A DNA stretch of 54,251 nt from Akkermansiaceae bacterium (lineage in GTDB: Bacteria; Verrucomicrobiota; Verrucomicrobiia; Verrucomicrobiales; Akkermansiaceae). The stretch lies in NCBI GenBank assembly GCA_028822935.1, contig JAPKCM010000031.1, positions 1 to 54,251 of the forward strand, written 5' to 3'. Shown in pieces: positions 1 to 54,251 of this stretch. Within the stretch, counting starts at the first letter, position 1. The number at the start of each line of letters is the position of its first letter. Below the pieces are notes generated by a model that was not told the origin of the DNA, did no database searches, and worked only from the letters and a program-made list of their open reading frames with translations. Made by a program: the position numbers and the translations under genes.

Positions 1-1023
1 GTTGCCGACGACCTCTGCATCGTCAAATCCTGCACCACCGACCAATTCAACCACGCCCCCGCCCAACTCTTCCTCAATTCCGGCTTCTCCCAACCCGGCC
101 GCCCCTGCCTCGGCTCGTGGACCCTCTACGGCCTCGGCTCCGAGACCGACAACCTCCCCGCCTTCGTTGTCATGTCCACCGGCGGCGGCCTCTCCGGCGG
201 CTCCGCCCTCTGGTCCTCCGGCTTCCTCCCCACCACCTACACCGGCGTCCAGTTCCGGAAAGGAAAAGACCCCATCCTAAACGTCGGCACCCCCGATGGG
301 TTCTCCCCCGAACTCCAATCCGACACCTTCGACCTCGTCAACAAGCTTAACGCCCAGCGCCTCGCCACCATCAACGACCAGGAAATTGCCACCCGCATGG
401 CTTCCTACGAAATGGCCGCCCGCCTCCAATCCTCCGCCCCCGAGCTCATGGACCTCAAGTCCGAGTCTGACGAAACGATCAACCTCTACGGCTGCGACCG
501 CGACAAGCAGTCCTTCGCCCGCGCCTGCCTCCTCGCCCGCCGCATGGTCCAGCGTGGTGTCCGCTTCATCAACATCTACCACAGCGGCTGGGACGCCCAC
601 TCCGACGTCAAAGGCTCCACCGAAAGCAAATGCGCCCAGACCGCCCATGCCACCGCTGCCCTCATTCAGGATTTAAAACGACACGGCCTCCTCGATGAAA
701 CCCTTGTCGTATGGGGCGGCGAATTCGGCCGCACCCCCATGGTCGAAACCAACCCCTCCTTGGGCCGTAAAGCCGGCCGCGACCATCACCCCCAAGCTTT
801 CACCACCCTAATGGCCGGCGGCGGCAGCAAACCCGGCACCTACGGCGAAACCGATGACTTTGGCTTCCACATCACCAAGGACAAAGTCCACGTCCACGAC
901 CTCCAAGCCACCATTCTCCACCTTCTAGGATTCGACCACGAACGACTCACCTACCACCACGCCGGCCGCGACTTCCGCCTCACCGACGTCCACGGCCACG
1001 TCATTCACGACCTCCTTGCCTAA
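1..1023 (+). CDS. DUF1501 family protein (5' end outside window)
   Basis: This is the C-terminal 340 residues of a DUF1501 protein; the frame is open from base 1, so the start lies upstream. DUF1501 proteins have an alkaline-phosphatase/sulfatase-like fold, are usually Tat-exported and have no firmly established reaction. Family landmarks are visible: LVVWGGEFGRTPM, the GRDHHP block, AGGG, the GETDDFGF segment and a terminal segment ending FRLTDVHGHVIHDLLA. The last part closely matches the DUF1501 protein encoded at 6362-7786 (FRLTDVHGKVIEEILA), so the two are paralogues. The usual partner, a DUF1549/DUF1553 gene, would be expected just upstream, outside the window. Codons end overwhelmingly in C. 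Family assignment is secure; function is not known. Confidence 0.93.
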   Translation, partial: VADDLCIVKSCTTDQFNHAPAQLFLNSGFSQPGRPCLGSWTLYGLGSETDNLPAFVVMSTGGGLSGGSALWSSGFLPTTYTGVQFRKGKDPILNVGTPDGFSPELQSDTFDLVNKLNAQRLATINDQEIATRMASYEMAARLQSSAPELMDLKSESDETINLYGCDRDKQSFARACLLARRMVQRGVRFINIYHSGWDAHSDVKGSTESKCAQTAHATAALIQDLKRHGLLDETLVVWGGEFGRTPMVETNPSLGRKAGRDHHPQAFTTLMAGGGSKPGTYGETDDFGFHITKDKVHVHDLQATILHLLGFDHERLTYHHAGRDFRLTDVHGHVIHDLLA

Positions 1024-1135
1024 AAGAAAATAGGGTCGAGCAGCCCCACCATCACTTGCTGGATCAATCGATCACTCTCGGCGGCTTGCGCTTCACTACG
1101 CCTTGTCATTCTTCCCGGCAATTTTATTTCATATT

Positions 1136-1167
1136 ATACCAAGTAGTGTTTCAAAAGAGACGAATAC
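1136..1167 (+). repeat. Dispersed repeat family 2, copy 1
   Basis: The core TACCAAGTAGTGTTTCAAAA followed by GAGACGAAT recurs exactly at 22300-22329 and in diverged form at 44997-45026. All three copies are intergenic and in the same orientation. No open frame or obvious hairpin spans it. What it does is unknown. Confidence 0.7.
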
Positions 1168-1248
1168 CAGAGGGGTATTACGGGTCATCGCCCATGCTGG
1201 GCGCACGAGTCGCGGCGCCCCCGCCGCTCAGCCACGCGCGTTGTCCGC

Positions 1249-1312
1249 CGTAGCCCGAAGGACGCAGGAGGAAGCTCCCACAACCATTCACATCAATCCG
1301 CGGATAATCTCC
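1249..1312 (+). repeat. Composite repeat: purine-rich box plus AACCACGGAT-type repeat
   Basis: Box A (1249-1277) begins CGTAGCC and runs into GGAGGAAG. Box B (1285-1312) contains CATCAATCCGCGGATAATC, which on the other strand resembles the AACCACGGATTGATG motif. The same two boxes in the same order and orientation occur at 24379-24452. Confidence 0.5.
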
Positions 1313-1400
1313 TCATCCCACTCGCTTTGCCAAAAAGTCACAGCGACATTAAGTTGGTGCGCGACTCCCATGACCTTTTGGACAAGAGTTCTTCCACCCC

Positions 1401-2729
1401 ATGTTCCGCCAGCTGACAATCCCCTCCTTGCTTAAAGAGGGCAAAAAAACCGCTGTCCTCGCGGTGCCGTTGGTCATTGGGCAAGTCAGCCAAATGCTCA
1501 TGATTGTAGCGGATACTGTCATGGTCGGAAATGTTGGCGTCACTGAACTTGCGGCCCTCTCTTTCGCTAATGCCGTTTTTGCCATTCCCTTCGTCTTCGG
1601 CATCGGACTCATCACCAGCATCTCCGTCCTCAGCTCCGGCGCGGCAGGAAGAAAAGACGAAGCCGCAGCACGCGCCACCTGCCGTAATGGCTTCTACCTC
1701 GCCCTCGCTTCCGGCCTCGCGCTCTTCCTCCTTTCAGCCTTCCTCATCCCCTTTCTCTCCTTCTTCGGACAGCCCGCCAATGTCACGGCAGCCGCGCCCC
1801 CCTACCTCTTTCTTATTCTCATTTCCCTCGTCCCGGCCCTAGGGTCGATGGGCCTAAAAAATCACGGCGATTCTCTCGACCATCCCTGGCCTTCTTTCTT
1901 CATCTTCCTCGGTGGCGTCCTCCTCAATATCGCACTCAACCAACTCTTCATTTTCAACCTCGGCTACGGCTTGGTCGGCGCCGGTTGGGCCACTCTGATT
2001 TCACGCATTACCATTCTCGTCGCCATGATGATCTGGCTCGATCGCTCAAAATCGCTTAAGCAATTCACTCCGAACCGCTGGCTCGCTCGACCTGACTCCA
2101 CCACTCTCCGCAAACTCCTCACTCTCGGCATTCCTGCCAGCTTCCATCTTTTGGCCGAAGTCGGTGCCTTCTCCGCCACGGGTTTTCTCATCGGCTTCTA
2201 CGGTGAAATCTCCCTCGCCTCTCACCAAATCGCCCTCACTACCGGAGGCACGCTCTTCATGATTCCTCTCGGCCTCTCCATCGCGCTCACCATGCGCATG
2301 GGAAATGCTGCCGGCGCTCAGGAGAAAGAGCGCTATCCTGCCATCATCCTCTCCGGATGGATCATCACTCTCCTCTTCGCCACCCTCACCTCTCTCTTCT
2401 GTGGCCTTGGAAAAGATTTCATTGCTCCCCTTTACAACGATGACCCCGAAGTAATCGCCCTCGCCGCCAAATTTCTTCTCGTGATCGCCGTCTTCCAATT
2501 TGTCGACGCCATCCAGGTCGCCTCCGGTGGCATCCTCCGTGGCCTTGAAGACGTCACCATGCCGGCCTGGACGGCCGTCCTATCATACTGGTTTTTTGGA
2601 ATCCCCCTCGGCTGGCTCATCGCCACCAAGGGAGACCTCGGCCCCATCGGAGTCTGGTGGGGCCTCGCCATCGGACTCACCGTTGCCTCCATCATTCTCA
2701 CCGCTCGCGTCTTCAAAATTGCCCGTTAA
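1401..2729 (+). CDS. MATE family efflux transporter
   Basis: This 442-residue integral membrane protein is of normal length for the multidrug and toxin extrusion family (NorM/DinF type), which exports cationic compounds using Na+ or H+ gradients. It shows the typical dozen hydrophobic segments and MATE landmarks: an N-terminal VPLVIGQVSQMLMIVADTVM helix pair, the KNHGDSLDHPWPSFF loop followed by a long hydrophobic helix, and a C-terminal half repeating the pattern (GIPASFHLLAEVGAFSATGF). The ATG is preceded by a pyrimidine-rich leader without a Shine-Dalgarno sequence, as for most genes here. It is a single-gene unit by spacing. Substrate cannot be told from sequence. Confidence 0.93.
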   Translation: MFRQLTIPSLLKEGKKTAVLAVPLVIGQVSQMLMIVADTVMVGNVGVTELAALSFANAVFAIPFVFGIGLITSISVLSSGAAGRKDEAAARATCRNGFYLALASGLALFLLSAFLIPFLSFFGQPANVTAAAPPYLFLILISLVPALGSMGLKNHGDSLDHPWPSFFIFLGGVLLNIALNQLFIFNLGYGLVGAGWATLISRITILVAMMIWLDRSKSLKQFTPNRWLARPDSTTLRKLLTLGIPASFHLLAEVGAFSATGFLIGFYGEISLASHQIALTTGGTLFMIPLGLSIALTMRMGNAAGAQEKERYPAIILSGWIITLLFATLTSLFCGLGKDFIAPLYNDDPEVIALAAKFLLVIAVFQFVDAIQVASGGILRGLEDVTMPAWTAVLSYWFFGIPLGWLIATKGDLGPIGVWWGLAIGLTVASIILTARVFKIAR

Positions 2730-2750
2730 AAAAACCACCTCCATCTGGCA

Positions 2751-2790
2751 GGAAAATCCGTGTAATTAATTCTCAATCCGTTAAAATTTT
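2751..2790 (+). repeat. AACCACGGAT-type repeat, diverged double copy
   Basis: Two short units, GGAAAATCCGTGTAATTAA and TCAATCCGTTAAAATTTTCC, lie just after the MATE stop codon. On the minus strand they read as TTAACGGATTGA and TTACACGGATTTTCC, which match the dispersed motif. Orientation is the same as in the other copies. Confidence 0.5.
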
Positions 2791-2850
2791 CCTTCGGTTA
2801 TCTCCATTGTATTTCGGTTGTAATCAAACTCCCAGATCCACCTCCCAAGA

Positions 2851-2880
2851 AAAATTCCATCCCATCCATCCGTGTTTAAA
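2851..2880 (+). repeat. AACCACGGAT-type repeat overlapping a sulfatase start codon
   Basis: The sequence CCATCCCATCCATCCGTG runs directly into TTTAAAAAT, and the GTG inside it is the sulfatase start. The same arrangement, with a matching downstream stretch, is found at 4920-4950 at the start of the other sulfatase. Confidence 0.65.
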
Positions 2881-4227
2881 AATTTCCTCCTCAGTTTAGT
2901 CTTTCTCCTCCTCTCGAATTTAGGATTTTCGTCTTCTAAACCAAACATCCTCGTCATCATCGTCGATGACCTAGGCTACGGCGACCTCTCCTCCTACGGA
3001 GCCACCGACCTCAAGAGTCCGCACATCGACTCCCTCATCAGCGAGGGCCTGCGCTTCTCGGAATGCTTCGCCAACTGCCCGGTCTGCTCCCCGACCCGCG
3101 CTGCGCTTCTCACAGGACGCTACCAAGAACTCGTCGGCGTTCCCGGCGTCATCCGGACAAAGCCGGAACATAACTGGGGCTACCTCGCCCCTTCCGCCAC
3201 CATGCTGCCCCAAGCGCTCAAGCCCCTCGGCTACCACACCGCCGCCATCGGCAAATGGCACCTCGGACTGGATCACGAAGCGCACCCCAATACGCGCGGT
3301 TTCGATCACTTCCACGGCTTCCTCGGTGACATGATGGACGACTACTACCACCACCGCCGTCACGATCAGCACTACATGCGCCTCAACCAGGAAAAGGTGA
3401 ACCCCAAGGGCCATGCCACCGACGTCTTCACCCAGTGGGCCCAGAGCTACCTTACCGAACGAAAGGACCAAAAAGACCCCTTCTTTCTCTACCTCGCCTA
3501 CAATGCGCCCCACACCCCAATCCAACCACCCGCAGATTGGCTCAAAAAAGTGATCAAACGCGAAAAAGGAATTACCGAAAAGCGCGCCAAACTCGTCGCT
3601 CTCATCGAGCACATGGACCACAACATTGGCAAAGTCATCGCAACCCTGAAAGAAACCGGACAGTGGAAGAACACCCTCACAATCTTCGTCTCCGATAACG
3701 GCGGACAGATCAATGTCGGTGCCAACTGCGGAAATCTTCGCGGCGGAAAACAAGACATGTATGAAGGCGGACTCAAAGTCCCCGCCTCGGCCACCTGGCC
3801 TGGAGTCATCAAGCCCGGCACCCGCAGCGATTTCTCCTTCCTCACCATGGACCTCTTCCCCACCGCCATCGAAGCAGCCGATGGTACCGTCCCCAATGGA
3901 ATCGAAGGCCGCTCCATCCTCCCTCTCCTAAAATCCGGCAGACAAGCGCCCTTCCAGCGCGACAACTTCTTCACCCGCCGCGAAGGAAACCAACGCTACA
4001 TGGGCGACTCCTCCTGGGCCCTCCGCCGCGGACCCTGGAAGCTTCTCAAAAATCGACCCGACGGACCCTGGGAACTCTTCCACCTCGAAAACGACCCCCT
4101 CGAAACCACCGACCTCTCCAAAAAGGAGTCCCAAAAATTCCGCGAACTCACCACCGCCATGCGCGCCCAGATTCAACGCGGTGGCACCGTCCCCTGGCAA
4201 AAACCAGAAACCACCAAAAGGAGGTAA
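2872..4227 (+). CDS. Arylsulfatase-type sulfatase (exported, formylglycine-dependent)
   Basis: This 451-residue type I sulfatase hydrolyses sulfate esters, here probably on a sulfated polysaccharide in the periplasm or outside. A GTG start gives a signal peptide (about residues 1-22). The N-terminal metal-binding VDDLGYGD follows at about 31-38. The modification motif is C72-S-P-T-R76, where Cys would be converted to formylglycine, then AALLTGRYQ. GKWHLG lies near 125 and the metal-binding FVSDNGG in the middle. No maturase gene is in the window. The GTG lies within a dispersed repeat, and the first 13 codons resemble at DNA level those of the sulfatase at 4938. engB follows after 90 bases. 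Precise substrate cannot be assigned. Confidence 0.93.
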   Translation: MFKNFLLSLVFLLLSNLGFSSSKPNILVIIVDDLGYGDLSSYGATDLKSPHIDSLISEGLRFSECFANCPVCSPTRAALLTGRYQELVGVPGVIRTKPEHNWGYLAPSATMLPQALKPLGYHTAAIGKWHLGLDHEAHPNTRGFDHFHGFLGDMMDDYYHHRRHDQHYMRLNQEKVNPKGHATDVFTQWAQSYLTERKDQKDPFFLYLAYNAPHTPIQPPADWLKKVIKREKGITEKRAKLVALIEHMDHNIGKVIATLKETGQWKNTLTIFVSDNGGQINVGANCGNLRGGKQDMYEGGLKVPASATWPGVIKPGTRSDFSFLTMDLFPTAIEAADGTVPNGIEGRSILPLLKSGRQAPFQRDNFFTRREGNQRYMGDSSWALRRGPWKLLKNRPDGPWELFHLENDPLETTDLSKKESQKFRELTTAMRAQIQRGGTVPWQKPETTKRR

Positions 4228-4317
4228 AAATCCCCCCCATCCCCCGGTCACTTTTTTGCTCAAAATCAGCAAATCATAGCATCGCCATTCCCCCTCCCCC
4301 CATTTATCCTCACGCAC

Positions 4318-4914
4318 GTGAGAATCACTTCCGCCAAATTCATCAAAAGCGCCGTCCAACTCGACGACTGCCCTCAGGGAGAATTCCCCGAGTTCGCCTT
4401 CATCGGCCGCTCAAATGTCGGAAAATCCTCCCTCATCAACCTCCTCACCAACAAGGACGGCCTCGCCCGCGTTTCCAAAACCCCTGGACGCACCCGCGAA
4501 ATCAACTTTTTCAAAATCAACGAAGCCTGGAGCCTCGTCGACCTCCCCGGCTACGGATACGCAAAAGTCTCCAAAAACCTCCGCGAGCAATTCAACGAAT
4601 TCGTCTCCGACTACCTCGTCAACCGCGAGAACCTCCTCGGCACCTTCGTCCTCATCGACTCCCGCCACACGCCCCAGAAGATCGATCTCCAGTTCCTCCA
4701 ATGGCTCGTCGAGCACGACCTCCCCTTCGCCCTCGTTTTCACCAAGTGCGATAAAACGAAAGCCGGCGCCCTCCAGAAGCACATCGACCTTTTCAAAACC
4801 GCCATGAAAGAGTGGTCCGACGGCGACCCCATCATCTTCACCTCCTCCGCCGCCAAGCGCCTAGGCTACAAAGAGATCAAAGCCTTCATCGAGCAGGCGA
4901 TGGAAGCCTCGTAA
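4318..4914 (+). CDS. engB: Ribosome biogenesis GTPase EngB/YihA
   Basis: EngB is a cytoplasmic TRAFAC-class GTPase needed for large ribosomal subunit assembly. At 198 residues it has normal length. All G motifs are visible: [11 protein letters not shown] (G1), the GRT of [10 protein letters not shown] (G2), [10 protein letters not shown] (G3), FTKCDK (G4) and SSAAKRLGY (G5). The GTG start was chosen because the EngB N-terminal strand ([11 protein letters not shown]) begins right there; no Shine-Dalgarno sequence precedes it. It is a housekeeping gene sandwiched between two sulfatase genes on the same strand. The second sulfatase starts only 23 bases after its stop, so the three may be co-transcribed. 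Confidence 0.95.
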
Positions 4915-4919
4915 AAAAA

Positions 4920-4950
4920 CATCCATCCCATCCATCCGTGGTTAAAAATC
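4920..4950 (+). repeat. AACCACGGAT-type repeat overlapping the second sulfatase start
   Basis: The core CATCCATCCCATCCATCCGT is followed by GGTTAAAAAT. On the minus strand it reads TTAACCACGGATGGATGGG. It supplies the GTG start codon at 4938 and the first residues of the signal peptide of the downstream sulfatase. Confidence 0.7.
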
Positions 4951-6341
4951 TCCTCCCCAGTTTAGTTTCTCTCCTCTTCCTTCAGAGTTCATCTTCACTC
5001 CTCGCTGTTCAGAGTTCGCCGCCTCCCAACGTCCTTCTCATCTGTATCGATGACCTCCGACCCGAGCTCAAATGCTTCGGCAAGGACTACATCCACTCGC
5101 CCAACATCGATGCCCTAGCCGCCCGCGGCCGCGCCTTCACCCGCCACTACGTCCAGGCTCCCACCTGCGGTGCCTCCCGCTACGCCCTCCTCACCGGAAC
5201 CTACGGACCTGCCGGAAATGGCGCTTTATTCCAACGCGCGCAGAACCCGAAAGACCCAACTCTCCCCGCCCACTTCCGCGACAACGGCTACACCACCGTC
5301 TCCGTCGGAAAAGTTTCCCACCACCCCGGTGGACGCGGAGGCTCGGACTGGGACGATGACTCAAAACTCGAACTCCCCAACTCATGGGACCGACACCTCC
5401 TTCCTGCCGGAAAATGGCAGCACCCACGCGGCTGGATGCACGGCCTCGCCAACGGCGAAATTCGCAAAAACGCGAAAGACATGGATCTCTTCCAAGCTCT
5501 CGAAGGCAGCGATGAAATCTACCCCGATGGCATCGCCGTCGACGAGACACTCAAGCAGTTAAAGCTCCTCGCCGACGATAAAAAACCCTTCTTCCTGGCC
5601 ACCGGAATCCTCCGACCCCACCTCCCCTTCGGCGCTCCCGCGAAATACTTGAAGCCCTATAAGGACGCCAAGCTCCCACCCATCTCTCATCCCAATAAAC
5701 CCGAAGGGAAAACCACCTGGCACGGCTCCGGTGAGTTCATGAAATACAACCGCTGGGGAAAAGATCCGAACAAGGATGACGCCTTCGCCACCGAAGTCCG
5801 TAAGCACTACGCCGCCTGCGTCAGCTACGCCGATGCCCAAGTCGGTAAAATGATCCAGCAACTCAACGACCTCGGACTCGCCAAAAATACCATCATCATT
5901 TTATGGGGCGACCACGGCTGGCACCTTGGCGAACACGCCATCTGGGGAAAACACGCCCTCTTCGAAGAATCACTCCGTTCTCCGCTCATCGTCGTCTCCC
6001 CCGAGGTCAAAAAACCCGGAACAAGCACGAAATCCGTGGCCGAAACCATCGACCTCTTCCCCACCCTCTGCGATCTCACCGGCCTCAAGAAACCAAGTTA
6101 CCTCCACGGCGACTCCCTCCTCCCACAACTAAAGGACCCCGGCGCGCCTTCCGATAACGCAGCCATTTCCTACAGCAACAGGGCACGCACACTACGCACC
6201 GCAACTCACCGCCTCATCGCCCACAAAGACGGCCACCTCGAACTCTACGACCACACCACTCCCGAAGGAGAAACAAAGAACCTCGCCAAGGAAGAACCCG
6301 GTCTCGCCAAGAAGCTCCTCACCAGACTACAGAGCCAATAA
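4938..6341 (+). CDS. Iduronate-2-sulfatase-like sulfatase (exported)
   Basis: This 467-residue sulfatase is of the iduronate-2-sulfatase-like branch common in planctomycetes and verrucomicrobia. A signal peptide (about 1-25) is followed by the metal-binding [11 protein letters not shown] (about 34-44). The modification motif is C77-G-A-S-R81, with Ala in the usual Pro position, which is typical of this branch. The [11 protein letters not shown] block near 360 and [15 protein letters not shown] match iduronate-2-sulfatases. An upstream in-frame ATG at 4812 lies inside engB and gives a non-protein-like basic leader, so the GTG at 4938 is preferred; it encodes the same kind of leader as the sulfatase at 2872. 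The substrate is probably a sulfated glycan, not necessarily iduronate. Confidence 0.9.
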
Positions 6342-6361
6342 GGAGAGTTATACCCTCCCCC

Positions 6362-7786
6362 CTACGCCAGGATCTCTTCGATCACCTTCCCATGCACATC
6401 GGTCAGGCGAAAATCCCTTCCTGAATAGCGATAAGTCAGCTCTTCATGATCAAAGCCTAAAAGATGGAGCATCGTGGCGTGGAGATCATGCACGTGCACC
6501 TTATCCTTCACCGCGGCAAACCCAAAGTCATCGGTCTCGCCATGAACATACCCCCCTCTCACACCCCCACCCGCTAACCAAGTGGTAAAACCATAGTGGT
6601 TATGATCACGGCCATTGATCTTACCCGCATTCGAACCCGGCTTGGGCATTTCCACCACGGGAGTTCTCCCAAATTCACCGCCCCAAACAACAAGCGTCTC
6701 ATCAAGAAGACCACGCATTTTTAAGTCCGTGAGCAGAGCCGCAATCGCCTGATCACACTCACCCGCAAGCCGCCCATGATTCTTTTCCAAATCATCATGA
6801 TTATCCCAAGGCTGTCCTGCCCCGTGCCAGACCTGCACGAAGCGAACCCCTCGCTCAATCAAGCGACGAGCAATAAGCATCTGTCTTCCTTGTAGGGTAT
6901 CCCCGTAGAGGTCGCGAATATACTGAGGCTCCTTGGTAATATCAAAAGCATCCGTCGCCTCCAGCTGCATGCGATAAGCCAACTCAAAACTCTCCAGGCG
7001 CGCCTCCAATTCCTGATCGCGCCCCCGCGCTTCCACGTGCTGCTCATTCAGCGTCCTTAGAAAATCAAGCTGCTCGCGCTGACGCCGTTTTTCCAAATGC
7101 TTTGGCACGATGTGCTCGATCAACTTCTTGGGATCGGCATTTTTCGTATCAACGTAATTTCCCTGATAAGCGGCCGGCAAAAATCCCGACTGCCAATTCT
7201 GCGTCCGCGAAATAGGATAACCACCCGGGCACATCGAAACAAAACCAGGAAGATTCTGATTCTCAGTTCCCAATCCATAAGTCACCCAAGATCCCACGCT
7301 CGGTCGCGATAAGCGCGAGTCCCCACAGTTCATCAGGAGCAGCGATGGCTCATGATTCGGCACATCCGCATGCATCGAACGAATGACACACAGATCATCC
7401 GCACACGCTCCCACCCTTGGAAACAAATCCGAAACCTCCAATCCGCTTTCGCCATATTTCTTAAAGGCAAAGGGCGACTTCATCGCCGCACCCGTCGGAC
7501 GCTCCGTAGTCAAATCGAGAGGAATCTTTTTCCCGTCATACTTCGTGAGCTCCGGCTTTGGATCAAAGGTGTCCACTTGGGAAGGCCCCCCATTCATGAA
7601 AAGATGAATGACCGCCTTCGCCTTACCCTGAACCGGTGCGAGCTTGGGCAACATGGGATTCGATCCCGCCGACAGCTGCCCGGGCAAACCACCCATCGCA
7701 AGCGCACCCATCCCCATCCCGCACTTCGAGAGAAATTCGCGGCGCGTGCCGATGTAGCCGCCATGTCCTGCTTCGTGATGATTCAT
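6362..7786 (-). CDS. DUF1501 family protein, Tat-exported
   Basis: This 474-residue protein is full length for the family. The N-terminus carries a twin-arginine signal (TRREFLSKCGMGMGALAMGG, about residues 14-33), so export as a folded protein is expected. The core shows HLFMNGGPSQVDTFDPKP, LVVWGGEFGRTPV, GRDHNHYGFTTW, AGGGVRGG and the HGETDDFGF block. The fold is sulfatase/phosphatase-like; no reaction is established. It starts one base after the stop of the DUF1549/DUF1553 gene upstream, so the two are translationally linked, and the giant lamin-tail/CotH gene precedes them on the same strand. Its C-terminus is close to that of the protein at 1-1023. Confidence 0.95.
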   Translation of the reverse strand: MNHHEAGHGGYIGTRREFLSKCGMGMGALAMGGLPGQLSAGSNPMLPKLAPVQGKAKAVIHLFMNGGPSQVDTFDPKPELTKYDGKKIPLDLTTERPTGAAMKSPFAFKKYGESGLEVSDLFPRVGACADDLCVIRSMHADVPNHEPSLLLMNCGDSRLSRPSVGSWVTYGLGTENQNLPGFVSMCPGGYPISRTQNWQSGFLPAAYQGNYVDTKNADPKKLIEHIVPKHLEKRRQREQLDFLRTLNEQHVEARGRDQELEARLESFELAYRMQLEATDAFDITKEPQYIRDLYGDTLQGRQMLIARRLIERGVRFVQVWHGAGQPWDNHDDLEKNHGRLAGECDQAIAALLTDLKMRGLLDETLVVWGGEFGRTPVVEMPKPGSNAGKINGRDHNHYGFTTWLAGGGVRGGYVHGETDDFGFAAVKDKVHVHDLHATMLHLLGFDHEELTYRYSGRDFRLTDVHGKVIEEILA

Positions 7787-7787
7787 C

Positions 7788-10226
7788 TTAGTCGATGTAG
7801 AAAAATTCGTTGCTCAATAGTAACACCTGCGCGAGCTGAGCCAAGGGCTCCAGTCCGGGGCCGCTAAATTCTGTCGAGGCATTCGCCACTTCTTCATCTC
7901 CCTTAAAAAGAAGCGGGGCCCAGCGAAAACCATCAAATCCTTGATCACCCCGGCTATCGACGACAAACCAAAGTTGCTCTCCAGCCTTGACCTCGACCTT
8001 CGGAAGCGACGTCGCCACTTCCCCCGCTCCCTCGGAAATCCACTCACCCAACATCTCCCCATCCGGTCGCATCACTCTCCCCCGCACCCCATTCCCCTGG
8101 TCGCTCCCCGTCTTCAAATCCCCCTCCACACGCAACTCCCCATCTTCCACCGCCGTCCAAGAAAGCGCCACCGCCTTATCTAACTCTGGATGCCCCGCGT
8201 CATGCATCCAGAAAAGATACCCCAGTTCCGCATCCGGAAGCTCCTCCCCACCACTCCATCGACCATTCTTAAAAAAGGGCAACGCCACAAACTCCAGTGA
8301 CCCATCTCGCAAATATCCATACTCCCATGCACCCGCCGTGCGTTGAAGCCTCGCCCGCGTCAGCCAAGCGACAGCCGCTTTTGCCTCCTCTGGACTGGCC
8401 TCACGTTGAAGCACTCTTCCATAAATTTTCTGAACGCTCTCCTCCGAAACCACCTCATGAGGCCCGGTAGATTTCACCACTCCCCGCGCTTCCCCATGAA
8501 GGAACGGGCTGTTCATGAGATAAAGCGCCTGCATCGGGGTCGTGGTCTCCGAGCGCTTCATCAAGGCCTCTTCCGAACCTGGGAAATCAAAAGCCCGCAT
8601 CACCGAACTGAGATAGCCCCGGCGAATCCGACCATAGATCGTTCGACGCGGAATATAAGGTATTTTATCAATCTTCACCGGCTTCCCTCCCAGCCTGCGG
8701 TCCAATCGACCACTCACTTGCAGAGCCGAATCACGCCACGCTTCGAGATCTTTTCTGACCCGATGAGCCCGCGCGTAGTAGTAATTCTCTGGATCTTCTT
8801 CGATCAATCCGGCAGGAGCAACACTGCTCCGACGCCACGCCTCCGACGTCACAATATGCGTAATGAGTTCCTTGGTGGACCATTCCTTCTCAAGGAGGAA
8901 GAGCGCCAGATGATCCAGCAAGGCCAATTGCAAGGGTGCCACCGTCTCGTATCCAAAGTCACCTGGAGAGCCGACCAAAGCCGACCCCATCAGGTGCATC
9001 CAAACACGATTCGCCCAAACTCGTGCGGTGAGAGGATTCCGTTCATCAGTAAGACGATGAGCCAGTTCCAGACGACCACTCCCATTTTGAAAGACCTCAC
9101 CTTCCTTACGCAGAATCTTGAGAAATTGACGAGGGACCGCCGCCCCACGGGCTCGAGGATCTCCTCGCTCAAAAATGACCGGATTTATCGGCGGCCGCTC
9201 TTTCAGCACCATCGCGCGCGGAGGCGCAAAAGCCGAATTCACTTCCAACTGAGTGATCTCACCAACCAAGCGACGGAACTTCTCCCGCTCCATCTGATTC
9301 AACTTCCCGTTCGCCTTCCCCAGATTGAAATTAAAAAGATCCTTGGGCGTCTCGTATTCCAGGACCACTTCCTTCACATGGGCATGAACCTTCCGCGCAA
9401 GCTCCGTTCGCTTCTCCTGGAATTTGCGATAGCCCGGCGAATCAGCGGGCTCTTTTAAAATCGGCAGCTTTTTGGGAACCCGGGCGCTATCAAAAACCCC
9501 GTAGAGGCTGTAAAAATCAGCCGTGGGAATCGGATCACTCTTGTGATCGTGGCATCGGGCGCAAGCCACCGTAAGCCCCATAAATCCGCGCATCGTGACA
9601 TCGATCTGATCCGCGATCACCAAGTTTTGCTGCCCACCCTGATAGGCCCTCCCTACCGTCAGGAAGCCCAGCGCAGCCAAGTTTTCCTTCGGCGTTTCCA
9701 TAAGATCAGCCGCAACCTGAAGATGAGTGAATTGGTCGAAAGGAAGATCCCGGTTGAAAGCATCGACGACCCAATCCCGATACGTATAGGCATAAGGATA
9801 CTCTTCACTGTCGGTAATCGCCGCCCCCTTGGTATCAGCATAGCGGGCGACATCCAGCCAATGCCGAGCCCAGCGCTCGCCAAAGCCAGCCTCCGACAAA
9901 GCCGCCTCACTCAGCGCCCGAACCCACTCCTCACCCTTTCGCTTATCGGAGAGCCATTTATCCGCTTCCTGAGGCTCGGGCAGAAGCCCGGTCGTGACAT
10001 GCCACATCCGGCGCAGCAAAACCTCACGAGAGGCCTTCCCCACGAGGTCCATTTCATGGGGCGCCAACAACTCATCAATCGCATGCCGATCCCCCTTCAA
10101 ATCAGAGGCTTGAGGCATCTGAAAGGCCCAATGAATCCCTTCGCTCTTTTTCTGAGGCACCGGGCTATCAGGGAATGCCGATGCCATACCCAAAATGAGC
10201 AGAGAAAGAGCACCGGCAAGTCGCAT
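7788..10226 (-). CDS. DUF1549/DUF1553 (PSCyt2/PSD1) secreted protein
   Basis: This 812-residue protein has a signal peptide (MRLAGALSLLILGMASAF). The DUF1549 domain (about 40-240) includes RHWLDVARYADT, the YRDWVVDAFNRDLPFDQF segment and a CARCHDHKSDPI motif with a CxxCH signature. DUF1553 (about 360-630) includes NPLTARVWANRVWMHLMG, LLDHLALFLLEKEWSTKELI and the TTTPMQALYLMNSPF motif. An extra beta-rich stretch at about 650-790 interrupts the end of DUF1553. Unlike the paralogue at 27383, it lacks the N-terminal Planctomycete cytochrome c domain. It lies between the giant CotH protein (53 bases upstream) and its DUF1501 partner (1 base downstream). Function is unknown; partnership with DUF1501 is typical of these phyla. 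Confidence 0.92.
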   Translation of the reverse strand: MRLAGALSLLILGMASAFPDSPVPQKKSEGIHWAFQMPQASDLKGDRHAIDELLAPHEMDLVGKASREVLLRRMWHVTTGLLPEPQEADKWLSDKRKGEEWVRALSEAALSEAGFGERWARHWLDVARYADTKGAAITDSEEYPYAYTYRDWVVDAFNRDLPFDQFTHLQVAADLMETPKENLAALGFLTVGRAYQGGQQNLVIADQIDVTMRGFMGLTVACARCHDHKSDPIPTADFYSLYGVFDSARVPKKLPILKEPADSPGYRKFQEKRTELARKVHAHVKEVVLEYETPKDLFNFNLGKANGKLNQMEREKFRRLVGEITQLEVNSAFAPPRAMVLKERPPINPVIFERGDPRARGAAVPRQFLKILRKEGEVFQNGSGRLELAHRLTDERNPLTARVWANRVWMHLMGSALVGSPGDFGYETVAPLQLALLDHLALFLLEKEWSTKELITHIVTSEAWRRSSVAPAGLIEEDPENYYYARAHRVRKDLEAWRDSALQVSGRLDRRLGGKPVKIDKIPYIPRRTIYGRIRRGYLSSVMRAFDFPGSEEALMKRSETTTPMQALYLMNSPFLHGEARGVVKSTGPHEVVSEESVQKIYGRVLQREASPEEAKAAVAWLTRARLQRTAGAWEYGYLRDGSLEFVALPFFKNGRWSGGEELPDAELGYLFWMHDAGHPELDKAVALSWTAVEDGELRVEGDLKTGSDQGNGVRGRVMRPDGEMLGEWISEGAGEVATSLPKVEVKAGEQLWFVVDSRGDQGFDGFRWAPLLFKGDEEVANASTEFSGPGLEPLAQLAQVLLLSNEFFYID

Positions 10227-10279
10227 GCTTGGATTACGAAGTATCGCTAAAACATCTTTCTACGAGCTCAAAAGGAGCT

Positions 10280-13200
10280 TCATTCAACTTTAACACGATA
10301 GAATTTCTCCGAGTCACTGCTGGTATGGCTCGTAACAGTGACCGGGCCAGTCGCCGTGATCGTTTCAATGTCGAGCCAATCACCCTTCATCGTGGTACTT
10401 GTCTGCAGGATGTAGACCTTCCCACTGACAGACTCCCAACTCAAGGCATACTGATTTCCAGAGGCACTCACGGATACTATAAGCGCCTTCAGGAAGGAAA
10501 GCGCACTGAGCGGATTCGTTCCCGCCGCAACTTCCTCGCCGTCCAAGAATCCATCTTTATCAGTATCAGCAACCAGAGGGTTCGTTCCGTAAGTTTCTTC
10601 TTCAGAGTCGCTGAGTCCGTCGTTATCCGCGTCGGAAATCGGTGCCGTCCCCGGAGTACCTCCAGTAATGGAAGCCCGCCAGTTGAGCGGATCATTGTAG
10701 TTCCCCTCGCTATCAATCACCTCCAGAGAAGCTCCCTGCCCATCAGCCTCAAGAGGCCAGGGTGCCAAATCGTCGTAAGCGAAATCGTGAATCACGTTCC
10801 CCAGCGGATCCCGCAGAACTATCGACTCGCCGCTATTCGAAAGGGCGCCGCCAGTCCACTGACCCAAGATGGTAATGCCAGGCCCATACTCCGCCTCAAA
10901 GGCGACAGGATCAACCACGAGAACCCCCCGTGCGCCCGCGGCCAAGGTGACATTTCCAAAAGTGAATTCCGCAAAAGGTTTCGTATCATCAGTGGTCACC
11001 GATTGAATCAACAGCGGAATACTTCCCGTGTTCAGGAATTCGAGATACTCCAGCGATCCACCGCCCGTGGGGTTATACATGATCTCGGTGAGTCGCAGAT
11101 GGTCCAGGGTCTCACTGCTGGCTTCCGGATCCACAAGCAGGGCGTAGTCAAACTCCAGACGAAGCGACTGCGCCGTATCCGTCGCGGCAAAGATTCCGCC
11201 CATTTCTCCGATACTTCCTCCGGGAATCGACCGATCGTAAAACCTCGTCCATTCCCCCGGTTCACCCCGGTATTCAAAATAGAGCTGATTCGAGGTTCTC
11301 CGGATTCGAATCACCGCATCACCCGCAGACCAGTTGATATTCGCCAACTGGGTGTATGAACCTCCCGTTGACCGCTTCACCCGAAGAAAATCCCCGTCTT
11401 CCATTCCGATGACATAACGCACCGACGTGCCGTTCTCTCTTACCTCGGCGATCAAGCCCGTGATAAAGTTGCCTTGCTGTGCCGTCGCCAATCGCACATC
11501 GGTGTGCAGAGACCAATCGCCCTCGCCTGGCAACTCGCGCCAAATAATCGGATGGTTGGGAGAATTCATCCGTAACGGCTTGGCGCTGTCCTCCTCAATC
11601 TTCAGAGTCAGACTATTTGGCACGTCATCCAGACTGTAGGAAGCCGATGGAGAAGAATTATCCCGCAGCTCGACGTCCTGCAAGGTCCACTGGCCGGATA
11701 GAACAGGCTCATTGAACGACGTCCATCCCGCGCCCGAGTAGACAGCCACCTCACGCGTCTCCACCGTCTGCTGATTATCACCATCGGTCGCCGTCAGCGT
11801 AATTTGATAGAGGCCGGCTGTCGTAAAATTGAACGATGCCGAAGAAGCCGTTGGTTGTGTGAACGAAACGGCCGGAGTGATACTCCACGAATAGGAAAGA
11901 GCCGTTCCCTCGGGATCATAGCTGTCGACCGCATCAACAATGAATGGCTTACTCACGGGCGCATTGAAAGAGCCCGGGTTGCCATCGAGATCGACCACCG
12001 GGAAAGCATTTCCTGTCTTCGTGATCGTGAAGGTCTCGGAATCGACGACCTTGCCTTCCTCATCCATGGCCTGCACCACCACGGAATTCGTTCCCTGCTT
12101 CAACTGGATATTGGATAGCGACCATCCTGTTTGACTACTAAAGGACCACTCCGCTTCCGGATGATTGAGAGCCTCGATTTTGAACGCCTTGTAGGAACTA
12201 ACCCCCCCCAAGGTGTAGGTGTCGGCGGAAGTCGTGGCAGAGGATCCGTTTCCAGAGGTGACATTAAAATTCGTGTTCAATGCCGAACCCATTTCCGAAT
12301 TCGCCCGCGAAAGGCGCGAGTTGTTCCAATTCGTGTATGTCCTGGTGTTTGCGCCATAGGAATTCGAAGCTTCTTCTTCGCACTGGTGCCACGCGGAAAG
12401 TCGCGCCGAGTTCGCGGTGTATTCGTTGACCATCTTCCCCAGGTAATAATTCACCCGCTGACGCACGTAGGGTTTATTGAAAAAGTTGCGTACTCCGGAG
12501 AGATTCCCAATGAACGCTGCATTGGAGTCTCCAAAAGTTAAATCGGAATCCCACTGCACCAACATCCATTTTCCGTCCGTAGCCCGGCGCATGAAGTAGC
12601 CATTCTTTCCGCGATTCCGCGTTAAGGTATCCCAGTCATCACACCATCCACGGACCACCGCGTTTGCCGCCATCAAATCGATATCGGCCATCCGCTCAAT
12701 CTCATCACGATTGAAGGAATTCCCGCCCACCTTTTCAACCCAGCTCGTGAAGGACGAATAGTCATACTCACTCTCGCGCGAACGCTTAATCCACTCCGAG
12801 CTGTAGCGCTCGGGCTCTTTCGTTCCTTTGTAGGACCAATCGGCGTTGCGGTTTTGGCGGCCCCAGTTGTCGTCAAACCACCATTCATCATCGATACGAT
12901 ACAGCTCACCCTTTTGCCCGTCTTTCCAGTTCCGCTTCATGAAGTCGGTCGCATTGGGTTCGACATCCTCACGGACCGAGGAACTCCCGCCATTGACCAT
13001 CACGCGAATGAATTCGTTCTCGTTCGCAGCGTGCCCAAAGAGATAAAGCCAGTATCGAATGATGCGATTGTGATAAGCCCTGCTTCCTCCGGCGTCGTTA
13101 TCGATGGCGCGCTTCGAATAACCCCGGAAGCGACGATCGCCCGGAGTCTTCCACTTTGCCCGGGCAAAATCGGCCCCTGACGAACGCGTCCAGGGGCTTC

Positions 13201-16200
13201 CACTTTTTCGAAACTCACAGTTATAAATAATCTCTCTTTCGTCTCCGATAAAGGTCGCGTTGAAATAGTGATTCGAAAGGCGCGGGAAAGCGTAATTGAA
13301 GGTCGACGAATCACCGGACCCTCCGGACGCACTCACATCCTGAGCCGAGATCACAAATCGCTCGGTCCGCAGGTCACTCGCGTGGTTTGTGTTATCAACC
13401 ACCCACATCGCCGGTTTCCCTGGAGCCACCGCAGGCTGAACGGTGGTTTCGCCCGCTGAAGTTGCTTCGACATAAAACTGCACAATAGAATTGTCCGATT
13501 GATACTGAGTCAGCGTGACCGAAAAGATGCCATCATTTGCGCGCTCATCACCACCGGTGCCAGCGTCATTCATCGGCGTGGATAACCAGGATCCGCTTCC
13601 GCTGTTGTTGTCCAAACGATGACGGAGATTCACCGTCGTTGCTCCGGAAACCTCGGCAGTGACCACGACCGAATCACTCGATGTAGGAACTGCAGGGCTG
13701 TGAATGAGACCGGAAACAACGGGCGCTGCGTTCGAAATTGCTGCCGAGTTGGCCGCACCGGGAGTCCCCAGGTTGTTAGGAATCGGAAGATGGAAAATTC
13801 CGCCAAACGAACGATCCCAGGTCTCCACCAAAATCGTTGGTTTCCCGGAAATCCAGCGCGCTTCAAAATTAAAGGTCAGCACATCATTTCTAGAAATCTG
13901 GGTGACATCGATCTCGCAGCGATTCGCTTTCACGTCACCGTGACCATCGGAAATGATGTGGAATTCGCCACCCGAGTAATAGCTCGAGTAATGCGTGCCC
14001 TGGCACAGCCAACCCGTCGACGCATTGCCATTCGTCACCACCGCGTTGCCTGCATTGGGAAGCATGTTGCCGCTCCCGTTTTTCGTAAGTGACATGTTCT
14101 TCATCGCCAGATGGCTATCGCCCACGCACTGAATATGCAGTTCTTCGTAGTCAGAAGCAGATCCTCGGGTCGTCAGTTGAAGATAGCTCTCCGTGAGAGA
14201 GTAGGATGCAAAAGTCGACTTGTTCGACTCATCCGAATCCGCCCAGGCTGTCCCGCGCGAATTATCCATCGAGGGATGTCGCAGCTCCATACTGCTTCCC
14301 AAACCTCCGGCGAGTTGAGGCCAGGTTCCCCCGGTGTGATAGTGCACCTCATCGGCCAGGTTCCCCCAACTATCACGCAAACTCAACAGCTCACCCCCGT
14401 TTGACAGTTCCCCGTCGTATTGCCCGATGACATCAGCTCCTCCATGAGCCGAGGAGGTCAGGGCGGCATTCGCGGCAACCACAAGATAACGACCCGATCC
14501 CAAACTGGTGCCCGCAGGGAACACAAAATCGACTCCCTGGTCGAAACTCCACCCGCTGAGATCGATGCTGCTTGCTCCCTTGTTATAAAGCTCAATAAAC
14601 TCCCCGTCACGATGCCCGCTCGGCGGATCGACCATGAGCTCGGTAATGACAATATCCTGTTCACGGGTGGGATTGTTGCTGGCATTTCGAGTGCCTGAAA
14701 TTGAAGCAAAGAACTCGCCCGAACCATCCGGGTAAGCTGCGTAGTGATCCCGCGGTGCCATTTGCTCCAGCGCGATGGCATCGAGCACATTGTTCGAGGA
14801 ATCGATAAGATATAAGGTGCGGTCTCCCCCTTGATCGATAAACGAGGTCTCCCAGGAAACATGTCCTTCCGAAGAAATTGCAGACCCAAGGGGAATCTTG
14901 TCTGAGAAATCCGTGAGGCTTGCGATGAAAAGACCCGAGGTGCTCACCGAAGCTGTTCCCGGATTATAAAGCTCCACCCAATCAATCGTGTCGGACGAAT
15001 CAAGATGCACTTCGTTGAGCTTCAGTGAAAATTCTGACGAAGCACTCGAATTTGAAGAGTCCTGCGACGGCTCGGTAAAAAGAAACCAGGAACTGCTGCC
15101 ATCGCCCTTCCGACCCAGCGAACGACCATCAAGCGGAATGGCAGCGCTAATGGCGTTGGAGACCGAAGTACCATCGGCTTGCGTCAGGTAGACGCTCGTA
15201 TTTGCCAGCACTGAAAGACCCGAGGCCGTGAAGCCCACCGAGACGAGACCTGAATTTGGAACCATCAGGTTGCCAGGAATTTGGTGCTTCGTGAGATTCC
15301 CCGGCTCGTCACTCAAATACCAGCCTCCGATATCAATGGGAACCCCGGTGGGATTGAAGAATTCCACAAAACCGGATGCAGAAGGAAGAACCTCGTTAAT
15401 CACGACACTGGGCACCGAAGGGGCTGCGATACTGAGACGCGCTCCAAAAACACAGTCGGAACTCGAATCATTGGTCTGATGCACTTCAGCCGAAATCACA
15501 TTCGTCCCAACCACCAGAGCGGAACCATTGTTGCTGGCAACACCCAGCTCCTCGGTGGCATTGGACACTGTCCGCGTCGCGCTGTCCTTCCAGTCTCCAT
15601 TGGCCGTCGCTCCAAGACCTCCAATCGGATTTCCGTTCAGGTAAAAGTAGGCACCATCGTCATTGATCATATCAATCGTGACCGTCGCGCCCGTCGTCGC
15701 GCCCGTATAAGTGAATTCCTTGCGGAAATAATACGTCAAGTGATTCGCATCATCATCGCTGTTGAGCAAGGCGGTATTAAGACCCGGTTCGGGAAGAGAT
15801 GAAGTTTCAAACCCGTAGAGCCCTCCCCTATTTCCCGCATCGTTTGCCATCGTCCAGCCACTGTGCGAGAAGTTGTAATCATTATCCTTCCAGGTCGTTC
15901 CAAGGTCCACGTTTTGGTCATTGAAACTCCACTTATCGGCATACTGCACAAAAGGAATTCCGGAAGACAGGTTGACTTCCGGATTGGGAAAGGACTCTTC
16001 CGCTGAAGCAGGTTCCGGAGACCCTGGAGTTGGATTGGCGCCGGCACTTGCCCGCCAAACACGATAGTCATCGATCGCCCGGCTCGTGTCCGCGAGGACC
16101 AAACTATGCCCCGCTCCGTCAGCCGAAACGGGCCAGGGGTGCCGGTCATTATAGCGCATCGTGCAGCGAACCACATCATTCTTGTCCTTCAAACTGACAC

Positions 16201-16558
16201 GCTCCCCCGCATTGGCGAGCTGCCCGATCCAGGGACCAAAAACGCGAATCGCATTGGGAAGGCCGTAAGCAGCCCGGAAGGTCGCGGGATCCGTTTCACA
16301 AATAATGATGCGTTCGAAGGCTTTCAAAAAGCTCTCCGTCGCAATTCCGGCGTTGAAGGTGGGGAAATCGTAATCCGCCCCGCCGCTTAATCTCCAATCG
16401 GCAATATCAAAAGGAGTCGCCGTAAGATTCTGGACCTCCACAAACTCGTATCCACCCAGTGGCGGGTGATACATGATCTCGCTGAAAACGATCTGCTCAG
16501 CTGGGGAATTTGTGACAAGGAGGGTCGAGACGACCGCTAGGAATCTAGAAAACTTCAT
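10280..16558 (-). CDS. Giant secreted lamin-tail/CotH-kinase protein A (2092 aa)
   Basis: A signal peptide (about 1-20) precedes five lamin-tail-like domains starting near residues 21, 384, 511, 631 and 1818, each with an EIMYxP- or NEVxxxP-like opening. A jelly-roll-like domain lies at about 210-375 and an Ig-like segment (VSGLIHSPAVP) near 943. A CotH-kinase-like domain lies at about 1100-1380, with DDWDTLTRNRGKNGYFMR and the metal-site-like VQWDSDLTFG near 1333. A PKD domain lies near 1530, thrombospondin-3 repeats (DADNDGLSDSEEE) from 1973, and a C-terminal domain ends in FYRVKVE. CotH family members phosphorylate proteins in spore coats; activity here is inferred only. It heads a likely operon with the DUF1553 and DUF1501 genes and has a paralogue at 46490. 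Confidence 0.88.
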   Translation of the reverse strand: MKFSRFLAVVSTLLVTNSPAEQIVFSEIMYHPPLGGYEFVEVQNLTATPFDIADWRLSGGADYDFPTFNAGIATESFLKAFERIIICETDPATFRAAYGLPNAIRVFGPWIGQLANAGERVSLKDKNDVVRCTMRYNDRHPWPVSADGAGHSLVLADTSRAIDDYRVWRASAGANPTPGSPEPASAEESFPNPEVNLSSGIPFVQYADKWSFNDQNVDLGTTWKDNDYNFSHSGWTMANDAGNRGGLYGFETSSLPEPGLNTALLNSDDDANHLTYYFRKEFTYTGATTGATVTIDMINDDGAYFYLNGNPIGGLGATANGDWKDSATRTVSNATEELGVASNNGSALVVGTNVISAEVHQTNDSSSDCVFGARLSIAAPSVPSVVINEVLPSASGFVEFFNPTGVPIDIGGWYLSDEPGNLTKHQIPGNLMVPNSGLVSVGFTASGLSVLANTSVYLTQADGTSVSNAISAAIPLDGRSLGRKGDGSSSWFLFTEPSQDSSNSSASSEFSLKLNEVHLDSSDTIDWVELYNPGTASVSTSGLFIASLTDFSDKIPLGSAISSEGHVSWETSFIDQGGDRTLYLIDSSNNVLDAIALEQMAPRDHYAAYPDGSGEFFASISGTRNASNNPTREQDIVITELMVDPPSGHRDGEFIELYNKGASSIDLSGWSFDQGVDFVFPAGTSLGSGRYLVVAANAALTSSAHGGADVIGQYDGELSNGGELLSLRDSWGNLADEVHYHTGGTWPQLAGGLGSSMELRHPSMDNSRGTAWADSDESNKSTFASYSLTESYLQLTTRGSASDYEELHIQCVGDSHLAMKNMSLTKNGSGNMLPNAGNAVVTNGNASTGWLCQGTHYSSYYSGGEFHIISDGHGDVKANRCEIDVTQISRNDVLTFNFEARWISGKPTILVETWDRSFGGIFHLPIPNNLGTPGAANSAAISNAAPVVSGLIHSPAVPTSSDSVVVTAEVSGATTVNLRHRLDNNSGSGSWLSTPMNDAGTGGDERANDGIFSVTLTQYQSDNSIVQFYVEATSAGETTVQPAVAPGKPAMWVVDNTNHASDLRTERFVISAQDVSASGGSGDSSTFNYAFPRLSNHYFNATFIGDEREIIYNCEFRKSGSPWTRSSGADFARAKWKTPGDRRFRGYSKRAIDNDAGGSRAYHNRIIRYWLYLFGHAANENEFIRVMVNGGSSSVREDVEPNATDFMKRNWKDGQKGELYRIDDEWWFDDNWGRQNRNADWSYKGTKEPERYSSEWIKRSRESEYDYSSFTSWVEKVGGNSFNRDEIERMADIDLMAANAVVRGWCDDWDTLTRNRGKNGYFMRRATDGKWMLVQWDSDLTFGDSNAAFIGNLSGVRNFFNKPYVRQRVNYYLGKMVNEYTANSARLSAWHQCEEEASNSYGANTRTYTNWNNSRLSRANSEMGSALNTNFNVTSGNGSSATTSADTYTLGGVSSYKAFKIEALNHPEAEWSFSSQTGWSLSNIQLKQGTNSVVVQAMDEEGKVVDSETFTITKTGNAFPVVDLDGNPGSFNAPVSKPFIVDAVDSYDPEGTALSYSWSITPAVSFTQPTASSASFNFTTAGLYQITLTATDGDNQQTVETREVAVYSGAGWTSFNEPVLSGQWTLQDVELRDNSSPSASYSLDDVPNSLTLKIEEDSAKPLRMNSPNHPIIWRELPGEGDWSLHTDVRLATAQQGNFITGLIAEVRENGTSVRYVIGMEDGDFLRVKRSTGGSYTQLANINWSAGDAVIRIRRTSNQLYFEYRGEPGEWTRFYDRSIPGGSIGEMGGIFAATDTAQSLRLEFDYALLVDPEASSETLDHLRLTEIMYNPTGGGSLEYLEFLNTGSIPLLIQSVTTDDTKPFAEFTFGNVTLAAGARGVLVVDPVAFEAEYGPGITILGQWTGGALSNSGESIVLRDPLGNVIHDFAYDDLAPWPLEADGQGASLEVIDSEGNYNDPLNWRASITGGTPGTAPISDADNDGLSDSEEETYGTNPLVADTDKDGFLDGEEVAAGTNPLSALSFLKALIVSVSASGNQYALSWESVSGKVYILQTSTTMKGDWLDIETITATGPVTVTSHTSSDSEKFYRVKVE

Positions 16559-16690
16559 ATGGGGGGAACTAAATGAGCGCCGTTGGATGGGAAAAACATC
16601 CGCGCAGTTCCTCCGGTTACTCGTTATTGCACGATTTCACAAGGACCAAGCTCCTATCAACACGGGCTAAATCATCTTCCCTTAATCTTG

Positions 16691-16915
16691 TCAAAGCGTC
16701 TTCAGGTAAGCCACGAGATCAACAAGCTGTCGTTCGGTCAGGACCCCCGTAAACGATGGCATCGAGGGCTCAAATTCCTCCGCCACGACCGCTGCTGGAT
16801 CGCAAATCGACTGTCGCAAAAAAATCATCCACCCGGCTCGCGATCTTCGCCAGGCCAGGACCCACAAGCTTCGCGCCATCGAGCGGAGCGAGATGGACAG
16901 GAGCGCACGGGACGT
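16691..16915 (-). pseudogene. Decayed cytochrome c gene (C-terminal part, frameshifted)
   Basis: Reading the minus strand, one frame gives CAPVH followed by DGAKLVGPGLAKIASRVDD, the heme-attachment region and GPxL motif of a COX2-type or small class I cytochrome c. A frameshift then leads into DPAAVVAEEFEPSMPSF and TERQLVDLVAYLKTL, the classic C-terminal segment with the axial Met. The second heme-binding Cys is lost (CxxVH instead of CxxCH), so the remnant could not bind heme normally. No start or upstream domain is visible. The surrounding bases (16559-16690 and 16916-17091) hold nothing else I can recognise. Confidence 0.65.
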
Positions 16916-17091
16916 GCCGCGGCGCGACCGGAGGCGGCTTCAAGCCCCTCCCGCCAAAAGCAAATTCCTAGTCAGTCAACCGCTAAAAAAAATCCTTGGC
17001 GGGGCGGGAGGGGGGGCTAAGATTAGGGCAATAAGCTTTGGCACGTCTCCCACCCGCGACGAAGCCCTCCAAAAAGAAAATTCTAACAATC

Positions 17092-19128
17092 ATGAAAGCA
17101 AAACCACGCAATCCCTTCATCCCAGCGTTGTTGGCGATGAGCCTCCACGTTTTAGTTCAAAGCGGATTTGCCGCCGTCTTGTTGTCTGAAGACTTCACAG
17201 GCGGTGACGGCGGATTCACGCAAACCACCAGCGGCGCTCCTGCCAATCCGTGGACGTTCAATGCCGAAGGGGCTAACTGGTTTACCGCCGGCGAAGCCAA
17301 TGAGGACGCATCCGTCAACCACTACTTGGGGACCTCGGCGATCAGTATTCCCACCCCTCTCGAAAGTCCACCCGTTCTCCGCATCAGCTTCGATCATCGC
17401 TACAGCATCGAAACAGGCGATTGGGATGGAGGCGCTCTTCAATACAACGTCAATGGCGGAGCGTTCATCACGGTTCCAAAAACCGACTTTTCCCAAAACG
17501 GATACAACAACGCCATCGGGCTTCAGGGAGGCCATGACTTGGCCGGGGGCGATGGCTTTGTAGCAAATTCTCAGGACTTCGCCGCAGGAACTCTGATCAC
17601 AAGTGTTGCCGAAGTCAGCGGCCTCTCCGCTGGGGATGTAATTATTGTTCGCTTCATCGCCGCATTTGATTCGTTTGCCAAAGGAGAGTTCCTTCCCAAC
17701 TGGGAGATCAAGAAAGTGGTCGTGGAAACGCTCGACGACAACGACGGAGATGGCATCCCGAACGAGGTAGAGGAACAGCATGCGTTTCTCGACCCAAATG
17801 ACCTCGCAGACGCTGCTCTCGATGAAGATTCCGACGGCCTGAGCAACCTAGGCGAGTTTGAAATGGGGACCATCCTCGACAATCCTGATTCTGATGGCGA
17901 CACGCTTCTCGATGGGGTCGAAACGAACACGGGGACCTGGGTCAGCGAATCCGATCGGGGAACGGACCCATTGAGCCCCGATACCGACGGCGATGGGCTG
18001 GTAGACGGCGTCGAGAACCATGACTTGCCTTACGATCGGCAAAATCCTGAAACACAGCCGGGCAGTGATCCCAACAATGCCAACACCGACGGTGACGCCG
18101 CCCTCGACGGATTGGAAATAGCGAACGGGAGCGACCCGACCGATCCCACGAGCTTTCCGGCATTCACCGAGTTTCTCGAATTTCGCTACCAGTTCGATAC
18201 CGAAGCCGCGGCCCTCGTGGACACATCCGGGAAAGGCCTGGCAGATCTTCGGGCTCCCAGCAATGGCCCGGCCCATCGATTTGAAGCACCATCCCTCGTG
18301 GGTGGAGACGGCTTCTCCATTGGGCTCGATGCACCCGGCACCACCCACACTACCGGAAGCTATCTCATGGTTCAGGATCCTCCGCACCCAGACTCGTTCA
18401 GCTTTTCTATCTGGATCAAACCAAACAAGCCTGGCGAGCAGAATCCGATCTTTTCACGTGAAAACGTCTGGTGGCCATCACCTGGTGCCTTCTATTCGCT
18501 CTTTATCAACGGGTCCGGAGCACTGGTCTGGATCACCGGTGAAAACCAGAATATCGAAACGGAAACAGGTTTGATCGTGGACGAGGAGATTTACCACATC
18601 GTCGTGACGCATGCGGATTCAGATGGCCCCGAAACGTTTAAGTCCGACCGGGGTCGCCTCTATGTCAACGGCGTGCTAGTCTCTGAAGTAGAAAACCCTA
18701 CCGAGGTGCCTACCTTGGAATCTAAATCTGACGCTACCGAGATCTACCGGAGCATCTGGCTCGGATCCAGATCCAGTGGGCCTGGCTACAAAGGCGAGTT
18801 GGACGACTTCCAGATGTATAGTACGGAACTAACTCCAGATCAGATCGCGCAGATGTACTTAGACCCGGGATCAATTGCCAGTTTCGTTCCGCCTCCTCCA
18901 TTCGAGATCACCAGCATCGTCCACGACGAGGCTGCGGACTCAGTCACGCTGACGTGGAACTCGGACGCCGGCAAGTCGTACGGCATCGACTCATCGACCG
19001 ACCTGACGCCCGGCCAATGGGAGGAAGTGACCGACAGCTGGGAATCCCAGGGCACCGAGACCAGCTTCACCCAGACGGGGATCGACCCTAGCACGCTCCG
19101 ACGTTTCTACCGCGTCCGCGAGGAGTAG
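17092..19128 (+). CDS. Secreted thrombospondin-3/LamG-like protein
   Basis: This 678-residue secreted protein starts at the ATG giving a signal peptide (MKAKPRNPFIPALLAMS, about 1-30). The first 210 residues form a beta-rich domain that starts LLSEDFTGGDGGF. From about 225 to 365 come acidic calcium-binding thrombospondin type 3 repeats (DNDGDGIPNEVEE, DSDGDTLLDGVE, DTDGDGLVDGVE). A concanavalin/LamG-like domain follows (about 375-600; FSFSIWIKPNKPGEQ, RLYVNGVLVSEVE, GELDDFQMYSTEL). The last 80 residues, with a STDL-W motif and an FYRVREE ending, resemble the C-terminus of giant protein A. A glycan-binding or surface role is likely, but no enzyme motif is seen. Confidence 0.85.
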   Translation: MKAKPRNPFIPALLAMSLHVLVQSGFAAVLLSEDFTGGDGGFTQTTSGAPANPWTFNAEGANWFTAGEANEDASVNHYLGTSAISIPTPLESPPVLRISFDHRYSIETGDWDGGALQYNVNGGAFITVPKTDFSQNGYNNAIGLQGGHDLAGGDGFVANSQDFAAGTLITSVAEVSGLSAGDVIIVRFIAAFDSFAKGEFLPNWEIKKVVVETLDDNDGDGIPNEVEEQHAFLDPNDLADAALDEDSDGLSNLGEFEMGTILDNPDSDGDTLLDGVETNTGTWVSESDRGTDPLSPDTDGDGLVDGVENHDLPYDRQNPETQPGSDPNNANTDGDAALDGLEIANGSDPTDPTSFPAFTEFLEFRYQFDTEAAALVDTSGKGLADLRAPSNGPAHRFEAPSLVGGDGFSIGLDAPGTTHTTGSYLMVQDPPHPDSFSFSIWIKPNKPGEQNPIFSRENVWWPSPGAFYSLFINGSGALVWITGENQNIETETGLIVDEEIYHIVVTHADSDGPETFKSDRGRLYVNGVLVSEVENPTEVPTLESKSDATEIYRSIWLGSRSSGPGYKGELDDFQMYSTELTPDQIAQMYLDPGSIASFVPPPPFEITSIVHDEAADSVTLTWNSDAGKSYGIDSSTDLTPGQWEEVTDSWESQGTETSFTQTGIDPSTLRRFYRVREE

Positions 19129-19219
19129 GCCGAGCCGCTTAGGGGAGCCATAAAATAACTGTGCGATACAAGTGACTCCTGAGTAAGAATTGAAGCAGAG
19201 CCTACTCCGCCTGATGCGG

Positions 19220-19393
19220 TCAAGGTTTCCAATCCTTACTCAGCCGTTGAGCTTTGCCAATTTGCGGGGCAGTCATTTTCTTTTCAAGAATCTCACGAAC
19301 CTTTTTTGCCTCGACACCTGAGGCCGCCGCAAGGCGGGCCCACATATAGGCGATCACATCATTCTTGGCCACGCCGTCGCCTTTAAGGCGTAC
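19220..19393 (-). pseudogene. Remnant of a Sel1-repeat (TPR-like) protein
   Basis: The minus strand encodes about 57 residues that end in a natural stop and match the last Sel1-like repeat and tail of such proteins: GDGVAKNDVIAYMWARLAAA, then VREILEKKMTAPQIGKAQRL and SKDWKP. An in-frame stop precedes it and no start or earlier repeats are present, so only the 3' end of the gene survives. The bases on either side, up to 19128 and 19622, contain no other recognisable gene. Confidence 0.6.
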
Positions 19394-19622
19394 CCTCTGA
19401 CTTCACGACCAAGCCCGTATTAAAAAAGGGCGTTTCCAGCTCCAGAAATGGAGCCCACTTTCACGTTTCCGCGAAGTCCGGCAAGAATCGAAATCCCAAG
19501 AAAGATAGAAAGCCCTGAGTTTATCATCATGCGGGGAGCACCATACCCACCAAACGAAAGGCCGCAAGCCTCCCTCAACGATGAAGAGCCCCGCGCTAAT
19601 TGGCTGTCTTTTCGGGGGATTC

Positions 19623-20894
19623 ATGTTTAGCACTTCCGCGATGACATTCTCCGACCTCAAGCTCCCCAAGCCCATTCTCGATGCGATTGAGGACACCGGA
19701 TATACAGAGCCCACGCCCATCCAGGGCAAGGCCATACCCATCATCATGCGGAGAAAGGACGTCATCGGCATCGCCCAGACCGGCACCGGCAAGACCGCAG
19801 CCTTCACCCTTCCGATGCTTGCTATCCTTGGTGACATCAAACCAAAAGCCCCTGGAATCCGCGCCCTCATCGTTTCTCCCACCCGCGAGCTGGTCGCCCA
19901 GATCCGCGACAATATCATCGACTACTCACGCCACCTCAGCGTGAAGCTTGCCACCATCTACGGAGGCGTGGGCGAGCAACCTCAGATCCAAGCCCTCCAA
20001 AATGGAGCCGAGATCGTCATCGCAACTCCGGGCCGCCTCATGGATCTCATGGAACAAGGCCACATCGATATGCGCGGGCTCGAAATCCTCGTCATGGATG
20101 AGGCCGATCGCATGCTCGATATGGGCTTCCTCCCGGCCATGCGCAAGATCGTGAAAAAGATGCCCAACGACCGGCAGACCCTCCTCTTCTCCGCCACTCT
20201 TTCCGGCCAGATCGAACAGCTCACGCGCGAGTTTCAACAGAAGCCTTCAACGGTAGAAATCGGAGACCGCACCAACCCCGCGAAGACCGTTCGCCAGTGC
20301 GTCTACGAAATCCCCCGCCACCTCAAGTTCCCCCTCCTCCTCCATCTTTTCAAAAGCCCCGAACTCTACACCGTTCTCATCTTTGTCACGATGAAGCACC
20401 ACGCCAGCCGCCTCGCGAAACATCTGAGTCAGTCGGACATCCCCGCCGAAGCGATCCACGGCGACCGAACTCAAAACCAACGCCAGCGCGCCCTCGATAA
20501 GTTCAAACAAGGCAAACTGCGCGTTCTCGTCGGCACCGATGTCGCCGCCCGTGGAATCGATATCTCCGGCGTCACCCACGTCATCAACTACGACTTTCCC
20601 GACCAAAACGAGGACTACATCCACCGCATCGGCCGCACCGGTCGCGCCAAGGCGGAAGGCGACGCCATCACCTTCGTCACCGAAAGCGAGCACCGTGCGC
20701 TCGCCGATCTCGAACGTTTCATCAAACGCGACATCCCTAAGAAATACGAGCGGGATTTCAACTACGATATCCCCGCCCCCGTCCGCGAAGGCGGCCCTCG
20801 TCCGCGACGCAATAATGACAAAGCAGCAAAGCCAAAGTCCGATCGTAGATCACCCGGAAAAAAGCAGGTCGGTCGCGGAAAGAAGAAGCGCTAA
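19623..20894 (+). CDS. DEAD-box RNA helicase (RhlE-like)
   Basis: This ATP-dependent RNA helicase of about 423 residues probably acts in ribosome assembly or RNA decay. In order it shows the Q motif (GYTEPTPIQ), motif I AQTGTGKT, PTRELVAQ, TPGR, DEAD, SAT, ARGIDI and HRIGRTGR. A basic C-terminal tail (PGKKQVGRGKKKR) probably helps bind RNA. The chosen ATG has a GGGGG run six bases upstream; an ATG at 19641 starts directly at the conserved MTFSDLKL, and one at 19581 is also in frame, so the start is uncertain by up to 20 residues. The stop codon overlaps that of convergent yaaA by four bases. Confidence 0.93.
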   Translation: MFSTSAMTFSDLKLPKPILDAIEDTGYTEPTPIQGKAIPIIMRRKDVIGIAQTGTGKTAAFTLPMLAILGDIKPKAPGIRALIVSPTRELVAQIRDNIIDYSRHLSVKLATIYGGVGEQPQIQALQNGAEIVIATPGRLMDLMEQGHIDMRGLEILVMDEADRMLDMGFLPAMRKIVKKMPNDRQTLLFSATLSGQIEQLTREFQQKPSTVEIGDRTNPAKTVRQCVYEIPRHLKFPLLLHLFKSPELYTVLIFVTMKHHASRLAKHLSQSDIPAEAIHGDRTQNQRQRALDKFKQGKLRVLVGTDVAARGIDISGVTHVINYDFPDQNEDYIHRIGRTGRAKAEGDAITFVTESEHRALADLERFIKRDIPKKYERDFNYDIPAPVREGGPRPRRNNDKAAKPKSDRRSPGKKQVGRGKKKR

Positions 20895-21676
20895 AGACGC
20901 TCCTTCTTCTCCTTCCGAAGAAAGACCAGGGTATTCTCGCTGGAATCCTTTTTACTAAAGCGATAGCCCCCCGTTTTGAACTTCTTCAAGTCCTCGGGAT
21001 CGGTGATCCCGCCCCTGACAATGAAGTCAGCCATCATCCCGCGCGCCTTTTTGGCGAAAAAGGAGATGATTTTATAATTTCCGTTCTTCTCATCCTTGAA
21101 GACGGGAGTAACGAGGTCGCCCTCCAACTCCTTCTTCTTCACCGCAGAGAAATATTCATTTGAGGCAAGGTTCACCACGAAGTTTGAGTCCGACTTCTTC
21201 AAATCCTGATTCAAAAGATCAGTGACTTGAGAGCCCCAAAATTCGTAGAGGTTCTTCCCCTTGGCGTTCTTGAACTTCGTCCCCATCTCTAGTCGATAAG
21301 GCTGCATCAAATCGAGCGGACGTAGCACGCCATAAAGTCCCGAGAGAATACGAATCTCTTTCTGCGCCGTCGCAAAGTCGTCCGCCGACCACTCCTTCAG
21401 CTCCATTCCTTGATAAACATCACCCGTGAAAGCGAGAATGGCCTGGCGACTGTTATCCTTGTGAAAATCCGGCTCCCAAGCCGCAAAGCGCTCGTGATTG
21501 AGCTCCGCCAGCTTGTCGCTAATCGACATCAGCGTCCCCACCTGATTCACCGAAAGCTTCCGCAGACCCGCGACTAACTCAGCCGACTCATCAATGAAGC
21601 GGGGCTTCGTTTTTTTCTTCGTCAGCAGGGGCGAATCGTAATCCAAGGATTTAGCAGGAGAAAGAAGGACAAGCAT
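20891..21676 (-). CDS. yaaA: Peroxide stress protein YaaA (UPF0246/DUF328)
   Basis: This 261-residue cytoplasmic protein belongs to the YaaA family, which in Escherichia coli limits intracellular iron during peroxide stress and binds DNA. Family hallmarks are the N-terminal LVLLSPAKSLDY, the central FTGDVYQGM, RILSGLYGVLRPLD, LEMGTKF, NLASNEYFSAV and the end pattern GYRFSKKDSSENTLVFLR. An in-frame extension of 18 residues is possible, but the conserved start MLVLLSPAKS fits the ATG at 21676. It lies 54 bases downstream of a small membrane protein gene on the same strand and converges on the helicase gene with a four-base overlap. Confidence 0.94.
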   Translation of the reverse strand: MLVLLSPAKSLDYDSPLLTKKKTKPRFIDESAELVAGLRKLSVNQVGTLMSISDKLAELNHERFAAWEPDFHKDNSRQAILAFTGDVYQGMELKEWSADDFATAQKEIRILSGLYGVLRPLDLMQPYRLEMGTKFKNAKGKNLYEFWGSQVTDLLNQDLKKSDSNFVVNLASNEYFSAVKKKELEGDLVTPVFKDEKNGNYKIISFFAKKARGMMADFIVRGGITDPEDLKKFKTGGYRFSKKDSSENTLVFLRKEKKERL

Positions 21677-21730
21677 ATTTAAAAAACGGTGCCCTAATAT
21701 GGATTCATTCCCGAAAAGGGCAAGCGCCAC

Positions 21731-22117
21731 TCAGCGACTTCGGAAGCGCGCCACGCGATAGGCATATCCAAAGCAAAAAAAGACTCCAATGATCATCCCC
21801 GGAAGCATCGTCGCCAGCAGCTCCGGCGTGCCCGCCAGCGCATGCGCTCCCCAGATCATGGAGTAAAACACCACCCAACTCGCCGCACCGGTGATGACGG
21901 TCCCTGTTTTGAAATGGCGAAATCTCCTCTCCAGCCAAACGATCAGCTCTGCCGAAAATACCGTCGAAAACAAACTCACCACTCCCTGGGTCACTGCCAC
22001 CTGAATCCGCGAAGCCAAACCATACTCCCAATTCACCCAAAGCCCCCAAAGAATAAATGCCACCATCGCCAGCAACCCCATCCAAAGAGAATCCTTTGGC
22101 CGTTTCAGCTCATTCAT
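21731..22117 (-). CDS. Small four-helix membrane protein, unknown function
   Basis: This is a 128-residue protein I do not recognise. Four hydrophobic segments are visible: about 11-31 (GLLAMVAFILWGLWV), 40-62 (VTQGVVSLFSTVFSAELIVWL), 73-93 (TVITGAASWVVFYSMIWGAHA) and 98-120 (LLATMLPGMIIGVFFCFGYAY). A short basic tail follows (RVARFRSR). The start at MNELKRPKDSL was preferred over a longer in-frame one because the extra 29 residues look like translated leader. It precedes yaaA in the same direction and may share its transcript. Confidence 0.65.
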   Translation of the reverse strand: MNELKRPKDSLWMGLLAMVAFILWGLWVNWEYGLASRIQVAVTQGVVSLFSTVFSAELIVWLERRFRHFKTGTVITGAASWVVFYSMIWGAHALAGTPELLATMLPGMIIGVFFCFGYAYRVARFRSR

Positions 22118-22298
22118 TTCAGCGTCCTCATTCAATATAAAAACAAGATGGCGCGCCCGACCATCATCTGTCCAGAACTCTCCAAGCCAGGAAATTTGAA
22201 TCACGATAGCAACCCGTCTGCCGTCAATTTGACGAAGAAGTCCAATAAGACGCCAAACCAGATATTCACGAATTCTTCGGCAGTCTCATCAAAGAAAC

Positions 22299-22336
22299 AA
22301 TACCAAGTAGTGTTTCAAAAGAGACGAATGCCGGAG
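22299..22336 (+). repeat. Dispersed repeat family 2, copy 2
   Basis: ATACCAAGTAGTGTTTCAAA and the adjoining AGAGACGAATGCC match copy 1 at 1136-1167 almost base for base. Beyond the repeat both flanks include TCATCGCCCA within 100 bases, so the repeated unit may be longer than the core. Confidence 0.7.
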
Positions 22337-22485
22337 TGATTTCTTGAAAGGGCAAGGCGGGACAAAGGCGTGGTGCGTCTTTCGTTGACGTGTTGGATTT
22401 CGTATCTACTCGCATACTCATCGCCCACACCCAGCCTCGCTGGCGGTTCATGTTCTTACGGTCGTGCCTTTGATCACCACTCCGA

Positions 22486-22604
22486 CCAATCTGCGTTAAT
22501 CCGCAGTTAAAAAAAATCCCCAACCCAAGTTTCGTCCATTTCGTGGTTCCCTAACCTCCACAACCAAGCCTCCCAAATCAAGATTTACGTCCATTCTCAA
22601 GATT
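22486..22604 (+). repeat. Three tandem AACCACGGAT-type repeat units
   Basis: Units lie at 22486-22511 (CCAATCTGCGTTAATCCGCA), 22529-22550 (TTCGTCCATTTCGTGGTTCC) and 22575-22604 (AGATTTACGTCCATTCTCAAG is the diverged third). All read in the same direction as copies elsewhere in the window, with GTGGTTA or its variant at the right-hand end. Confidence 0.55.
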
Positions 22605-22798
22605 CGCAGGCCCTTTCTCACTCACCTAATGAGCTCTTCCAAAACGCCTCCTCTCCGCCCTCTCCACAAAACCGTTCCAATTTCTTATTGCTTCAATCAC
22701 CCATCGGATAGTAAAGAGCGCCCCCAAGCAGACACGCCGAGGTTTCTTCCACAGACAGGAGGACGGCCCTGCCAAATGACCTAACAGGAGACAGACCG

Positions 22799-23032
22799 AT
22801 GGCATTCACACCAAGCAAGGACCACAAACGCATCGCACGCGAGCAGAAGAAGCTCGAAAAGCGCATGGCCCGCGAAGAGGCGAAAGCCCAAAAGATCGAA
22901 GAGGAGCGACTCGCTGAGATCGCAGCTGAAGAAGCCGCGGTCATCAAGGCCAAGGAAGACGAAGAGGCCAGAATCGAAGCGGAATTCGAAGCGGAGCTGA
23001 AAGCCGAAGAAGAAGCTGAGGCCAAAGCCTAG
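22799..23032 (+). CDS. Small charged coiled-coil protein
   Basis: This 77-residue protein is almost entirely Lys, Arg, Glu and Ala and is predicted to form one continuous helix or coiled coil. Its first half is basic (REQKKLEKRMAREEAKAQ) and its second half strongly acidic (EEARIEAEFEAELKAEEE). I do not recognise the family. A clear AGGAGA Shine-Dalgarno sequence ends about nine bases before the ATG, which is exceptional in this window and supports real, efficient expression. It converges with the helicase gene, with only six bases between the stops. An accessory of RNA metabolism is conceivable but unsupported. Confidence 0.7.
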   Translation: MAFTPSKDHKRIAREQKKLEKRMAREEAKAQKIEEERLAEIAAEEAAVIKAKEDEEARIEAEFEAELKAEEEAEAKA

Positions 23033-23038
23033 GCCGTC

Positions 23039-24292
23039 TTAAGATTCCGGCCTTCCCGCATTACGAGCTTCCCGTGCGGCCGCTTCGCGCAACTTGTCTT
23101 TCTTACTCTTGCGCTTCCCCTTGATTCCACCCGTGCCAGTCGATAGAGCAGGCGCGGGATCAGTAGGCTCGAAACCCGCGATTACCTCGCGAGGAAGAGA
23201 CAAGCCGTTGCGTTTCTCGATTAAATTGAAGTGCGCCGCCGACTCCGCGGTCACAAAACTGATCGCCTCCCCTTTCTCCCCGGCACGCCCCGTCCGCCCT
23301 ATGCGGTGGATATAATCAGCGGGCGATCGCGGTAGCTCATAGTTCAGCACCACCGGCAGGCTCACAATATCCAGCCCGCGCGCCGCAAGATCGGTCGCCA
23401 CTAAAACCTGGATTGATTCGCTCTTAAAATCGCGCAAGGCCTCACTTCGCGATCCCTGACTAAGATCGCCATGCAACGAAAGGGCTTTAAAGCCATGCCG
23501 ATCCAACTTGTCCGCCACAAGATCCGCCGTGTATCGCTTCCCCACAAAAACCAGCACGCGCCCCCACCCTTCCTCGGCAATCAAATGACGGAGCAAAGGC
23601 GTCCTCTTAGCTGTATCCACCCGAATGGCACGCTGTAAAATATCCGGCTCCTCTTTCGGTTCAGATTCGATTTCGATCCGGCGAGGCTCCCGCAGAATCT
23701 CTCCCGCGATTACTTCCACCGCCTTCGGGAAAGTCGCAGAAAACATCAAATTCTGACGCCCACTCGGCAACATCACGAGAATCCGGTTCAGCTCAGCTGC
23801 AAATCCCAAATCCAACATCCGATCCGCTTCATCCAGAACCAAGGTGCTCACGTGATCGAGCTTCACCGCATTCTTCTCCACCAAATCAAGTAACCGTCCC
23901 GGAGTCGCTACGATCACATCCGCCCCACCACGCAGAGCCATCATCTGAGGATTAATGGAAACCCCGCCGACAGCACTGACCACCTTGATCCGCTCAGGGA
24001 GATGCTTGGCATACTCCTGCACCACCTCCCTCACCTGCGCTGCGAGTTCACGAGTGGGCACCAGGATCAACGAATAAACCTGCTTAGGATTCGCTCGAGT
24101 CGATCCCAACCAGCGCTCAAGAATCGGCAGCACAAAAGCCGTCGTCTTCCCCGATCCCGTCTTAGCCGTGACCAAAAGATCACCACCGGTAAGCGCCTCC
24201 GGAATGGCAGCCAACTGCACCGGAGTGGGCTCATCAAATTGAGCAACCGCTTGAACCAGCGGCGCCGATAAACCAAGAGCAGAGAAAGACAT
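23039..24292 (-). CDS. DEAD-box RNA helicase (second copy)
   Basis: This ATP-dependent RNA helicase of 417 residues begins MSFSALGLSAPLVQAVAQF. Motifs in order are the Q motif (PTPVQ), motif I AKTGSGKT, PTRELAAQ, a GG motif, TPGR, DEAD, SAT, VATDLAARGLDI and HRIGRTGR, followed by a basic tail (KGKRKSKKDKLREAAAREAR). It is clearly a different paralogue from the helicase at 19623, with distinct motif I and a shorter linker. The start at MSFSALGL was chosen over an upstream in-frame ATG because DEAD-box proteins of this type begin with MxFxxLGL. Likely roles are ribosome assembly or RNA turnover. Confidence 0.94.
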   Translation of the reverse strand: MSFSALGLSAPLVQAVAQFDEPTPVQLAAIPEALTGGDLLVTAKTGSGKTTAFVLPILERWLGSTRANPKQVYSLILVPTRELAAQVREVVQEYAKHLPERIKVVSAVGGVSINPQMMALRGGADVIVATPGRLLDLVEKNAVKLDHVSTLVLDEADRMLDLGFAAELNRILVMLPSGRQNLMFSATFPKAVEVIAGEILREPRRIEIESEPKEEPDILQRAIRVDTAKRTPLLRHLIAEEGWGRVLVFVGKRYTADLVADKLDRHGFKALSLHGDLSQGSRSEALRDFKSESIQVLVATDLAARGLDIVSLPVVLNYELPRSPADYIHRIGRTGRAGEKGEAISFVTAESAAHFNLIEKRNGLSLPREVIAGFEPTDPAPALSTGTGGIKGKRKSKKDKLREAAAREARNAGRPES

Positions 24293-24378
24293 AAAGGCTT
24301 CTAGGGACGATCCCACAACTCAGCAACTCCCATCCCACAAAGGAGTCGCAGCGTCTCGCCACTTAGCTTCGCAAGCAA

Positions 24379-24452
24379 CGTAGCCTCGGCGGAGGAGGAA
24401 GAGGAGGAGGCCCCCCAACCTAATCCCATCAATCCCGTTAATCTGTGGTTAG
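24379..24452 (+). repeat. Composite repeat, second copy
   Basis: Box A (24379-24410) begins CGTAGCCTCGG and is a GGAGGAGGAAGAGGAGG purine tract. Box B (24421-24452) is CCCATCAATCCCGTTAATC followed by TGTGGTTAG; on the minus strand it reads CTAACCACAGATTAACGGG, a near-perfect member of the dispersed family. It parallels 1249-1312 in order and orientation. Confidence 0.6.
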
Positions 24453-24476
24453 AACCTCCAGCTCCCAAACCCTTGA

Positions 24477-25784
24477 TTATTTCACCGGAGCCAAGTCCAC
24501 ACAAATCAATTGATTCTGACTTCGCATCACCAGCTTCCCGTTCGAAAAAGCCATCGGCGCCCAAAGCTGCTCACCCGTCTTCTTGCTGAAAACCTTGCCC
24601 TTCGCCAACTCCTGATACTTGTCTCCCGGCTTGATCAAGCGCAGCTCGCCAGTGTCTCCATCCTGACTGACAATCGTGCCTCCGATATTGAGGATCGCGC
24701 CACCGTTCAAATAGAGTTCCTTCCCGGTTGACCAATGAACCACTCCGTCCGGAGCAAAACAAACCATCCCCGACGCTGGAGATTGCCCCGTGTTCGAAGG
24801 CTGCCGGGAACCCCGACGTCGACCGCCGCGATCAGCCGTCATGTAGAGTTTCCCCTCGATCATCAGCGGAATGTGAAACTTATCCCCGAAAGGAAGTTGC
24901 GCCGTTTTGGTGATCGTTATCGCTTCCTCGGTTCCCGTGAACTTCAGCAGACGGGACCCCTTTCCATAACCTGCCGTAAAAACAGCGGTATCCTTTCCAA
25001 GCATGAAGACGTTCGGAATCGCATTGAATATCCCTGTTCCAAAATTCTCTAAATAATTAAAGATCGTCTTTCCGCTACCCGGATCGACACCAAGCAACAC
25101 CAGTTTCTCCCGATTAAAATCACCCGCCATCACGAGGACCTCTTTCCCCAGAATCTTCAATAGTTGGGGCGAGGAATGAGAGCTCCCAATGGACTCGCTC
25201 GTCCAAACTGTCTTCCCCGTCTTGATGTCGAGGGCCGCCAGCCCAATCTTCTCGGAAGTCGGCGCAATGAAACAAAGATTTCCTTTGATCACCGGATGAA
25301 TGGCATAGCCAAATCGAGGAGGTGTCGCCTCAAAGCGTTTACAGGTATCAATGATCCAACGGGTCTTGTGAGTCGCACGATCGATGCAGTAGACATGACC
25401 AAATCCACTCGTGGCATAAACCGCATCAGAGGTCACCGTCGGCACCCCTCGTGATCCAGGATGGGAAATGCGGCCAGGCACGTCATGCTTCCACGTCCAT
25501 TTAACCTTCCCCGTCTCCAGCTCGCGACAAGTGATCACGTCGAACTCCTGATTCACTCGATCCAGATTGAAAACCTCATCACCCACGATGGCCGCACCGC
25601 CGTAACCAGGATTGACATCCGTCTCCCAGACCAACCTCGGCCCCCCTTCAGAAAAGGAAGTCACGATCTTCTCGTCAGGAACGCTGTTGTTCAAATTGGG
25701 CCCAAGAAAATGCGGCCAGTCCGCTGCGCCAAGTGAAGAAAAAAGACAGAAGGCAAGCGCGGCGTTTCGAATGAACATGATCAT
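24477..25784 (-). CDS. Exported PQQ-type beta-propeller protein
   Basis: This 435-residue protein has a signal peptide (about 1-21) and the N-terminal WPHFLGPNLNNS signature of verrucomicrobial and planctomycetal PQQ-like proteins. Propeller blades are seen as repeated segments such as LETGKVKWTWKHDV, VYCIDRATHKTRWIID, ALDIKTGKTVWTSESI and VDPGSGKTIFNYLENF. These resemble the BamB/quinoprotein repeat but lack the residues needed to show that PQQ is bound. A Gly/Arg-rich loop (RGGRRRGSRQPS) is inserted near 330. Role unknown; an extracytoplasmic scaffold or dehydrogenase-like protein is possible. It appears to be a single transcription unit. Confidence 0.85.
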   Translation of the reverse strand: MIMFIRNAALAFCLFSSLGAADWPHFLGPNLNNSVPDEKIVTSFSEGGPRLVWETDVNPGYGGAAIVGDEVFNLDRVNQEFDVITCRELETGKVKWTWKHDVPGRISHPGSRGVPTVTSDAVYATSGFGHVYCIDRATHKTRWIIDTCKRFEATPPRFGYAIHPVIKGNLCFIAPTSEKIGLAALDIKTGKTVWTSESIGSSHSSPQLLKILGKEVLVMAGDFNREKLVLLGVDPGSGKTIFNYLENFGTGIFNAIPNVFMLGKDTAVFTAGYGKGSRLLKFTGTEEAITITKTAQLPFGDKFHIPLMIEGKLYMTADRGGRRRGSRQPSNTGQSPASGMVCFAPDGVVHWSTGKELYLNGGAILNIGGTIVSQDGDTGELRLIKPGDKYQELAKGKVFSKKTGEQLWAPMAFSNGKLVMRSQNQLICVDLAPVK

Positions 25785-25833
25785 GACAGAATAAATTACC
25801 GTAATCCTACGCCAAAAAAACCACTCCCCTAAC

Positions 25834-25860
25834 TAAAATTTGCGTCCATTCGTGATCTGC
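25834..25860 (+). repeat. AACCACGGAT-type repeat, single diverged unit
   Basis: TAAAATTTGCGTCCATTCGT followed by GATCTGC reads on the minus strand as ATCACGAATGGACGCAAAT, a diverged form of the dispersed motif. It lies in the intergenic region between the propeller gene and the M24 peptidase gene. Confidence 0.45.
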
Positions 25861-25976
25861 TCATCCCAAGCGCTCGAACATAGACCTTAAAAAAATTATT
25901 TGTCTCTTCTGTTTTGCGGAGTGGAATTACTACCATCACCTCCGAAACCCACCTTGGGGAATTTCCAAGCCTTTCC

Positions 25977-27068
25977 ATGACAGATTTTTTACCCGATGAA
26001 ATGCTGCAGCGAATTGATCGAATTCGCTCTCACATGGTGTCCGAAAAGGTCGATTTTTTCATCAGCTCGGATGCCGCGAGCGTCCGCTATGCCAGCGGAT
26101 TCCGGGGGGAACCGCGACTCCTCTTTATTTCCCGGGACGAGGTGGTTCTCTACACCTCCTTCCGCAGTCTTCCGTGGGCGCGCCAACAAACAAAAAATGT
26201 CGAACTCCTGACTTGTGAAGATCCCTTGCATGAAATTTACAGTCGTTTACCCGGAACGGGAATCGTCGGAGTCGATCACAATGTCGGTTTCAATCGCATG
26301 CAGGAACTTCGCAAGCGGATCTCTCCGCACGACGTTGTGGCATCGCGGGCCATCGACCTTGCCCGCCAAATTAAGTCCGAGGCCGAGATCGCACTCCTTC
26401 GCCAATCTCAGAAATTAAACGAAGAAGTTTTCACCGCAGTCCTTCCAAAAATCGGTCCCGGCATGAGCGAGAGAGCAGCTCAAGGAATGATTCTGGCTGA
26501 AATCGCCGGACGGGAGGACCTTGATGGATATTCCTTCGCTCCCATCGTAGCAGCCGGCAGCAACGCTTGGGAAATCCATCATTTACCGGACTCCACTCTC
26601 CTGAGGAAAAATGACATGGTCATCATTGATCTCGGAGTCGTTTTCCAAGGCTACGCCTCGGATATGACCCGCACAGTCTGCTTGGGAAAACCCACCGACC
26701 GGATCCGCGAAATTTACGAATGTGTCGCCCTTGCCCAAGATCGAGCCTTCAAATTAGTAAGACCCGGCGTGACCAACCGCGAACTCGATACCGTCGCGCG
26801 GGAAGTGATTTCGCACGCCGGGTATGGCCGGGGATATACCCATGGACTGGGACATTCCATTGGCCTGGAGACCCACGATCCCGGGCTCAACCTTTCGCAA
26901 AGAGCTGCGGAAGTCCCGCTTGAGACCGGGATGACCCTCACCATCGAACCTGGAATCTATCTTGAAGGCGAATTTGGAGTCCGCCTCGAAGACACGATTG
27001 TTATCCGCCCCGGGGGACACGAAAACCTGACGGGCCAATCTTTAGACCTTCTCTCACTCGACCTGTAA
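25977..27068 (+). CDS. M24 family metallopeptidase (Xaa-Pro aminopeptidase/prolidase-like)
   Basis: This cytoplasmic peptidase of 363 residues has a creatinase-like N-terminal domain (about 1-135; MVSEKVDFFISSDAASVRYASGF) and a pita-bread catalytic domain. All five metal ligands are visible: the two Asp of IIDLGVVFQGYASDMTRT (about 218 and 229), His in THGLGHSIGLETHD, Glu in TIEPGIYL, and Glu in GVRLEDTIVI. Members cleave Xaa-Pro bonds. The ATG at 25977 gives the usual N-terminus; an upstream in-frame TTG would add 21 unlikely residues. The end (ENLTGQSLDLLSLDL) is normal, yet two bases beyond its stop an unrelated aminotransferase tail begins. Confidence 0.92.
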   Translation: MTDFLPDEMLQRIDRIRSHMVSEKVDFFISSDAASVRYASGFRGEPRLLFISRDEVVLYTSFRSLPWARQQTKNVELLTCEDPLHEIYSRLPGTGIVGVDHNVGFNRMQELRKRISPHDVVASRAIDLARQIKSEAEIALLRQSQKLNEEVFTAVLPKIGPGMSERAAQGMILAEIAGREDLDGYSFAPIVAAGSNAWEIHHLPDSTLLRKNDMVIIDLGVVFQGYASDMTRTVCLGKPTDRIREIYECVALAQDRAFKLVRPGVTNRELDTVAREVISHAGYGRGYTHGLGHSIGLETHDPGLNLSQRAAEVPLETGMTLTIEPGIYLEGEFGVRLEDTIVIRPGGHENLTGQSLDLLSLDL

Positions 27069-27070
27069 TT

Positions 27071-27238
27071 CACGATGCCGACGAAGCTTTCTGCACCGGG
27101 ACGATGGGCGAAATCATCGCCGTGACACAGATCGACGAAACTCACTTCACCCTTCGTAACTCAGGGCAGGTAACGATCCAAATCGCTCAACTTTATCAGG
27201 AACTGACGCAGGCGGAAGGCTACGCGATACTTGGGTGA
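27071..27238 (+). pseudogene. Orphan C-terminal tail of a class IV aminotransferase
   Basis: The frame from 27071 to the TGA at 27236 encodes 55 residues beginning HDADEAFCTGTMGEIIAVTQ. This matches the C-terminal region of branched-chain/D-amino-acid aminotransferases, where the CTGTMGEI element contacts the cofactor and substrate; the remaining part (VTIQIAQLYQELTQAEG) fits the terminal helix. The rest of the enzyme (about 230 residues, including the PLP lysine) is missing. It is in a different frame from the M24 peptidase that ends two bases earlier, so it is a remnant and not a fusion. Confidence 0.7.
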
Positions 27239-27382
27239 AGCTTTCCGCTGATTCGAGTCACTTCTTTATTGCAAAAATACCCGACAAATCTCCGTATCTG
27301 ATCAAATTAACCAGTCTTGGTTTTCACTCAAATTGCTGTATCGCTCAAAGCGACTTTCTCACCGTTCCTCCAATTTCATCTC

Positions 27383-29755
27383 ATGCGTCATCTCTTTCTG
27401 CCCGTCCTCCTCGCTTCCACCCTCTTCGCAAGCGCTGAAATCTCTTTCAACCAGGACATTCGCCCCATCCTTTCATCCAAGTGCATCGTGTGCCATGGAC
27501 CCGATGACGGTGTCAACGCCAAAGGAAAACCCAACCGCAAGGCCGGCCTCCGCCTCGACACCCCCGAAGGAGCCTACGCTCTTAAAGACGGCATCCAGGC
27601 CTTCAAACCCGGCTCGCTCGCCGACTCCGAAGCCTGGTCCCGTATCACGGACACCGACGACCCCATGCCTCCAGACGACGGACACGCCAAGCCACTCAGC
27701 TCCGCTGAAAAAGCACTCATCAAAAGGTGGATCGAAGAAGGCGCCGAATACGAAGCCTTCTGGGCCTTCGTCCCTGCAAAAAAACAGAACCCGCCTTCGG
27801 TAAAAGATTCCTCCTGGCCCAAATCCGACATCGATAAATTCATCCTCGCCAAGATCGAGGCCAAGGAAAAGTCACCCAAAACCCACGCCGATAAGCGCAC
27901 CCTCATCCGCCGCCTCTCCCTCGATCTCACCGGCCTTCCTCCCACCCTCGACGAGATCACGCAATTCCTCGCCGACGAATCACCCAACGCCGACGCCAAG
28001 CTCACCGACCGACTCATGACCAAGCCCGCTTACGGCGAGCACATGGCCAAGTTCTGGCTCGACCTTGTCCGCGTCGCAGACACCAACGGCAACCACCACG
28101 ACCACTTCCGCGACCACTCGCCCTACCGCGATTGGGTCATTCAGGCCTTCAACAAAAACCTCCCCTACAACGACTTCACCAAGTTCCAAATCGCCGGCGA
28201 CCTCTACGAGAACCCCACTCAGGGGCAACTCATCGCCTCCGGTTTCAACCGACTCCACCTCATCATCGACGTCGGCACCGCTCTCCCCGAAGAATCCCAT
28301 TTCAAAAACGTCGTCGACCGCGTCTCAGCTGTCGGCACCACCTTCATGGGCCTCACCCTCGGCTGCGCCGTCTGCCACGACCACAAATACGACCCCATCA
28401 CCCAGAAGGACTTCTACCAAATGTATGCCTTCTTCAACAATTTCGACGGCAAACCCGAAACCGGCGGCCGCGGCGGCTCCGACTTCTACCGCGGCCTCCA
28501 GCCACCCTACATCGAACTTCCCACCGACCACCAAAAAACAAAGCTCGCCGACTACGATTCTCAAATAAAAGCAGCTCAAACCAACGGCGCTTCTCTCAAT
28601 AAACAACAAGCCGCACCCACACCTCCCGCCATCCCAAACCCCGCTCCCAAGCCCGACCTCAAAACCCAGATCGAAAAAGCCAAGAAGCAAGTCACCACTC
28701 TTCAAAAAGAACGCTCCACCTACCTCCACAACGTCCGCGGAGCCATGGTCATGCGCGAGGCTAAGGCCATCAACCCCGCCCACATCCGCATCCGCGGAGA
28801 CTACGCCCAAATCGGCGATGTCGTTCCCCGCAACACCCCCCACTTCCTCCCGCCTCTTAAAAAATCCGGCGACGTCCCAAGTCGCATGGACCTCGCCAAC
28901 TGGCTCGTCGAAAAAGAAAACCCCCTCACCGCCCGCGTCGCCGTAAACCGCTTCTGGCAGCAACTCTTCGGCACCGGCCTCGTCAAAACTTCCGAGGACT
29001 TCGGCGCTCAAGGCATGTGGCCCAGCCACCCCAAACTCCTCGACCACCTCACCCTTCAATTCATCAATTCCGGTTGGGACATCAAAGCCCTCATGAAGGA
29101 AATAGTCCTCTCCCAAACCTACCAACAAACCTCCTCCGGTAGCTCTGTCGACTTCGAGACCGACCCCGAAAACCGCCTCCTCGCCCGCGGCTCCCGCATC
29201 CGCCTCGACTCCGAAGTTATCCGCGACCAACTCCTCTACGTCACCGGCGTTCTCAACTCCGAAATAGGCGGCCGCAGCGTCAAAACCCCGCAACCCGACG
29301 GACTCTGGAAAGGAGTCGCCCTCCCCAGCTCCTTCCCTAACAAGTTCGTCGCAGACCCCGACCCCGCCTCCAAGCGCCGCTCCATCTACTCCTTCTGGAA
29401 GCGTGGCATGTCCCCACCCCAAATGACCATCTTCGATGCCCCCAGCCGCGACGCCTGCATCGCCCGTCGCGAGCGCACCAACACTCCCCTCCAGGCCCTC
29501 CTCCTCATGAACGAGAGCGAATATTTCAAGGCCGCCCAGCACAAAGCCAAAACCCTCATGGCGAAGGAAGGCACCGAAGACGAAAAACTCATCCGCCTCC
29601 ACGCAACCATCACAGCCCATCCCCCAACCGAAGAAGCCCTCAACCTCCTCAAACAAGGCCTCACCACCTTCCGCGCCGCAGGCGACGACCACTTCGCCTG
29701 GACCATGATCATCCACACCCTCCTCAACCAAGACTCCTTCAAAAACAGAGAATAG
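27383..29755 (+). CDS. Planctomycete-type cytochrome c/DUF1549/DUF1553 protein
   Basis: This exported protein of 790 residues has a signal peptide (about 1-18) and an N-terminal PSCyt1 domain with the heme motif CIVCH near residue 34 ([14 protein letters not shown]). The MPPDDG segment downstream may supply the axial Met. DUF1549 (about 150-350) contains [36 protein letters not shown] and a second CxxCH ([13 protein letters not shown]). A Pro/Ala/Lys coiled insert follows (about 400-450), then DUF1553 (about 490-780; [20 protein letters not shown] and [16 protein letters not shown]). The start giving [13 protein letters not shown] is preferred over an upstream ATG. Its DUF1501 partner follows 42 bases downstream. 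Reaction unknown; heme binding is inferred from motifs. Confidence 0.94.
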
Positions 29756-29797
29756 CCCGCTCAACCAGACGTTCACCCTTCACCACTCTCCCTTCAA

Positions 29798-31219
29798 ATG
29801 TTCGACATCCAAACTCGCCGCCAATTTCTCAACGCCACCGGCATGGGCCTCGGCGCCTCCGTCCTCGGAAATCTTACCGCCCCGGGCGCTGCGGGAACAC
29901 ACGGATACCACCTCCCCAAGGCAAAAGCCAAACGAGTCATCTTCCTCTTCATGGCCGGCGCCCCCAGCCAGCTCGACCTCTTCGACTACAAACCCGACCT
30001 CCACAAGCGCTTCAAAGAAGCCCTCCCCGACTCCGTCACGAACGGCCAGCGCGTCACCGCCATGACCAAGGGCAAGGAAAAGCTCGTTGCCCCCTCCATG
30101 TTCAAATTCAAGCAACATGGTCAAGGTGGCACCCACCTTTCCGAGCTCCTTCCCCACCTTGGCTCCGTCGCCGATGACATCGCTCTAATCAAGTCCACCT
30201 CCACCACCGCGATCAATCACGATCCCGGCAAGACCCTTTTTTGCACCGGTAGCGAAATCCCCGGAAAAGCCTCCATCGGCGCCTGGCTCTCCTACGGCCT
30301 CGGCCGTATGAACCAAAACCTCCCCGACTTCATCGTTCTCAACTCCGCCTACTGGACCGGCGGAAAAGGAAACGTCCAAGGCCTCTACTCCCGCCTTTGG
30401 GGCTCCGGCTTCCTCCCCTCCAAGCACCAAGGCGTCTCCTTCCAGCCCTCCGGCGATCCCGTTCTCTTCCTTTCCAACCCCAAAGGCGTCAGTCGCGAAA
30501 CCCGCCACAAGATGCTCGATCTCGTCACCAAGCTCAACGAGGAACAACTCGCCAAAGTCGGCGACCCCGAAATCCAAACCACCATCGCCCAACAGGAAAT
30601 GGCCTTCCGCATGCAGGCCTCCGTCCCCGAGCTTACCGACCTCACCGGCGAAAACGAAAAACTCAACGAAAAGCTCTACGGCCCCGAAGTCCAAAAATCC
30701 GGCTCCTTCGCCCGCAACTGCCTCCTCGCCCGCCGCATGGCCGAGCGCGGCGTCCGCTTCATTCAGCTCTTCCATCGCGGCTGGGACCACCACAACACCC
30801 TCCCCACCAAAATCAAAGGCCAGGCCTTCGATGTCGACCAACCCTGCGCTGGCCTCATCAACGACCTCAAACAACGCGGCATGCTCGATGACACCCTCAT
30901 CGTCTTCGCCGGAGAATTCGGCCGTACGGCCTACGGTCAGGGCACCCTCAAGCGCGACCAATACGGCCGCGACCACCATCCGAAATGCTTCTCCACCTGG
31001 ATGGCCGGCGGCGGCATCAAAGGCGGTATCTCCCACGGCGAAACCGACGAATACTCCTACAACGTCGTCAAAGACGAAGTCCGCGTCCGCGACTTCAACG
31101 CCACCATTCTCCACCAGCTCGGCATCGACCACGACCGCCTCACTTTCCCCTTTATGGGCCTCGACCAAAAACTCACCGGCGTGAATCCGGCTCAGGTCGT
31201 GAAAAATATCATCTTGTAA
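29798..31219 (+). CDS. DUF1501 family protein, Tat-exported
   Basis: This 473-residue protein has a twin-arginine signal (TRRQFLNATGMGLGASVLG, about 6-24). The core shows IFLFMAGAPSQLDLFDYKP, the tail-half motif IVFAGEFGRTAY, GRDHHPKCFSTWMAGGG and HGETDEYSYNVV. It is of normal length and is co-directional with the cytochrome/DUF1553 gene upstream, the arrangement typical for the two families. Compared with the DUF1501 proteins at 1-1023 and 6362-7786 it is more distant (GRTAYGQGTLKRDQYGRDHH instead of GRTPxVE), so it belongs to a different subgroup. Its function remains unknown. Confidence 0.95.
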   Translation: MFDIQTRRQFLNATGMGLGASVLGNLTAPGAAGTHGYHLPKAKAKRVIFLFMAGAPSQLDLFDYKPDLHKRFKEALPDSVTNGQRVTAMTKGKEKLVAPSMFKFKQHGQGGTHLSELLPHLGSVADDIALIKSTSTTAINHDPGKTLFCTGSEIPGKASIGAWLSYGLGRMNQNLPDFIVLNSAYWTGGKGNVQGLYSRLWGSGFLPSKHQGVSFQPSGDPVLFLSNPKGVSRETRHKMLDLVTKLNEEQLAKVGDPEIQTTIAQQEMAFRMQASVPELTDLTGENEKLNEKLYGPEVQKSGSFARNCLLARRMAERGVRFIQLFHRGWDHHNTLPTKIKGQAFDVDQPCAGLINDLKQRGMLDDTLIVFAGEFGRTAYGQGTLKRDQYGRDHHPKCFSTWMAGGGIKGGISHGETDEYSYNVVKDEVRVRDFNATILHQLGIDHDRLTFPFMGLDQKLTGVNPAQVVKNIIL

Positions 31220-31230
31220 AGAGCCAAACT

Positions 31231-34200
31231 TCAGCGCTTTTCCAAACTTACCCGGAAAAATAAGCGCTCTTCATTTGCCTCCCGGGTCATCTGCCAAGTT
31301 CGCTTCACCAGGCCACCCCCAAGTGCCTCCTGGGCCACCAAAGTGAGCCTATCCCCGAACCATCCATTCAAATTTGAAGACCACTCCGGAGTCAATTCGA
31401 CATCGTCAGCACCAGCTTTGAACAGCACCTCAAAGCGCACAATCGATGCTTCGCCCAGTGTGATCTCTTGTCCCCCGATCACATAGTCCACCAGGCCTTC
31501 TCCCTCTGAGTAAGGTACGCGATCACTCGTGCCCGGATTTCCTCCGGTCTCCACGCTCGGTCGCCACGAACCCGGATCACTGATGCTTCCGCCCGCATAA
31601 ACAAGACTCCGACCCTCCCCATCCGCCCCCGACGGCCAGGGAGCAGCATCCGCGTAAGTCATCGTCCACAGCACATTCCTATCAAGATCCTCCAGCGAAA
31701 ACGAATCCGACCCGTTCCCCAATCCTCCGTCGTAATCCCCGTCAAAATTCACCGCCGGATAAACCAGCGAAAAGACACCCGCATCCCGCACCAAGACAAT
31801 CCGTTGCCCCGGTTCAAGCGCAGACACACTCGCTCCACTGAAATCAAATTGAATCCCTCCCCTAATCCGAAGATCACTCAAGAGGTGCCGCACACTTCCC
31901 CGGTTCGCAATTTCCAAAAACTCCGCGCCCCCTTCCGCCGGATGATACATCAGCTCGGAAACGTAAAGGTCCTGCGCCCGATCCCCCGCAATAAACAAGG
32001 CCTCACTCAATGCCGACCACTCCCCGGCCTCCAGGACCCGCGATTTGATCAACGTCCCACCGGTAATATCAATCCGCCCCCCCACTCCCGGAGTTTTCCC
32101 GGTAAGCTCCAAATCAAATCCCAAATCTGAGGAAATATCACTCGCTTGATGAACCTCCGCCGAGAGGACATTGGCACCTTCCTTCAGCATGCCAAACGGC
32201 ACCGTAAATTCCACCAGGACGCGCTCTCCCGACCCTACGACATCCTCCGCAAGCGTCTCCGCCGTGACCACCCCGATTTCCCCGGGAAATCCCGACCGGG
32301 CCACCTCTACCCCGTTCAAATAGATCACCACTCCGTCATCCCTCAACACCCGCATCTTTAGCGAAGAAATATCTCCCGCATCGAGCACCTCGAAACTCTT
32401 CCTAAAATACGTCGTTCGATACCGCATCGACACATTGTCACCATACGAGACAATCGTTTTTAACGTTGTCCCGGTGATCGATCCATAACCCAGCGGAGCT
32501 CCCCCAATTCCCCACCCCGCATCATCAAAGGATTCATGCTTCCAGTTCCCCGCTCCATAACCCGGCTCCCCCAACACCACATCACTCCCACCCAAATCCG
32601 ATCCATCATCCAAAAACTTCCATTCGCCCTCGAAGCCGATCACGACTTCATCCTTAAGGCTCCCCGCAAACTCAAGCACCGATCCCGAAAGGCCGCCACC
32701 CGCAAGCCGCGGGTCGCTCCCATCCAAGGTATAATAAATCGTCCCCATCGGATCAGCTATAAGCGTCACTGGAGTTCCGGCGGTCACCTGCCCACCATGC
32801 TGCGGCAGAAAGACCGGCGCATCCACATCCGGATAAAGCCCATCATTTCTAAACTGCCACAAGGTAGTCATTAGGCGCTGGCTCAAATAATTCCCGCGCA
32901 AATTCGAAACCTCACCCAACCAATCACTCCGATCGTAAGGATTACTTGGGCGCAGTAAATCGCCCCACCGCGCCGACTCCCCCACAACGGCCCGATCAAC
33001 AAATCCGGCGTGAAAATCCAACACCTCACTCGTCTTCCCAAAGGTCAACGCTCCCTCATTAAAAAAATGCCGCTGCACCCTGTCCGCAAACAACTGCCGA
33101 TACTCGGGGTGTCTTCGCAGAGCCACATGAATTTCGGCACACGTATCACTCACATTTCGATCACTGATATCCGTTCCCACCGACAAAAAACTCTCCTCTG
33201 AATCCCAACAATAAAAACGGAATGGCTCCCCTGCCAGGCGCCTCCGCATCGAATAAACATTGTTATCAATCCAATCGCTGTTCCCCGCAAAGTGGTTCAC
33301 CACGATGTAGTCCGCGAAATTCTCCAAATCCAACAGCTCTTGAATCGCCTCAAACGTCGTGGAATTGAGAACATTCCCCCGCACCAATCCGATCAACTGG
33401 TTCCACGCCACATCATCACCCGCTGATACCTGGTGCCCCACTCCGCGCACCCACTTAATCACGTCATACTCATCCTCATCACCCCCAAATCTCGCCGCCG
33501 CAAAGTGCTCCGTCGGACGCTCGACCGGATTGTAGAGCCCCCAATAATGCCCATTAATATAGAGATGCATAAAGGTCCCCGGAATCGCGTGATTCCCCGT
33601 CGCCGCCTGAAAATCTCTCAGAATCTGATCACGCATGTAGGTCACCCTTGCCAAGGAGTTCCCATTCCCCGACAGAGCCCGCCATGGACTCGCCCACGCC
33701 TTGCCGTTTCCCGACCGCAGAATCAGCCGGTCAAACTTCTCAATCTCCGATCCCGGAAACATCGCATACTCCAACTTCGAATCTCCATACTCTGATCGGA
33801 AATAAAGCCGAAAAGATTTCTTCAACATCTCCGGAAAGCGATTCCACCCGCCGTGCATCCGCAGCCCGCAGTTCGCCTGCACCTCACTCCCCATTACCGG
33901 ATCAATCACCTCAAAGGAAACATTCCGCTCCCACGCCCGCCCCCGCCTTCTCGCATTCACATGCAAGCCATCCACCGGGTCGAACATGACCTCCGCATCA
34001 AAGACCAGCGAAATACTCGGAATCGAAGTCAGCGCCTCTTCCAGCTCAAAGTCCACCCCCGCCGAATCCGTCATCGGCAAGCTCGCAAGCACTCCTTCAT
34101 TCATGCCAAAGTGCGAAAAGGCCGCGACCGAAGACTGCACCCCATTCAGGCTCGGCACCCACCGCTGGGGAAAGCCACTTGGCGCCGACGACTGCCCACC

Positions 34201-35652
34201 CACCTGACTCGCGAAAAGATAAGTCTGCGTATCCACATCAGTGGGTTCCCATCCCTCGCGAAACGCCGCTGCTCGTATAACTGTCGTCCTAGAAATCATC
34301 AAGGCTCCGTCGTAAAGTGAAGCCGCCGTATTCTCCGGTCCCGGCTCACTCCCATCCGACGTGACATAAATGATCGACTCCGGCGTCGCACTCGTGATCG
34401 TCACCATCTGCGGCACCTCGTAAAACCCCCGCTTCACCGAAAACTGCGTATCCGCCACAAACCCTTCCACGGCCCCACCTCCATTCACCTTTCCAGGACT
34501 CGAGTTCATAAAATAGCGTAACTCTTCTCCTCCAAATTTCCCGTAACTCACATCCGAAAACTGCTTCGGATAAACGAACGTCTCTAAAACCTGCGAATCC
34601 GGCCCGCTCAACACCAATCTTTCCCCCGCCCCCCTACTCAAACCAAAGCCCGTCGCCAAAATTCCATCGAGCGCAACATCCGCCGCATCCACCACCAGAT
34701 AACCTCCCGCCGGAATCACTTCCTCGGAAAAGAGAAACTTCCTCGCGTCCGCCCCGTCATCGCTCAAGCCATAACCCGCCGCATCCAAATCAAAAGGATT
34801 CGGATTCCACAACTCGATCCAATCCGGCGTCGAGCCATCACTCCGCACCAGGCTCTCCCCATTCGAAGCCATCAATTCACTTAGCTGAAGCGGCAAACCC
34901 ACGCCATCAACCACCACGCCCAGAGCTTTCTTCACCGCTCCCCGAGCATTCGTCGCCACGATCTCATAAATGACACTCTCCGCGGGATTCACTACCATCG
35001 ATCCATCAGCCGAAACGATCTGCCCTCCCGGATAAAGGCGCACCTCATTGGCATCTCCGGTCGACCAGCTCAGCGTCACAGCCTGACCCGTCGTCACCTC
35101 TCGTGAAGAAGCGGTAAATGATGCCACCTCCGCAAAAGCCTCCTCCTGCGCAAACACGCGCACCTCCCCGAAGTGAATCATCGACGTATTTTGCCCCGGA
35201 TTTTTCCCTCCGTTTTCAAAGCCCACCCGCACGCGCTCCATTTTGATTCCCCCCGGAACCTCAAAAACAGCAGTCGATCCAATTCCCGGATCAACCAAAT
35301 TCGCCGAAAAAACCGACGCGCCACCTTCATCAAATCCTCTCACAACCGTCCCAGTCATCCGCCCAGCACAGCAATCCCCCCGCATCTCGACCTCAATCCG
35401 CGCCACTTCATATTCCTGATCGAGCACGACCTGCCACCAATTATTCGGCGTGGTCGTATTCGTATGCGAAAAAGTCGCGGAACTCCCGTCATTCGCATTT
35501 CCCGCAGGAAATTGCCCCCCGTTCCATTCACTTGTCTGGCTCGCGGCACCCAACCCCGCCACCTCCACCAGCCCCCCAAACGCGAGGCTGGAACCCAGTG
35601 ACAAAAAACAGGCCAAGATCCTCCCCGCCCGTTGTTTTGAATCAAAAATCAT
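31231..35652 (-). CDS. Secreted CotH-kinase/lamin-tail/discoidin protein C (1473 aa)
   Basis: After a signal peptide (about 1-26) comes a discoidin-like (F5/8 type C) carbohydrate-binding domain (about 30-165). It is followed by an Ig-like domain (175-245), a lamin-tail domain (about 250-390; TPDWIELWNPNPFDLDAAGY) and a chitobiase C-terminal-like domain (about 400-480; IIYVTSDGSEPGPEN). The CotH-kinase domain spans about 560-900, with LYINGHYWGLYNPVERP, the catalytic-loop-like NSDWIDNNVYSMRR and YCWDSEESF near 809, where Glu replaces the usual second Asp. A second chitobiase-like segment (IYYTLDGSDP), a jelly-roll-like region and a C-terminal lamin-tail domain (from about 1226) follow. The terminus (WSSNLNGWF...LFFRVSLEKR) resembles proteins A and B. 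It converges on the DUF1501 gene with 11 bases between stops. Confidence 0.87.
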   Translation of the reverse strand: MIFDSKQRAGRILACFLSLGSSLAFGGLVEVAGLGAASQTSEWNGGQFPAGNANDGSSATFSHTNTTTPNNWWQVVLDQEYEVARIEVEMRGDCCAGRMTGTVVRGFDEGGASVFSANLVDPGIGSTAVFEVPGGIKMERVRVGFENGGKNPGQNTSMIHFGEVRVFAQEEAFAEVASFTASSREVTTGQAVTLSWSTGDANEVRLYPGGQIVSADGSMVVNPAESVIYEIVATNARGAVKKALGVVVDGVGLPLQLSELMASNGESLVRSDGSTPDWIELWNPNPFDLDAAGYGLSDDGADARKFLFSEEVIPAGGYLVVDAADVALDGILATGFGLSRGAGERLVLSGPDSQVLETFVYPKQFSDVSYGKFGGEELRYFMNSSPGKVNGGGAVEGFVADTQFSVKRGFYEVPQMVTITSATPESIIYVTSDGSEPGPENTAASLYDGALMISRTTVIRAAAFREGWEPTDVDTQTYLFASQVGGQSSAPSGFPQRWVPSLNGVQSSVAAFSHFGMNEGVLASLPMTDSAGVDFELEEALTSIPSISLVFDAEVMFDPVDGLHVNARRRGRAWERNVSFEVIDPVMGSEVQANCGLRMHGGWNRFPEMLKKSFRLYFRSEYGDSKLEYAMFPGSEIEKFDRLILRSGNGKAWASPWRALSGNGNSLARVTYMRDQILRDFQAATGNHAIPGTFMHLYINGHYWGLYNPVERPTEHFAAARFGGDEDEYDVIKWVRGVGHQVSAGDDVAWNQLIGLVRGNVLNSTTFEAIQELLDLENFADYIVVNHFAGNSDWIDNNVYSMRRRLAGEPFRFYCWDSEESFLSVGTDISDRNVSDTCAEIHVALRRHPEYRQLFADRVQRHFFNEGALTFGKTSEVLDFHAGFVDRAVVGESARWGDLLRPSNPYDRSDWLGEVSNLRGNYLSQRLMTTLWQFRNDGLYPDVDAPVFLPQHGGQVTAGTPVTLIADPMGTIYYTLDGSDPRLAGGGLSGSVLEFAGSLKDEVVIGFEGEWKFLDDGSDLGGSDVVLGEPGYGAGNWKHESFDDAGWGIGGAPLGYGSITGTTLKTIVSYGDNVSMRYRTTYFRKSFEVLDAGDISSLKMRVLRDDGVVIYLNGVEVARSGFPGEIGVVTAETLAEDVVGSGERVLVEFTVPFGMLKEGANVLSAEVHQASDISSDLGFDLELTGKTPGVGGRIDITGGTLIKSRVLEAGEWSALSEALFIAGDRAQDLYVSELMYHPAEGGAEFLEIANRGSVRHLLSDLRIRGGIQFDFSGASVSALEPGQRIVLVRDAGVFSLVYPAVNFDGDYDGGLGNGSDSFSLEDLDRNVLWTMTYADAAPWPSGADGEGRSLVYAGGSISDPGSWRPSVETGGNPGTSDRVPYSEGEGLVDYVIGGQEITLGEASIVRFEVLFKAGADDVELTPEWSSNLNGWFGDRLTLVAQEALGGGLVKRTWQMTREANEERLFFRVSLEKR

Positions 35653-35922
35653 GATGCGAGATCAGGGTAACCAAATAGACCTGAGGTGCCTATGCCAATC
35701 TGATCGACCGATTTCAGACGCCCAGTTTTACCTTGACCCAAGGCCGTGAAAATCCAGCCTCTTACCCTATATAAAGGCGATGACGTCTTTAGCCCGACCA
35801 GCACCGCTACCTTCAATTCTCTTCCTCCCAGCGAGACGCCGAAGCTCTTCTTTTACATTGAACAAATCGGCGTCATCGACTGATCTCCTTTGCCCCGAAC
35901 CTCAGCACCCAACTCCACCCAC
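35653..35922. promoter_or_regulatory. Divergent promoter region
   Basis: This 270-base region separates the divergent CotH protein C and DUF1080 genes, so it must hold both promoters. A CTATATAAAGG tract at 35768-35778 could be part of a -10 element for the rightward gene, but no well-spaced -35 is obvious. No repeat copy was seen here. Confidence 0.35.
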
Positions 35923-36618
35923 ATGTCACCTCACCGCGCCATTCTCCTCTCCCTGCTCTTGGCCCCGGCAGCAAGCGCTCTGGACTGGGACAAAACCTTC
36001 AAACCCACCAAAGGATGGCAGACGAGCACTGTCGCCAACGCCCGGGAGAAAGACATCGCAATCCAAGCCTCAGGAAAACCCTTCTTCCTCACCAACGCCG
36101 CCACTCCTAAAAAAGCAGGCTACCTCCAAACTCTTGGAAAATTCGGTGACTGCACCGTCGAGGCCGAGTTCCTCATTCCCGAAGGATCCAACTCCGGCAT
36201 CTATTTTCAAGGCCGCTACGAGATCCAAATCCTCGACAGCCACGGTAAAGCGAAAGTCACCGACGGCGACATGGGAGCAATCTACCACCGCTGGGACAAC
36301 AAACATCAGCCCAAAGGCTACGAAGGCCACGCTCCCCTCGTCAACTCCGCCAAGCCCGCCGGCCAGTGGCAAAAGTTCCTCATCAAATTCCGCGCTCCCC
36401 GCTTCACAAAAGACGGCACCCTTCTCGAAAAGCCCCGCTTCCTCTCCGTCCACCTCAACGACGTCCTCGTTCAGAAAAACATTTCCCTCAACGGCCCCAC
36501 CCGCTCCGCCCAGCGCAAAGGATTCGTCGCCCAAGACCACATCTTCATCCAAGGCGACCACGGCCCCATCGCCTTCCGGAAGTTTCAGATCGTCGCGGAA
36601 GACTTCTCCAAAAAGTAA
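35923..36618 (+). CDS. DUF1080 (3-keto-disaccharide hydrolase-like) exported protein
   Basis: This protein of 231 residues has a signal peptide (MSPHRAILLSLLLAPAASA) and one DUF1080 domain with a concanavalin-like jelly-roll fold. Landmarks are YLQTLGKFGDCTVEAEFLIP, GSNSGIYFQGRYEIQILDS, GAIYHRW and the AGQWQKFLIKFRAPRF strand, ending with the family pattern GPIAFRKFQIV. Members were named 3-keto-disaccharide hydrolases and are abundant in Planctomycetota and Verrucomicrobiota; hydrolysis of an oxidised glycan or simple glycan binding are both possible. An in-frame ATG 33 bases upstream is less likely. It seems to be a single-gene unit. Confidence 0.9.
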   Translation: MSPHRAILLSLLLAPAASALDWDKTFKPTKGWQTSTVANAREKDIAIQASGKPFFLTNAATPKKAGYLQTLGKFGDCTVEAEFLIPEGSNSGIYFQGRYEIQILDSHGKAKVTDGDMGAIYHRWDNKHQPKGYEGHAPLVNSAKPAGQWQKFLIKFRAPRFTKDGTLLEKPRFLSVHLNDVLVQKNISLNGPTRSAQRKGFVAQDHIFIQGDHGPIAFRKFQIVAEDFSKK

Positions 36619-36645
36619 ACCGAGAATACCGTTTGCACCCGAACA

Positions 36646-36723
36646 ATGCTCGGCTTTCATGAAACCATGATCAAAAAAATCACCCCGGACGACTTCCGTA
36701 GGACCTTCCAGTCACCTTGGTGA
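36646..36723 (+). pseudogene. Possible N-terminal remnant of a HutD/Ves-like protein
   Basis: A tiny frame here contains MIKKITPDDFRR before stopping 18 codons after its second ATG (36667). The opening resembles the start of HutD/Ves cupins (a basic Ile, TPxDFR, then normally PWKNGGG), but the motif expected next is missing. The match is short, so chance similarity cannot be excluded. Confidence 0.28.
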
Positions 36724-36727
36724 CGTT

Positions 36728-38218
36728 CTAGCTGATGAGCTTCGCAAAGCGTTGATAAGCCTCTTCCCATTCCTTGGGATGCTGCGGCTCGAAGCGCTTC
36801 GTTTCGAACGAGTTGCGAATCAAAGCACGACCTTCCTCAAGACTGTCGAGACGACCACAGGCCACTTCTTGCATCATGAGGTTTCCCGCCGCGGTCGCTT
36901 CATAAGGACCGACGATGACAGGCCGGTTGATGCTACTCGAAATGCTCATATTGAGCTGATCGTTCTGACCTCCGCCTCCGATGATATGAAGAATGTCGAT
37001 GCGCCGGTCGATGAGCTTCTCGAGTCGATCAAGCACAAAGCGGACTTTGAGCGCGAGGCTATCCGTGACCAAGCGTAAGATCTGCGCCGGGCCCTCAGGG
37101 ACGATCTGCCCGGTCTCGCGACAGTATTCCGCAATCTCGGCCGGCATGTCACAGCGCCCCGCAAAACGAGGATCATCGGGATCGATAAATGACTGAAGAC
37201 GCTCGGCACTCGCTGCCATCTTGGCGAGATCGAAATAACCCCAATCGTTCCCTTCTTCTTTCCAAACGCGTCGGCACTCCTGGACCAGCCAGAGGCCATT
37301 GATATTTTTGAGCAAGCGGATGGTATCGAAGACGCCCACTTCGTTTGTGAAATTATATTCGCGAGCAAGCTGAGTAATGATCGGTTCATTAACCTCGACC
37401 CCGAGCAGAGACCAAGTGCCCGAGCTCAGGTAAGCAAAATTGGATCCAGATTCGGCAGGCACTGCCGCGACCGCCGAGGCGGTATCGTGGCTTCCAACAG
37501 TCACCACCTTTGTCTCTGAAGAGAGCCCCGTTTCCTCAACGATCTCGGGAAGAATCATCCCAAGAGTTGCGCCAGGCTCGACCAACTCGGGCGCAACATC
37601 GAGGGAGAGGCCAAGCGCTTTAAAAAGCGTCCGGGACCAATCCTTCTTCACCGGATCGTAGAATTGGGTCGTCGAGGCATTTGTGCGCTCGCACTTCGCC
37701 ACGCCCGTGAGACGATGCGCGATCAAATCTGGAATCATGAGAAATTGCTCCGCCTCCGGGAGGGCGGAATCAGGATCCTGCATCACAGCACCCATTTGCG
37801 TGAGAGTGTTGATGTCCATGAACTGAATGCCGGTTTTCTCAAAAATGGTGTCAGCGGAAACCCGCTGAAAGAGGTCATCCATCACACCCTTGTTACGGGG
37901 GTCACGATAGTGGCGAAGGTCGGCAAGGAGCTTTCCATCGGCATCTAAAAAGCCGTAGTCGACTCCCCATGTATCGACTCCAATCGAGAGAATTTTTTCC
38001 GCTCCATAACGATCCACCGAGAGCTTCAGCCCTTCAAGGATTCCTTTCCAGAGCGCTTCGAAGTCCCAAAAGAGCCCGCCTTCTTTTTCGATGGGAACAT
38101 TCTCAAAGCGATTGACCTCCTCAAGAGAGAGCTTCCCTTGACTCATGATGCCCGCGATGACACGCCCGCTTCCGGCTCCAAGATCAACGGCAAGATAGAT
38201 GGCTGAGGCGTCGGACAT
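36728..38218 (-). CDS. rhaB: Rhamnulokinase
   Basis: RhaB phosphorylates L-rhamnulose with ATP to L-rhamnulose 1-phosphate in the cytoplasm. The 496-residue length matches the FGGY family. The N-terminal phosphate-binding loop is LAVDLGAGSGRVIAG, followed by SIGVDTWGVDYGFLD (substrate region), LRHYRDPRN, the SHDTASAVAAVP block, YLSSGTWSLLG, and the C-terminal HIIGGGGQNDQLN and GPYEATAAGNLMMQ motifs. The acceptor-sugar neighbourhood DTWGVDYG is typical of rhamnulokinases rather than glycerol or xylulose kinases. It is the last gene of a tight operon, five bases after the Mqo-family gene, with the bifunctional aldolase/dehydrogenase upstream. Confidence 0.94.
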   Translation of the reverse strand: MSDASAIYLAVDLGAGSGRVIAGIMSQGKLSLEEVNRFENVPIEKEGGLFWDFEALWKGILEGLKLSVDRYGAEKILSIGVDTWGVDYGFLDADGKLLADLRHYRDPRNKGVMDDLFQRVSADTIFEKTGIQFMDINTLTQMGAVMQDPDSALPEAEQFLMIPDLIAHRLTGVAKCERTNASTTQFYDPVKKDWSRTLFKALGLSLDVAPELVEPGATLGMILPEIVEETGLSSETKVVTVGSHDTASAVAAVPAESGSNFAYLSSGTWSLLGVEVNEPIITQLAREYNFTNEVGVFDTIRLLKNINGLWLVQECRRVWKEEGNDWGYFDLAKMAASAERLQSFIDPDDPRFAGRCDMPAEIAEYCRETGQIVPEGPAQILRLVTDSLALKVRFVLDRLEKLIDRRIDILHIIGGGGQNDQLNMSISSSINRPVIVGPYEATAAGNLMMQEVACGRLDSLEEGRALIRNSFETKRFEPQHPKEWEEAYQRFAKLIS

Positions 38219-38223
38219 TTCTG

Positions 38224-39708
38224 TTAGAGGAGATTAAGGTCTGCCATCGCCTTTTGATGAATGTCGAGATAGCGGTCGCGGGCTGTGGAAGTCTTGAGGT
38301 CCTGATCCCAGTTGGGAATCATTTCGCTCATGCGAGATTTGCCTTCATCAGATTCGAGAAGCTCGGGCAGACAGCGCTGAATGCACTCCAGCATGACTTG
38401 CGTCGACACGGAAGCCCCTGGCGAAGCACCCAGGAGCGCGGAAATACTCAAATCTTCACTGGTCAGCACCTCAGTGCCGTAGTGGACGATTCCCGGTTCT
38501 TCTCCAGGCTCCTGCTTGATCGCCTGCACCCGAATGCCCGCATCGATGACCTCCCAGTCCTCGTCCTTGGCATCAGGATAGAAATTGTAGAGTTCCTGCA
38601 TGCGGGAGGACTTCGACTGAAGGCCCTGCTCCACGAGATACTTCACCAAGTCGAGGTTGTGAATCCCAACCCGCATCAGCGAGACGATGTTGCTGGGCCT
38701 CACCGACAAAGGAAGGTCGGTATGACTTCCACCATTATGGAGAAATTTTCCAGTCCAAGCCGCGAAGGGACCGAAGAGAAGGGAGCGCTCTCCATCGATT
38801 ACCCGGGTATCCAAATGCGGCACCGCCATCGTCGGGGCAGCCCCAAGAGCCTGTCCGTAAACCTTGGCAGTGTGCTTTTTCACGACCTCAGGATTTCTCG
38901 TGATCATCCACTGACCTCCGATTGGGAATCCTCCATAACCTTTGACTTCGGGAATCCCGGATTTTTGCAGCAAGGGAAGTGATCCACCGCCCGCACCGAT
39001 GAAAACGAAGGCCGCTTCGATCTGGCGCTTCTCGCGAGTTACCTCATCGCGCACCGTGACGAGCCAACCTTTCCCCTTCTTTTCCAAGTCGACAACGCGA
39101 TGCCCAAAGTGGGTCTCGCAATCATTCTGTTCGTCGAGCCACTCGCAGAAGTTGCGGGAAATCTCACCGAAATTGACATCGGTACCCCCGTCCATATGAG
39201 TCGCGGCGATCGGTTGATTTTCATCACGCCCATCAACAAGAAGCGGTGCCCAGGATTTGATTTCCTCCCGATCCGACGAATGCTTCATCGATTCAAAAAA
39301 GTGGTGCTTTTTCAAGCCCTCAAAGCGAGCCCGGAGATAAGGAAGCTGCTCCTCGGTGTGAACCAAGGAGATATGCGGGAGAGGATTGATGCACTCCTTC
39401 GTGTCCTTGATAATCCCCTTTCGCGCAGCGTAGGCCCAGAACTGGAGCGAGTGCTCAAAATCCTCGAAGACCGAGATCGCCTTGGAGACATCGACGCTTC
39501 CATCGGCCTCCTGGTGAGGCGTATAGGAAAGCTCACAGATTCCGGCGTGCCCGGTCCCGGCATTATTCCAACCATTCGATGCCTCCTGCGAAGGCCTATG
39601 AGACACTTCGAAAAGTTGAATCGAAACACCCGGCTGCAGCTCCTTGAGCATGGCCCCGAGAGTCGAGGACATGATACCGGAGCCGATGAGGAGAACGTCG
39701 GTTTTCAT
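38224..39708 (-). CDS. Mqo-family FAD oxidoreductase (malate or L-lactate:quinone)
   Basis: This 494-residue membrane-associated flavoprotein belongs to the malate:quinone oxidoreductase family. The FAD-binding DVLLIGSGIMSSTLGAML is at the N-terminus, followed by NGWNNAGTGHAGICELSYTP, DGGTDVNFGEISRNF, FIFIGAGGGSLPLLQ-type and GGFPIGGQWM segments, and the C-terminal LLGASPGASVS motif, all typical. In Staphylococcus aureus one member of this family (formerly Mqo2) is an L-lactate:quinone oxidoreductase (Lqo). Here the gene lies between rhamnose genes, 10 bases after the aldolase/L-lactaldehyde dehydrogenase, whose product would be L-lactate. Oxidation of that lactate to pyruvate is therefore the favoured inference; plain malate oxidation is the alternative. 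The ATG at 39708 fits the family start. Confidence 0.85.
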   Translation of the reverse strand: MKTDVLLIGSGIMSSTLGAMLKELQPGVSIQLFEVSHRPSQEASNGWNNAGTGHAGICELSYTPHQEADGSVDVSKAISVFEDFEHSLQFWAYAARKGIIKDTKECINPLPHISLVHTEEQLPYLRARFEGLKKHHFFESMKHSSDREEIKSWAPLLVDGRDENQPIAATHMDGGTDVNFGEISRNFCEWLDEQNDCETHFGHRVVDLEKKGKGWLVTVRDEVTREKRQIEAAFVFIGAGGGSLPLLQKSGIPEVKGYGGFPIGGQWMITRNPEVVKKHTAKVYGQALGAAPTMAVPHLDTRVIDGERSLLFGPFAAWTGKFLHNGGSHTDLPLSVRPSNIVSLMRVGIHNLDLVKYLVEQGLQSKSSRMQELYNFYPDAKDEDWEVIDAGIRVQAIKQEPGEEPGIVHYGTEVLTSEDLSISALLGASPGASVSTQVMLECIQRCLPELLESDEGKSRMSEMIPNWDQDLKTSTARDRYLDIHQKAMADLNLL

Positions 39709-39718
39709 ACGGTTCTTT

Positions 39719-41911
39719 TTAGCGAAGAAATGCTTCGTGAAGTCCTCCATCAACCGCCAGCACTTGGCCGGTAGTCTTCGATGATGTCTCACTCAGCATG
39801 AAGAGCATTCCGTTCGCCTGGTCTCGTGGGGTAATGGGAACCTTGGTGAGCGTGCGGTCTGCGTAGAACTGCGCAAGCTTGTCGCGGAGTTCCTCGGTGC
39901 CCTCGTCCTCGCTGAAGGGAAGTTCATACTTCGTCAGGGAAGCGATCACGCGGTCACGGGGAAACATTCCACTTCCCGCCACGACAGTTGCCGGAGCGAC
40001 GCCATTGACGCGCACGAGCGGCGATAGCTCGATCGCAAGTTCGCGGACAAGGTGGTTCGCGGCGGCCTTCGAAGTATCGTAAGCAACCGAACCTTTCTTG
40101 GAAACGACCGCGTTGGCACTGGTCGTCACAACCATCGAGCCACGGAGCCCCTGCTCATTCCAAATCTTAGCAGCTTCATCAGCGACAAAGTAAGGCCCGG
40201 CAACGTTGATCCCAAAGGTGAGTCCCCATTTATCATCAGGGATGTGACCGGTGCGATCGGGTGGCACGAAGATTCCCGCGGTCACGGCGATGTGATCGAT
40301 GCCACCGTATGCATAAACAACTTCAGCAAGCATTGCCTTGATCGCCTCACGATCGGTGACATTGCAGGCGAGCCCGATGGCATTTCCACAACCGGAAATC
40401 CCAGATCCCGCGACGCCGATACCCTGACCCACTTTGGCAATGAGTTCCTCGGCCGTAGCCTGAGCAGTTTCCTGATTCAGGTCGGCACAAACAACATGCG
40501 CGCCCTGATCAATCATGACGTGAGCCATCTCCTTGCCGATGCCACTTCCGGCACCAACGACGATGACCACCTTGCGGGCAAACTCGCGCTCGGGTGGCAT
40601 ACGCTGAAGCTTCGCTTCTTCAAGTGCCCAGTATTCGATGTCGAAAGCTTCTTTCTGGGGAAGACCAATATATTCATCGATCGCTTCCGCACCGCGCATC
40701 ACCGAAATGGCGCAGTTGTAAAACTCAGCGGTCACACGGGACTCACTCTTGTTCTTTCCGAAAGCCACCATCCCGATACCAGGAATCAGAACGACCGTTG
40801 GGTTCGAATTACGCATCGCGGGAGAATGAGTCTCCTTGTTCGCCTCGTAGTAAGTGGCATAGTCGGCGCGATATTTTTCAAGACCAGCGGTCAGTTTGGT
40901 GCGAAGCACATCGAGACCTTCGTTCTGAGGATCCCAATCGACATAAAGCGGCTTAATCTTGGTGCGAAGGAAGTGATCCGGGCAGGAAGTCCCTAGTTCA
41001 GCCAGTCTTTGAGCCGCGTTTGAATTCACGAACTCAAGAACCGTATCCGTCGTTTCCACCGTTGCAATGAAACGATTCTGCTGACTGACCTGACCACGAA
41101 GCCAAGGCAGGATTTCGGAAACGAGTTCGCCCTGCTTCTCATCGGAAAGTTTGGAGAACTTCTGTCCTTCAAAGGTCTCCGCTCCCTTATCGCGTTCCTC
41201 AATATAGCGACCCGCGCGTTCGATGAGCTCAAGAGTCAACTCGTAGCACTCCTTGTCGTCATCGGCCCAGTTGATGAGACCATGCTGGCCCATGTTGATT
41301 CCCTTGGCATTGGGATTCTTTTGGCAAACCTCCTGGAAAAGAAGACCGAGATCAAAGCCCGGGCGCTGCCAGGATGTGTAAACGATTTCGTCGCCAAAGA
41401 TCTCCTTCGTGATTGCCTCGGAATTCCTCGTCGCACAGAGCGAGATGAAGGAATTCGGGTGCATGTGATCAACATGCTTGCTTGGAATAAAGGAGTGCAG
41501 CGGGGTATCGATGGACGACGCCCGCGGGTTCAAGTTAAAGGTCGTATGACGATACATTCCCACCATGTCATCCTCAATCTGAGTCTTGACGCCGTTCGGG
41601 CTCGTGTCGTTGTAAATCTTTTGAAGGGCAATGAGTTTATCCTGATAAAGAGAGGAAAAGTTCTCAATTTTAGAAGTCCGGAGATCGCCACCGGATCCTT
41701 TGACCCAAAGCACTTCAGTTTCTTCACCGGTGAGCGGATCGACCTCCATCGCCTTGGAAGAAGTGTTTCCACCTCCCGTGTTGGTGATACGCTGGTCGGC
41801 GCCGAGGATATTGGAACGATAGGAAAGGCGCTCGACAGCGCTCATGGAAGCGACTTTTAAGTCGTCCCAGCCGTAGTTGACATGGCGGTATTCTGATGGG
41901 GTAAATGACAT
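39719..41911 (-). CDS. rhaEW: Bifunctional rhamnulose-1-phosphate aldolase/L-lactaldehyde dehydrogenase
   Basis: This 730-residue fusion combines a class II aldolase/adducin domain (about 1-430) with a short-chain dehydrogenase (about 445-730). The aldolase half shows ITNTGGGNTSSK, metal-binding HVDHMHPNSF and NMGQHGLINWADDD. The dehydrogenase half shows the nucleotide-binding VIVVGAGSGIGKEM near 450, HIAVTAGIF, and the catalytic YDTSKAA near 609. Such fusions split L-rhamnulose 1-phosphate into dihydroxyacetone phosphate and L-lactaldehyde and oxidise the latter to L-lactate; the Bacillus subtilis relative is RhaEW (YuxG). It heads the surviving operon rhaEW-mqo-rhaB. Forty-two bases upstream lies a probable rhaI tail, so the natural upstream gene and promoter may have been lost. 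Confidence 0.93.
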   Translation of the reverse strand: MSFTPSEYRHVNYGWDDLKVASMSAVERLSYRSNILGADQRITNTGGGNTSSKAMEVDPLTGEETEVLWVKGSGGDLRTSKIENFSSLYQDKLIALQKIYNDTSPNGVKTQIEDDMVGMYRHTTFNLNPRASSIDTPLHSFIPSKHVDHMHPNSFISLCATRNSEAITKEIFGDEIVYTSWQRPGFDLGLLFQEVCQKNPNAKGINMGQHGLINWADDDKECYELTLELIERAGRYIEERDKGAETFEGQKFSKLSDEKQGELVSEILPWLRGQVSQQNRFIATVETTDTVLEFVNSNAAQRLAELGTSCPDHFLRTKIKPLYVDWDPQNEGLDVLRTKLTAGLEKYRADYATYYEANKETHSPAMRNSNPTVVLIPGIGMVAFGKNKSESRVTAEFYNCAISVMRGAEAIDEYIGLPQKEAFDIEYWALEEAKLQRMPPEREFARKVVIVVGAGSGIGKEMAHVMIDQGAHVVCADLNQETAQATAEELIAKVGQGIGVAGSGISGCGNAIGLACNVTDREAIKAMLAEVVYAYGGIDHIAVTAGIFVPPDRTGHIPDDKWGLTFGINVAGPYFVADEAAKIWNEQGLRGSMVVTTSANAVVSKKGSVAYDTSKAAANHLVRELAIELSPLVRVNGVAPATVVAGSGMFPRDRVIASLTKYELPFSEDEGTEELRDKLAQFYADRTLTKVPITPRDQANGMLFMLSETSSKTTGQVLAVDGGLHEAFLR

Positions 41912-41953
41912 GGTTTCAGGAGAGGTATGAGTATTCTAAAAGGAATTGATTTA

Positions 41954-42043
41954 CTAGGCGTATCCGCCGCCGCCGGTAATTCCGAGCTCTTTGCGTCGGG
42001 CTTTTCGGTCGATTGAAATTTTTTCAAGATAGCCGCTTTCACG
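41954..42043 (-). pseudogene. Probable 3' tail of an L-rhamnose isomerase gene (rhaI)
   Basis: The minus strand encodes 29 residues with a natural stop: RESGYLEKISIDRKARRKEL and then GITGGGGYA. The xSGYxxxVxxxR pattern resembles the end of RhaI-type L-rhamnose isomerases, which finish with SGYRxxVxxxR. Position supports this: it is on the same strand as rhaEW, 42 bases upstream, where rhaI is expected. Immediately upstream, at 42044, the sequence switches to a DUF1549 fragment on the opposite strand, so the rest of the gene is missing at this place. Confidence 0.5.
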
Positions 42044-42930
42044 GCCTGGCCCTATCGTGACTGGGTCGTGAAGGCCTTCCAGAACGACATGCCCTACGAC
42101 CAATTCGTCACCTGGAACATCGCCGGCGACCTCCTTCCCAATGCCAACCAAGAGCAGAAACTCGCCGCCGCTTTCAACCGCTTCAACCGCATGACGAACG
42201 AAGGCGGCTCCACCGCGCTTGAGTTCCGCGTCGATGGCGTCGCCGACCGTGTCAATACCGTGGGCACTTCCATCCTCGGCCTCACCTTTGAGTGCGCAAA
42301 ATGCCACGATCATAAATACGATTCCATCCTCACGAAGTGACTACTACCAGCTCTACGCCTTCTTCAATTCTATCAACGAAGACGGCCTCTACATCCACCA
42401 AAAAATCTCCCCGCCACCCAGCGTCCTTCCTTCCCACATCAAAGCAGGAAGCCAATCTCGCAAAACACCAGATACCCATCGACGAACTCGAGAAACAACT
42501 CGCGCAAATCGTCGCACAAGCCAATCCAGCCTTCCAGGAATGGAAATCTAGATTAACGCCTGAGTCACCACTCATCATGGCAGACCAAACGGCCCTCGTT
42601 GACTTCAACAAATCGAACAAGAAGCCTCTCGAATCCCGAATCCAAGCGAAGGACGCTAAGCCAATCTCCATTTCGCTCAAGACTCCCAACTATGTCGAGG
42701 GCTCTCTTCGAAGACTTCTCCACACGCGGATGGGCTTGGGTCTTCCTAAATTCCTGGTCTATCGACTTCGGAAACTGCCTCCTCGTCAATGAGGCCTTCG
42801 TCTCATATTTGAGAATTCCTTGGTGGATCGCACGTTTTGAAGTTCCAGCGAAAGAACCTATGAATCCTGGGATGCCTCATCTTGCTGTTGACGAAGAAGG
42901 AGGCCTACACGCCTAATCCGACACACAACC
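42044..42930 (+). pseudogene. Broken DUF1549/DUF1553 gene
   Basis: The frame from about 42045 gives AWPYRDWVVKAFQNDMPYDQ, NIAGDLLPNANQEQKLAAAF, NRMTNEGGS and CAKCHDHKYDSI, the middle of a DUF1549 domain, then hits a stop at 42338. The next homologous words (YYQLYAFFNSINEDGLY) are in another frame, and a third frame continues with KHQIPIDELEKQLAQIVAQ and EWKSRLTPE. There is no start or signal peptide and no DUF1553 end, so at least two frameshifts and both termini are lost. It begins exactly where the rhaI tail on the other strand stops. Beyond about 42780 the similarity fades and the right boundary is approximate. Confidence 0.8.
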
Positions 42931-43060
42931 CTCTCAAAGAGCCTTCTTCCAACTCGAAGTGGATGTCACCACGGAAGTAATGGAAGAATAGATCCAGTTG
43001 CGTTCCCTCTTCCATTTTCCCATAAATCCCCCTATCTCCCGCGCGCGAGGGTCCTCAAAA

Positions 43061-43095
43061 CCCTTCGCGTCTTTGCGTCTTTGCGGTTAACCTCC
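43061..43095 (+). repeat. GCGTCTTT tandem repeat upstream of lepA
   Basis: CCCTTCGCGTCTTTGCGTCT continues TTGCGGTTAACCTCCC, that is two tandem CGTCTTTG units closed by GCGGTTAAC. On the minus strand it reads GTTAACCGCAAAGACGCAAA, a motif type dispersed in many bacterial genomes. It ends 15 bases before the lepA start codon. Confidence 0.6.
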
Positions 43096-43110
43096 CGCCA
43101 GCCACCTACC

Positions 43111-44910
43111 ATGTCCGTCGAACTCACCCGTAACTTCTCCATCATCGCCCACATCGATCATGGCAAAACGACCCTGTCCGATCGCCTCATGGAAGAAACA
43201 CAGACGATCACCCAGCGCGAGTCCCAGGCCCAGCACCTCGACTCCATGGACCTCGAGCGCGAAAAAGGAATTACCATCAAATCCCACCCCGTCACCCTTG
43301 CCTTCAAGTCCAAGGACGGGAAGACCTACAAGCTCAACCTCCTCGACACGCCCGGGCACGTCGACTTCTCCTACGAGGTCTCCCGCTCCCTCGCCGCGTG
43401 CGAAGGCGCCATCCTCATCATCGATGCCGCCCAAGGCGTCGAAGCCCAGACCATGGCCAACGTGAACCTCGCCATGGAGCAGGAACTCGCCATCGTCCCC
43501 GTCCTCAATAAAATCGACCTCCCCGCCGCCGACATCCCACGCTGCCGTAAGCAGCTCGAGGAAATCCTCGCGATCCCCGGAGAACACGCCATCCCCGCCT
43601 CCGCCAAGATGGGCATCGGCATCCAAGAGATCCTCGAAGCCGTCGTCGAACTCGTCCCCCCACCCGTCGAAAACCCCGACGGTCTCCTCCGCGCTTCCGT
43701 CTTCGATTCCCTTTACGATCAATTTCGCGGCGTTATTTCCTACGTCCGCATCGTTTCCGGTGAGGTGAAAAAAGGCGATAAAATTAAGCTCTTCCACACT
43801 CCCACGAACTACGAGATCAAGGAGACCGGCATCTTCACCCCTAAGATGCAAAAAACCGAAGGCCTCAAAACCGGAGACGTCGGCTACATCATCGCCAACA
43901 TGAAGTCTTCCGCCGAAGTTAAAATCGGCGACACCATCACCCACAAGGAAAAACCCTGCCTCGAGCCCCTTCCCGGATTCAAAGAAATTCGCCCCATGGT
44001 CTTCTCCGGCATCTACCCCATCGACACCTCCGACTACGAGGCCCTCAAAGTCGCCATGGGCAAACTTCAGATCAACGACGCCGCCTTCACCTTCCAGACT
44101 GAATCTTCCACCGCGCTCGGCTTCGGCTTCCGCTGCGGCTTCCTCGGCCTCCTCCACATGGAAATCATCCAGGAACGACTCCGCCGCGAGTTCGACATGG
44201 ACGTCATCTCCACCTACCCCTCTGTCATTTACGAGGTCACCAAGACCGACGGCGAAGAACTCATCATCGACAACCCCTCCTACCTCCCCGAAGCCCAGAC
44301 CATCGAAGAAATCTGCGAACCCATCGTCCGCATCTTCATTATGGTTCCCGGAGACTACATCGGAGACGTTATGAAGCTCATCATGGAAAAGCGAGGCGAA
44401 CTCGAAAACACCGAGACAATCGACGAATTCCGCGTCATGCTCACGGCCAAAGTTCCTCTCGCCGACATCCTCGTCGACTTCAACGACCGCCTCAAATCCA
44501 TGACCAAAGGCTACGGCTCCATGGATTATGAGCACGCCGGTTACCGTGCCGCCAACATGGTCAAAATGGACATGCTCATCGCCGGCGAACCCGTCGAAGC
44601 CTTCTCCACCATCGTCCACCGCGACAAAGCAATCGGCCGAGGCCGCGATCTCGCCGCCAAGCTCAAGGAAGTCATCCCCACCCAGATGTTCGTCGTCGCC
44701 ATCCAGGCCGCCATCGGAGGAAACATCATCGCAAGAGAAACCATCTCCGCGATGCGTAAAAACGTCACCGCTAAATGCTACGGCGGCGACATCTCCCGAA
44801 AGCGCAAGCTCCTCGAGAAGCAGAAAAAGGGTAAGGCCAAGATGAAGCAATTCGGCAAAGTCAACATCCCCCAAGACGCCTTCATCAAGGTCCTAAAATC
44901 GGGAGATTGA
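43111..44910 (+). CDS. lepA: Translation elongation factor 4 (LepA)
   Basis: LepA/EF4 is a ribosome-dependent GTPase related to EF-G that assists translation initiation or back-translocation. At 599 residues it is full length. G motifs are IIAHIDHGKTTLSDRL (G1), REKGITIKS (G2), LLDTPGHVDFSYEV (G3), VLNKIDLPAAD (G4) and a SAKMGIG (G5). EF-G-like domains follow, then the LepA-specific C-terminal domain with KAIGRGRDLAAKLKE, GGNIIARETISAMRKNVTAK and CYGGDISRKRKLLEKQKKGK. The ATG at 43111 gives the canonical start; an ATG ten codons earlier overlaps the upstream repeat. No Shine-Dalgarno sequence precedes it. It stands alone between remnants. Confidence 0.97.
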   Translation: MSVELTRNFSIIAHIDHGKTTLSDRLMEETQTITQRESQAQHLDSMDLEREKGITIKSHPVTLAFKSKDGKTYKLNLLDTPGHVDFSYEVSRSLAACEGAILIIDAAQGVEAQTMANVNLAMEQELAIVPVLNKIDLPAADIPRCRKQLEEILAIPGEHAIPASAKMGIGIQEILEAVVELVPPPVENPDGLLRASVFDSLYDQFRGVISYVRIVSGEVKKGDKIKLFHTPTNYEIKETGIFTPKMQKTEGLKTGDVGYIIANMKSSAEVKIGDTITHKEKPCLEPLPGFKEIRPMVFSGIYPIDTSDYEALKVAMGKLQINDAAFTFQTESSTALGFGFRCGFLGLLHMEIIQERLRREFDMDVISTYPSVIYEVTKTDGEELIIDNPSYLPEAQTIEEICEPIVRIFIMVPGDYIGDVMKLIMEKRGELENTETIDEFRVMLTAKVPLADILVDFNDRLKSMTKGYGSMDYEHAGYRAANMVKMDMLIAGEPVEAFSTIVHRDKAIGRGRDLAAKLKEVIPTQMFVVAIQAAIGGNIIARETISAMRKNVTAKCYGGDISRKRKLLEKQKKGKAKMKQFGKVNIPQDAFIKVLKSGD

Positions 44911-44995
44911 TTCGACAACTTCAAAGGAGGTGTCCAAGACCTTTCGATAAATCACCACTACAACGCTTACCCGTCTCACAAGGTCGCATGCCTCT

Positions 44996-45030
44996 TATAC
45001 CACTCGGTATTTCAAAAGAGACGGATGATG
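44996..45030 (+). repeat. Dispersed repeat family 2, diverged copy 3
   Basis: ATACCACTCGGTATTTCAAA followed by AGAGACGGATGA matches copies 1 and 2 at most positions, in the same orientation. It lies about 85 bases downstream of lepA. The change of AAGTAGTG to ACTCGGTA creates a short palindrome TACCACTCGGTA. Confidence 0.55.
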
Positions 45031-45105
45031 TTTCTAAATAGTTAGAAAATAGCGCGGCGCGTTGGAATCAAGAGCCGGGCGCTTTCTCTAAATCAGCTCC
45101 GTTTC

Positions 45106-45792
45106 TTAGTCCACCTCCACCCGCAGCCATACCTTGGAAAAATCCTGCTGCCGCACATCGGCCTTATACGCCCAAAAAGAGAAGTTTCGGCTGCCAAAAA
45201 TCTCCGGCGCTTCTTCAGTTTCCCTTTCATCCATCTCGTATTCAAAGAGTAAAAACATCTCGCTCTCTGCGGCCTGGATTTCTTCGAAGTTCGCCTCGTC
45301 TGCCCGATCAGGATCCTCTCCCATGATCTGCTCACGACATCTGAAGGCATACAACGCTCCATCAGCAGCCCCGGAATACCCCCCAATGTGCCCGCACGAA
45401 GCCCCTCCCTCGTCATCTTCGGGTCCCGATTCCAACTCCTCGATCAAATCATCCGATAATTCCACCTCTTCAAACAAGGGATGATCCGTAAAAGGGAGGG
45501 TCTCTCCTTCCTCAAAACTGAGAGGTCGGGCCTTAAAGACAAAGCCATCATTCAAATTTTCAGGTATCTCGGAAACAGCGGTGTCGCCCGCCGGGGTATC
45601 GGCGACCCATAAGACCTTCCAGCCTGCCGCCTCGGCGAGATCAGTCCCCCACGGTCCGTTTTTGAAATCGTAAAAGAAAAGGAGAACACCATCGCGTGGG
45701 AGCCAATTGTGAAGAGCCGGCAACTCCTCCAAATAAATGGCAGCGAGAAGACTCAAAGAATCGCCATCGAACTGAGGCCACTCAAATTTCAA
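45106..45792 (-). CDS. DUF1963 (YwqG-like) protein, probably N-terminally truncated
   Basis: This 228-residue reading frame is most of a DUF1963 protein, a family of cytoplasmic proteins of unknown function. Typical segments are LSLLAAIYLEELPALHNWLP, GVLLFFYDFKNGPWG, and the later CGHIGGYSG and MFLLFEYEMDE strands. The available start is a TTG; in-frame residues immediately upstream still look like the family (GGWPPEGL before the TTG), but a TAG lies just before them. The conserved N-terminal portion, normally several dozen residues ahead of the GGxPxLP motif, is absent. It could be a pseudogene or a shortened working gene. The neighbouring DUF2207 remnant favours decay. Confidence 0.62.
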   Translation of the reverse strand: MKFEWPQFDGDSLSLLAAIYLEELPALHNWLPRDGVLLFFYDFKNGPWGTDLAEAAGWKVLWVADTPAGDTAVSEIPENLNDGFVFKARPLSFEEGETLPFTDHPLFEEVELSDDLIEELESGPEDDEGGASCGHIGGYSGAADGALYAFRCREQIMGEDPDRADEANFEEIQAAESEMFLLFEYEMDERETEEAPEIFGSRNFSFWAYKADVRQQDFSKVWLRVEVD

Positions 45793-45973
45793 TCCCTCGG
45801 GAGGCCATCCCCCCTAGATGAGCGAAGCCCTCCCTGCACTTCCTTCATTCCAATGGCACCTTGCGCGTAGGAATTAAGTTGTTTGGGGACACTTCCAATT
45901 TTGAACATTCCAACTCTTAGTGAGTAGGTCTCCTCCCAACAAGACCTTAGAAATTTCTGGCTTCTGGAAACGG

Positions 45974-46246
45974 TCAGACGCTTAAGTCACCCCCCGATTT
46001 TCCAGGCGTCTTGAGGGTCTCATCAAACTTTTCACTCCATTTCTGCTCAACATCCAACGCGAGCGCATAGGGAAGAAATTCCTCAAAAGTCTCCGGCGTT
46101 TTCTCAGGAGGATTTTCAAAATTCAGCCGCTCCGCCTCGGCCACCTTGAGATACTCGCGGAAGCCTTCAATCTCATCCATAATCCGACGCCCCTTTTTCG
46201 AGGGCCGCTTCACCAGCCTGATAAAGGTGCAGATCGATGAAATCGT
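45974..46246 (-). pseudogene. C-terminal remnant of a DUF2207 membrane protein
   Basis: The minus-strand frame ends naturally at 45974 and encodes a tail typical of DUF2207 (YciQ-like) proteins: LVKRPSKKGRRIMDEIEGFR, then EYLKVAEAERLNF and PETFEEFLPYALALDVEQKW. Family members have several hundred residues before this; here an in-frame stop lies just upstream of ISSICTFIRLVKRP, so only about 90 residues remain. An ATG inside the remnant could in principle start a 79-residue product, but there is no sign that it is used. Confidence 0.6.
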
Positions 46247-46489
46247 GACGGCTTAAGAAAAGTAAAGTCTCCGGATGGGCCATCCTACCGGGAACTCAAC
46301 AAAGGGAACTGAGTCGCTGACGAATTGTTTAAAGGGTGACCGCAGCTCCATTTTAGGTTCAGCCCTTCTCGGAATAATGAGGCAATCGCATCTGTTTGAG
46401 AATTTGCCCTTTTGAGGTCTTCCTTTTTCGTGGTAGGGTCCAAACTCAGGCAATTGACCCCTACTAGCTCTGTTTTTCACACACACGCA

Positions 46490-49400
46490 ATGAAGACCTC
46501 ATTTTTATCCCAATCCCCGACCGCCCTCCTCAGCTGTCTCGGTTCCCTATTCCTCGCCACATCGTCTCTGGCCGAACAGGTGATCTTCACCGAGATCCAA
46601 TACAACGCCCCGGTTGGACAACCCGATTTCATCGAAATCACCAACAATACCGGTACTCCCTTCGATTTCGGCAACTGGTATTTCTCCAATGGAATCACCT
46701 TTACTTTCCCTGATTTCAACGCCGGGGACGCGGACGCCCACATTTTAAAGGCTTTTGAGCGCATTTTGGTTTCGGAAGTCGATGAAACCGCCCTCCGCAC
46801 AGCTTACCCCAATATTCCAGCAGAAGTGCGGGTTTATGGCCCATACACCAACTCGCTCAGTAATTCAGGAGAGACTCTTTCCTTGAGCGACAAGAACGGA
46901 ATCGTGATGACGACCGTCGACTACAACGATGGCGGAAAGTGGCCTGCGGCACCAGACGGCACCGGCCACACGCTGACCCGCATCAATCCAAACCTCACGA
47001 ACGCTGAATGGCGCAACTGGATGAGCAGCGCAGCGCCTGGGGGCACACCGGGCAGGCCTTCTGCCAGCGAAGACGACCTGCCGACCACCACCACGCAGAT
47101 CTTCCAGACTACCTCGGTCTGGAAATACGATCAAAACGTGGCCAACGCCGACCGCGGCACTACCTGGCGTGAGCCTGATTTTGATGATAGTGGCTGGCTT
47201 GAAGGCCCAGGTCCTTTCGGTAGAAATTCTGGTGACCCATTTGCTACGCCATGGACTACCGGTGGACGGACCACCTACTACTTGCGCCAGGATTTCCAAT
47301 TCAACAATGCCTTTTCCAGCGCTGCCATCAACATTGATTCCCACGTCGACGACGGCCTCGTCGTCTACCTCAACGGCCAGGAAATCACCCGCTTCAACAT
47401 GCCAAACGGTGAGATCACCTATAATACCACGGCGAGCAGCGGCCGCGAATGGGACGATCTGGCCGAAATCGCCTCCGGCATTGACATCAGTGCCGCCCTC
47501 CTGACAGGGATGAATGTCCTCGCCGTCGAGGTCCACAACTCGGCCGCCGGTAGCTCGGACATCGCTTTCGGTGCGAATATCAGCATCACCGCGGCCGCGC
47601 CCCCCTCCGGCGCCCTGCCAAATCTCATCATCAGTGAAGTCCACTTCGGAATAGACGGAAATATCGATTGGATCGAACTCCATGCTCCCGGAAATTCTCC
47701 CATCTCTGCAGCAGGCTTAAAACTCTCACCCAACCGCACCCTCACTGACACGGTTGATCTTACCGGAAACATTCCCGCCGGAGGCTATCTCAGCTTCCCT
47801 GTCACTTTGCCCATTGATGAAAATGGAGACATCGACCTCTTCCTCATTCAAGGCAGCACTGTCATCGATGCCACTCGCTTGGACCGCGACCGCGGCGAGG
47901 AAGGGTTCCAGTCTTATCCGGTGGGCCGGGAATGGTTTGGAGGAATGGGGCACACCCGCGACGCTCCCAACGATCCTGCCTCACGACAAACCAATATCGT
48001 CATCAATGAAATCATGTATGACGCCCCCTCCGATCAAGGAACCGGCGAGTATATCGAACTCTACAACAGAGGCAGCGAAACCGTCGATCTGAGCGGCTGG
48101 AAAATCTCGAAAGGAGTCAAATTTGACTTCCCCGCCGGGACTTCTTTAGTCGCAGGCGCCTATCTCGTCATCGCCGCCGATGCTCAATATCTCGTCGATG
48201 GTCACGGCACTCTTCCTGTGATTGGTAACTGGAGTGGTTCTCTCCGCGACCGGGGCGAACTCCTCCGCATCGTGGATGCGAATGGCAACCTCGTCGACGA
48301 GGTGGATTACATGCCCGAGGGCGACTGGCCCAATTTCGCCGATGGCGACGGCAGCAGCATGGAGCTCCGCCACCCTGACATGGACAACAATATCTCCACC
48401 GCCTGGGGCGATAGTGAGGAAAGTCAAAAATCCACGATGCAGTCCTTCAGCTACACCGCTGAATTCCTCCGCTCAACATGGCTCCCCCTCAGCGCGGGTC
48501 AGGAACTTCAGAGCCACTTGGTCGGTGACTCTCACGTCATCCTTGAAAACGTCTCCGTGAAAAAAGACGGCGTCGGCTCCAATCTTGTTCAAAATGGAGG
48601 AAACATGTCCTCTGATGAAAAAAGCAGCGGTGGCTGGGTCTGCCAAGGCACCCACTGGGCCAGCTTTTTCAACAATGGCCAACTGAACCTCGTTGCCGAT
48701 GGCCACGGAGATAATAAGGCCAACCGTGCCGAGGTCGATATGACCGCTCCCATCGTGGGCAATAGCTACACCCTGACCTTCGATGCCCGCTGGGTCAGCG
48801 GCAAATCGCGTATCATTTTCCAAACCCTCGATCATGGATTTGGCACAAGCTTCCTCATTCCAATTCCAGCGAATCTGGGAACCCCGGGAGCAGCCAACTC
48901 GGTCTCCTTGGCTAGCGCCGCTCCCACTGTCACCGGCGTCATCCACAGCCCCGCCGTTCCGGGCACCGCCACTCCAGTCACCGTGAGTGCGCGCATTGAC
49001 TCCGCCGACACCCTGACTTCCGCGGAGCTTGTCTACCGCATCTCCAACGACAACGGCAATGGCACTTGGGTCCGCAGCACCCTGTCAAACGACGGATCAG
49101 GCCTCTTCAGCACCACCGTCAGCAACTTCACCAACCAAGGAGACATCATCCAATTCTACGTGGAAGCGAAGTCTGGATCGACCACCACCTTCCAGCCCCG
49201 CTACGGTCCGGACCGTCCTGCGATGTGGATTGTCGACGGACGCGACATGCCCGACCAACTCCTCCGTGAGCGCTTCATTGTCTCGGACTACGACCGACGT
49301 GCTCTCAACACCAACACCGGTGGAGGCGCTGCCTTTGATTACAAATTCCCGCGTATGTCGAACCACTTCTTCAATGCCACCTTCATCGCAAACGAGAGCG

Positions 49401-52400
49401 AAATTTTCTACAACGCAGAGATCCGCAAGAGCGGAAGCCCCTTCACCCGCTCCACCAACTCCGCGATCGACCACGGCAAATGGAAGCTCCCGGGTGATCG
49501 TCTTTTCCGCAATCGCCGCCGAAGTGTCATCGACGCCTCGGGAACATCACAGGGCAGTGGAACGCCACGCTACTACGATGACCGCATCGCTCGCTACTTC
49601 CTCTACCAGCTGGGTCATCCCATCAACGAAATGGAATTCGTTCACTCGGTCGTCAATGACGATGCCTTCAAGCTCCGCGAAAATCACGAGCCCATTTCCA
49701 ACGACTTCATGAATCGTAACTTCCCCGGAGGGAGCGATGGCACCCTCCTACGAATCGACGACGAATGGCGCTTCACCAGCGACAATGGAGATTCTCGCCA
49801 AAGCCGCAATGCCGACTGGTCCTACAAGGGCACCGACAATCCCACCGCTTATCAAAGCGAGTGGATCATGCGCTCCCGTGAATCAGATCACGACTTCAGC
49901 AACTTCATCGAATTCACCCGCGTGATCGCCAGCAGAGATCACGACGCAGAGACGCTAGACCGCATGGCCGACGCCAACATGATGGCCCTCAATGCCGTTG
50001 TGCGCGGATACGATGCCGACTGGGACACCCTCACCGTGAATCGCGGGAAGAACGCCTACATGTTCCGCCCGAAAGAAGGGAAAGGCTGGATGCTTCTCCA
50101 CTGGGACGGAGATCGCGTCTTCCAAAATATTGGCCAAGCCATCATCGGAGGCAGAACAGGAGTCAGCACCTACTTTAGGAAACCCCACGTCAAGCGGTTC
50201 ATGAATTACTACATGACCAAGCTTCTCAACGAGCACACCAAAGGCTCCGCCCGGACCCAGGCTTGGATGCAGGCCGAGTCCGATTCCGTTTCGGGCACCG
50301 GGGTCATCATGCCCATTTCCCACTACACGAACTGGTTCAACAACCGGGAAACCCTCGCTCGCAACTTCATCACCAACACCGTCGCGAACACCAACTTCGC
50401 CGTCACCACCAGCAATGCCGCCACCACGGATGATCTCTTCACCCTCGAAGGAACCGCCCCACCCACCATCTTCAAGGTGCGCGTGGTAGATGCTTCGGGC
50501 ACCTCCTTCACGTGGACCGACACCACCACCTGGAAGCTGACCAACATCCCGCTTGTGCAAGGATCCAACTCCCTCGCCGTCGAGGGACTCGATCACGATG
50601 GAAATATCGTAGAGCAACTCGCCTTCACCATCACCAAGAGCAACAACGCCGCACCAGTTCTCGTGATCAACGCCACCCCCAGGTCGCTCAATGTGAGCCT
50701 TGCTGAAACGCTCGATCTCGATGCCTCAAACAGCTTTGACCCCGAGGGCAATTTGCTCACCGTGACTTGGCAGGTGACTCCCGCCACAGGCGCGCAAGTG
50801 ACCGCCGGGGTAAATAGCGCCAGCATCTCCTTCAGCACCCCGGGCTTCTATCTCGTGACTGCCAGCACAACCGATAGCAACGCAAACACGAGCACCAAAA
50901 CCCTCGGCGTTTCCGCTTATCGCGCTGACCAATTTGCCACCTTTGGAAATCCCGAACTCGATCCAGTTTGGAGTCCCTTCAAAACGGACAAGCACGGCAA
51001 TTCTCCGAATAGCCCTTACTACTCGTTGCAGGATAACGAAGGTCGACTCACCATCCATATTCCGGTGAGCACAACTCCCCTCGGACTCCCCGCACTCACT
51101 CTTCCGCCCGCCGTTCAGTATATCGACTTCGGCGACGTGTGGAAATATGACGACTCCAACGACGAGCTGACGGGCATCTTCGCGCAACCCGCTTATGATG
51201 ACTCCCTATGGCAGTCCGGCCCCGGCTTCCTTGGCTTCGGTGAAACTATTCCCATAATAGACCCAGAAATTCCAGACCTGCAAACTAGTAACTTACGGAG
51301 AGATCGGAATGCCGGTCTCGTGACCTACTACTTCCGCACCGAATTCGAATTCACAGGTGATCCCATCGGAGCCCAACTCATAATCGATCACCTTGTCGAT
51401 GACGGCGTCCGCTATTATCTCAACGGTCAGGTAATCGGAAGCATCCGTCTTCCCGATGGCGTCATCGATTCAAACACCGAAGGCGTTAAGCTTCCCCTTG
51501 AAGATATCGTGGAAGAGGGAGTCCTCATCCTCGACGTTTCAAGCTCCCTCTTACAAGGCACCAATGTCTTCGCCGCCGAGGTCCATAACGAAAGCGACGG
51601 AAGCTCCGACCTTGTCTTCGGCGCCCGCGTTAAAATCGCCGCCAACCCGGTTGGAAACAACGAGATCAATCTCGATGACTCCCTCCACCCTTGGGTCCGA
51701 CGAGCTCTTCCCTCCGGCGATTGGACCCTCCAAACCGAAGTGAAGTTGGAAAAAGCCCAGTTCGGCGATTTTTACGCCGGACTCCTCGTCGAAGCGAACC
51801 AAGATGGAACTTCCTACCGCTACGGAGTGGGAATCGAAGATGGCACCAAGCTCGCGACCTTCAAAGTGAATCCTTCCGGAGTCTCAGAAACGATGGTCAG
51901 CGGCCCCGACCTCCTGAAAGACATCGCAACCCTTCGTCTCGTGAAGAAAGAAAATCTCCTCACCTTCTACTCGGTCGACAACGGAGCCCTCACTCAGATT
52001 CAGCAAATAACCCTGCCCGCCGGAACCACCTTCAGCAACGGAGGAGTCTTTGCCTCAACCGAAACCGAACAGTCCCTCGAAGCCAGCTTTGACTACGCCA
52101 TGCTCATCGAACCCAGCGTCGACTTCGTCGCCTGGATGCTCGAAAATGGCTTCTCCGATCAAGACGCCGAGTTCGGCAGCACTGGATTGAGCAACCTTCT
52201 CGCCTACGCCTTGGGAGCTGATCTCAGCATCGATGTGACTCCAAACGTGAGCTACAATGGAGGCGCACTCACCTTCAGTCACCGCCAGCGCCTTCCGTCC
52301 TCTGAACTGACCTACAGCGTCGAGAAATCAACCGACCTCATCACATGGGAAGCAGCCGGCGACCTCACTCCTCAGGGCAACCTCCAGCCAAACCCCGATG

Positions 52401-52486
52401 GCACCTTCACCGTGAATCTCCTAAGCAACATTGATCCCGAAGTAGCGCTTGAGACCTTCTATCGTCTAATCGTGACCCTTCCTTAG
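46490..52486 (+). CDS. Giant secreted lamin-tail/CotH-kinase protein B (1998 aa)
   Basis: This is a paralogue of protein A at 10280-16558. The ATG at 46490 gives a signal peptide (about 1-30; an upstream in-frame ATG is unlikely). Lamin-tail domains start near 31, 377 and 502. A jelly-roll-like domain with DDGLVVYLNGQEI lies at about 205-370. The Ig-like VTGVIHSPAVP segment is near 813. The CotH-kinase-like domain (about 960-1250) includes DADWDTLTVNRGKNAYMFR and LLHWDGDRVF near 1202. A PKD-like domain lies near 1400, and a second jelly-roll with DDGVRYYLNGQVIG near 1615, absent from A. The terminus has KSTDLITWEAAG and ends ETFYRLIVTLP. It lacks the thrombospondin-3 repeats and last lamin-tail domain of A. 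Protein phosphorylation outside the cell is possible but inferred. Confidence 0.88.
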   Translation: MKTSFLSQSPTALLSCLGSLFLATSSLAEQVIFTEIQYNAPVGQPDFIEITNNTGTPFDFGNWYFSNGITFTFPDFNAGDADAHILKAFERILVSEVDETALRTAYPNIPAEVRVYGPYTNSLSNSGETLSLSDKNGIVMTTVDYNDGGKWPAAPDGTGHTLTRINPNLTNAEWRNWMSSAAPGGTPGRPSASEDDLPTTTTQIFQTTSVWKYDQNVANADRGTTWREPDFDDSGWLEGPGPFGRNSGDPFATPWTTGGRTTYYLRQDFQFNNAFSSAAINIDSHVDDGLVVYLNGQEITRFNMPNGEITYNTTASSGREWDDLAEIASGIDISAALLTGMNVLAVEVHNSAAGSSDIAFGANISITAAAPPSGALPNLIISEVHFGIDGNIDWIELHAPGNSPISAAGLKLSPNRTLTDTVDLTGNIPAGGYLSFPVTLPIDENGDIDLFLIQGSTVIDATRLDRDRGEEGFQSYPVGREWFGGMGHTRDAPNDPASRQTNIVINEIMYDAPSDQGTGEYIELYNRGSETVDLSGWKISKGVKFDFPAGTSLVAGAYLVIAADAQYLVDGHGTLPVIGNWSGSLRDRGELLRIVDANGNLVDEVDYMPEGDWPNFADGDGSSMELRHPDMDNNISTAWGDSEESQKSTMQSFSYTAEFLRSTWLPLSAGQELQSHLVGDSHVILENVSVKKDGVGSNLVQNGGNMSSDEKSSGGWVCQGTHWASFFNNGQLNLVADGHGDNKANRAEVDMTAPIVGNSYTLTFDARWVSGKSRIIFQTLDHGFGTSFLIPIPANLGTPGAANSVSLASAAPTVTGVIHSPAVPGTATPVTVSARIDSADTLTSAELVYRISNDNGNGTWVRSTLSNDGSGLFSTTVSNFTNQGDIIQFYVEAKSGSTTTFQPRYGPDRPAMWIVDGRDMPDQLLRERFIVSDYDRRALNTNTGGGAAFDYKFPRMSNHFFNATFIANESEIFYNAEIRKSGSPFTRSTNSAIDHGKWKLPGDRLFRNRRRSVIDASGTSQGSGTPRYYDDRIARYFLYQLGHPINEMEFVHSVVNDDAFKLRENHEPISNDFMNRNFPGGSDGTLLRIDDEWRFTSDNGDSRQSRNADWSYKGTDNPTAYQSEWIMRSRESDHDFSNFIEFTRVIASRDHDAETLDRMADANMMALNAVVRGYDADWDTLTVNRGKNAYMFRPKEGKGWMLLHWDGDRVFQNIGQAIIGGRTGVSTYFRKPHVKRFMNYYMTKLLNEHTKGSARTQAWMQAESDSVSGTGVIMPISHYTNWFNNRETLARNFITNTVANTNFAVTTSNAATTDDLFTLEGTAPPTIFKVRVVDASGTSFTWTDTTTWKLTNIPLVQGSNSLAVEGLDHDGNIVEQLAFTITKSNNAAPVLVINATPRSLNVSLAETLDLDASNSFDPEGNLLTVTWQVTPATGAQVTAGVNSASISFSTPGFYLVTASTTDSNANTSTKTLGVSAYRADQFATFGNPELDPVWSPFKTDKHGNSPNSPYYSLQDNEGRLTIHIPVSTTPLGLPALTLPPAVQYIDFGDVWKYDDSNDELTGIFAQPAYDDSLWQSGPGFLGFGETIPIIDPEIPDLQTSNLRRDRNAGLVTYYFRTEFEFTGDPIGAQLIIDHLVDDGVRYYLNGQVIGSIRLPDGVIDSNTEGVKLPLEDIVEEGVLILDVSSSLLQGTNVFAAEVHNESDGSSDLVFGARVKIAANPVGNNEINLDDSLHPWVRRALPSGDWTLQTEVKLEKAQFGDFYAGLLVEANQDGTSYRYGVGIEDGTKLATFKVNPSGVSETMVSGPDLLKDIATLRLVKKENLLTFYSVDNGALTQIQQITLPAGTTFSNGGVFASTETEQSLEASFDYAMLIEPSVDFVAWMLENGFSDQDAEFGSTGLSNLLAYALGADLSIDVTPNVSYNGGALTFSHRQRLPSSELTYSVEKSTDLITWEAAGDLTPQGNLQPNPDGTFTVNLLSNIDPEVALETFYRLIVTLP

Positions 52487-52518
52487 CCAGGGAAGGGCCC
52501 ATCCGGGGAAGGTCGCGC

Positions 52519-53250
52519 TCAAATTTTCGTCGCCTGGCCGCGATAACTTTTAGGCGTCATCCCCGCGACTTTCCCAAACTGACGGGTGAAGGAACTTTGA
52601 TCGCTATACCCGCAGGAAAGGGCGATCTCACTGAGACTCTTGTCGCTTGATTCAAGCAGGTGACAAGCAGCCTCAATCCGACAGCGCGTGATGTATTGCT
52701 TGGTCGAAATACCAAAGAGCCCCTCGATGCGCTGACTGATCTGGTAAGTCGATAATCCGGTCGCTTCGGCGAGTTCACCAAGGCGCAAAGGCCCATCAAG
52801 ATGCGCCCGAATATAATTGAGGACCTTCGCCAGCGCCTCCAAATCCAGCGGACTCGATTTTGCGCCATCGACGTCTCTCGAAATTCCGGAGAGCCCGACA
52901 ATCTTACCTTCTTCATCTCGTAACGCACGCTTCCAGGTCAAGCACCATCCTTGCCGGCCATCAGGGTAAATGTGGAGCTCCAACTGACTACGAATCGCCG
53001 CTCCCCCTTCGAGGATCCTCCGGTCCTGCCCCTCAAATTCATCGCCCAGTGGGCTCGGAAAAACTTCTGCTGCTGTCTTGCCCAAAAGGTCACTTTTGAG
53101 CGTCTTGCCGCAGCGCCCTACCAAGGTCGTATTCACGAAATGGTAACGCGCGCCAGCATCTTTGACAAAGTAGGTCGTGTCAGGAATCTCATCGAATAGT
53201 TCGTCTCCGCCCAGGGGACGATTCAGCGACTCATTCAATTCACGCGGCAT
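52519..53250 (-). CDS. PAS-AraC family transcriptional regulator
   Basis: This 243-residue regulator has an N-terminal PAS domain (about 20-125; DELFDEIPDTTYFVKDAG and WKRALRDEEGKIVGLSGISR). The C-terminal AraC-type double helix-turn-helix lies at about 140-243, with LGELAEATGLSTYQISQRIE and the highly conserved LSEIALSCGYSDQSSFTRQF, then TPKSYR. The open frame extends 155 codons upstream, but that part overlaps the divergent DapA-family gene in antisense and looks like translated shadow, so MPRELNESLN at 53250 is the start. It is divergently arranged with the DapA-family gene, 96 bases apart, and most likely controls it. The signal sensed by the PAS domain is unknown. Confidence 0.9.
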   Translation of the reverse strand: MPRELNESLNRPLGGDELFDEIPDTTYFVKDAGARYHFVNTTLVGRCGKTLKSDLLGKTAAEVFPSPLGDEFEGQDRRILEGGAAIRSQLELHIYPDGRQGWCLTWKRALRDEEGKIVGLSGISRDVDGAKSSPLDLEALAKVLNYIRAHLDGPLRLGELAEATGLSTYQISQRIEGLFGISTKQYITRCRIEAACHLLESSDKSLSEIALSCGYSDQSSFTRQFGKVAGMTPKSYRGQATKI

Positions 53251-53346
53251 GGCTGGCACCAGCTCACGCCATTTTAGACGAAATAAAAAGGAAACACTCG
53301 TATTCCAGACAAGACGAGCGAACGCATTTTGTGCATTCTCTCCGCC
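53251..53346. promoter_or_regulatory. Divergent control region of regulator and DapA-family gene
   Basis: These 96 bases must contain both promoters and the likely AraC-type operator. An interrupted inverted repeat CTCGT...ACGAG (about 53298-53319) and a near-repeat GCATTTTGTGCATT (53324-53337) are candidate binding sites. Neither is long enough to be sure. Confidence 0.3.
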
Positions 53347-54251
53347 ATGCCCAACTCCTCTGCGCCCATCTTCCAAGGCTGCATCCCCGCCCTCATGACT
53401 CCCTGCAATGCGCAGGGAGAGATCAACTACGAGGCTCTCGTCGCCACCGCACAAGAGCTCATCTCCCAAGGAATGCGAGCCGTCGTCTATTGCGGTTCCA
53501 TGGGCGACTGGCCCCTCCTTACCGATGCCCAACGCCAGGAAGGAGTCCGCCGTCTTGTCGAAGCCGGTGTCCCGGTCGTCGTCGGCACTGGAGCCCAGAA
53601 TACCAAAATCGCGGCCGAGCACGCCGCTCATGCCCGTGAGGTCGGAGCTCACGGCCTCATGGTCATCCCCCGGGTCCTCTCCCGCGGCTCCGCACCTGCC
53701 GCCCAGCGAAATCATTTCAGCGCCATTTTAGAAGCGGGAGGAGATCTTCCCGCCGTCATTTACAACAGCCCCTACTACGGCTTCGAAACGAAAGCGGATC
53801 TCTTTTTCTCTCTCCGCGAGCAGTTCTCATCCCTCGTCGGCTTCAAGGAATTCGGAGGAGCATCCTCCCTGAGCTACGCGGCCGAAAACATCACCTCACT
53901 CGACGAATCAGTCATCCTCATGGCCGGAGTCGACACCCAGGTCTTCCACGGCTTCGTCAATTGCGGAGCCACCGGAGCCATCACCGGAGTGGGCAATGCA
54001 CTCCCAAAAGAGATTCTCCGCTTCGTCGCACTCTGCCAATCAGCCGCAACTGGAAATCAACAAGACCGACGCTGGGCCCTCGAACTCACCGAAGCACTCA
54101 CCGTCCTTTCAACCTTCGACGAAGGCCCTGACCTTGTCCTCTTTTACAAGGAACTCATGGTCCTCGAGGGTCACGGCGCCTACTTGCATCAAATCTACGG
54201 AAACGACCAGCTCAGCCCCAGCCAAAAGCAGTTCCTCCACACCCAGTGGCG
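53347..54251 (+). CDS. DapA-family lyase, probable 4-hydroxy-1-pyrroline-2-carboxylate deaminase (3' end outside window)
   Basis: The frame is open from ATG 53347 to the window end, giving 301 residues of a DHDPS/N-acetylneuraminate-lyase-type TIM barrel. The catalytic Tyr lies in AVIYNSPYYGF and the Schiff-base Lys in LVGFKEFGGAS. Segments such as VVYCGSMGDWPLL, MVIPRVLSRGS, GFVNCGATGAITGVGN and STFDEGPDLVLFYK match, as I recall them, the deaminase of the trans-4-hydroxyproline pathway (LhpC/HypD type), which makes 2-oxoglutarate semialdehyde. True dihydrodipicolinate synthase is the less likely alternative, because the substrate-loop sequence differs. A divergent AraC regulator is also typical of hydroxyproline clusters. 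Confidence 0.85.
   Translation, partial: MPNSSAPIFQGCIPALMTPCNAQGEINYEALVATAQELISQGMRAVVYCGSMGDWPLLTDAQRQEGVRRLVEAGVPVVVGTGAQNTKIAAEHAAHAREVGAHGLMVIPRVLSRGSAPAAQRNHFSAILEAGGDLPAVIYNSPYYGFETKADLFFSLREQFSSLVGFKEFGGASSLSYAAENITSLDESVILMAGVDTQVFHGFVNCGATGAITGVGNALPKEILRFVALCQSAATGNQQDRRWALELTEALTVLSTFDEGPDLVLFYKELMVLEGHGAYLHQIYGNDQLSPSQKQFLHTQW

What the first reader, a model, noticed from the sequence alone, without database searches (positions are those of the whole stretch)
41954..42060. Rhamnose operon truncated at a sharp junction with a DUF1549 fragment
The minus strand retains 29 codons of a probable L-rhamnose isomerase tail upstream of rhaEW. At 42044 this switches to the middle of a DUF1549 domain on the plus strand. 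The first gene and the natural promoter of the operon are therefore gone here. This is either a real rearrangement that rewired expression or an assembly join.
Basis: partly seen in the sequence, partly recalled or inferred. Interest (0 to 1): 0.52.

Follow-up and report, generated by a model that had tools for sequence, protein, structure and literature searches.

The report
Rhamnose operon missing its isomerase gene
In a group of uncultured, apparently marine bacteria the gene for the first enzyme of rhamnose breakdown has been deleted several separate times, leaving small stumps like this one, while the genes for the later steps stay intact and under selection, so something other than the usual enzyme probably feeds them now.

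Summary
Window 41954-42043 (minus) is the last 29 codons of an L-rhamnose isomerase gene (rhaI), joined at 42044-42046 to the middle of a DUF1549 gene that lacks both ends and is frameshifted. No other rhaI and no rhaA was found in this 96%-complete draft genome. Relatives answer 'rearrangement or assembly join'. Of 16 RhaEW-bearing genomes of the genus, 5 have intact rhaI beside rhaEW and a sixth is open to its contig end. Three others carry different internal rhaI deletions (861, 895, 898 nt), each beside an intact sister species. Four share one older loss with only a decayed rhaI tail; two cannot be judged. With the window that makes at least five separate losses. Permease and LacI genes beside rhaI erode too, but RhaEW, an Mqo-family oxidoreductase and RhaB stay intact (dN/dS 0.06-0.12 inside the rhaI-less clade). 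The stump is therefore most likely a fossil of a recurrent loss of the uptake/isomerase half of the operon, not a chimera. What now feeds the kinase and aldolase is unknown: neither RhaA nor a fucose isomerase explains it across the genus. RhaEW genomes without RhaI or RhaA also occur elsewhere (12 of 36 checked).

The parts
41954..42043 (-). 3' stump of rhaI (L-rhamnose isomerase, TIGR02635 type): last 29 codons and stop
   Evidence: 79% aa identity to the G020 RhaI tail; DNA score 71 vs at most 30 in 300 shuffles; same place relative to rhaEW as in intact relatives
42044..42046 (.). junction between the rhaI stump and the DUF1549 relic
   Evidence: rhaI DNA similarity ends and DUF1549 similarity begins here; no N in the 500 bases before rhaEW
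42044..42434 (+). relic of a DUF1549 (PSCyt2) gene: begins mid-domain, frameshift near 42338, 3' part lost or unrecognisable
   Evidence: PF07583 98-194/209; blastx to seven own DUF1549 proteins, five of them continuing in a second frame
41954..42313 (-). 119-codon open frame that runs from antisense DUF1549 into the rhaI stump; probably incidental
   Evidence: ORF list; no Pfam or NCBIfam match
39719..41911 (-). rhaEW: bifunctional rhamnulose-1-phosphate aldolase / L-lactaldehyde dehydrogenase, intact
   Evidence: NF006189 1063.8 bits (cut-off 634), TIGR02632 977.1 bits (cut-off 567.75)
38224..39708 (-). Mqo-family quinone oxidoreductase (start taken at the MKTDV... ATG used by relatives); inferred to oxidise the L-lactate made by RhaEW
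   Evidence: TIGR01320 604.9 bits, cut-off 549.95; near rhaEW in 13 of 16 RhaEW genomes; start compared
36728..38218 (-). rhaB: rhamnulokinase, intact
   Evidence: TIGR02627 444 bits, below its curated cut-off of 527.95; FGGY_N and FGGY_C
43111..44910 (+). lepA, the next intact gene beyond the relic
   Evidence: matches of 89-96% identity over its length in 15 other genus members; its neighbours vary among the 15 genus lepA loci compared

Best explanation
The 29 codons are a stump left by one of at least five independent losses of rhaI in this genus. The ancestral cluster was permease (NCS1-like) - LacI - rhaI - rhaEW - mqo - rhaB. In several lineages the upstream half (permease, LacI, rhaI) was eroded by deletions, three of them inside rhaI with about 1-4 matching bases at the ends. 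In this genome the erosion also brought in a decayed DUF1549 piece and a new neighbour (lepA). I infer that the rhaI end next to rhaEW survives because larger deletions would have damaged the selected rhaEW start, not because the stump is useful: in the oldest loss it has decayed almost beyond recognition. The lower half (RhaB kinase, RhaEW aldolase/dehydrogenase, Mqo-family oxidoreductase) is still selected, so it probably receives a 6-deoxyketose or a later intermediate from a source other than RhaI. Shown: stump identity, recurrent deletions, separate origins on the tree, purifying selection on the rest. Inferred: permease, LacI and rhaI eroding as one functional module, Mqo acting on L-lactate, an alternative input.
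For: Stump identity. Only rhaI trace found in its genome. Intact rhaI in G020, G021, G026, G008, G017, with G006 open to the contig end; pieces in G003, G004, G005 and G000. Internal deletions of 895, 898 and 861 nt. Decayed tail in G013, G014, G016, G025 by end-anchored alignment to their nearest intact relative G021: z 3.6-5.4, 0 of 500 shuffles each; these four share their upstream region. Tree: the four genomes with pieces need four separate changes, all forced by supported branches. Permease or LacI broken in G003, G004, G005 and not found in G000 or, within the fetched upstream stretches, in the clade. dN/dS in the rhaI-less clade 0.057-0.065 rhaEW (4 pairs), 0.085-0.112 mqo (4 pairs), 0.098-0.119 rhaB (3 pairs); no in-frame stop in the compared parts of rhaEW or rhaB, and those in mqo lie before its start. 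No RhaA match in 26 of 27 genus genomes; the one hit, in G006, lies on its rhaI. The DUF1549 piece is itself decayed.
Against: The three deletions are close in size (861-898 nt), which is unexplained. G005 has 5 ambiguous bases in the 500 nt before rhaEW. The decayed tail in the clade is not seen by local alignment and is weaker against other references (z 2.9-4.1 against G020, -0.3 to 2.4 against G008). G003 split from G021 so recently that selection after its loss can hardly be measured. In sister comparisons no overall slackening of selection is seen, but power is low. An unrecognised isomerase could exist, so 'isomerase lost' means RhaI, RhaA and FucI types only. Permease and LacI were sought in G000 by DNA in the whole genome and by protein only in the 12 kb upstream.
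Confidence: 0.8

Rival explanations
1. Assembly artefact: the contig joins an rhaI end to an unrelated DUF1549 piece, and the real genome has an intact operon.
For: Draft assembly of 156 contigs with many DUF1549-like stretches (19 DNA matches besides the window's own); no reads were seen.
Against: No other rhaI found in 4.59 Mb; three other species carry different rhaI deletions and four share an older one at the same spot; the DUF1549 piece is frameshifted and lacks both ends, whereas I would expect a repeat-driven chimera to join live copies.
Confidence: 0.08
2. Plain pathway decay: the whole rhamnose pathway has lost its use, rhaI and its neighbours went first, and rhaEW, mqo and rhaB are only lagging behind.
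For: Graded erosion of permease, LacI and rhaI; 11 of 27 genus members have no RhaEW, only matches of E 2e-14 or weaker; G004 rhaB (p 0.009) and G003 mqo (p 0.03) each show an excess of amino-acid changes with one of three outgroups.
Against: In the clade that lost rhaI before it split, dS is about 0.35-0.6 yet dN/dS stays 0.06-0.12, with no stops in the compared parts of rhaEW or rhaB; the excesses are not significant with the other two outgroups.
Confidence: 0.25
3. Gene displacement in this genome: a fucose-isomerase-like protein on contig C116 has taken over the RhaI step.
For: G000:C116 encodes a 535-aa protein with PF02952; relatives 58-60% identical over about 530 residues lie upstream of rhaEW, one ORF between, in two Verrucomicrobia MAGs (L093, L096), and L093 has a rhamnulokinase-like gene after rhaEW.
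Against: The other 26 genus members show no PF02952; the G000 gene lies beside a ribulokinase and near a sodium symporter, which suggests a pentose pathway of its own.
Confidence: 0.12

Closest known systems
RhaEW-type L-rhamnose catabolic operon (Rodionova et al. 2013, PMC3870299; passages seen)
   Same: RhaB and the bifunctional RhaEW, with an L-lactate-oxidising step proposed as an extension to pyruvate (there lldD/lldEFG, here an Mqo-family gene).
   Different: The passages describe RhaA or RhaI as the isomerase across the studied genomes and RhaEW as always encoded in rha loci; here the isomerase is reduced to a stump and neither type is found in the genome.
RhaI, L-rhamnose isomerase of the TIGR02635 type
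   Same: The stump aligns with the C-terminal end of a genus RhaI that scores 480 bits with TIGR02635 (below its curated cut-off of 531).
   Different: Only 29 of about 400 residues remain, so there is no catalytic part.
RhaEW operons with FucI and a rhamnulokinase-like kinase (L083, L079), by my reading L-fucose operons
   Same: Same kinase and RhaEW genes, so the lower half also occurs with a fucose isomerase.
   Different: No FucI lies near rhaEW here, and 26 of 27 genus members show no PF02952 domain.
Methyl-pentose-using marine Verrucomicrobiota (PMC8857213; passages seen)
   Same: Marine Verrucomicrobiota with fucose and rhamnose pathways.
   Different: Those are described with isomerases and a microcompartment carrying an AraD-like aldolase; the RhaEW route and rhaI stumps were not in the passages seen.

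Membership tests
RhaEW-type L-rhamnose operon | bifunctional RhaEW over curated cut-offs | tested here: met
   NF006189 and TIGR02632 over cut-off
RhaEW-type L-rhamnose operon | rhamnulokinase RhaB in the same operon | tested here: met
   TIGR02627 is the best model, 444 bits, though under its curated cut-off of 527.95
RhaEW-type L-rhamnose operon | an L-rhamnose isomerase (RhaI or RhaA) in the genome | tested here: not met
   only the 29-codon stump
RhaEW-type L-rhamnose operon | growth on L-rhamnose | not testable with these tools
   no culture data
RhaI (TIGR02635) | catalytic domain | tested here: not met
   only the C-terminal 29 residues remain
DUF1549 (PF07583) gene | complete domain in one open frame | tested here: not met
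   starts at profile position 98, then a frameshift near 42338
L-fucose operon with RhaEW | FucI beside rhaEW | tested here: not met
   the genome's only PF02952 match is on another contig, beside a ribulokinase

The most novel reading that the evidence does not exclude
The retained RhaB-RhaEW-Mqo module is fed by an isomerase of a family not yet known to make L-rhamnulose or L-fuculose, or by an imported ketose or 6-deoxy alditol, so that RhaI became dispensable repeatedly. The same unknown source would serve other RhaEW-bearing genomes that lack true RhaI and RhaA (12 of 36 examined). Two of those 12 have FucI beside rhaEW, and six show weak RhaI-profile matches (E 2e-4 to 6e-11) that could be other sugar isomerases and are candidates.
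Probability: 0.3. Interest if true: 0.6.

Novelty: new variant of a known kind. Interest (0 to 1): 0.42.

Why it matters
Losing the first enzyme of a sugar pathway over and over while keeping the rest under selection suggests that the textbook input has been swapped. It marks a concrete gap (which enzyme or substrate feeds RhaB and RhaEW) in bacteria whose phylum includes known consumers of algal deoxysugars. It also warns that calling 'rhamnose utilisation' from rhaB and rhaEW alone may be wrong for these genomes. As a methods point, an apparent assembly break turned out to be one of a series of independent deletions visible only by comparing sister species.

Tried and rejected
Profile search of the 29-residue tail and a PDB search found nothing; too short in my judgement, so not used as evidence against. 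RhaA as replacement: rejected. FucI as a genus-wide replacement: rejected. The missing permease/LacI/rhaI 5' half beside parC, where several relatives carry it: G000 has parC on contig C61 and the 13 kb after it hold other genes. The lepA side as an ancestral DUF1549 neighbourhood: no ORF of at least 100 codons in the 15 genus lepA loci compared matched the DUF1549 piece outside the window itself. A promoter in the new upstream region: none found, uninformative. Slackened selection in lineages with rhaI pieces: not significant overall. A DNA tree of rhaEW failed to display because of a label error; only the protein tree is used. Local alignment of the tail in the rhaI-less clade was not significant; the end-anchored alignment was, against G021 and mostly against G020 but not against G008, with G010 as a negative case (z -0.7 to 2.1).

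Rows set aside: G019 (contig begins inside rhaEW) and G010 (1.8 kb upstream held, no relic seen) are not counted as independent losses, though labelled both 'absent'. Of the 80 RhaEW loci, the genomes of 36 were given. The 12 with neither isomerase have no completeness values; one of them is a named strain (L077). 'True' RhaI or RhaA there means E below 1e-100.

Full report
What was checked. Window 41954-42043 on the minus strand reads RESGYLEKISIDRKARRKELGITGGGGYA and stop. In the same-genus genome G020 the full RhaI next to rhaEW ends ...FRESGYLEKISADRKARRKELGVVSTIGYA. Over the 29 residues identity is 79%, and the DNA match scores 71 against a maximum of 30 in 300 shuffles. That G020 protein scores 480 bits with TIGR02635, L-rhamnose isomerase (under the curated cut-off of 531). 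The stump's stop lies 42 nt before rhaEW; five intact relatives have 33-41 nt (from coordinates). On the other side of 42044-42046 the plus strand reads the second half of a DUF1549 domain (PF07583, 98-194 of 209). Its frame shifts near 42338 and similarity to the genome's own DUF1549 proteins ends by about 42434, so it is a relic lacking both ends.

Is there another rhaI? The genome (4.59 Mb, 156 contigs, 96.1% complete) has no match to TIGR02635 or PF06134. With the G020 RhaI as query it gives one place, the stump, extended by chance-level similarity into antisense DUF1549 (41960-42157). A 9.9-kb DNA query from G021 covering parC to rhaI finds only parC, on contig C61, with other genes in the 13 kb after it. 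So the permease, LacI and rhaI genes that lie beyond parC in G021 were not found there. By protein, permease and LacI were sought only in the 12 kb upstream of rhaEW in the window (none).

The genus. RhaEW is present in 16 of 27 genus genomes (counting best matches with E reported as 0; in the other 11 the best match is 2e-14 or weaker). RhaI is found in 10 of 27, all among the 16. Five are full-length (G020, G021, G026, G008, G017) and G006 is open to its contig end. Four are pieces, in G021 RhaI numbering: G003 residues 1-89, G004 1-76, G005 1-56 and 334-400, and G000, the window, 372-400. Comparing each of the first three with an intact sister gives internal deletions of 895 nt (G003 against G021), 898 nt (G004 against G026) and 861 nt (G005 against G008 and G017), with about 3, 1 and 4 matching bases at the ends; all keep the very end of rhaI. 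In G013, G014, G016 and G025 a DUF3592 gene is followed directly by rhaEW and the sequence before rhaEW is shared among them (over about 170-430 nt in the five pairs aligned). An end-anchored alignment still recognises a decayed rhaI tail there: against G021, their nearest intact relative, z 3.6-5.4 and 0 of 500 shuffles each; against G020 z 2.9-4.1; against G008 -0.3 to 2.4; the negative case G010 gives 0.4, 2.1 and -0.7. The remaining two of the 16, G010 and G019, cannot be judged. No N lies in the 500 bases before rhaEW in G000, G003, G004, G013, G014, G016 or G025; G005 has five.

Separate origins. In the RhaEW protein tree G003 pairs with intact G021 (100/99), G004 with intact G026 (100/99), G005 falls with intact G008 and G017 (100/100), and G000 hangs from the same open fork as intact G020. 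The four genomes with pieces need four changes, all forced by supported branches, and the clade of G013, G014, G016, G025 (and G019, not judged locally) is a fifth. G050, outside the genus, has rhaI directly before rhaEW, so presence is taken as ancestral.

What else went and what stayed. In G020, G021, G008 and G017 the order is permease (minus) / LacI - rhaI - rhaEW - mqo - rhaB. The permease of G021 has no Pfam match and a weak one to cytosine permease, hence 'NCS1-like'. G026 has an intact rhaI but only residues 151-346 of LacI and no permease hit. G004 has LacI but a broken permease. G003 has a frameshifted LacI piece and no permease hit. G005 has small pieces of both. In G000 and in the fetched upstream stretches of the clade neither is found. 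In contrast the compared parts of rhaEW (16 genomes) and rhaB (14 genomes) hold no in-frame stop, and the single stops seen in five mqo rows lie before the shared start codon. mqo is found in 13 of 16; in G004 and G026 rhaB follows rhaEW directly and in G006 a partial rhaB does. Within the rhaI-less clade dN/dS is 0.057-0.065 for rhaEW (4 pairs), 0.085-0.112 for mqo (4 pairs) and 0.098-0.119 for rhaB (3 pairs) at dS about 0.35-0.6. G025's rhaEW has 388 N, so its first part was not used. Lineage-by-lineage counts in sister pairs show no overall excess of amino-acid changes after the loss; G004 rhaB and G003 mqo do with one of three outgroups each.

How it probably works. RhaEW splits L-rhamnulose-1-phosphate into DHAP and L-lactaldehyde and oxidises the latter to L-lactate (shown for Chloroflexus and, weakly, Bacillus enzymes in PMC3870299, passages seen). 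The Mqo-family gene scores over the malate:quinone cut-off, but its place suggests L-lactate oxidation to pyruvate; PMC3870299 proposes the same extension with lldD and lldEFG. With no RhaI or RhaA the usual substrate cannot be made from L-rhamnose by an enzyme known to me. FucI-type isomerases lie beside RhaEW elsewhere (L079, L083, L100; a distant FucI-like family in L093 and L096), yet PF02952 is matched in only 1 of 27 genus genomes, this one, beside a ribulokinase. The input to the retained module is therefore open.

Wider control. Of 80 RhaEW loci (at least three of them, L039-L041, from this genus), 11 have RhaI and 15 RhaA within the fetched stretch. Of 36 of those genomes searched whole, 7 have RhaI and 17 RhaA at E below 1e-100, and 12 have neither; 6 of the 12 have weak RhaI-profile matches (E 2e-4 to 6e-11) that may be other sugar isomerases. 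RhaEW genomes without a known isomerase are thus not confined to this genus, but completeness is unknown for them.

Where it comes from. Contig lengths equate G017, G014 and G026 with MAG records NHEN01000188 (TMED86), CASICJ010000011 (FRAM) and CALFSW010000050; 'marine Verrucomicrobiales' is my reading of those titles, not a placement of the window.

Literature. Searches for rhamnose/RhaI/RhaEW/lactaldehyde, rhamnose isomerase, Verrucomicrobia and rhamnulokinase and fucose isomerase, rhamnose and gene loss with Verrucomicrobia listed (top 12 of 183, 15 of 40, 10 of 17) no title or abstract start on repeated rhaI loss. The library holds open-licence papers only, so this is weak evidence of novelty.

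Verdict. It is one of a series of independent losses of the uptake/isomerase half of a rhamnose operon. The event itself is ordinary deletion; its repetition with the lower half kept under selection is the part worth attention.

Noticed in passing
window 38224-39708: An Mqo-family quinone oxidoreductase sits between rhaEW and rhaB here; 13 of 16 RhaEW genomes of the genus hold it near rhaEW. Probably an L-lactate oxidation step, though the curated model over its cut-off says malate.
   Followed up: partly
G000:C116 54000-70593 (L209): Cluster with a sodium symporter, ribulokinase, 535-aa FucI-like protein and a Gfo/Idh-like protein (last name recalled); the FucI-like family is 58-60% identical to proteins upstream of rhaEW in L093 and L096 and gave no NCBIfam match.
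   Followed up: partly
G003, G004, G005 (L127, L124, L122): The three rhaI deletions are nearly equal in size (895, 898, 861 nt) though separate in origin; not explained.
   Followed up: no
G026 (L119, L010): G026 keeps an intact-looking rhaI, but its last residues (...RKERRKKKR) differ from the relatives as if frameshifted, and its LacI match lacks the DNA-binding part; possibly an early stage of the same loss.
   Followed up: no
L077 (Neiella litorisoli), L092 (Pirellulaceae MAG), L052, L060: RhaEW genes in genomes with neither true RhaI nor RhaA, and with no rhaB match within the fetched stretch.
   Followed up: no
L066 (G074) and L074 (G078): Two genomes without true RhaI or RhaA hold a weak RhaI-profile match in a 352-residue frame (E 6e-11 and 3e-10); candidates for another isomerase.
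   Followed up: no
lepA loci: window and L177-L190: Among 15 genus lepA loci the neighbours differ widely; G002, G005, G008 and G017 share some, which points to frequent rearrangement.
   Followed up: no
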